Origin: Kiritimatiellia bacterium
GTDB taxonomy: Bacteria; Verrucomicrobiota; Kiritimatiellia; RFP12; UBA1067
Assembly (NCBI GenBank): GCA_018399555.1
Contig: JAGYOL010000011.1
Location: forward strand, 1 to 34,726
Length of the DNA: 34,726 nt
Reading direction: 5' to 3'
The notes beneath the pieces are model-generated. The model ran no database searches. It was not told the origin of the DNA and saw only the letters and a program-made list of their open reading frames with translations. How positions within the stretch are numbered: the first letter of the stretch is position 1; every line of letters begins with the position of its first letter. The position numbers and the translations under genes were made by a program. Below, piece after piece: positions 1 to 34,726 of this stretch.

Positions 1-1
1 T

Positions 2-319
2 CTTCCGACCGCCGCCGCCGGTTTCGTGCTGCCGGCCTTCAGAAATGTGCGGCTGATCCCGGTTGATTCCGCCTCGGGCTCCAACAACAGCACGGCCGAC
101 ATTCAGTGGGTGCGTCATATCCGCGACCACGTTTACAGCTATGTTGAAATCGGGCCGCACTCCGGGACGTCCTGCCGCTACTGCTCGATTCTCGCTCTCT
201 GGGAGGTGGACGACTTCCGGCAGGAGGGCATCGAGTGGCTCGAACTTTACAGCGACACCTGCCGGCGTCCCTCCGGCGGTGGCACCCGTCGCGGCGGCGG
301 TACCCGCCGCGGACACTGA
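2..319 (+). CDS. C-terminal fragment of an unrecognised protein upstream of the tad genes
   Basis: The reading frame is open from the first bases of the window to a TGA at 317-319, so the true start lies outside. The ORF track's GTG at 26 is probably internal. About 105 residues are visible: a Trp- and Arg-rich segment (IQWVRHIRDHV), a cysteine pair (SCRYC), then WEVDDFRQ and a short Arg/Gly tail made from an imperfect 18-nt tandem repeat (GGGTRRG-like units). It ends 15 nt before the TadE-like gene, so it probably belongs to the same transcript and may be another pilin-like or minor Tad component, but no family motif is recognisable. The overlapping frame at 63-338 is a shadow. Confidence 0.55.
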   Translation, partial: LPTAAAGFVLPAFRNVRLIPVDSASGSNNSTADIQWVRHIRDHVYSYVEIGPHSGTSCRYCSILALWEVDDFRQEGIEWLELYSDTCRRPSGGGTRRGGGTRRGH

Positions 320-334
320 TAAGAAGAGTGAAGA

Positions 335-880
335 GTGAAATGTAAAAACATTAGAGAGTTTGATAGGGGCCAGGCCAGTATCGAACTGGCGGTGGCGATT
401 GTGCTGATGCTCATTATTGTCAGCGGAATGCTGCACATCAACCGGCTGGCACGAACCTCGCTTTTTCTCCACTCCGTGCTGCGCGGACAGGCCGGCAGCG
501 ACGCAATGAACGCCGGTGCCCTGGGAGATGCCGCAGATTACATCTCCGACTGGGAAGCGGGCCCCGACGGGATACGTCATACCGCTGATGACCGTCCAAT
601 CAGAGATAGCGGAAATCTCTCCGCCACCCTGCTTTCTCTGATCAATCACAGTGCTTCCGCACCCGCCGACTGGCAGTATGTTTCCGACCGAACACAGTTG
701 CCGACCTCGATGGTCAGACTGCACGATCAACCGATCCTCAGTACGGCAATTGAAATGAAACATCAGAAAGAGCGGCTTTATGTTCCCGTTGAGGCTGTTA
801 TCAGAGAGCTCGTCTATGATAAAGATGAAATTCCCATCGAAGAGGAGGTCTGGATGCCATTGATGGGAGGGCTGTACTGA
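335..880 (+). CDS. TadE-like pseudopilin of a Tad/Flp pilus
   Basis: A 181-residue protein with a short basic N-terminus followed by RGQASIELAVAIV and one hydrophobic helix at about residues 15-32. This is the typical TadE/TadF layout: a Gly-Gln, an acidic Glu in the helix start, then a membrane helix and a soluble periplasmic domain. TadE-type pseudopilins are membrane-anchored minor pilins of the Tad system. The rest of the chain is polar and not recognisable. The stop overlaps the next start by one base (TGATG), indicating translational coupling. The call rests on the N-terminal motif and on the neighbouring cpaB, cpaF and tadB genes; TadE and TadF cannot be told apart here. Confidence 0.75.
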   Translation: MKCKNIREFDRGQASIELAVAIVLMLIIVSGMLHINRLARTSLFLHSVLRGQAGSDAMNAGALGDAADYISDWEAGPDGIRHTADDRPIRDSGNLSATLLSLINHSASAPADWQYVSDRTQLPTSMVRLHDQPILSTAIEMKHQKERLYVPVEAVIRELVYDKDEIPIEEEVWMPLMGGLY

Positions 881-1563
881 TGACCACAAGATCAATTTCA
901 ACGCTACTGCTGATTCTGTTGCCTCTGCTGCTAAAGTCCGAATTCTTTATGCGCACGCTCCCCACATCGGAAAGACTGCTGCGCGAACTGGGCGGCTCAC
1001 AGATATATCACACCCCGATAACCGTCAACGGTAGCGAAGGTTCACTGAAAACCTTTGTGTTTGATCAGCCCTCCGAGCTGATCGTATCCCGGATTGCCCG
1101 CAAGCTCAAAATCAAACCGCCGCGCAGCTCCGGCGCACTGCTGACCGCCACCCGCGGCAGGCTTCTTAGCCGTTATCTGGTGATGCGGACGCCGCAGTCG
1201 TCCGCCGGCACATTGGTGACTGTACTCGAGCAGAACGCCGAAGCCCTGCAACCGGGAAAAAGCGCGCCGAAGTGGCCGGACAACATCCCGGTTTTCAATG
1301 CAACCCCGGGTTTTACGGCGGAGTGTCACCAAACCCGCACAAGTTTTTTATCGGCACTTTCGTCATGCCGCACGCCACCGGCAGCAATAGATCAGGCCGT
1401 CAATGCCCTGACAACCGGGGGGTGGCGCGAAACTCTTCCATCCTCTGCTGATTTCAAATTGATGACGAAAAAACATAGAGTGTGCGTTGTTTTCGCCGCA
1501 GAAAAATCCGGTTCAGGAGATATAACCATTAACATCTTGCAGAGAGCAGGCAGCAGAGAGTAA
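880..1563 (+). CDS. Unknown exported or membrane-anchored protein in the tad operon
   Basis: A 227-residue protein whose start overlaps the TadE-like stop (TGATG). The first 20 residues (STLLLILLPLLLK) form a signal peptide or single membrane anchor; the remainder looks soluble. Two cysteines near residues 148 and 162 and two near the end are the only conspicuous features. No family is recognised. Its place between a TadE-like gene and cpaB suggests a periplasmic accessory role in pilus assembly, but that is inference from position only. Confidence 0.65.
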   Translation: MTTRSISTLLLILLPLLLKSEFFMRTLPTSERLLRELGGSQIYHTPITVNGSEGSLKTFVFDQPSELIVSRIARKLKIKPPRSSGALLTATRGRLLSRYLVMRTPQSSAGTLVTVLEQNAEALQPGKSAPKWPDNIPVFNATPGFTAECHQTRTSFLSALSSCRTPPAAIDQAVNALTTGGWRETLPSSADFKLMTKKHRVCVVFAAEKSGSGDITINILQRAGSRE

Positions 1564-1615
1564 ACTGAACCCGTCGTCAGAGAGTATCTTCGTCACTCGG
1601 AGTTCAAGGATATTT

Positions 1616-2434
1616 ATGAAGCAGAAATTCATCTTAATCGCATCGGTCGTCATAGGTCTGCTGGCAGCCCTGATAACACGTTCATACCTCAATGCCAAAG
1701 ACCGAGAGGTGCAGGCACGCATCAACCAGTTCAACCGCAGCAACCGCAAAATCGACGTGATGGTGATCAAACGTGCCGTACCCTCTGGAACTGTGCTGCG
1801 GATCGAGGATCTGGGGGCAGTTGCTGAAATCGAAAGAGCGGTGCGATCCCATGCTGTAAAAGCAGCTGATTCCCTCAAATTGATCGGACGCAAAACGGTG
1901 CGTGCCCTGGAGGCCAACTCTGTGATCTACTGGTCGGATATCGAAGGCGGTCAGCCCGGCTCCGGCGGACTGGCTGGTGACATCAAACAGAATATGCGTG
2001 CGATATCAATCAATGTCAGCGGGGCAGCCTCGGTCAGCGGCATGGTCAAACCCAACGATCACGTCGATGTCATCGGAACATTTTCTTTCCCCTCCAAAGA
2101 GATCGAAGGCGAAATGGAGTTGGTCACAATGACAATCCTGCAGGATGTTTTGGTGCTGGCGACCGGTCGCGAAACCTCTAAATCCGTGATCATTGCCACC
2201 CGCTCCACACAGACATCATACAACATGGTCACACTGGAAGTAACCCCGCGTGAGGCAGAGATGCTTGTGTTCGCGGAACAGATCAAAGGCAGGCTGGCTC
2301 TGGCACTGCGCAATCCCGAAGATGTTTATTACGAGAAAGAGCTGCCGCGGGTTGATTTCCAGAAGATTCAGAATGAGATTGAAACTCTCAATGAATTCCG
2401 TCAGAACAAACTGCTGCGCAAACGTGCCGATTAG
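1616..2434 (+). CDS. cpaB: Tad pilus assembly protein CpaB/RcpC (SAF domain)
   Basis: A 272-residue protein. The N-terminus has one membrane helix (IASVVIGLLAALI), followed by a SAF-type domain with VIKRAVPSGTVLRIEDL and then the IGRKTVRALEANSVIYWSDI stretch typical of CpaB/RcpC. The C-terminal half (RAISINVSGAASVSGMVKPNDHVDVIGTF and a later VTLEVTPREAEML) matches the RcpC/CpaB domain. CpaB is an inner-membrane-anchored periplasmic protein that works with the Tad secretin. An AAGGA ribosome binding site lies about 7 nt before the ATG. It is followed 15 nt later by cpaF. No secretin gene (cpaC/rcpA) follows, which is unusual since cpaB and cpaC are usually adjacent. Confidence 0.9.
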   Translation: MKQKFILIASVVIGLLAALITRSYLNAKDREVQARINQFNRSNRKIDVMVIKRAVPSGTVLRIEDLGAVAEIERAVRSHAVKAADSLKLIGRKTVRALEANSVIYWSDIEGGQPGSGGLAGDIKQNMRAISINVSGAASVSGMVKPNDHVDVIGTFSFPSKEIEGEMELVTMTILQDVLVLATGRETSKSVIIATRSTQTSYNMVTLEVTPREAEMLVFAEQIKGRLALALRNPEDVYYEKELPRVDFQKIQNEIETLNEFRQNKLLRKRAD

Positions 2435-2449
2435 TTGAAAGAGACGCAT

Positions 2450-4195
2450 ATGCACCACAATCTCAACATAGCTTGCCCGGGCAAGCCGGTTCAGGCGATC
2501 GAACTGCCTGAGGGCAGTTTCACTATCGGTCGCAGTGATGCCTGTAAAATAACGTTACGCTACCCCGAAATCAGTGAACGTCACGCTCTGCTAACTCTGC
2601 GGAACGAACGCGCTGCCATCGAAGATCTTCATTCCAGCAACGGAGTGCTGGTTAACGGGGTTGCGATCGATTCCGCCAAAACACTCAACGATGATTCTGT
2701 CATAGCAATCGGTCCCTGTCTGCTGCGGGTTTCATCATCCCCAGCCGCAACACCACCGCATATCGATAGCACCCCCGCTCACGAAACGCCGCCGGTGCAG
2801 CCCGCCTGTGTACCTCATGATGCATCGAACGCAGCTACAACCGAGCCGGCACCGGCACCACTCTCCGGTGCAGAAAAGCATCCTGGCACACCCCCTGACC
2901 CGATGCTCGCCATCACGCGCCAGATCAAAACTCAGATCCACAAAGAGCTTGTCGAACGCCTAGATCTGAAACGAATGACCGCCTCCAACACCAGCTCGGA
3001 AGAGCTGGAAAGCAAGGTCAAAAGCACAATCCGTACAATCATCAGCGAAGTCCAGCGCAAACAGCGACTGCCGGCACAGGTGAACCCGCAGACACTCGAA
3101 CGTGAAATCTATAATGAAGCCATGCGCCTCGGGCCGCTTGAAGAATTTCTGGCCGACGACTCCATCACGGAGATTATGGTCAATGGCCCGCGTCAGGTTT
3201 TTGTGGAACGCAACGGACGACTGGAACTCAGCGGACAGAGCTTTATGGATGATGAATCGGTGCTGGGAGTTATAGAAAGAATAGTCGCGCCGATCGGACG
3301 CCGCATTGATGAGAGTCAGCCCTATGTTGACGCCCGTCTGCCAGATGGTTCGCGTGTCAATGCCATCATAGCACCGCTCTCACTGACCGGCCCCTGTATA
3401 ACCATCCGTAAATTTTCACGCAAGGCTTTTGAAGTCGGGGATTTAATCAATTTCGGCACCTGGAGCTCCAATGCCGCGAAATTTCTGGATCTCTGCGTGC
3501 TGATGCGCAAAAATATCATAGTAGCTGGTGGAACCGGTTCCGGCAAAACCACCCTGCTGAATGTTTTAAGCGGATTTATTCCGGCAACAGACCGGATCGT
3601 GACCATTGAGGATGCCGCGGAACTGCGCCTGGTGCAACCGCATGTGATCCGTCTCGAGGCCCGCCCCCCCAACATAGAAGGACGCGGTGCCATACCGATT
3701 CGCGATCTGGTGCGCAACTCACTGCGTATGCGCCCCGACCGCATAATTGTCGGTGAATGCCGCGGCGGCGAAGCACTGGATATGCTGCAGGCGATGAACA
3801 CCGGTCATGACGGCTCACTGACCACCGTACATGCCAACTCGCCCCGTGATGTGATCTCCCGTCTTGAGACCATGGTGTTGATGTCCGGCATGGATTTACC
3901 TTCGCGGGCGATTCGTGAACAAATCGCCTCGGCAGTCGATGTCATCGTGCATGAATCACGGTTGAGTGACGGCTCACGCAAGGTGACATATATCACCGAG
4001 GTGGTCGGTCTGGAAGGACAGCAGGTAGTGATGCAGGACCTCTTTGAATTTCAGCAGACCGGCATCGGTGAGGGCGGCAGAGTCATCGGACGCTTCAAAC
4101 CTACTGGGGCCATGCCAACCTTCTTTGAACATCTGGCCAGCCGCGGACTTGAGATTGACCCGCAGGTTTTCGATCCTGACTGCGATGACGAATAA
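2450..4195 (+). CDS. cpaF: Tad pilus ATPase CpaF/TadA with N-terminal FHA domain
   Basis: The ORF track opens at TTG 2435, but GAAAGAG at 2437-2443 sits properly before ATG 2450, giving 581 residues. Residues about 1-90 form a forkhead-associated domain (GRSDACKITL, SERHALL, SSNGVLVNG), which in known families binds phosphothreonine peptides. A Pro/Ala-rich linker follows, then the secretion ATPase: the EIMVNGPRQVFVE segment, Walker A GGTGSGKTT at about residues 360-368, the ATPase region DRIIVGECRGGEALDMLQAMNTG, and the HDGSLTTVHANSP box. CpaF/TadA is the hexameric cytoplasmic motor of the Tad pilus. FHA fusions to CpaF occur in some lineages; classical TadA proteins lack the domain. Confidence 0.95.
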   Translation: MHHNLNIACPGKPVQAIELPEGSFTIGRSDACKITLRYPEISERHALLTLRNERAAIEDLHSSNGVLVNGVAIDSAKTLNDDSVIAIGPCLLRVSSSPAATPPHIDSTPAHETPPVQPACVPHDASNAATTEPAPAPLSGAEKHPGTPPDPMLAITRQIKTQIHKELVERLDLKRMTASNTSSEELESKVKSTIRTIISEVQRKQRLPAQVNPQTLEREIYNEAMRLGPLEEFLADDSITEIMVNGPRQVFVERNGRLELSGQSFMDDESVLGVIERIVAPIGRRIDESQPYVDARLPDGSRVNAIIAPLSLTGPCITIRKFSRKAFEVGDLINFGTWSSNAAKFLDLCVLMRKNIIVAGGTGSGKTTLLNVLSGFIPATDRIVTIEDAAELRLVQPHVIRLEARPPNIEGRGAIPIRDLVRNSLRMRPDRIIVGECRGGEALDMLQAMNTGHDGSLTTVHANSPRDVISRLETMVLMSGMDLPSRAIREQIASAVDVIVHESRLSDGSRKVTYITEVVGLEGQQVVMQDLFEFQQTGIGEGGRVIGRFKPTGAMPTFFEHLASRGLEIDPQVFDPDCDDE

Positions 4196-4224
4196 ACCCG
4201 ATAAACAGAGCTTAGAACTGAACT

Positions 4225-5124
4225 ATGATCGATCTCACAAATGAGAGTGTCAAATGGAGTGGAGCGGCTCTAATGGGTCTGGCCTTCGTGGGATTCGCAT
4301 GGAACTTTCTGCGCGCCTTCAGCTCCGGCGCGGGAGATTACGCCAGCAGCATCTCGCAGGAAACTTCGCGTGAGTTCGAAGATATGTTTCTTTTCATACC
4401 GCCGCGACGCATAGCTGAGATCGGCTGGTCAGCTGCGGCACTCTGCTTTCTGATCTTTGCCGTACCTTTTTTTGATATCAGCAATCCGGTTTCTACCATA
4501 TCAGGTCTGTTGCTGGGCACACTCTTAGGAGCTGCGGCATTCATGGCACCCCGCAAGGCACTGGATATCCTTAAAGAACGGCGTCGCAGCAAATTCAACA
4601 TTCAACTGGTTGACGCTCTGGGCGGAATGAGCAATGCGCTGCGGGCCGGATTCAGTATCAACCAGGCATTTGAAACCGTCGTGCAGAACAACGAAAAACC
4701 GATCGCACAGGAGTTCGGTGTTATGCTGCAGCAGATGCGCGTCGGCATGAATTTCTATGACGCGCTGCAAAGTCTCGACAAACGTGTGGGCAGCGACGAC
4801 CTGACTCTGGTGGTCACAGCGATCGACATCGCCCGCCGGACCGGCGGCAATCTGACCGAAATATTTGATAAGATCAGTCTGACAATCCGCGAACGTATGC
4901 GCATCGAACGCCGTGTACGCACGCTCACCGCCCAGGGACGGCTACAGGGCATAATTGTAGCCTGTATGCCGGTTCTGCTTGGCGCCGCAATGACCGCCGT
5001 CAAACCCGACCTGATGCTTCCTTTCTTTAAATCAGCTCAGGGATTTATGGCTATCGGCATGACCGCGCTGCTGATTGCAACAGGGTGGTTCTTTATCCGT
5101 AAAATCATCAATATCGATGTTTAA
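4225..5124 (+). CDS. tadB: Tad pilus inner-membrane platform protein TadB
   Basis: A 299-residue membrane protein. There is one N-terminal helix, a pair of helices at about residues 70-110, a cytoplasmic type II secretion F-like domain (LVDALGGMSNALRAGFSINQAFETV, then ARRTGGNLTEIFDKI), and two C-terminal helices. This is the TadB arrangement; the GxxxxALRAGxSxxQA and RTGGNLxEIxxxI motifs are diagnostic. TadB and TadC normally form the platform on which CpaF acts. The gene lies 29 nt after cpaF without a strong ribosome binding site. The next gene is not tadC, so the platform partner must be encoded elsewhere or be missing. Confidence 0.92.
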   Translation: MIDLTNESVKWSGAALMGLAFVGFAWNFLRAFSSGAGDYASSISQETSREFEDMFLFIPPRRIAEIGWSAAALCFLIFAVPFFDISNPVSTISGLLLGTLLGAAAFMAPRKALDILKERRRSKFNIQLVDALGGMSNALRAGFSINQAFETVVQNNEKPIAQEFGVMLQQMRVGMNFYDALQSLDKRVGSDDLTLVVTAIDIARRTGGNLTEIFDKISLTIRERMRIERRVRTLTAQGRLQGIIVACMPVLLGAAMTAVKPDLMLPFFKSAQGFMAIGMTALLIATGWFFIRKIINIDV

Positions 5125-5185
5125 ACAAATAATCCACACCATTAAACCGGCGCAATCACCAGCTGACTAATGACAGATAATTTTG

Positions 5186-5884
5186 ATGAAACCGATTATA
5201 AAAGATTTGAACAAGTCTTATTTTGAGAGACGTCTGGCCGAAGCATCTCCAAATTGGTGTTTAAGAAGAAGGTGCTTGAGCTGTGACGCTGTTATCCCAG
5301 TTGAAGAGGTTGTAACTTGTGGTGACAAATTTTTCCACGAACACAACGGCAAACAGCATCCTTTGGTTTTAAATACACAATCTCCTGTCTGGGAGCACAA
5401 ATGCAAAGAATACTGGGGAATGCCTTCAGAACAACTCTGGCGTCAGTTCAATTACTGGTTGCAGAACAGGGAAAAAGAAGGCTCTGAAACGGTTGAGGAA
5501 CTGATTGACTCTTATCTGGAATTTTTGAAGCTTAGCCTGGTTTCAGGACCGATTGAAAATCAAGGTTTCAAAATAAAGAAGGTTCTGATAGTGGTTGTTG
5601 TTTTGTTGCTTATTACAGGAGGTATAACCGCTGCATCACTTAGGCATGAAAAAATTGCCGGTTTGCTTAAAAATGTGATTGCCATGATACAATCCGATTC
5701 AACCTCTGAAAATGCTGATCTGGTTAAGGACGAGCCGGTGAAAACCGGGATTGAAACTCCCTATGATCGGGAAAAACGACTGCTGCAGGAATGGGTTGAT
5801 CAAGGCAACTACCCAACTAGAAAACAGATCGAGTATTACAAACTAAAAGTTGCTGATGATCAATATTGGGAATGGGCTGAATAA
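5186..5884 (+). CDS. Hypothetical membrane protein with N-terminal cysteines, visibly AT-richer than its neighbours
   Basis: About 232 residues from ATG 5186 (the ORF track uses TTG 5183, one codon earlier); no clear ribosome binding site. The N-terminal part has CLRRRCLSCD, a VTCGDKFFH segment and HKCKEYW, a Cys/His spread that could bind zinc. A single strong membrane helix follows at about residues 130-150 (KVLIVVVVLLLITGG), then an acidic tail ending DDQYWEWAE. The layout suggests a cytoplasmic metal-binding head, one membrane pass and an outside tail, but no family is recognised. Base composition and codon choice are clearly more AT-rich than in tadB or zwf, consistent with recent acquisition. 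It interrupts the place where tadC would be expected. Confidence 0.7.
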   Translation: MKPIIKDLNKSYFERRLAEASPNWCLRRRCLSCDAVIPVEEVVTCGDKFFHEHNGKQHPLVLNTQSPVWEHKCKEYWGMPSEQLWRQFNYWLQNREKEGSETVEELIDSYLEFLKLSLVSGPIENQGFKIKKVLIVVVVLLLITGGITAASLRHEKIAGLLKNVIAMIQSDSTSENADLVKDEPVKTGIETPYDREKRLLQEWVDQGNYPTRKQIEYYKLKVADDQYWEWAE

Positions 5885-5971
5885 CTCTGGTTTAAATGCC
5901 CAGGCTTTCAAAAAAATGGAATCGACATTGATGCCGGAGAAGTTGCGACAATAGGCATCAAAGGAATTGAT

Positions 5972-7432
5972 ATGCACAACACATTCTCCATCGAAGTCAT
6001 ACCGGAACCATGCGTGATCGTCATATTCGGAGCAACCGGCGATCTGAGCCGCAAAAAAATTATGCCCTCGATCTGTAGCCTTTTCACAAATCATCTGTTG
6101 CATAAAAACAGTACAGTTGTCGCATGTGGACGAAGCGATCACACGGCACAATCTTTCCGTGAATCAGTCGCTTCTCACATCCCGGGCTGTGTGTGTCATA
6201 AAGAGAAAAATTGTTTCCTGAAAAAAATCAGCTATGTCCGCACCAATGCGGATGATTCTCGTTCATTCAGAAATCTGTCCGAACATTTAAAGCAGATGGG
6301 CAGTTCTGATTTTCCGCTCAACCATCTCTACTATCTTGCCATACCGCCCTCATCTTTTCAACCAACGGTGGAAGCGATGTGTCAAGCCGGACTGATGCAC
6401 GAAGCAGAGGGTGGCAGCTGGAGGCATCTAGTAATTGAGAAACCATTCGGCGAAGATTTGAAAAGTTCCCTGGCTCTGGACATCTTTCTGCACGAGCGCA
6501 TTGACGAACATCAGGTTTTTCGTATCGACCACTACCTCGCCAAAGAGACGGTTCAGAATATTTTGATCACCCGCTTCGCCAACCGTATCTTTGAAACAAT
6601 CTGGGACAGACGCGCAATCGACCACATCAGTATCAAAACATCCGAAACCGCCGGTCTGGAAGGTCGTACCGCCTACTTTGACAGGTCTGGTCTTTTGCGT
6701 GACATGTTTCAGAATCACCTGATGGAAATTCTGATGCTGATCGCCATGGAACCGCCGCGGTCATTTGAAGCCTCCGCAATCCATAAAGCCAAGCTGGAAC
6801 TAATCAATGCGATCCGTCCTTACAATCCCGAAAGTATCGGCACGGAGATCATTCGGGCGCAATACACAGCTGGCAACGGCATGCCAGGCTACCGGGAGGA
6901 AGAGGGTATCGCCGCAGACTCGATGACTGAAAGTTTTGTGCGCATGAAGATGTTGATAGACAACGAACGCTGGCAGGGCGTACCCTTTTATATACAGGCT
7001 GGCAAACGGATGGCAACGCTCGACAGTGAAATTTCAATTGTCTTTAAACATTCATCATATTCGATCTTCAGCGAACGCCTGTCGAAAACTCTTATACCGA
7101 ACACCCTCGTGCTGCGCATCCGCCCGGACGAAGGCGTGAAGCTGACATTACAGGCCAAACACAGCGGTCCTAAGCTGACAATCGGCAATCTGCACTGCGA
7201 CGCCGTGTATGATGAACAGAGTGACAACCCAGATGCCCCCGATGCCTACGCCCGACTGCTACTGGATGCTATGCTGCACGATCATACCCTTTTCGTACGC
7301 AGCGAAACCATCATCGAAAGCTGGCGACTGTTCACCCCCATCCTGCAAGCCTGGCGTGAATATCCGGACAAATATCCACTCCGCTTTTATCCGGCTGGCT
7401 CAAACGGCCCTGAGGAAGCGCTTCACCTCTAA
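5972..7432 (+). CDS. zwf: Glucose-6-phosphate dehydrogenase
   Basis: A 486-residue protein, the normal length for this family. It oxidises glucose 6-phosphate to 6-phosphogluconolactone with NAD(P)+, the entry step of the oxidative pentose phosphate and Entner-Doudoroff pathways. Visible motifs are the dinucleotide-binding GATGDLSRKK at about residues 16-25, the substrate-binding signature RIDHYLAKETVQN (canonical RIDHYLGKE, with Gly replaced by Ala), and FQNHLMEI carrying the second conserved His. An AAGGA ribosome binding site stands just before ATG 5972. No pgl or gnd gene is next to it. It is separated from uxs by 115 nt, so the two need not share a transcript. Confidence 0.95.
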   Translation: MHNTFSIEVIPEPCVIVIFGATGDLSRKKIMPSICSLFTNHLLHKNSTVVACGRSDHTAQSFRESVASHIPGCVCHKEKNCFLKKISYVRTNADDSRSFRNLSEHLKQMGSSDFPLNHLYYLAIPPSSFQPTVEAMCQAGLMHEAEGGSWRHLVIEKPFGEDLKSSLALDIFLHERIDEHQVFRIDHYLAKETVQNILITRFANRIFETIWDRRAIDHISIKTSETAGLEGRTAYFDRSGLLRDMFQNHLMEILMLIAMEPPRSFEASAIHKAKLELINAIRPYNPESIGTEIIRAQYTAGNGMPGYREEEGIAADSMTESFVRMKMLIDNERWQGVPFYIQAGKRMATLDSEISIVFKHSSYSIFSERLSKTLIPNTLVLRIRPDEGVKLTLQAKHSGPKLTIGNLHCDAVYDEQSDNPDAPDAYARLLLDAMLHDHTLFVRSETIIESWRLFTPILQAWREYPDKYPLRFYPAGSNGPEEALHL

Positions 7433-7547
7433 CCCGCTTTATGTTAAGATTCCGGTATGAATAAAAGAGCTGATCAGTGCTCAGCAGGCGTCATTGAAAA
7501 ATAATTTTCACAGTGATTACAACCCGGTCGGATAACAAAGGAAAAAA

Positions 7548-8528
7548 ATGACAAAAAAGGTTCTGATAACAGGTGGTGCCGGTTTCATCGGCTCTCACCT
7601 AGCTAAAATGCTGCTTGCAAAAGAATACGAAGTTACGGTGATGGACAATCTTTTCACCGGCACCAAGACCAATATATATGAGATGCTCGACAATCACCGT
7701 TTCACCTTCATCCTGCACGATGTGACGCAACCCTTCTGGGGTCAGTTTGATCTCATCTACAACCTGGCCTGTCCGGCTTCGCCGATTCATTATCAACGCA
7801 ATCCCGTGGAAACCATCAAAACCTCCCTGCTGGGAATGATGAATGTGCTGGAGCTGGCCCTTAAAACCAAAGCGCGGGTCTTTCACACCTCAACCTCCGA
7901 GATATACGGCGATCCTGAAGTTCATCCGCAACCCGAAAGTTACTGGGGCAATGTGAACACGATCGGAACACGCAGTTGTTACGATGAGGGCAAACGCGCA
8001 GCTGAGACACTCTGCGCCGATTATCTACGCGAATACAATGTCGATGTGCGCATGATCCGTATCTTTAACACCTACGGCCCCAACATGCACCCAAAAGACG
8101 GACGCGTGATCAGTAATTTCATCATGCAGGCCCTGCAGAACCGTGATCTGACCATCTATGGCGACGGCTCTCAGACCCGCAGCTTTCAGTATGTGACCGA
8201 TCTGACCGAAGCGATGGTTGCATTCATGGATCTGGAAAAAAGAACCATGATGGAGTTCTTTAAATCCAGAGGCATGGATATTCCGATCCTGAATGTCGGC
8301 AACCCCGAAGAGTTCACCATCAAACAGCTGGCCGAAGAGACCCTCAGGCAGATACCGGAGAGTAAAAGCTCGATCATATATCAAACCCTGCCGAAAGACG
8401 ATCCACGGCGCCGTAAGCCCGATATCACGCTGGTCAACGATCTGCTTGGCTGGAAACCGGCGGTGCCGCTGCAGGAAGGTATTAAAAACGCGATCGCCTA
8501 TTTCAAAGGCACAAATTTGCGCTTGTGA
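7548..8528 (+). CDS. uxs: UDP-glucuronate decarboxylase (UDP-xylose synthase), extended SDR family
   Basis: A 326-residue extended short-chain dehydrogenase. The NAD-binding motif GGAGFIGSHL lies at residues 8-17. The segment NLACPASPIHYQRNPVETIKTS, the TSTSEIYGDP box and the catalytic YDEGKRAAE (YxxxK) match UDP-glucuronate decarboxylases, which make UDP-xylose for surface polysaccharides via a 4-keto intermediate. Later motifs FNTYGPNMHPKDGRVISNF and GDGSQTRSFQYVTDL agree. An AAAGGA site precedes ATG 7548. It could in principle be a related dehydratase or epimerase, but the CPASPIHYQ stretch favours Uxs. Confidence 0.9.
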   Translation: MTKKVLITGGAGFIGSHLAKMLLAKEYEVTVMDNLFTGTKTNIYEMLDNHRFTFILHDVTQPFWGQFDLIYNLACPASPIHYQRNPVETIKTSLLGMMNVLELALKTKARVFHTSTSEIYGDPEVHPQPESYWGNVNTIGTRSCYDEGKRAAETLCADYLREYNVDVRMIRIFNTYGPNMHPKDGRVISNFIMQALQNRDLTIYGDGSQTRSFQYVTDLTEAMVAFMDLEKRTMMEFFKSRGMDIPILNVGNPEEFTIKQLAEETLRQIPESKSSIIYQTLPKDDPRRRKPDITLVNDLLGWKPAVPLQEGIKNAIAYFKGTNLRL

Positions 8529-8572
8529 AAGCGGTGCGTAAAGTTTAACATACGCTCCACATATCTGTTCTG

Positions 8573-8660
8573 AGGCGGAGGATTTTTCTGACCCGAGGAA
8601 AGAGCTGGTTGAATCGACAACTCTGACCGGTGCGCAGTGTGCGCACTCCATCTTCTGCCT
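8573..8660 (+). promoter_or_regulatory. Predicted structured 5' leader of the HydG-like gene
   Basis: Three helices can be drawn by hand. P1 pairs 8573-8583 (AGGCGGAGGAT) with 8650-8660 (ATCTTCTGCCT): 11 continuous pairs, two of them G-U. P2 is a hairpin at 8601-8624 (AGA and GTTG paired with CAAC and TCT across an AATCGA loop, with a small bulge). P3 is a perfect 7-bp hairpin 8630-8646 (GTGCGCA-GTG-TGCGCAC). Together they form a closed three-way junction ending 28 nt before the start codon. The layout resembles a cis-regulatory RNA, but no known riboswitch consensus fits. Confidence 0.45.
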
Positions 8661-8688
8661 ATGAAACACGCAACCGCAAGGAAGAACG

Positions 8689-10230
8689 ATGGAAGCTGTC
8701 ACAACTAAAGCACCGCATCTGAGAAAATTTTCTAGCGCGTCCGACTACACCCGCAACTTCATCATCCGCGACGAGGTTGATCCCTATCTACGTTCAGGAC
8801 ACTTTATCGATGAAGCTCTGATCAACGAGCAGCTCGCCCGAGCGGCAGCGGCACACAATCCTGATGATCCGGTACGGCTACGCGAAATTCTGGCGAAATC
8901 AAAAAAGATCGAAACACTCCTGCCAGAAGAGGTTGCCGTTTTGATGCACATCACTGACCCGCAGTTGCTGGCGGAGATGGCTGAAACCGCACTGGCTATC
9001 AAAAAAGCGGTATATGACAACCGTGTGGTGATGTTCGCCCCGCTTTATTTAAGCAATCTGTGTGTTAACAACTGTGAGTATTGCGGTTTTAAATCCAGCA
9101 ACACCGGTCAGCGTCGCCGCATGCTCTCAATGTCTGAGGTTGAGGAAGAGATCAAGATACTGGCGGGTAAGATCGGCCACAAACGTCTGATCGCCGTCTA
9201 CGGCGAACACCCGACAACCTCGACCGAGTACATCGCTGAAACCATCCGCACCACCTATAAAATGGATATCAAGGCCCCCAATGGTGCACCGGTCGGAATT
9301 CGCCGAATCAATGTGAATGCCGCCCCCCTGCCAATCGATGACCTGCGTGTACTCAAAGAGGTCGGCATCGGCACATTTCAGGTGTTTCAGGAGACCTACC
9401 ATCGTCCAACCTATGAAAAACTGCATCCCCACGGCACTGTCAAGGGCGATTACAACTGGCGCACGACCGCATTTCACCGGGCGATGGAGGCCGGAGTCGA
9501 TGATGTCGGCATGGGTGTTCTGTTCGGCCTTTATGACTGGAAATTCGAAATGATGGCCTCTATTTATCATGCCCGTGAACTCGAAGACAAATTCAAGGTC
9601 GGGCCGCACACCATCTCGTTCCCGCGGCTGGAACCGGCTAGCGGCACGGATCTGCCTTCAAAATCACCCTATCTGATTGATGACGATACCTTCCTGCGCA
9701 TCGTCATGATCACCCGGCTCTCGGTACCCTACACCGGTATGATTGTCACCTGCCGCGAATCACCGGAATCACGCAACACCTGCATAAAATATGGTATCAC
9801 GCAGATGGATGCCGGCAGCAACATCGCCCTGGGCGGCTACAGTGAGTACGCCCGTAAAAGCAACCAGGATGAGGATCGTCAGCAGTTTATGCTCTCAGAC
9901 ACCCGCTCCCTCGAAGAGATGATCGCCTATCTGGCCGATCAGGGCATCATAACCTCATTCTGCACAGCCGGCTACCGCTGCGGACGCACTGGCGGGTGTA
10001 TCATGGATGCGTTAAAAACCGGCAAAGAGGGAAAATTCTGTAAAATCAACGCAGTTCTGACCTTCCGCGAATGGCTCGACGATTTCGCCTCGAATGAGAC
10101 AAAACAGATCTGTGAACCGGTACTTCAAAAGGAACTTGAGGGCATCCGCGCGAATCTTCCCAAATTCTACCCGACCGTCAAAGAGCATTACGATCGTATC
10201 TGCGCCGGTGAGCGTGACCTCTTTTTCTGA
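8689..10230 (+). CDS. HydG-like radical SAM protein with altered C-terminal cluster motif
   Basis: A 513-residue radical SAM protein most like HydG, the tyrosine lyase that supplies the Fe(CO)2(CN) unit for the [FeFe]-hydrogenase active site. The radical SAM cluster motif is C125-x3-C129-x2-C132 followed by GF. The C-terminal region has the HydG-type CTAxYRxGRTG block. The canonical auxiliary-cluster motif CX2CX22C is altered: C425 and C451 are kept, but the middle Cys is Gly428 (CTAGYRCGRTGGC). Two extra cysteines (431 and 437) lie close by. An N-terminal extension of about 30 residues precedes the usual start region. AAGGAAG lies before ATG 8689. No hydE, hydF or hydrogenase gene is in the window. 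Either a diverged HydG or a paralogue with another product is possible. Confidence 0.85.
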   Translation: MEAVTTKAPHLRKFSSASDYTRNFIIRDEVDPYLRSGHFIDEALINEQLARAAAAHNPDDPVRLREILAKSKKIETLLPEEVAVLMHITDPQLLAEMAETALAIKKAVYDNRVVMFAPLYLSNLCVNNCEYCGFKSSNTGQRRRMLSMSEVEEEIKILAGKIGHKRLIAVYGEHPTTSTEYIAETIRTTYKMDIKAPNGAPVGIRRINVNAAPLPIDDLRVLKEVGIGTFQVFQETYHRPTYEKLHPHGTVKGDYNWRTTAFHRAMEAGVDDVGMGVLFGLYDWKFEMMASIYHARELEDKFKVGPHTISFPRLEPASGTDLPSKSPYLIDDDTFLRIVMITRLSVPYTGMIVTCRESPESRNTCIKYGITQMDAGSNIALGGYSEYARKSNQDEDRQQFMLSDTRSLEEMIAYLADQGIITSFCTAGYRCGRTGGCIMDALKTGKEGKFCKINAVLTFREWLDDFASNETKQICEPVLQKELEGIRANLPKFYPTVKEHYDRICAGERDLFF

Positions 10231-10257
10231 TAAAAGCCTGTTCCGAACGATTTAAAT

Positions 10258-11004
10258 ATGAAATATCTCGTGTTTATACCTTTTGCCGTTTTGCTCGGTC
10301 TGGCCGCCGGCTCATTGGCACCGCGCCGTGAATTGGCCGAGCTGCGCCTCGAAAACCGGCAACTTAAAAAAGAGCTTGAATCCTCAAACAAAACCGGCAA
10401 GCTGGCCGCACTGAACAGCATAATGAAGATTCCCGGCGGCACCCACTCTGGACGCAACTCACACGCTTCGTCACCGCAACCCGACGATACCACAGAAGCT
10501 GATGAGCCGATCGCTGAGAATACCGCAACCGCACAGACCAATCTGACTGCTGAGACCACCGCTGAAACGGCAGACGCCAGCGAACGCCGGCGGCGGCGCA
10601 GACTCATGCCCAACCCGAGATCAAAGAATTTTGAAGCGGAACTGGAGGAGGCCAAGGAGCTTTGGAAGACCAGAGTGGCAATGGCCCGTTCACAGTGGCT
10701 TGCCAAACTTGAACTGGATGAAGCTCGGAGCGAACTCTTTGACAACGCCTTCGCTGAAATGAACGAGAAGCTCTACCTGACCATGCAGATCGTCGCCGAC
10801 GAGTTGAAGTCCGGCAGTGAAATGACCAGTGAGGCCGGTTTGCGCGTCGTAAACGAAGTCACCACAACACTGGTTGAAACATACGATCAGCTTGATCAGG
10901 TTGTGCCCCCGGATCGCAGACCCGCGCTGGAAACGATGGAAATGCAGGATTTCATCGATCCGATGGCCTTCGAACCTCTGATTGATGTTCGTGACAAACT
11001 TTAA
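10258..11004 (+). CDS. Hypothetical membrane-anchored coiled-coil protein
   Basis: A 248-residue protein that begins 27 nt after the HydG-like stop. One membrane helix or uncleaved signal sits at residues 3-20. A short coiled coil follows (ELAELRLENRQLKKELE, residues about 24-46), then a low-complexity Thr/Ala/Glu linker, a strongly basic RRRRRR patch, and a helical, acidic C-terminal domain (residues about 120-248). No family is recognised. Spacing to the genes on both sides suggests co-transcription with the HydG-like gene and the ABC transporter. Confidence 0.65.
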   Translation: MKYLVFIPFAVLLGLAAGSLAPRRELAELRLENRQLKKELESSNKTGKLAALNSIMKIPGGTHSGRNSHASSPQPDDTTEADEPIAENTATAQTNLTAETTAETADASERRRRRRLMPNPRSKNFEAELEEAKELWKTRVAMARSQWLAKLELDEARSELFDNAFAEMNEKLYLTMQIVADELKSGSEMTSEAGLRVVNEVTTTLVETYDQLDQVVPPDRRPALETMEMQDFIDPMAFEPLIDVRDKL

Positions 11005-11063
11005 ACTGCGATCGGTACGCGTATGAGCTGCCGGACACTGTACACTCAGCCGGATTCTTAACA

Positions 11064-11966
11064 ATGACGTCTCTCTTTCAATTATGGCGGATCACCTGTT
11101 ACGAATGGTTCACTGCCATGCGCAGCCGGCGTGCGGTTGTTGTGGTGCTGCTTTTCATGGCGGCATCGGTCTGCACAATGAACTTCTGCATCAACGCGCT
11201 TCAGAAGATGGAACAGGAGCTCACCAAAGTTCTGGAGCTGCCGGAAACAGAGCAGGTCGGCGTTGTTTCAAAAACCCTCTGGCAATCCAAACCCTTCCGA
11301 CGCATGATGCGTCATATCGTATACAACAAGGATGTTTATAACGATCTGGTTGGCAGGCACCCTGTTGAACTGATGTACGCCTGGCTGGTTTTTTTCTACA
11401 CTCCCCTGCTGGTGGTGCTGGTTTCAGCCAACCGTATCGCCGATGAACTCGGTTCCGGCGCATGCCGGTATGTGGCTTTCCGCTGTTCGCGTTCACTCTG
11501 GTCAGCCGGCAAATATTTCGGTCAGGCCGCGATTATCGCGGTCGCGCTGATGCTGAGCGGCATAGGTGCCTGGGTGATGGCCTCGATCCGCATGCACGAG
11601 GCCGGCTGGCCGTTGCTGATTGCTATCACAGGATGGTCGATGCGTTCACTGATATACGCCCTGCCCTTTCTCGGGCTTTCGCTGGGGCTTTCACATCTGA
11701 CGCGTTCCGGCAGCAAAGCCACGATTTTCGCCATCATGACACTGGCACTCTGTTTTCTGATCGAAGCCCTCGCTGTTGTTTTCCGCAATGCAAACGACTG
11801 GAAGGCTCTCTTCAGTTATGCCGGAGTTTTCACACCGGCGGCGCACAAGTTCTTTCTGTGGCGAAGCACACCGCTCTCGCTGGCAGTCGGCACGCTCTGG
11901 ATGATCACCCTCTCACTCTGCTATCTCATTCCTGGACACCTTATTTTCAAAAAACGCGATATGTAA
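11064..11966 (+). CDS. ABC-2 type transporter permease
   Basis: A 300-residue integral membrane protein with about six hydrophobic helices: one near the N-terminus (RAVVVVLLFMAASVCTM), a periplasmic-looking helical loop, then a run including YAWLVFFYTPLLVVLV, IIAVALMLSGIGAWVMA, LIYALPFLGLSLGLSHL and IFAIMTLALCFLIEAL. The segment ADELGSGACRYVAFRCSRSLWSAGKY is like the coupling region of ABC-2 permeases. The ATPase gene starts 2 nt after its stop, so the two form one exporter. The substrate cannot be deduced. Confidence 0.8.
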   Translation: MTSLFQLWRITCYEWFTAMRSRRAVVVVLLFMAASVCTMNFCINALQKMEQELTKVLELPETEQVGVVSKTLWQSKPFRRMMRHIVYNKDVYNDLVGRHPVELMYAWLVFFYTPLLVVLVSANRIADELGSGACRYVAFRCSRSLWSAGKYFGQAAIIAVALMLSGIGAWVMASIRMHEAGWPLLIAITGWSMRSLIYALPFLGLSLGLSHLTRSGSKATIFAIMTLALCFLIEALAVVFRNANDWKALFSYAGVFTPAAHKFFLWRSTPLSLAVGTLWMITLSLCYLIPGHLIFKKRDM

Positions 11967-11968
11967 AG

Positions 11969-12883
11969 ATGAAAGCCGCTCTGATAACAAACAGCATCGT
12001 GAAAAGGTACGGCTCGAAAACCGCACTCAACGGCATGACTGCATCCATACCATCTTCCTCTATAACCGGTCTGATCGGTGCCAACGGTGCCGGCAAAACC
12101 ACCTGGATGATGGCGGTCGCGGGATTTCTGCGCATTCAATCTGGTTCCGTCAATCTGCTGGGCGGCGGTCCCTTCAATCCCGCACTGCACCGTGGCCGTA
12201 TAAGTATCCTGCCGCAGGACTCCGAGCTGCCCTGCGAAAGCTATCCGCTTGAAACACTCATTCACTACGGACGCTTGCAGGGGCTCTCAAAACATGAGGC
12301 CGATCACTCCGCACGCAATGTACTTACTGCGGTGCATCTGGCCGACCGCATGAATACCCCGATCAGAACACTTTCACACGGTATGCGTAAAAGAGTTATG
12401 ATTGCCCAGTGTTTTATCGGCAAACCGGAGCTGATTATGCTGGATGAGCCCTTGAGCGGACTTGATCCGCGCGAAGTGGCCAACATGCGCAACTTCATAA
12501 GTGCCAAGTCACCCGGCCAGACCATCGTGATCAGCTCGCACAATCTCTATGATCTTGAATTGCTCTGTGATTATATTGTTTTTGTAAAAAAAGGCAGAAC
12601 CACACGTACCGCCACCATCGAAGAACTGACCGGCAAAACCGCGATGTTGGTTTACAATCTGACACACACACCGCTCTCGACAGCTGATTTGTCTGAACTG
12701 CTGCCGGAGTGCACACTGACACTCTCCGACACTCACAGTCAGCTGAGCTGCAGTTTTGACAAAACCAGGGTGAGTGCCGAACAGATCAACGCCACGCTTA
12801 TTCCGGCTCTGTTAAAATCAACCGGCATCATTTCAATCGAACGCGGACGATCCTTGGAAGAGCGCGTTTTAAACGAGCTGTAG
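11969..12883 (+). CDS. ABC transporter ATP-binding protein
   Basis: The ORF track extends this frame to 11462 through the permease gene; the real start is ATG 11969, giving 304 residues that begin MKAALITNSIVKRYG. Motifs in order are Walker A GANGAGKTT (about residues 38-46), the signature LSHGMRKRV, Walker B LIMLDEPLSGLDP and the H-loop ISSHN. The signature has His in place of the usual Gly-Gly (LSxGxxxR form), common in ABC-2 exporters of the CcmA/DrrA class. About 90 residues follow the ATPase core, as in many DrrA-like proteins. It pairs with the permease directly upstream. Confidence 0.93.
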   Translation: MKAALITNSIVKRYGSKTALNGMTASIPSSSITGLIGANGAGKTTWMMAVAGFLRIQSGSVNLLGGGPFNPALHRGRISILPQDSELPCESYPLETLIHYGRLQGLSKHEADHSARNVLTAVHLADRMNTPIRTLSHGMRKRVMIAQCFIGKPELIMLDEPLSGLDPREVANMRNFISAKSPGQTIVISSHNLYDLELLCDYIVFVKKGRTTRTATIEELTGKTAMLVYNLTHTPLSTADLSELLPECTLTLSDTHSQLSCSFDKTRVSAEQINATLIPALLKSTGIISIERGRSLEERVLNEL

Positions 12884-13345
12884 ATGCAACCCCTGTTCAA
12901 TATAGTTCTGCTGAAACCGGAGATACCGCACAACACCGGAGCAATCGGAAGATTGTGCGTAGGACTGGGATGCCCTCTGCATCTGATCCGTCCGCTCGGT
13001 TTTCACCTTTCAGATCAGTATCTCCAGCGTGCCGGACTCGATTACTGGGAGCATCTCGATCTTAAAGTTCATAACAACTGGGCAGAATTTCTACACTCTG
13101 AGCAACCTCAAACACTCTATTTTATGAGCACAAAAGGTGACAGGGATCTTTATCAATGCCGCTTCCTGAGAGGCGACACGCTGGTATTCGGCAACGAAAG
13201 TTGCGGATTACCGCCGGAGTTTTACACTGAATACCTTGAGTCACTCTATCGGATACCCATGCCGGGAGAGCACGCCCGCAGCATCAATCTCGCCAACGCC
13301 GTATCCATCGCAGCCTACGAAGCTTACCGCCAGTTGCGGTCGTGA
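12884..13345 (+). CDS. trmL: tRNA (cytidine/uridine(34)-2'-O)-methyltransferase TrmL
   Basis: A 153-residue SPOUT methyltransferase of standard TrmL length. TrmL 2'-O-methylates the wobble base of tRNA-Leu isoacceptors, using S-adenosylmethionine bound in a trefoil knot. Motifs: NIVLLKPEIPHNTGAIGRLC, HLIRPLGF, LVFGNESCGLP and the knot RSINLANAVSIAAYEAYRQ. The ATG directly abuts the TAG of the ABC ATPase, so it is very likely co-translated with the transporter operon, an unusual partner. A second SPOUT enzyme (TrmJ-like) lies at 25981-26727. Confidence 0.93.
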   Translation: MQPLFNIVLLKPEIPHNTGAIGRLCVGLGCPLHLIRPLGFHLSDQYLQRAGLDYWEHLDLKVHNNWAEFLHSEQPQTLYFMSTKGDRDLYQCRFLRGDTLVFGNESCGLPPEFYTEYLESLYRIPMPGEHARSINLANAVSIAAYEAYRQLRS

Positions 13346-13372
13346 TATTTGCCGCACCCTTGACGCCGCCAT

Positions 13373-14797
13373 CTATGATTTGCCGGCCACACTGCCGAAA
13401 ATACGCCGACAGAACCCCTGCAACCCAGGCATGCGGTTCATCATCCAGATTTCGGCAACGCGCTTGGTCAGAAACGACATGGTAGGGAAGGAGTGCTGCA
13501 GAAACATGATATCCCATATCCGGATTTTCTTCTGAATGGCCAGGGCCCATTCACCAATCATTTCACCGGAACCCGCCCCCACAATGCCGGCACCGTAAAT
13601 GCGCCCCGTAACCGGGTGAATAAAGGCCTTGACCCACCCCTCGCCGATACCCTCGGCAATCGCGGCCCCGTAATCCCCGTAGTTACTCTTGACCACCTCA
13701 TAGCGTCGCCCCGCTTTCTGCAGGTCGGCCTCGCACATACCGACCACCGAAACTGGAGGATCCGTAAAAACGGTCGACGGCACCACATAATTTCGATAGT
13801 TGAATCCTAAGGGCCGCGGCATCATGCAGTTCATCAGGGCCAGCATACCCTGGTGCATTGCGGCATGCGAAAGCAGCACATTACCGTTGCCATCCCCAGG
13901 CGCATAGACAGAGCGGCATGTGGTGCATAAATGACGGTCAACTGCTATTCCCCTGGAGCTGTATTCAATGCCGGCATTCTCAAGCTGCAGCCCCGCTAGA
14001 TTCCACCTGCGGCCTGCTGCCACCAGTAAACGTTCGGATACCAGGCGTTCATTCTGATCTGTATATACGGCAATCTCTGCATCCTCCTGCGCCACTCTCG
14101 TCAGTTTCCGCCCATTATAAACCTTAATCCCTTCGCGTTTGAAAACCTCCTCCAGAAAAAGCCCGCTGTCGGCATCGCCAACCGGCAGAAGATTGGCATC
14201 CATATGCACTATCTGCACCTGGCGCGTACCCAGACGTGCAAAGGCCTGGGCCATCTCACAGCCGATCGCACCACCCCCCAGAATCGTCAGACTCCCGGGA
14301 ATGCTATCTTGAGCGAAAACATTTTCGTTGGTCAGGATATCCACAGTATCCATACCGGGTACCGGAGGAATTGCCGGACGAGAACCGGTGCAGATGAAGA
14401 TGTACTTGGCCCGGTAGTTCTTTTCACCGACCGCAACGGTATGTCCATCCACAAAGACGGCCTCGCCTTTGCCCAGCACCAGATCGACCTTGTCGAACAT
14501 CCTGGTGGTCTTGGCACTGTTGATATACTCGATGAAGGACTGAATCTTCCCGAAAATGTCCCCCACACTCGGCGGTGGTGTCTTTCCCAATCCCATTTCT
14601 GGAGCCAGGCTGACACTATGTCTGATCTGGGCCATACGCAGCAGGGACTTACTGGGAATGCAGCCCACATTCATGCACTCCCCCCCGATCTTATGCTTCT
14701 CAATCGCACAGATATTCAATCCCATTTCCGAACCCATAATGGATACCGCCATACCGGCGGGACCCAGTCCGATCACGATCAAATCATATGTAAACAT
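13373..14797 (-). CDS. FAD-dependent pyridine nucleotide-disulfide oxidoreductase (Lpd/MerA-like) lacking the His-Glu dyad
   Basis: A 474-residue protein with FAD-binding GLGPAGMAVSI at the N-terminus, the redox-active disulfide CMNVGCIPSK (C41 and C46), the NAD-binding GGGAIGCEMAQAFARLG and the second FAD motif YAPGDGNGN. These place it in the dihydrolipoyl dehydrogenase/mercuric reductase group. The C-terminal catalytic segment, HPTxSE in dihydrolipoamide dehydrogenase, reads FPTMSF here: both the His (F437) and Glu (F442) positions are Phe. The normal acid-base dyad is thus missing, making true Lpd activity doubtful. No 2-oxoacid dehydrogenase subunit is nearby. AAAGG precedes ATG 14797. 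Its 3' end converges on trmL with 27 nt between. Confidence 0.85.
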   Translation of the reverse strand: MFTYDLIVIGLGPAGMAVSIMGSEMGLNICAIEKHKIGGECMNVGCIPSKSLLRMAQIRHSVSLAPEMGLGKTPPPSVGDIFGKIQSFIEYINSAKTTRMFDKVDLVLGKGEAVFVDGHTVAVGEKNYRAKYIFICTGSRPAIPPVPGMDTVDILTNENVFAQDSIPGSLTILGGGAIGCEMAQAFARLGTRQVQIVHMDANLLPVGDADSGLFLEEVFKREGIKVYNGRKLTRVAQEDAEIAVYTDQNERLVSERLLVAAGRRWNLAGLQLENAGIEYSSRGIAVDRHLCTTCRSVYAPGDGNGNVLLSHAAMHQGMLALMNCMMPRPLGFNYRNYVVPSTVFTDPPVSVVGMCEADLQKAGRRYEVVKSNYGDYGAAIAEGIGEGWVKAFIHPVTGRIYGAGIVGAGSGEMIGEWALAIQKKIRIWDIMFLQHSFPTMSFLTKRVAEIWMMNRMPGLQGFCRRIFGSVAGKS

Positions 14798-14836
14798 ATT
14801 AATACCTTTCTGAAGCTGCTTTCAGCCGCCTGTCTT

Positions 14837-14866
14837 ATAGTATGTCTGCGTGTAACACAGAGTCAG
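14837..14866 (-). promoter_or_regulatory. Weak candidate promoter of the disulfide oxidoreductase
   Basis: On the minus strand CTGACT and TACTAT are separated by 18 nt, about 40 nt upstream of ATG 14797. Each matches the sigma-70 consensus at about four of six positions. The 276-nt space between the comEC stop and this gene contains no other gene; a short CTGTC/GACAG hairpin at about 15016-15031 is the only other visible structure. Confidence 0.3.
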
Positions 14867-15073
14867 GCAACCGTTTTTCTCTGTATTTTATTTAGACGCC
14901 GGTGATTCAGTGCCTGATGCTGCCGTCGGTCACCGCCCACAAACCCGACTGTTACAGTTGAGGGCATTGTGAAGGTGAAGCCGCACAGTCGAAATTTAGC
15001 GCAATCACAATCATTCTGTCAAGCCCGACAGAGACGCCCGCATATCTTATAATTGCATCTCAATCCTGCTACA

Positions 15074-16732
15074 TCAACCCTCCCCCATCCATCCCAGCCC
15101 ATCAGTACTCTTCTCAAACCACTTGCGCAGTATCCAGCCAGCGGAAAGCAGTGCGGTAAACCAGAGCCAAACCAGCCAGACAGGGAAATTTCTGAGCATA
15201 AAATTTGAACCGGGACAGTTTGAAACTGAATCGGCAGTTCTTATCATAATAGCAGTGAACAGCCCGGCGGCGTTGTTGAATATCGCGGCCAGAGTGGTGC
15301 TGAAAAAACTGGTTGCAAAGCCTAAAACCCCCGCAACCACCAGCATGAAAACACACGGAGAAATCACAAGGTTGGCCACAATTCCACCCGGTGTGATCCG
15401 TCCGAAGAAATATGCGCTCAGCGGCAGGGCGGTCAGCCAGGCTGCAACCGTCACCGCGCAAAGACCTGAAACAAAGATACCCGCCTGCACCAAACTCTGC
15501 AGAAGGTCCGCCCGCAACCGTTCATTGGAAGCACGCAGCAGAGCGGCCTCACGGCGCAGAAAATCAATACGCATTGTTTTTAAAAACAGCTTGTTGAGCG
15601 GTTGATAGAGTGCTGCCAGCCCCAGCATCACGCTGAAAGAGAGAATTGAACCGATGTCGCTGATAAACGAAGGACAATACAGATGCACGATTATCGCCGC
15701 TCCGGCCAGTGCCGTGAGGGTGCTGAAGCGTCTGCGAAAGAAGGGAGCGCAGAAAAACAGCAATGCCATCAACGCGGCACGCAGAGCACTAGGCCGCATA
15801 CCGGTGAGCATCGTATAAACCGCCAGCAAAGGAACAACTGCAAAAAGCCAGTAGTAGCGGGGAACTCCGCAACAGGACACCAGTGCCGCGAATACAGCCG
15901 CGATCAGCGCGATATGCAAACCGGAAATTGCAAACACATGCACGGTGCCTGAAGATACAAAAATGCGTTTTAAAGCGGGTGACAGATTTTCACGCATGCC
16001 GAGCAACACTGCCCGGTTGATATCGGCCACATCCCGCCACTCGTCGATGCCGATTGTAACACGCCGAGCGGAGTCCCTGCGCAACGCTCTCAGCCGATAA
16101 CTAAAACCGGCAAACCGTGCCGGCTTCACTCTGCGGGAACAATGCTCGCCGCTGTTGAAAATCAGTGCCGCGCCGTCACGCGTAAAACGTGATGGATATA
16201 TACGTCCTTTGAAACACCACAATTCACCCGTCGCCGGTGCCTCTCCGTTTGCTGACGCATCTGCGCCACCATACCAGTTAACGGTGACAGGCACAAAGAA
16301 ACTGTGACTCTCCATCATACACCGCACATCTCTGACAGCGATACGGTAGCGTGCGGCGCGCCCCTTGAGTGCTTTGCAAGACAGCACCCGCTCAATGCGG
16401 CATTTGATCTCCACTGCCTGATTTTTACTGTGCGCGAAGTTAAGATCACCCTGTGACCGAAGAACATCATAAGAGGAACGCAACGCCCCGGCGGCAAAAA
16501 ACAAGCAGATCAACAGCGGCACACGCAACCCGGCAACCCGGCGTTTCAAGGTAAACACAAGCAACACTGAAAAGAGTGCGAGTGCAGTTAGCCATAATCG
16601 TGGTTGTGCAGCAGTGCTAAAGCCGCACTTCACGCCTGACAACAGTGCCACCGATGCATATACCAACGGATGAACACAGCGCAGATCACGCCGTAATTGC
16701 GTAACCACCTTTATCAATCGCAGAGGAATCAT
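15074..16732 (-). CDS. comEC: ComEC/Rec2-family competence membrane protein, core only
   Basis: About 552 residues from ATG 16732 (the ORF track uses TTG 16744, four codons earlier; neither has a clear ribosome binding site). The N-terminal half has hydrophobic helices and a soluble OB-like DUF4131 region. The competence-domain signature GTVHVFAISGLHIALIA lies at about residues 255-270 and is followed by many helices (LTGMRPSALRAALMALLFF and others). ComEC forms the inner-membrane channel for DNA uptake. The C-terminal metallo-beta-lactamase-like domain found in long ComEC proteins is absent: the chain ends soon after the last helix. Such short forms are known. Confidence 0.88.
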   Translation of the reverse strand: MIPLRLIKVVTQLRRDLRCVHPLVYASVALLSGVKCGFSTAAQPRLWLTALALFSVLLVFTLKRRVAGLRVPLLICLFFAAGALRSSYDVLRSQGDLNFAHSKNQAVEIKCRIERVLSCKALKGRAARYRIAVRDVRCMMESHSFFVPVTVNWYGGADASANGEAPATGELWCFKGRIYPSRFTRDGAALIFNSGEHCSRRVKPARFAGFSYRLRALRRDSARRVTIGIDEWRDVADINRAVLLGMRENLSPALKRIFVSSGTVHVFAISGLHIALIAAVFAALVSCCGVPRYYWLFAVVPLLAVYTMLTGMRPSALRAALMALLFFCAPFFRRRFSTLTALAGAAIIVHLYCPSFISDIGSILSFSVMLGLAALYQPLNKLFLKTMRIDFLRREAALLRASNERLRADLLQSLVQAGIFVSGLCAVTVAAWLTALPLSAYFFGRITPGGIVANLVISPCVFMLVVAGVLGFATSFFSTTLAAIFNNAAGLFTAIMIRTADSVSNCPGSNFMLRNFPVWLVWLWFTALLSAGWILRKWFEKSTDGLGWMGEG

Positions 16733-16775
16733 CAAAACTCGCAATCAGGATTGAATCAAAGATTGTGAACCCGAG

Positions 16776-16801
16776 GGTCAAGCACTTGACCTTTTTAATT
16801 T
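16776..16801. other. Perfect inverted repeat upstream of comEC, operator or terminator-like
   Basis: GGTCAAG-CA-CTTGACC (16776-16791) is a perfect 7-bp dyad with a 2-nt centre. On the plus strand TTTTTAATTT follows immediately, so it looks like a small intrinsic terminator in that direction, yet no plus-strand gene precedes it. On the minus strand one arm contains TTGACC, which could serve as the -35 of comEC, so the dyad could also be an operator. The choice cannot be made from sequence alone. Confidence 0.35.
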
Positions 16802-16867
16802 CGGATTTGTACTGAATTCTTTTTTATCGAGACTCACCGCAGGGATTACAGCGCAACTCTGCGCAGC

Positions 16868-17857
16868 TTACTCAGGTGCACCCAGAGTCTCGACATCGTC
16901 ACGCATTCTGCGCATATCGGCAGCATCCAGCAGCAAGGAACCGGCACCGGCATTCTCAATGATATTTTCAGTGCGCCGGGCACCACACAGCGCACAGGTC
17001 AACCCTGGCTGAGCGACTGTCCAGGCGATCACCAACTGCGCGATCGAACAATTGTACTTCTCAGTCAGCGGCTGCCAGGCGCGTACGCATTCTATCAGGC
17101 GAGCGCGGTTGTGCGGTTTGAACCAGGCAATGCGATTGCGCACTGCACTTTCAGCAAGTTTATAATCCATACCGATTTTACCGGTCAGCAGACCCTGTTC
17201 CAGCGGCGAGTAGGCCAATACAGCAATGTTGTGCTGCAGGCAATAGGGCAAAAGATCATCCTCAATTCTACGGTCGAGCATGCTGTAACGCGGCTGATTG
17301 GAACAAATGATTCCGGCGGCGCGGTATTCATCCATTTGCTCACAGGTTGCATTTGAAACGCCAATCGCCCGAATTTTGCCGACGTCACGCATCTGCATCA
17401 GAAACGCCATTGTATCTTCAATCGGGGTCTTGACCGGCTCAACACTCTGCCAATGTGTCTGAAGCAAATCGATGCAATCAACACGCAGACGTTTGAGTGA
17501 ACGTTCGATCTCGATCTTCAGGGTATTGGGAGAAAGAGAACGGTAGACCGATCTGCCGTCATAATCAAAATGATGCGAACCGGTTCTGCTATCCCACCAC
17601 AAGCCGCATTTTGTCGCTATCACCGCTTTATCACGGCGATCATGCAGGGCATCGCCAACAACTGTCTCGCTGCGTCCGAAACCGTAAACCGGAGCGGTAT
17701 CGATCAGATTGATGCCGTGATCAAGAGCGGCATGAATTGTACGGATCGACTCGCTGTCATCGGTTTCACCCCACCAGGGTCCTCCCCCGACAGCCCAGGT
17801 GCCCATACCCACAACTGAAATTCTGATGTCACTCGTTCCCAATGTTCTGTATTGCAT
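16868..17857 (-). CDS. Aldo/keto reductase
   Basis: About 329 residues from ATG 17857, chosen over GTG 17872 because AAAGGA lies just before the ATG. It is an NADPH-type AKR barrel protein. The tetrad Asp-Tyr-Lys-His can be placed: D and Y in LIDTAPVYGFGRSE, K in VIATKCGLWW and H in LLQTHWQ. Later barrel segments IRAIGVSNA, AYSPLEQGLLTGKI and the QLVIAWTVAQP block are also typical. The sequence resembles the general YajO/YghZ-like aldo/keto reductase group; the substrate is unknown. It is 54 nt downstream of hslO on the same strand. Confidence 0.9.
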   Translation of the reverse strand: MQYRTLGTSDIRISVVGMGTWAVGGGPWWGETDDSESIRTIHAALDHGINLIDTAPVYGFGRSETVVGDALHDRRDKAVIATKCGLWWDSRTGSHHFDYDGRSVYRSLSPNTLKIEIERSLKRLRVDCIDLLQTHWQSVEPVKTPIEDTMAFLMQMRDVGKIRAIGVSNATCEQMDEYRAAGIICSNQPRYSMLDRRIEDDLLPYCLQHNIAVLAYSPLEQGLLTGKIGMDYKLAESAVRNRIAWFKPHNRARLIECVRAWQPLTEKYNCSIAQLVIAWTVAQPGLTCALCGARRTENIIENAGAGSLLLDAADMRRMRDDVETLGAPE

Positions 17858-17911
17858 ATCAGTTCCTTTCACATCGACCGCCTTAGGACAGCTTCAATAT
17901 CGTTAACTTTT

Positions 17912-18826
17912 TCAATCATAATCAAATTCCTCACCGAGATCGAGATCATGACCGCGTTTCTCGAGGATACTCCAGAGCAGCTCTTTGCTGACCTGATAAC
18001 CTGTGCCGCACATGTGGCAGATGATCTGCGTCGGCTGATCGCCGTGAATCATATCTTTCAGATCAGCATCGGGCAGTCCGCTGACCATTCGGGCAACCCG
18101 GTCGAAAGAGCAACGGCATTTGAACTCCAGTGCTTCGGAGTGGTTGCTGCGCAACTCTTTTATGCCGAGTGCAGCGCAAATATCTGTAAAAGTACATTCA
18201 TGCTCAAGCACCTCATCAAGCTTACCGTCGGCGATACTACGCACCAATTTATTAAAGCTTCTTTTATCGCCATCAGGCATGCACTCCAGCAGAACAGCTT
18301 TCGAATGAATCAGCCCCGATTGCGAAGCAAGCGTATTGAGTCGCAAAGTCACGTTGCGCTGCAGCGATTTGATGAAATACTCCATCAAGCCCTCCTGCAG
18401 GGAAGCCGGAACGACATTGATCATAGCACTGGAGAGTGTTTTGCCCGGAACAGAACGTACAACACTGAGTTCGCCCATTTTGCCGAGAATATCGCGTACG
18501 TCATAGCTCTCACGTGCATCCAGCTCGTTGAGAACCTTGTTATTGGTATAACCGCGCAAACCCCCGCCGGCGATATTCTCGACCAGTATCCCCGCAACCG
18601 GTCCCGATACCCGGAAACGCAAAGTCACCGTCTCTTTCGGCTTACTCAACTCCGCACCGATCAACGCCACGCAGGCCAGCGCCTGTGCTTGAACTATTCC
18701 TGCGCAGGGTCCGCAGAGATGGCTGCGTTCAAGCGTACGGGCTGGGCCGGTCACATCAACATAAATCATCGATATTTTTTTTTCGGTCAGAGCTGACTCT
18801 CTGACACCTGGCAGACATTCATCCAT
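17912..18826 (-). CDS. hslO: Redox-regulated chaperone Hsp33
   Basis: About 304 residues from ATG 18826; the ORF track begins 13 codons earlier at GTG 18865, but the ATG fits the family's usual N-terminal length. The N-terminal substrate-binding domain includes VTLRFRVSGPVAGILVENIAGGGLRGYT. The C-terminal redox switch has the four zinc-binding cysteines as CRC (FKCRCSFDRV) and CHMC (IICHMCGTGYQVS). Hsp33 is a cytoplasmic holdase activated by oxidation, which releases zinc and forms two disulfides. The CxC plus CxxC pattern is complete, so the switch should work. The antisense 314-residue ORF at 17852-18796 is a shadow. Confidence 0.93.
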   Translation of the reverse strand: MDECLPGVRESALTEKKISMIYVDVTGPARTLERSHLCGPCAGIVQAQALACVALIGAELSKPKETVTLRFRVSGPVAGILVENIAGGGLRGYTNNKVLNELDARESYDVRDILGKMGELSVVRSVPGKTLSSAMINVVPASLQEGLMEYFIKSLQRNVTLRLNTLASQSGLIHSKAVLLECMPDGDKRSFNKLVRSIADGKLDEVLEHECTFTDICAALGIKELRSNHSEALEFKCRCSFDRVARMVSGLPDADLKDMIHGDQPTQIICHMCGTGYQVSKELLWSILEKRGHDLDLGEEFDYD

Positions 18827-18934
18827 AACGCGGGTATTATAGCGAAACGAGGTATTGACGTACACGATGTTTTTTAACGACTAATCCGTCACATCTGAGT
18901 TGTGACTGAAAATTTGAACAGACACCGGCCTCCG

Positions 18935-21046
18935 TCAAATCTTCCGGGTATTACGCTCTCTGCTTTTTTTAAAAGATTCCGTCACCTTGGAGATAAAGAG
19001 TTTACGCATCATTTCCAGATCATCCCGCTGCTGCTCGAGCGACCACAGCACAAAATTCCAGCGTCTTTTGAAAGAGTAAGCACCCGGCAGACGGGGATTG
19101 AAATTATCAAAGGCGTCACGATTGGAAGCGTAGCGCCAGTATATCTCGCGGCTTTTGCACTCAAAGCCGCTGAAAAAGAGGTCGGCGCACTCGCTGAAAG
19201 AAACAATGTCGCGGTATTCAGTCACAAAGCTGACCAGCACCTGCGCGAATTGATCAAGATAAAAATCATAAACAGCGGCGATATTATCTTCCGTAAAATT
19301 TGTATCAGGCCAACCCAGCACACCCCGTAACGAACAGATCATGACCTTTACAGGCAGTTCTCTGCCGCTTTTAACATCATAGCCGATCTCGAAGATTTCC
19401 TTGCCCTCGCCAAAACGGCAGCTTTTTGATGCGGGTATATACTTTTTCATGACAATATTCTGAGCTGCAGCGTTGCCAAGCAAAGATATAAGAGCCAGGA
19501 TAAAATTACTTTCCTGTCCATAATTTTTAACAAAGCTTCCACGCAGACGTTCCGATGAATCTTCCGGACAGATGATATCCAGCGGTTCACCAGCGCAACG
19601 CTGACGAAGAAAATATTTCATGTGATGCACGCCTTTGCTGTCAAGACGGTTGAGCAGACGATACTCACCTATATCGACGCCTAGAGCTCTGAAGGCATGC
19701 ACTCTGACAAGCAGATAGTCACCATAGCCGGCCTTGCGCTGTGCCAGGCCCTTCTCGATCATACTCGAGCGCAGCGGGCGGCGGTTGGTTTTAAAAACGA
19801 TCTCGCGGGTACGGACTTCCTCGCGGGCTTTCTGGTAGCGATCGCGCAGTTCATACACATTGACATCCTCAATGATTTCACCGGCACTCAGCATCTGTTG
19901 AATATTGTAAATCAGAACCTTGGTACGGTGGTCGACCCCGGGATGGAAATCGGGTCGATTATTACGGAAAGTCGCACCCGGCAGAGCGGCGCGTCTGGCG
20001 TCGAAAGCCGCGCTCAAGTTGATCGCGTCGATCTGATATATCTCACCGGAAAGATGCATATACATGGTCTCAATAAACTCATTGCTCGTTTCATCGGCCA
20101 ATTCCGGACGTTCAAGGCACTGCTTTATGATGTAGCAGATTTCAATCAGACGGACTTTAATCATTTTGGCGGTGAGCGAACCGTGCTCGATATCGGTCAG
20201 CAGTGCTTCCAGTTCAGGAATCACAAAGGTCTCCGCCGTGCCCATCCGCAAGCCGAAAATTTCGATTTCATGATGGTTGTTAATTTTAACAGCGCGCATA
20301 TTGGAGTGCAGCTGTCCTTTAAAAACACCAACCATCTCGTGCAGAGCGGCGACAAACAAATCACGGTCGTTTTCGATCAGTTTGATCAACTCGTGAAATT
20401 CATTATATGACAGAAAGTGAACACCTCCCGAGCTGTGATAATAACGCAGAGGCGAATGGATGGTAGTGCGGCTTGAATTAAGTGCCGCTATCATTTCAGC
20501 CCGCGTCCAGGCTAGCGGCTTGATGCGCCACTCCTGACCAAGTGCGCGGTAGCTCTCCAGAACAAAGAGATTCCTGTCGGCAAAGATAATTTCATTCAGG
20601 CAGAAACCCAGACTCTGCAACCACTGATCGGCGTTGATGATGCGCTCAGTGTGCACCTCGCGCTGTGATATCTCGATTAAGCCGTTCACGACATTGCCGC
20701 AGATAAAGTTGTTTGTGATAACTGCCGAGCGACGTTGCGGTCTGACGGTGCCGAGATTCCAGAATGCGCCGGTCAGCAGAGGAACCGAAGCGACATTGTG
20801 ATTGCCGCTGGTCAGAGTCAGAACGTAACCGTGGGCTCCGCGTGCGATATCTGATTTTTTCACCACCAGCAGAGGAGCGCGCTGTTCAATATTTTTCAGT
20901 GTATGTTTTTCGAAAATGAAGGTGTCGCTGCCCCAGTCAAAACCGCAAAAAATGTGTGTGCGGCCTAAGAACCGGAAGGAGACATCATTTTCTTTGGGCC
21001 TAGCGTCTTTGGTAACCCGCTGTATGAATTGTTTTACTGCATTCAT
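18935..21046 (-). CDS. Large protein of unknown function coupled to the nucleotidyltransferase/kinase fusion
   Basis: 703 residues from ATG 21046, which overlaps the upstream stop by one base (TGATG); the ORF track's TTG 21049 is one codon earlier. AGGAAA lies at a suitable distance before the ATG. No signal peptide or membrane helix is visible and the chain looks soluble and mixed alpha/beta. Notable segments are IFCGFDWGSDTF near the N-terminus, NNRPDFHPGVDH in the middle, and CRFGEGKEIFEIGYD followed by ELPVKVMICSLRGVLGWPDTNF in the C-terminal third. The first segment faintly recalls an actin-like ATPase phosphate loop, but the other motifs of that fold were not found. No function is assigned; tight coupling implies a role related to the sugar-activating enzyme upstream. 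Confidence 0.75.
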   Translation of the reverse strand: MNAVKQFIQRVTKDARPKENDVSFRFLGRTHIFCGFDWGSDTFIFEKHTLKNIEQRAPLLVVKKSDIARGAHGYVLTLTSGNHNVASVPLLTGAFWNLGTVRPQRRSAVITNNFICGNVVNGLIEISQREVHTERIINADQWLQSLGFCLNEIIFADRNLFVLESYRALGQEWRIKPLAWTRAEMIAALNSSRTTIHSPLRYYHSSGGVHFLSYNEFHELIKLIENDRDLFVAALHEMVGVFKGQLHSNMRAVKINNHHEIEIFGLRMGTAETFVIPELEALLTDIEHGSLTAKMIKVRLIEICYIIKQCLERPELADETSNEFIETMYMHLSGEIYQIDAINLSAAFDARRAALPGATFRNNRPDFHPGVDHRTKVLIYNIQQMLSAGEIIEDVNVYELRDRYQKAREEVRTREIVFKTNRRPLRSSMIEKGLAQRKAGYGDYLLVRVHAFRALGVDIGEYRLLNRLDSKGVHHMKYFLRQRCAGEPLDIICPEDSSERLRGSFVKNYGQESNFILALISLLGNAAAQNIVMKKYIPASKSCRFGEGKEIFEIGYDVKSGRELPVKVMICSLRGVLGWPDTNFTEDNIAAVYDFYLDQFAQVLVSFVTEYRDIVSFSECADLFFSGFECKSREIYWRYASNRDAFDNFNPRLPGAYSFKRRWNFVLWSLEQQRDDLEMMRKLFISKVTESFKKSRERNTRKI

Positions 21047-22989
21047 CAAGCCATTTCCTGTTTGTCAGCCGCCAGGCGAAGCTGCTCACGGACGATCAGC
21101 TCTTCCGCGAGTTCGCCGACGGCATTGAGATCGGCGGCATCAGCCGCCTCGAGAAGATTTTCAAGAGCGGGCAGAATATGTACGGCAAACTTACGGTGGC
21201 CAGCACCCGTCAGACGTCCGAAAGCACCGAGACACTGCACCAGCCGCTGCACCGCCCCTTTGAAAAACAGAGCAATGAAATCGGCATACTCAGGCATCAG
21301 AGCGGCGTATTGCGCTGCAAGCCTGCAACGCAGAGCAGCATCAACTCTTACATAGGGGTCATACAGCAGCGCAGCCACATCGTAAGCCGGCGAACCGAAA
21401 CGCATACCCTGATAGTCGATGAAACGGCAGCGGCGTCTGTCAAAAAGTATGTTGCTGGATTGCAGATCGCGGTGGATAACGCAACGGCTGCCGCCGCAGA
21501 GTTCAACGGCGATATCGCGCAGTTCACACTCAACTTTTTCAGGAAGCTTTTCATATCCCAGTCTGTCACAGAGCAGGTGTTTCGCAAACAGGGCATGCTC
21601 CCACTGGTAGAGTGCCAGATCGAAAGAGGGCTCAAGCTCGGCGTCAGACTTCAGAACCGCCGCAGTTGCGTTACGATGGAAAACCGCCACTTTCACAAGA
21701 AGCTCACTGTAAATCTCCCGAACCTTACCAGGTGTCGCTGCAAGTTTGTCGGCCAACGACATGGTACCGGCATCCTCCAGTACAACAGTATTTTTATCTT
21801 CTGACCTATGGAGCAGTTGAGGCACCGGCACTCCAGCTGCGGCAAGCAGACGGGTATGATCGGCATAACGTTGATTTTCGGCACGTCCACCGTCGTCCAC
21901 AATAAACACAGCTCTATCTTTTCCATAGAAGCCGCGCCAGAAGCGACGATTTGAACCACGCTGACCGATAAAATCAAAGGCACAGATTTCCGGCTGCCAT
22001 CCGAGAGCCGCAGCAGCTTTGATCACAGAGTTTTCGCCAATCAGAGATCCCGGCACGCAGCAGGCACATTCTATCCGTCCGCCAACCTCACCCCCCTGCA
22101 CCACAGAGTTTTTCAAGTTGGCATCACTGCCCAGCACGGTATTGCCGAAGACAACGCTATCTATGCCGCGTACGCTTTCGTCAATCTGCAAGCGATTGCT
22201 TATGCAGAAAAAAGTTCTGCGTTTATCGCTGAGACGATCACAGGTTATATCGTAGAGTTCAGCACCCGGAGCGTCGGAAAGAAAGCGGCGTTTGGTCTCC
22301 ATATGTATCTTACGGTAACGCTCGATTGTGCCGGCGTCATTCCAGTAACTGCCGGGCACCGTGACTCCCTTCAGGAAGAGATTGGAGCACATGGCATTCT
22401 GATAGGCATCCACCAGAGTTGAGAACCCCTGTTGCGGAATAAAATCAAATATCCGGGGTGAGAGCAGCTGCAGACCGCAGAAGGTGTAGGTGCCCTCGAC
22501 TCCCGGCGAAGGACTGCGATAAGAGGTGATGCGTCCGGAACGGTCAAGCTCAACAGTGCGCGGACCGCTCACGGCGGTAACCCAGCAGGCGCCGAGCAGC
22601 TGCGGCAGCGAGTCGTAGACGGATGCAATCTCTTTCAGATCAATTGAAGCGGCGATATCAGCGTTGACAACCCAGAAAGGTTCCAGCGCGAAGAAATCCC
22701 GCCACGGCGGTAACGCTCCGCCGGTTCCCCTGATTTCATCCTCGGGCGCAAAGTGAAGACGAACTCCATAATCTGTTGCATCGAGATGCTCTTTAAGCCG
22801 GTCAGCCTGCCAGTGGGCATTAACAACAATCTCTGAGACACCGGCGGTTCTGAGCATCTCGATCACACGATCGAGCAGCGGGCGTCCCCACAGCGGCAGC
22901 AGCGGTTTGGGCAGAGTGGCGGTCAGCGGGCGCAGGCGATTGCCGAAACCGGCTGCGAGCACAAAGGCTTTGGCTGGCAGTTTTTTCAT
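21046..22989 (-). CDS. Fused sugar-1-phosphate nucleotidyltransferase and aminoglycoside-phosphotransferase-type kinase (MurU-AmgK-like)
   Basis: A 647-residue two-enzyme protein. Residues about 1-245 are an NDP-sugar pyrophosphorylase domain (FVLAAGFGNRLRPLT, KPLLPLWGRPLLDRV, and NDAGTIERY near its end). Residues about 270-325 contain hexapeptide-like repeats (VVFGNTVLGSDANLKNSVV). Residues about 335-600 are a phosphotransferase domain with VIHRDLQSSNILF as the catalytic loop and FIDYQG as the metal-binding motif. In pseudomonads the separate AmgK and MurU proteins phosphorylate and uridylylate N-acetylmuramate in peptidoglycan recycling, so a similar anomeric kinase plus nucleotidyltransferase role is likely; the actual sugar is not determined. 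The downstream 703-residue gene is translationally coupled. Confidence 0.88.
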   Translation of the reverse strand: MKKLPAKAFVLAAGFGNRLRPLTATLPKPLLPLWGRPLLDRVIEMLRTAGVSEIVVNAHWQADRLKEHLDATDYGVRLHFAPEDEIRGTGGALPPWRDFFALEPFWVVNADIAASIDLKEIASVYDSLPQLLGACWVTAVSGPRTVELDRSGRITSYRSPSPGVEGTYTFCGLQLLSPRIFDFIPQQGFSTLVDAYQNAMCSNLFLKGVTVPGSYWNDAGTIERYRKIHMETKRRFLSDAPGAELYDITCDRLSDKRRTFFCISNRLQIDESVRGIDSVVFGNTVLGSDANLKNSVVQGGEVGGRIECACCVPGSLIGENSVIKAAAALGWQPEICAFDFIGQRGSNRRFWRGFYGKDRAVFIVDDGGRAENQRYADHTRLLAAAGVPVPQLLHRSEDKNTVVLEDAGTMSLADKLAATPGKVREIYSELLVKVAVFHRNATAAVLKSDAELEPSFDLALYQWEHALFAKHLLCDRLGYEKLPEKVECELRDIAVELCGGSRCVIHRDLQSSNILFDRRRCRFIDYQGMRFGSPAYDVAALLYDPYVRVDAALRCRLAAQYAALMPEYADFIALFFKGAVQRLVQCLGAFGRLTGAGHRKFAVHILPALENLLEAADAADLNAVGELAEELIVREQLRLAADKQEMA

Positions 22990-23040
22990 GCTGGCTTCTC
23001 AGATAAAATATTTAACTCCCTTTTTTTAAGGCAAAGCTGG

Positions 23041-23081
23041 AAAAAGCAGCACTTGCCGGACTACACACCTGAATCCGGCAA
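23041..23081 (-). terminator. Candidate intrinsic terminator after the 270-residue membrane protein gene
   Basis: On the minus strand TTGCCGGA (23081-23074) pairs perfectly with TCCGGCAA (23060-23053) across a 13-nt loop. A TTTTT run follows 7 nt later. The hairpin begins 4 nt after the stop codon of the upstream gene and precedes the fusion gene. The gap before the T-run makes it weaker than a textbook terminator. Confidence 0.45.
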
Positions 23082-23085
23082 ATTG

Positions 23086-23898
23086 CTAGAAGGGACGTCC
23101 GTTAAAACGCTGCTGGCGCTGCACCTTCATCTTGGGTTCTTCGAGGTGCAGCGCATACCATTCATCACCGAAAGGAGCATTGGAAAAGTGCTTTATCCGG
23201 TTGTTGGCAAGGTGATCGCGGTTGCGTTTGAGAAATTCGTTTTCTGTCTTTTCACAGCCGTCTATCAACACTTTGTGCGCCTGGTCAATCTCGCCGCGTT
23301 GAACAAGAATCCATGAGTAGAGCGCGTATATCAGAACTCCCTGATCAGTGCGTACCCGACCGGAGTGTTTTTTAAAAAGCTTTTCGATACCCTCATCACC
23401 GCGCATATACATGCGGGCCATTTTGATGCAGGCCATCATAGGATCGAGAACCATGACAGTGGGCATCAGCTTGTCGACAGCTTTGAAATCCTTGTTCATC
23501 CAGTGCAGCTGCAGCCGCAGGGCGTTGATCTGTTTGCGCATCAACGGCGCCCAGCGGTCGAATTTTTCCAGTCCGGCGGAAGCATCAAGTGCCTTTTTTA
23601 TAAAGACGGCCTGCTCCTTCTCAATGATTTTACGCGCATCCTTCACAGAACCGGGCGGTTTTATCTGCCATTGACTGACCTTTTGCTGCAAATGGTTTTT
23701 ACCGTTGTTCAGAACACTCTGCACCTTTTCCATCTCCGACTTCACCTTGCGTTGAACCAAAAAACCCAGAAGCAGCTGCGCGGCAAGAAATACCAGCACT
23801 CCCCATAAAACCGACCAGCCGCCGGCGGCCGCGCCGCCGTACCACAATGCGAGTCCACTTGAAAAACCGAAAATCAGATTGATCGCCAAAAGATACAT
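23086..23898 (-). CDS. Hypothetical membrane protein with helical repeat-like C-terminal domain
   Basis: 270 residues. Two N-terminal membrane helices (YLLAINLIFGFSSGLALW and WGVLVFLAAQLLLGFLV) are followed by a coiled-coil stretch (EMEKVQSVLNNGKNHLQQKV) and an all-helical region of about 150 residues that looks like degenerate TPR repeats (WMNKDFKAVDKLMPTVMVLDP, IYALYSWILVQRGEIDQAHKVLIDGCEKT). A strong AAGGAGG site stands 10 nt before ATG 23898. No specific family is recognised. Many membrane-anchored TPR proteins act as scaffolds, but that is not shown here. Confidence 0.7.
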   Translation of the reverse strand: MYLLAINLIFGFSSGLALWYGGAAAGGWSVLWGVLVFLAAQLLLGFLVQRKVKSEMEKVQSVLNNGKNHLQQKVSQWQIKPPGSVKDARKIIEKEQAVFIKKALDASAGLEKFDRWAPLMRKQINALRLQLHWMNKDFKAVDKLMPTVMVLDPMMACIKMARMYMRGDEGIEKLFKKHSGRVRTDQGVLIYALYSWILVQRGEIDQAHKVLIDGCEKTENEFLKRNRDHLANNRIKHFSNAPFGDEWYALHLEEPKMKVQRQQRFNGRPF

Positions 23899-24047
23899 AG
23901 GTTAAAAACCTCCTTGAAAGTTGTCCGAATCATAGCATAACACTTTTGCGCTTGTATATCCTGTTTATTTAACCATAATATATGGCTCATTTCGAGTTCC
24001 CTTTAAGGGCGTATAAATAATTAACTTAAGCATGAAGAGCTGAGACT
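23899..24047. promoter_or_regulatory. Divergent intergenic region between the membrane protein and the zinc-type dehydrogenase
   Basis: This 149-nt AT-rich spacer must hold promoters for both directions. On the plus strand TTGTAT and TAATAT lie 18 nt apart (about 23955-23984), a weak sigma-70 match. On the minus strand the Shine-Dalgarno AAGGAGG is at 23908-23915. No clear dyad operator was found. Confidence 0.35.
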
Positions 24048-25334
24048 ATGGAAACACTGGCACTACGATTATATGGCAAAAAAGATCTGCGTCTTGAACG
24101 TTTTGAACTGAATGAGATCGGTGATGATGAGGTATTGGCTGACATTGTGACCAACAGCATTTGCATGTCGGACTATAAAGCCGCGATGCAGGGAGGCAGT
24201 CACAAACGCGTTCCCGATGATGTTGCCGACAATCCGATCATTCTTGGTCATGAGTTCTGCGGCAAACTGCTGCAGGTCGGTAAAAACTGGCAGCATAAGT
24301 TCAAACCGGGTCAGAAATACGGGGTGCAACCTCAAATGAACATCCCCGGACGGGAACTTGAGGCACCGGGATATTCCTTCCCGTATATAGGCGGTTATGC
24401 AACCCGGATTGTGATACCTCGTGAAGTTCTGGAGCTTGATTGTCTGCTTTCATACGACGGCGACGCCTACTACAAATCATCGATCGCCGAACCGGTTTCG
24501 TGTATTGTGGGTGCCTATCGCTGCAGCTATCATTTCAAACCGGGTGAATATGTACATCAGATGGGCATTCGAAACGGCGGCAGCATGGTTGTTCTGGCAG
24601 GGGCCGGACCGATGGGACTCAGTGCCATAGATCTGGCTCTGCACGGACCTGAACATAAACCGGCGCGGCTTGCAATCACCGATATTGATCAGGCGCGGCT
24701 GGATCGTGCCGCCGAAATATTCCCGGTGGAGCATGCCAGAGAGTGCGGAGTCGAGCTGCACTACCTTAATACCGCAGGAGTGGACGATCCGGTCGCATTT
24801 ATCAAAGCGGCCAACAACGGTGAGGGCTATGATGATGTCATGATTTTCGCACCGGTTCCGGCTTTGGTCGAACAGGGTTCCGCGCTGCTGGGTTACACCG
24901 GATGTATGAATTTCTTTGCCGGCCCCTCCACTCAGGACTTCAAAGCGTCGATCAACTTCTATGATGTTCACTACATGGGACATCATGTTGTGGGGTCATC
25001 CGGAGGCAACACTCAGGATTTGCAGGACTCCATGAACTATGCGGCCAGAGAACTGATCAACCCATCAGTCATGATCACACATGTGGGAGGAATCGACTCG
25101 GTTGAGAAAACCGTGCTCAAACTTCCCGAAATCCCCGGCGGCAAGAAGCTGGTTTACACCCACGTTTCCATGCCCATGACTGCAATTGCCGATTTTGCCC
25201 GGCTTGGAGCAGAAGACCGGTTCTTTGCCGATCTCGACGTGATCTGCCGGAAGCACAACAATCTCTGGTCCACCGAGGCGGAGAATTACATTCTGACCAA
25301 GGCGCCGCGTCTGGAAGAGGATGCATCACTCTGA
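24048..25334 (+). CDS. Zinc-type medium-chain alcohol/polyol dehydrogenase, L-sorbose-1-phosphate reductase-like
   Basis: A 428-residue MDR-superfamily protein. The N-terminal catalytic domain has NSICMSDYKA with the catalytic-zinc Cys (usual GICGSD), GHEFCG with the zinc-binding His and Glu, and AEPVSCIVGAY. The nucleotide-binding domain has VVLAGAGPMGLSAIDLAL. It is longer than sorbitol dehydrogenase (about 350 residues), and no structural-zinc four-cysteine loop is visible. Length and architecture recall L-sorbose-1-phosphate reductases, which reduce a ketose phosphate to a sugar alcohol phosphate, but the substrate remains uncertain. ruvA begins 22 nt downstream and may be co-transcribed. 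Confidence 0.82.
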   Translation: METLALRLYGKKDLRLERFELNEIGDDEVLADIVTNSICMSDYKAAMQGGSHKRVPDDVADNPIILGHEFCGKLLQVGKNWQHKFKPGQKYGVQPQMNIPGRELEAPGYSFPYIGGYATRIVIPREVLELDCLLSYDGDAYYKSSIAEPVSCIVGAYRCSYHFKPGEYVHQMGIRNGGSMVVLAGAGPMGLSAIDLALHGPEHKPARLAITDIDQARLDRAAEIFPVEHARECGVELHYLNTAGVDDPVAFIKAANNGEGYDDVMIFAPVPALVEQGSALLGYTGCMNFFAGPSTQDFKASINFYDVHYMGHHVVGSSGGNTQDLQDSMNYAARELINPSVMITHVGGIDSVEKTVLKLPEIPGGKKLVYTHVSMPMTAIADFARLGAEDRFFADLDVICRKHNNLWSTEAENYILTKAPRLEEDASL

Positions 25335-25356
25335 AAAATCCGAGCTGATCTGATCA

Positions 25357-25953
25357 ATGATCGCATACATCAAAGGTATTCTGGCTGAAAAGAATCCATC
25401 GCTGCTGATCGTGGATGTGGGCGGCGTGGGTTATGAAATCTTTGCATCTCTGAATACCTTTGATCGTCTGCCGCCTTGCGGTTCGGAATGCAAGTTGCTG
25501 ACCTACCATCATATCCGTGAGGACACTCAGATACTCTTCGGTTTCATTGACGCCAGAGAGAAGGAGATGTTCGAACTGCTGCTGGGCGTCAGCGGGGTCG
25601 GCGCACGCACAGCGCTCAGCATTCTGAGCGGACTGACTGTGGCCGAACTCTCACTCTGCATCTCTGAAAACAATATCAAGCGAATCAGCTCGGTGCATGG
25701 CATCGGCAAAAAAACGGCTGAGCGGATTCTGGTTGAACTACGTGACAAGATCAATCCCTTTGAAGCGCTCGCAAGCTTCGACAAGGTCGGCACACAAACG
25801 GCAACTGTTATGCGTGATTCCGTGATGGCATTGACTTCACTGGGGTTCGCTCAGGAGAAAGCTACCAAAATGGTTCAGTCCGTACTGGAGAAAGAGAGCA
25901 GCATCAGCGACACCGAGGAGCTGCTGCGTAAAGCACTGAGCGGCGGAAGGTAG
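25357..25953 (+). CDS. ruvA: Holliday junction branch migration complex subunit RuvA
   Basis: 198 residues, the standard RuvA length. The N-terminal OB-fold opens MIAYIKGILAEKNPSLLIVDVGGVGYEI; two helix-hairpin-helix motifs follow (LLGVSGVGARTALSIL and ISSVHGIGKKTAERILVEL), then a short linker and the C-terminal RuvB-binding domain (MALTSLGFAQEKATKMV). RuvA tetramers hold the four-way junction while RuvB drives branch migration. Neither ruvB nor ruvC is adjacent. No strong ribosome binding site is seen, and the gene follows a metabolic dehydrogenase at 22 nt. Confidence 0.95.
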   Translation: MIAYIKGILAEKNPSLLIVDVGGVGYEIFASLNTFDRLPPCGSECKLLTYHHIREDTQILFGFIDAREKEMFELLLGVSGVGARTALSILSGLTVAELSLCISENNIKRISSVHGIGKKTAERILVELRDKINPFEALASFDKVGTQTATVMRDSVMALTSLGFAQEKATKMVQSVLEKESSISDTEELLRKALSGGR

Positions 25954-25980
25954 CCGCCAGGCAGCTGCGAAACACTGCAA

Positions 25981-26727
25981 CTATCGTTTTTCCGGCGGTG
26001 AGCCATTGCGCGCCGCCCACCGGGCCTGGCGAGCGACCCCCATCATGATCGAAACATCATCATCGGTGAAAACGCCGCGTGAAAAAATGCGCTGGATGCC
26101 CTGCATCATATGATCGGCCTTATCCTCTTTCATAAACCCCACCTCAAGCAGCATCGAGCGCCACATATCGGTAAGATGCAGCTTGCGCTCTGAAAGCGCT
26201 GGTTCAGATTTTTCAAGCGGCGGCTGATATTGTCCGGTGGCCGAATAAATTTCGTAAGCACAAATCAGAACAGCCTGAGCCAGATTCAATGATTCGTAAC
26301 CGGGATCCACCGGTATGCGTATCAGATGGGTACAGCAGGCGATTTCCTCATTACTCAATCCTTTATCCTCACGTCCAAAAACCAGGGCCACACTGCTCTG
26401 CTCTGCCAGAGTTAAGAGTTGCGGCGCAATTTCCGCAGGTGTTTTGACATGCTGACGGTAGAGGCCGCCGCGTGCGGTTGTACCGGCAACAAAGGCGCAA
26501 TCAGCCACTGCTTCACGCAGCGTCGCATATTCGCGCCGCTGTTCAAGGATGTCACGCGCATGAACCGCGAACATCTCCGCCTGTTCCCAGTTACCATCCA
26601 GCGCGGGCGCGGCCAGAACCAGATTACGCAATCCCATATTGGCCATAGCGCGGCAAACCTGACCGACATTGCCGCAATAGAGTGTTCCCACCAGAATTAT
26701 TCGTATGTTATCCAGCACATTATTCAT
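25981..26727 (-). CDS. trmJ: tRNA (cytidine/uridine-2'-O)-methyltransferase, TrmJ-like
   Basis: A 248-residue SPOUT methyltransferase. The N-terminal motif IILVGTLYCGNVGQVCRAMANMGLRNLVLA, the central VALVFGREDKGLSNEE and the knot YESLNLAQAVLICAYEIYSA are diagnostic of the TrmJ/TrmH-like group. A helical C-terminal extension of about 70 residues, including a FMKEDKADHMMQGIQRIFSR segment, is typical of TrmJ, which methylates position 32 of several tRNAs. Its ATG overlaps the dinB stop (ATGA), so the two are translationally coupled. Confidence 0.9.
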   Translation of the reverse strand: MNNVLDNIRIILVGTLYCGNVGQVCRAMANMGLRNLVLAAPALDGNWEQAEMFAVHARDILEQRREYATLREAVADCAFVAGTTARGGLYRQHVKTPAEIAPQLLTLAEQSSVALVFGREDKGLSNEEIACCTHLIRIPVDPGYESLNLAQAVLICAYEIYSATGQYQPPLEKSEPALSERKLHLTDMWRSMLLEVGFMKEDKADHMMQGIQRIFSRGVFTDDDVSIMMGVARQARWAARNGSPPEKR

Positions 26728-27941
26728 TGGCTGTCCATCCTTAAAGCGTTGCCCGGTTGTTCCTGGCCCGCGAAGCAGCTGCCCCTCGCAATCGCCCGAT
26801 CACCGAGAGCGGCGCGGATATTGTCAACCGCACGACTGATTCTCTCCCGTTTTCTGATTTCCTCTTTCTGATCATCAAACAGCAGCAGTTGCTGCTGTTC
26901 GTGGCGGTTGTTCAATTCGGCCACCCCCACACCGATCAGTCGGACCGGTGCAACCAGCTTTTCGCGGTTGAAGAGCTCAACAGCCAGTTCGCGGATCGAG
27001 AAGTCATCACATATCTCACTCGGAAAGTGCTGCTGACGGGTAATCGTTTTAAAATCAGACCAACGCAACTTGATACGGCAAAGCTGTGCCGTGTATCCCT
27101 GCGATCGCAAACGGGAGCCCACCTCGTCGCACAGATTCAGCAGCATTGCAAGTAGCCCCGCGCGGTCACTGACATCCCTGTTGAAGGTTGTCTCTTTGGA
27201 TATACTCTTTTCAGCAACGACAGTTTCAATCTCACGAGCATCAATTCCGAACGAGAGGTTGACGAGATGATCGGCAAAGCGCTGCCCGCATAATCCTGCC
27301 AGCTTCCGCCGGTCGCAGCGTTGAATGTCGGCGACTTTGTGCAAACCGGCATTTTCGAGCGTTTTGCGGCTGACCCGTCCCACCCCCCAGAGCTCACCGA
27401 CTTCGAGCCGACCGAGCCAACGGATGATCTCCGCTCTGTCGTCAGGCATTTCAAAACAACCGTCCGGCTTCGCCTTTTCACTCGCAAGTTTGGCCAGAAA
27501 TTTGTTGCCGGCTATCCCCACAGATGCCGACAGTCCAAGCTCATCACGGATAGTGCTGCGAATCGAGCAGGCTATATCCCGGGGAGAACCAAGCAGCCGT
27601 CGCACACCACTGACATCAATAAAGGCTTCATCAATTGAAAGCGGTTCCACGGTGGGTGAATACCTGGAAAAAATTTCAAAGACTTTCTCGGAAGCATACT
27701 GATAGCGGCGCATATCAGGGGAGACAAATACCGCCTGCGGACAACGCTGAAAAGCTTCGCATGACGGCATTGCAGATCTGACACCGAAAATGCGTGCCTC
27801 ATAAGAGCAGGTAGCCACCACACCGCGACGATCCGGCGGCGCACCCACTATCACAGGACGTCCCCGCAGAGAGGGGTTGTCACGCTGCTCGACGGCGGCG
27901 TAGAATGCATCCATATCAATATGTAAAACCACTTTTTTCAT
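26724..27941 (-). CDS. dinB: DNA polymerase IV (Y-family)
   Basis: 405 residues from ATG 27941; the ORF track's longer start at 28010 reads back through the upstream terminator and is rejected. The protein begins MKKVVLHIDMDAFYAAVEQRD, the universal Y-family start. Catalytic acids are in DMDAF and in PLSIDEAFIDV; helix-hairpin-helix and little-finger regions follow. A QLLLF motif near residue 373 matches the beta-clamp binding consensus. Pol IV performs error-prone translesion synthesis. Its end is coupled to trmJ. No LexA-type box was recognised in the 120 nt upstream. Confidence 0.95.
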   Translation of the reverse strand: MKKVVLHIDMDAFYAAVEQRDNPSLRGRPVIVGAPPDRRGVVATCSYEARIFGVRSAMPSCEAFQRCPQAVFVSPDMRRYQYASEKVFEIFSRYSPTVEPLSIDEAFIDVSGVRRLLGSPRDIACSIRSTIRDELGLSASVGIAGNKFLAKLASEKAKPDGCFEMPDDRAEIIRWLGRLEVGELWGVGRVSRKTLENAGLHKVADIQRCDRRKLAGLCGQRFADHLVNLSFGIDAREIETVVAEKSISKETTFNRDVSDRAGLLAMLLNLCDEVGSRLRSQGYTAQLCRIKLRWSDFKTITRQQHFPSEICDDFSIRELAVELFNREKLVAPVRLIGVGVAELNNRHEQQQLLLFDDQKEEIRKRERISRAVDNIRAALGDRAIARGSCFAGQEQPGNALRMDSQ

Positions 27942-27976
27942 AATTAAAAACACCGCTCTTTGAAACAGAGCGGTGT
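27941..27976 (-). terminator. Intrinsic terminator after infC
   Basis: On the minus strand a perfect 10-bp stem ACACCGCTCT/AGAGCGGTGT with a 7-nt loop is followed directly by TTTTTAATTA. It lies about 86 nt past the infC stop and ends at the dinB start codon, so it closes the thrS-infC transcript and leaves dinB with a separate, unidentified promoter, or with expression by read-through. Confidence 0.9.
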
Positions 27977-28062
27977 CATAATCAAACAGGTCGGAGCAGG
28001 TGATTTTCAATCCGGCTGATCACTCGTCTCCCAGTTGGAACCGGTCTACAATCGCTCTTACC

Positions 28063-28680
28063 TTAAGAGGAACGAGCACCTTCAGAGTTGTTGGCGGCAC
28101 TTGATTTAACTGATGGTTTGACATCAGAAGCTGGTTCTTTTTTCACTCCGCCCTTTTTAGTGATCTTGATCTGCGGGCGGGGCGCAAGCAGACATCCCAG
28201 AAGCCGCCCCATTATCCGGGGAGGCTGCTCTACGACCGCCTCTTCATGCAACTCCGCGATAACAGACTTCACCACCTCCATACCGAGCTCCTTGTGAGCA
28301 TTCTCACGTCCGCGGTACTGCAATGTAACCTTAACTTTATGTCCCGCATCAAGGAAGGTGCGAATTTTTTTCAATTTCGTATTAAAATCATTCGCCTCCA
28401 CGCCGGCGTGAAATTTGATCTCCTTGACGGTGACAGTCTTCTGGTTCTTACGTGCCATCTTACGTTTGATGCTCTCATCGTAACGAAACTTTCCGTAGTC
28501 CATAACTTTACAAACCGGCGGATCAGCGTTAGGCGACACTTCAACCAGATCAAGTCCCCGATTCTGAGCGTGGCGCAAAGCGTCTTTAGTAGACACCACA
28601 CCCACCATGTTACCGTTTTCATCGATAACCCTTATTTTGGGGACTCTGATTTTAAAGTTTACACGTGTGAATGATGCGAT
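28063..28680 (-). CDS. infC: Translation initiation factor IF-3, starting at ATC
   Basis: 205 residues if started at ATC 28680. The ORF track's ATG 28608 would drop the first 24 residues, which include the conserved VPKIRVIDENGNMVGV. A GGAGGT Shine-Dalgarno site at 28691-28686 sits about 6 nt before ATC 28680, and no ATG, GTG or TTG exists in frame between them; one GTA and no normal start is seen. IF-3 genes are known for rare start codons (ATT in E. coli), used for autoregulation because IF-3 itself discriminates against them. The body has EVSPNADPPVCKVMDYGKFRY and VKEIKFHAGVEANDF. The C-terminus carries a Ser/Lys-rich tail of about 35 residues beyond the family norm. rpmI and rplT do not follow. 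Confidence 0.95.
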   Translation of the reverse strand: MASFTRVNFKIRVPKIRVIDENGNMVGVVSTKDALRHAQNRGLDLVEVSPNADPPVCKVMDYGKFRYDESIKRKMARKNQKTVTVKEIKFHAGVEANDFNTKLKKIRTFLDAGHKVKVTLQYRGRENAHKELGMEVVKSVIAELHEEAVVEQPPRIMGRLLGCLLAPRPQIKITKKGGVKKEPASDVKPSVKSSAANNSEGARSS

Positions 28681-28775
28681 AAAACACCTCCAATGTTAAC
28701 CGCCGTAGCGATTTAATTTTCTCTCAACAGCTCCAAACACCCGTTCAGAGCAAAAAAACATCTCCACCGAATCGC

Positions 28776-30509
28776 TCAGGCTTTGACCGCAGCCGCGAGA
28801 CGTTCGATAAAACTCTGCGCACTCATAGTGCCTTCATCGCCCAGCTCGCGACTGCGCACGGAAACAACACCAGCCTGTGCGTCACGAGGGCCTACCACAA
28901 GCATAAAAGGGATCTTGCTGAGCTGCGCCTTGCGTATCTTGGCACCGAGTTTCTCATTGTCGGAGTCGATCTTAACACGCACATCGGCCAGCCGTAAAGT
29001 TTTTTCGACATTCCGTGCATAATCAAGAGCTTTCTCCGAAACAGGCAGAATGCGTACCTGCTCCGGAGCCAGCCAGGGTGGGAACGCACCGGCATAATGT
29101 TCTATCAGGATGCCGAAGAAACGTTCCAGACTGCCCAGCAGAGCGCGATGCACCATGTAAGGCTGATGCTCTCGGCCATCCTCGCCGATATAGGTAAGAT
29201 GAAAACGTTCCGGCAGATTGAAATCAAACTGAACCGTACCAAGCTGCCAGGGGCGGCCAAGGGCGTCTTTGATCTTCAAATCAATTTTAGGTCCGTAAAA
29301 AGCACCGCCACCCTCATCCACCTCGTAATTGATCTTTTCGGCCTGCAAAGCATTCTCCAGTGAATGAATGGCCTGATCCCAGCGCTCGGGCAATCCGACG
29401 GCCTTCTCCGGACGGGTGGATAGATAGGCAGTGACATCATCGAAGCCAAAACGACTCAGAATCCGCAACGCAAAATTGACTGTAAAGCGGATCTCATCAA
29501 CAATCTGATCGGGTGTGCAGAAGATATGGGCGTCATCCTGTGTAAAACCGCGCACCCGCAACAGACCGTGACGCACCCCCTCCTTCTCATAGCGGTAAAC
29601 CGTTCCTAATTCCGCCCAGCGCAGCGGCAGATCACGATATGAATAGCGGCGCGCCTTATAAATCTGAATATGGAAGGGACAGTTCATCGGACGCACATAA
29701 TACTCATCCACATGTCCGTGGCTGCCCTCTCCCTCGGCAACCTTCATCGGAGGGAACATGCCATCCTTATAGAACCCCAGATGGCCGGAGGTCTCCCAGA
29801 GCTGCGACTTACCGACATGCGGCGTGAAAATCATCTCATATCCAGCCCGGAAGTGCTCTCTGCGCCAGAAATCTTCGATCAGCACGCGGACACGGGCCCC
29901 CTTGGGATGCCAGTGTACAAGCCCCGGTCCTACATCATCGCTGATGCTGTAGAGCTCCAGTTCCCTGCCAAGCTTGCGGTGATCCCGCTGTTTGGCCTCC
30001 TCGATCCTCTGCAACTGCAGATCAAGTGCTTCACGCGAAACATCAGCCACTCCATAAAGACGCTGAAGCATCTGATTGTTCTCATCACCCCGATAGTAAG
30101 AGCCGGCCACCGACATCAGTTTTACAGCACCAATATCCGAGCTCTTCGCAACATGCGGTCCGCGACACAAATCCGCAAACTCCCCACAACGATAAACCGA
30201 AACCGTCTCACCCTGCGGAATGTCGGCGAGACGCTCCAATTTGTAGGGTTGATCCCTGAAAAAATCAGCCGCCTTCTCACGCGACAGTTCGAGCCGCTCA
30301 AAAGGCAGATCAGCTTCGATCAGACGCGTTATCTCGTTTTCAATACTTTCAAAGTCTTCCGGCGTCAGACGATGCTCCATATCAAAATCATAATAAAAAC
30401 CCTCTTCGGTCGAAGGCCCTATATCGAGCTTGACCTTTTCAAACAGGTTGCAGACCGCCGCCGCCATTATATGCGCCGCACTGTGACGCATAGTTTCAAT
30501 TGATTGCAC
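28776..30509 (-). CDS. thrS: Threonyl-tRNA synthetase lacking the N-terminal TGS domain
   Basis: 577 residues from GTG 30509 (about 640 is usual). GGAGGTGA lies 6 nt upstream, and an in-frame TGA at 30518-30516 rules out a longer start. The chain begins at the HSAAHIMAAAV editing domain; the editing-site Cys/His are in YRCGEFADLCRGPHV. The class II catalytic core has zinc ligands in RPMNCPFH, DDAHIF and MVHRALLGS, followed by the anticodon-binding domain (VRILPVSEKALDYA). The N-terminal TGS domain is absent. infC follows 95 nt downstream on the same strand, a conserved order in many bacteria. Confidence 0.96.
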   Translation of the reverse strand: MQSIETMRHSAAHIMAAAVCNLFEKVKLDIGPSTEEGFYYDFDMEHRLTPEDFESIENEITRLIEADLPFERLELSREKAADFFRDQPYKLERLADIPQGETVSVYRCGEFADLCRGPHVAKSSDIGAVKLMSVAGSYYRGDENNQMLQRLYGVADVSREALDLQLQRIEEAKQRDHRKLGRELELYSISDDVGPGLVHWHPKGARVRVLIEDFWRREHFRAGYEMIFTPHVGKSQLWETSGHLGFYKDGMFPPMKVAEGEGSHGHVDEYYVRPMNCPFHIQIYKARRYSYRDLPLRWAELGTVYRYEKEGVRHGLLRVRGFTQDDAHIFCTPDQIVDEIRFTVNFALRILSRFGFDDVTAYLSTRPEKAVGLPERWDQAIHSLENALQAEKINYEVDEGGGAFYGPKIDLKIKDALGRPWQLGTVQFDFNLPERFHLTYIGEDGREHQPYMVHRALLGSLERFFGILIEHYAGAFPPWLAPEQVRILPVSEKALDYARNVEKTLRLADVRVKIDSDNEKLGAKIRKAQLSKIPFMLVVGPRDAQAGVVSVRSRELGDEGTMSAQSFIERLAAAVKA

Positions 30510-30577
30510 TAATGTTCACCTCCGGGTCGAGGAGCGCACAAATGCCCGTCGACGCCATTTGCTTTTTCATTGGCAGT

Positions 30578-30607
30578 AAGATACATGTTAAGGGCCTGTT
30601 TTGTCAA
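30578..30607 (-). promoter_or_regulatory. Sigma-70-type promoter of thrS-infC
   Basis: On the minus strand a perfect -35 TTGACA (30607-30602) and TATCTT (30583-30578) are separated by 18 nt, about 70 nt before the thrS GTG. Downstream, CTCC and GGAG (about 30534-30519) can pair and would cover the thrS Shine-Dalgarno sequence, a possible translational control hairpin. Confidence 0.65.
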
Positions 30608-30614
30608 GGGTTGA

Positions 30615-31427
30615 TCAATCCAGGACGAATTCGATGGTCAGGGTCTCATACTGCCGGAGAAACTCGGAAGAGAGACCACGGATCTGACGCACTGAGGCGG
30701 CGGCCTTCAACACGCTCTGGTCGAAGTATCTGCTGCCCGAGGATTGCTGTATCCGGTAACTTACAAGCCGTCCGGCGCTGTCAAGCCGGATTGTGAGCTG
30801 TACCGGCCTTGATCCGGCTTCGGCACTTCCGGGTTGAACCCAGGCTTCATACATAGCGCGACGTACCAGTGAAATGCAGCGCCCGACTTCGCTGTCGGGC
30901 AATGTGTTTCTGGCACCGGGCCGGGCACCGGCCTGCAGAGCTTTACGAATTTCGGTACTGGAAAGCGGTTTATCCTGCACCGCAGGCACAGTCGCTCTTT
31001 TGAGCTTTGTGAAATCCTCTTTGGGTCGGTTGACAACGCGTTTTCCCTTTTTAAATGGTTTCGGAGCTGTGCGCTCGACCTTTTTCGGTTTAACATCCGG
31101 TTTAGGTTCGGGTTTTTTTTCGGATTTCGGTTTCGGCTTTTTACGCGGTGGGTCTTTTTTCACCACAACCGCATCCCGGATGGGCGGCAGGTTCTCAGGC
31201 ATCACCGGGTCGGGCTCCGATACATCCTGTGCCGGTTGAGTTTCCTGGCTGACCGTCTGCTCCGACACCGTTTCCGGCAGTACCACCGTAAACTCCACTG
31301 GCGGAGGAATATCTTTCTTGAAAAACCGATGACGCAGGGCAAATCCGGCCAATACCAGCAGCAGCACTGCGTGAAGTATCAGCGACCACCTCAGTGAAAA
31401 CCGATTAACTGGAGAGTCTTTCATCAT
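30615..31427 (-). CDS. tonB: TonB/TolA-family energy transducer
   Basis: 270 residues with one membrane helix at about residues 14-30 (SLILHAVLLLVLAGFAL), a long Pro/Lys/Glu-rich periplasmic spacer (residues about 90-135, KPKPKSEKKPEPKPD) and a C-terminal TonB-type domain (residues about 185-270, VQLTIRLDSAGRLVSYRI and FDQSVLKAAASVR). TonB links the ExbB-ExbD proton channel to outer-membrane transporters. The related TolA protein has the same layout, and no tolB or pal gene is adjacent to decide. It follows exbD by 54 nt in an exbB-exbD-tonB order and ends just before the thrS promoter. Confidence 0.85.
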   Translation of the reverse strand: MMKDSPVNRFSLRWSLILHAVLLLVLAGFALRHRFFKKDIPPPVEFTVVLPETVSEQTVSQETQPAQDVSEPDPVMPENLPPIRDAVVVKKDPPRKKPKPKSEKKPEPKPDVKPKKVERTAPKPFKKGKRVVNRPKEDFTKLKRATVPAVQDKPLSSTEIRKALQAGARPGARNTLPDSEVGRCISLVRRAMYEAWVQPGSAEAGSRPVQLTIRLDSAGRLVSYRIQQSSGSRYFDQSVLKAAASVRQIRGLSSEFLRQYETLTIEFVLD

Positions 31428-31481
31428 GAACGTAACATTTCATTCTGCCGCCTGGCTTGGCTGTTCAAATCTGCGCTGCAA

Positions 31482-31889
31482 TCAATCCGCCAGCGTCACA
31501 AGCGCCATACGGGTGATCTTGTGTTTGTAGAGAATTTTCATAATGCTGATGATCTGACCATATTCAAGCCGCTCATCACCGCGCACCAAAACCGCCAGAT
31601 CCGGATTATCCACCGCCATGCCGCCCAGAGTGCGATCGAGATCCTCGATATTCACCGGTTTATTGTTGAAGTAGATGTTGCCGGTGGCGTCAATCGTCAC
31701 CACATTGGACTCCTTTTTCGGCAGAACATCGGTGCGTCCCTGAGGCAGTTTAACTGATATGCCCTGCTCCATCGCCGGCATCGTTATGATAAAGGTGATA
31801 AGCAGCAGAAAGGTCAGATCAATCAGCGGGGTCATATTGATCTCATTGATCTGCCGCGCTGAACGTTTACGGTTTCGTCGCAGTGCCAT
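31482..31889 (-). CDS. exbD: Biopolymer transport protein ExbD/TolR
   Basis: 135 residues. The basic N-terminus is followed by INEINMTPLIDLTFLLLITFII, a single membrane helix containing the conserved Asp (D24) required for proton coupling, then a periplasmic domain (TIDATGNIYFNNKPV, VLVRGDERLEYGQIISIM). The start overlaps the exbB stop (TGATG), so the two are translationally coupled. ExbD and TolR are hard to separate by sequence. Confidence 0.92.
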   Translation of the reverse strand: MALRRNRKRSARQINEINMTPLIDLTFLLLITFIITMPAMEQGISVKLPQGRTDVLPKKESNVVTIDATGNIYFNNKPVNIEDLDRTLGGMAVDNPDLAVLVRGDERLEYGQIISIMKILYKHKITRMALVTLAD

Positions 31890-32632
31890 CAGATATCCCT
31901 CCCCTGAAATTCACAGGCGATACGTCCCATCAACTCATCCGTAAAACCCTCCATGTCATTGGAGAGTTGACGTACCCTGCCCGCAAGGCTGTTATAGAAG
32001 ATAGCGCAGGGAATCGCAACCATCAATCCCACCACAGTGGTCATTAACGCCGAAGAGATGGCCGGAGCGATCTCTGACAGCAGCACTGTTCCCTTGTCAC
32101 CCATCGTTCCGAAGGCATCCATCACGCCCCAGACTGTTCCCAGCAGCCCCAGCATAGGCGAGGCAGTCACAATCGTAGCCAACAGTCCCATGCCATATTC
32201 AACCCGAATCTCCTGCTCGTGCAGTGTGTGTTCACACGTACTGCGAATCAACTCGATTTCACGGGCAGATAGCGCAGCACTCTCCGTATTTTGACGAACC
32301 CCGATTGAACGACGTGAATCAGGATCAAGCAGTTTGACCATACGCTCGCAGGTGCGTTCATAGATCAATCCCATACTGCTTTTTGCACTTTTCTTAGAGC
32401 GCAAATAATAGTCCAGAACGTCGCGTCCAAGCAGAAACTCGCGTATAAAGCGCCGGCTGTTGCGGGCAATGCCGCTCAGCTCTTTCGACTTGCCGATGAT
32501 CACCGCCGCCGCCACAATTGAACTTCCGAGCTGTATAAAAACAATTGTCTTGCCGACCAGACTGGATTCAAAAAAACCACCCAGCAGCGAAGCAACTGGG
32601 AAAACCGGAAACTGCAGGAAAAATTCAAACAT
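31889..32632 (-). CDS. exbB: MotA/TolQ/ExbB proton channel family protein
   Basis: 247 residues with three membrane helices: an N-terminal one (VFIQLGSSIVAAAVII) and a pair in the C-terminal half (GLLATIVTASPMLGLLGTVWGVMDAF and ALMTTVVGLMVAIPCAIFYNSL), the last two being the signature of the ExbB/TolQ family. It forms the pentameric channel around ExbD and powers TonB or TolA. GGAG lies a few bases upstream of ATG 32632. The gene is about 80 nt downstream of rnpB on the same strand. Confidence 0.92.
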   Translation of the reverse strand: MFEFFLQFPVFPVASLLGGFFESSLVGKTIVFIQLGSSIVAAAVIIGKSKELSGIARNSRRFIREFLLGRDVLDYYLRSKKSAKSSMGLIYERTCERMVKLLDPDSRRSIGVRQNTESAALSAREIELIRSTCEHTLHEQEIRVEYGMGLLATIVTASPMLGLLGTVWGVMDAFGTMGDKGTVLLSEIAPAISSALMTTVVGLMVAIPCAIFYNSLAGRVRQLSNDMEGFTDELMGRIACEFQGRDI

Positions 32633-32712
32633 TTGAAACTCCGTTTATGAAACTGTGATAAGATGTCGAAATATCGGCGAAAAACTGAAACAATACATGC
32701 AGCCCTGAACAG

Positions 32713-33103
32713 AGCGACGGCGGTCTGCGGCAAATAAGCCGGATTCTGTTCACCGTGCCAGGCACGGCTCCGATCATTCATCTGAGCGATCTACCCGGAA
32801 CCCTTTTCAGACGGGCTGAAACGATACGAGCAGCATCTCGGATTCCCTATTTGATCTTGCTCCGGAGAGGGTTTGCCCTGCGACCGGGCTCTCACACCGG
32901 CCCGGTGGTCTCTTACACCACCTTTTCACCCTTACCACAAACAGATGTCTGCGGCGGTTTGTTTTCTGCGGCACTTTCCGTCGACACCGATATGGCAGTG
33001 CCTCTCCAGCTTTGACAACTGGATCTCCCGCTCTGCGGAGTCCGGACTTTCCTCTTACCATCACGAAATGGAAGCGATCGGTTACCAACAGACCACCGCC
33101 GCT
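32713..33103 (-). ncRNA. rnpB: RNase P RNA, bacterial type A
   Basis: The minus strand carries the universal blocks GAGGAAAGTCCGGA near the 5' end, GGTAAGGGTGAAAAGGTG and GTAAGAGACCACC in the middle, GCAAACCC with AAGATCAAATAGGG later, and ACAGAATCCGGCTTATT at the 3' end. The ends are set by helix P1: 33102-33089 pairs with 32727-32714 over 14 bp with two G-U pairs. Length is about 391 nt. It is the catalytic RNA that removes tRNA 5' leaders. Termini are accurate to a few bases. A 5-bp hairpin (AACGG/CCGTT) stands between it and the upstream zinc-ribbon gene. Confidence 0.97.
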
Positions 33104-33135
33104 TTGTTCAGAACCTTGTTAACGGCAAAAACCGT

Positions 33136-33834
33136 TTAATCCATATAAAGAATGCGCCCGCACATTGTGCAGACCACCACACCCTGATCCCGTCTGACCA
33201 TCTGCGCAACAGAGGGCGGCTGCACCAGATTGCACCCCGAGCAGACTGTACCGTCGACCAACTCGACAACCACCGGCCAGCGCTTGGCCCGCAGACGTTC
33301 GTAGTACAACATCTTGCGGGAATCGACCGACTTGGCAACTTCCGCCCGCTCCTTGCGCGTCTCTTCAAGAACCTGCTCAACCTCAACCAGACGCTGATCA
33401 AGCTCGGTGATAAACTCATCCACCACCGCCTGCTCTCGGTGCAGCCGTCCCTCGATCTCGGCTGACTTAGCCTTGGCAGGAATCAGATCATCCATGGCGG
33501 CCAGCTCCCGGGCGTCAAAATTCGCGATATCCTCTTCGATCTTTTTGATCTCGCGGTTATACATTTGAAACTCTTTATTGGTTTTCAAAACCGCCTGATT
33601 TTTTTTCAGATCGTTTATCTTCTCCCTACAACTCTGCGATTCAAGTTCAGCCGCGTCGATTCTGGACTGAACAGCCGTGACCTGATTGTGAGCGATTTCA
33701 AGCTCTTTTTTCAAGCTGTTCAACCGCGCACCCTCTTGTTTTTTACGTTCGGGAATATCAAGAATCTCCTGTTCCAGCTCCCGTATACGCCCATCAACTT
33801 CCTGTAAATCCCGCAATGGCTGTATAAAGCTCAC
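33136..33834 (-). CDS. Zinc-ribbon coiled-coil protein (CT398 family)
   Basis: 232 residues from GTG 33834. The ORF track's ATG 33888 overlaps the -10 box of a strong promoter, so it cannot be the start of that transcript; AAGGA lies 9 nt before GTG 33834, and family members begin in this region. The protein is mainly a long antiparallel coiled coil (LQEVDGRIRELEQEILDIPERK through VLEETRKERAEVAK) ending in a C4 zinc ribbon (CSGC, then CTMC). The family includes chlamydial CT398 and proteins of unclear function, often linked to membrane trafficking or flagellar/secretion regulators. It lies 33 nt upstream of rnpB, a neighbourhood also known in other bacteria. Confidence 0.88.
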   Translation of the reverse strand: MSFIQPLRDLQEVDGRIRELEQEILDIPERKKQEGARLNSLKKELEIAHNQVTAVQSRIDAAELESQSCREKINDLKKNQAVLKTNKEFQMYNREIKKIEEDIANFDARELAAMDDLIPAKAKSAEIEGRLHREQAVVDEFITELDQRLVEVEQVLEETRKERAEVAKSVDSRKMLYYERLRAKRWPVVVELVDGTVCSGCNLVQPPSVAQMVRRDQGVVVCTMCGRILYMD

Positions 33835-33886
33835 AAATGCACATCCTTCCGGTCTGATATGTAAAGAGATCAAAAAATTGTCTTGC

Positions 33887-33915
33887 ATAATATCCTATCT
33901 TATTCTGAGTGTCAA
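33887..33915 (-). promoter_or_regulatory. Strong sigma-70 promoter upstream of the zinc-ribbon gene
   Basis: On the minus strand TTGACA (33915-33910) and TATTAT (33892-33887) are exactly 17 nt apart, close to an ideal promoter. The ORF track's ATG (33888-33886) overlaps the end of the -10 box, so transcription would start inside the long ORF. The same transcript may continue into rnpB. Confidence 0.75.
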
Positions 33916-34207
33916 CACACATAGCATGATATGTTGGAATCCGGCTATCAGCCCGGACACAAGAAAAATATGCACGTTAGTCGCTACACCCGATCCGGGG
34001 CTGCGCCTGGATCAAACGGCTCCGCTTCGCGGCATTTTGCCCTACGAGCAGGGTCTACTTGTAGGACCTATTCGCAACTGCCTGCAGAAGCCGACAAATT
34101 TAAACTTTGTTTTTACTTCACAACGAAATGTGAAAGCGGTAACATGTACGTCAATTGTAAATCCGCGGTTTTTGATATTTGTGCATTCATAAACAAGGAG
34201 AAATATT
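33889..34207. other. Intergenic region before the Gfo/Idh/MocA gene, with an operator-like dyad
   Basis: No convincing gene lies in this 319-nt stretch; the small ORFs here lack ribosome binding sites and known motifs. It holds the minus-strand promoter described above. A GGTCTAC/GTAGGACC hairpin lies near 34048-34066. The dyad ATGTGAAAGCGGTAACAT at 34128-34145 has 4-bp outer arms and resembles LacI-family or cre-type operators (one mismatch to the cre consensus). It is about 60 nt upstream of the sugar-type oxidoreductase start. Confidence 0.35.
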
Positions 34208-34726
34208 ATGCAGATTCTTAAAATGGGCATGGTTGGCGGCGGCATCGGCGCTTTCATAGGTGAAGTGCACCGCAAAGCGGCGCGCATGGACGGGGGTATC
34301 CAGCTGGTTGCCGGGGCTTTTGATGTCGATCCTAAAAATAGCATCAAACAGGGTAAGCTGCTGGGACTGGATGTTAGCCGGGTCTACAAAACTTACACCG
34401 AGATGATTGAAAAAGAGTCGGCTCTGCCGCCGGAGGAACGTATCGATTTCGTTGCGGTCTGCACTCCCAATCACACCCACTTTCCAATCGCAAGCGCCTT
34501 TCTGCAGGCAGGATTCAATGTGATGTGCGAAAAACCGATGACACTCACGGTTGAAGAGGCGCTCGAACTGCAGCAGATTGTGAGGAAATCACGCAAGGTC
34601 TTCGGCCTGATGCACAACTACACCGCCTACCCGATGGTCAAACTGGCCAAAGATATGGTCAAGCAGGGCGACCTTGGCAAAATCCGCAAGATAGTTGTTC
34701 AGTATCCGCAGGGCTGGCTCTATCAA
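34208..34726 (+). CDS. Gfo/Idh/MocA family oxidoreductase, N-terminal part
   Basis: The frame is open from ATG 34208 to the window end (173 codons), so the C-terminus is missing and the ORF track omits it. AAGGAG lies 7 nt before the ATG. The N-terminal Rossmann fold has MGMVGGGIGAFIG, followed by AVCTPNHTHFPIA and the family signature NVMCEKPMTLTVEEA with the catalytic Lys in EKP. Such enzymes oxidise or reduce sugars and inositols with NAD(P). An insertion of charged residues near 75-85 lies before the NADP-binding loop. Substrate unknown. Confidence 0.92.
   Translation, partial: MQILKMGMVGGGIGAFIGEVHRKAARMDGGIQLVAGAFDVDPKNSIKQGKLLGLDVSRVYKTYTEMIEKESALPPEERIDFVAVCTPNHTHFPIASAFLQAGFNVMCEKPMTLTVEEALELQQIVRKSRKVFGLMHNYTAYPMVKLAKDMVKQGDLGKIRKIVVQYPQGWLYQ

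Follow-up and report, generated by a model that had tools for sequence, protein, structure and literature searches.

Can a HydG that has glycine in place of the middle cysteine of its auxiliary-cluster motif still act in hydrogenase maturation? The question is raised by a gene in a 34,726-nucleotide stretch of DNA, referred to here as the window. A first-pass annotation, made from the sequence alone, had noted the glycine and left two readings: the missing ligand is supplied by C431 or C437, or the protein performs different tyrosine-derived chemistry. We compared the protein with HydG structures and relatives, and surveyed the genes that accompany it in its own and other genomes.

Family assignment and predicted fold

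The protein scored 450.6 bits against the HydG profile TIGR03955, over the curated cut-off of 312.15, and matched T. italicus HydG (4WCX) over its full length (phmmer E 3e-131). Its score against the ThiH profile was 263.5 bits, under the cut-off of 380, and it has the C-terminal auxiliary-cluster domain with three cysteines (C425, C431 and C451), arguing against assignment as a ThiH. Its cysteine spacing is CX5CX19C and not the exact CX2CX22C seen in crystal structures of HydG. We take CX2CX22C as a mark of the canonical form and not of the whole HydG family, because a CX5CX19C variant is reported as HydG in PMC9431212.

The AlphaFold model of the window HydG (mean pLDDT 92.9) matched 4WCX over the full length, with a TM score of 0.96 by target length and 46% identity (Foldseek), and the two proteins share the radical SAM motif and the outer two auxiliary cysteines. 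The Carboxydothermus hydrogenoformans HydG (4RTB) has the same fold and domain plan but differs in its motif, which is CX2CX22C. ThiH (7PD1) has a related tyrosine lyase fold, and its sequence match stops at window residue 420, before the auxiliary-cluster region. In the model, residues 424–434 form a loop that is followed by a helix (435–444); confidence is lower around the motif, with pLDDT 76–78 over residues 421–440.

The middle cysteine of the auxiliary-cluster motif

Read codon by codon, the C-terminal region runs C425-T-A-G428-Y-R-C431-GRTGG-C437-...-C451 (Table 1). In the alignment with 4WCX, SFCTAGYRCGRTGGCIMDALKTGKEGKFC of the window HydG stands opposite SYCTACYRMGRTGDRFMSFAKSGQIHNFC of T. 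italicus HydG, which places Gly428 opposite the middle cysteine of CX2CX22C and C431 opposite a methionine. Codons and alignment bear out the glycine noted at first pass, and the radical SAM motif is intact, as had also been stated. Compared with CX2CX22C, the CX5CX19C motif keeps the outer spacing and has its middle cysteine three residues further along; the cysteine appears to have been shifted rather than lost, and no function appears to have gone with it.

Table 1 Features of hydG in the window. Conservation counts are from an alignment of 59 full-length CX5CX19C HydGs.
Feature	Position	Strand	Evidence
hydG, radical SAM tyrosine lyase and [FeFe]-hydrogenase H-cluster maturase, 513 aa	8689..10230	+	TIGR03955, 4WCX, AlphaFold fold match
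Radical SAM CX3CX2C motif (C125, C129, C132)	9061..9084	+	Direct reading; intact; invariant in 59/59 relatives
His294	9568..9570	+	Invariant in 59/59; aligned with 4WCX His; His also in ThiH rows, so not diagnostic
C425, first auxiliary-cluster Cys, codon TGC	9961..9963	+	Invariant in variant and canonical HydG
G428, codon GGC, site of missing canonical middle Cys	9970..9972	+	Gly in 59/59 variant HydGs
C431, codon TGC, proposed replacement ligand (CX5CX19C)	9979..9981	+	Cys in 59/59 variant HydGs
C437, codon TGT, lineage-specific Cys, not a conserved ligand	9997..9999	+	Cys in 22/59
C451, codon TGT, last auxiliary-cluster Cys	10039..10041	+	Invariant

The invariant positions of the 59-member alignment include C125, C129, C132, H294, C425, G428, C431 and C451. 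The histidine of T. italicus HydG that aligns with His294 is a ligand of the dangler iron. Position 431 is L, M, E, K or A in canonical HydGs. The two replacement ligands offered at first pass thus fared differently: C431 is kept by every subtype member, and on this conservation it is likely to be the third ligand of the auxiliary cluster, whereas C437 is rejected, with K, R, H, Y, T, N or S at that position in 37 of the 59 proteins. An arrangement in which C437 takes the place of C431, or in which four cysteines bind the cluster and leave no open site, could appeal to the presence of C437 in the window HydG and its close relatives; given a cysteine there in only 22 of the 59 members, we regard it as very improbable. 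A four-cysteine motif, CX5CX5CX13C, which the close relatives had suggested first, was dropped after a wider scan.

Hydrogenase partners in the source genome

The window contains one hydG, downstream of a nucleotide-sugar epimerase/decarboxylase-like gene (7548–10230 for the pair). Its list of open reading frames contains no hydE, hydF or hydrogenase gene, in agreement with the annotation; all three lie on other contigs of the same genome (2.86 Mb, 82% complete), as expected for a HydG. Both hydF (contig C46, 564 bits) and hydE (contig C63, 286 bits) score above their cut-offs, and there are two [FeFe]-hydrogenase genes, on contigs C220 and C264. One of these hydrogenases has the H-cluster motifs TSCCPAW, MPCTAKKFE and EVMACRGGC; in the other, which lies at a contig end, TSCSPGW and MPCTAKKFE alone were matched. 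The whole-genome check proposed at first pass thus recovered hydE, hydF and hydA, and no second HydG was found in this 82% complete assembly, the other two matches being a ThiH-like protein and HydE.

Distribution of the CX5CX19C subtype

Among the nearest genomes, CTAGYRCGRTG is found in 21 of 26 HydGs with the window protein counted (20 of 25 without it), and the canonical CT[AS]CYR in 5. Scanning the GTDB species collection for CxxGYRCGRTG returned at least 118 stretches, of which at least 114 among the matches listed encode HydG orthologues; four pattern matches (L086, L105, L111 and L141) are not HydG. The matches listed come from Kiritimatiellae, Lentisphaerae, Verrucomicrobia, Omnitrophota, Elusimicrobia, Spirochaetes, Bacteroidia, Planctomycetes, Thermodesulfobacteriota, Bacillota and others, and the carriers include one Archaeoglobaceae metagenome-assembled genome (MAG). 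The contig belongs to a draft genome, and GGC differs from TGC by one base, which could have pointed to a misread or misassembled codon 428. The same glycine and C431 recur in more than 100 independent genomes, including the complete Desulfosarcina widdelii chromosome, and the error explanation, to which we give practically no weight, is refuted.

CX5CX19C HydG is a large, widespread and already reported subtype. In PMC9431212, a survey of Clostridium acetogens that points to 2012 work on HydG motif variability, the C. autoethanogenum HydG CLAU_RS03260 is described with a C-terminal C-x(5)-C-x(19)-C that is supposed to bind the Fe-S cluster. This is the motif of the window HydG in another organism; the sections consulted report the one protein and do not map its distribution. 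The variant is therefore in print, and its breadth was not found in the open literature searched, nor was biochemistry on the CX5CX19C subtype. Syntrophomonas maturases have been used for expression in E. coli (PMC7311640).

Phylogeny

A quick HydG tree, built without the motif columns and including 50 variant HydGs, placed 48 of the 50 in one supported group and two Bacillota members beside a canonical group, implying two state changes. These two (L122:1-1359 and L118:1-654) have canonical-like sequence after GRTG (FM...C.PNA); either the variant was gained a second time, or their canonical sister group reverted. A single variant clade was not rejected by the AU test (p 0.32). The variant may thus have had one origin or more than one.

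Gene context and co-occurrence

In the complete chromosome of D. widdelii, the variant is the sole HydG and lies close to hydE, hydA and hydF. The variant hydG is clustered with hydE, hydF and hydA in a genome of the same order as the source (G024), and in Sphaerochaeta halotolerans hydF and hydE adjoin it. Across the matches listed, at least one of hydE, hydF and hydA is near the variant hydG at 62 of 114 loci (fetched stretches of up to 8 kb). At two loci (L080:1588-2862 and L081:1621-2895), the HydF-like neighbours share only some 30% identity with the HydF queries, compared with 40–60% at most other loci.

No second HydG was found in 37 of the 39 named carrier genomes among the matches listed, a count that includes one genome (G066) with a single HydG split over two contigs. 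A canonical HydG accompanies the variant only in Peptoclostridium litorale and one Bacteroidales MAG. In P. litorale (L165:6560-8140, L164:8208-9620), the canonical gene sits in a hydE-hydG-hydF operon and the CX5CX19C form is on another contig, where the 15 kb fetched contain no hydE, hydF or hydA. Among the matches listed, a PF02906 hydrogenase is present in 34 of the 39 named carriers. The five genomes without a PF02906 match are all MAGs (G031, G036, G050, G058 and G070; loci L046, L054, L089, L104 and L124), and may be incomplete or make another use of the synthon; one of them, Thermodesulfobacterium geofontis (G050, L089), has hydG, hydF and hydE together.

Within the source phylum, 24 of 195 genomes have the variant pattern, 71 the canonical one and none both, compared with 8.7 co-occurrences expected by chance (hypergeometric P 8e-6, which takes no account of the relatedness of the genomes and serves more to describe than to test). 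This mutual exclusion is the pattern expected if both forms do the same job.

These observations bear on the possibility that the auxiliary cluster has been lost and that the protein makes a different product from tyrosine, or no more than free CO and cyanide. In favour of this, the middle cysteine known from characterised HydGs is missing, and PMC9431212 states that canonical HydG cannot support maturation without its C-terminal cluster. However, three cysteines are still invariant, the variant hydG is clustered with hydE, hydF and hydA, and it excludes the canonical form. C. autoethanogenum, moreover, pairs a CX5CX19C HydG (PMC9431212) with a characterised electron-bifurcating [FeFe]-hydrogenase, HytA-E (PMC5861303), and thus has the same change together with an active enzyme, a case that the first-pass annotation had named as evidence against its own proposal. 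Loss of the cluster is hardly credible on this evidence. The different chemistry proposed at first pass is likewise unsupported: many genomes encode the variant beside hydE, hydF and hydA, most carriers have no other HydG, and no genome of the phylum sample has both forms.

Proposed function and implications

The protein is very probably a normal HydG of a known subtype, in which C425, C431 and C451 hold the auxiliary cluster, C437 is not a ligand and the usual Fe(CO)2(CN) unit is the product. In the mechanism we propose, the gene would encode the HydG of its genome; the radical SAM cluster would cleave tyrosine, and the Fe(CO)2(CN) unit of the H-cluster would be built on the C-terminal auxiliary [4Fe-4S] cluster, whose middle ligand would have slid by three residues. 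We infer iron binding by C431, retention of the dangler iron and an unchanged product. Points that weigh against this reading are the five MAG carriers lacking a PF02906 match, the P. litorale variant located away from its maturase operon, the lower model confidence around the motif and the 82% completeness of the source genome. A further possibility, which we consider unlikely, is that the slid ligand alters the geometry or redox properties of the auxiliary cluster, such that the dangler iron is handled differently; the synthon could then be assembled in either of two functional ways, with repeated gains or reversals in evolution.

In itself, the window gene appears to be an unremarkable hydrogenase maturase. 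Its wider relevance is that the ligand-shifted HydG is the form used by a wide range of anaerobes, whereas the textbook chemistry rests on CX2CX22C enzymes. Annotation or mutagenesis arguments that demand CX2CX22C would wrongly call CX5CX19C genes broken, and the motif shift is a naturally occurring probe of how strictly cluster position is constrained.
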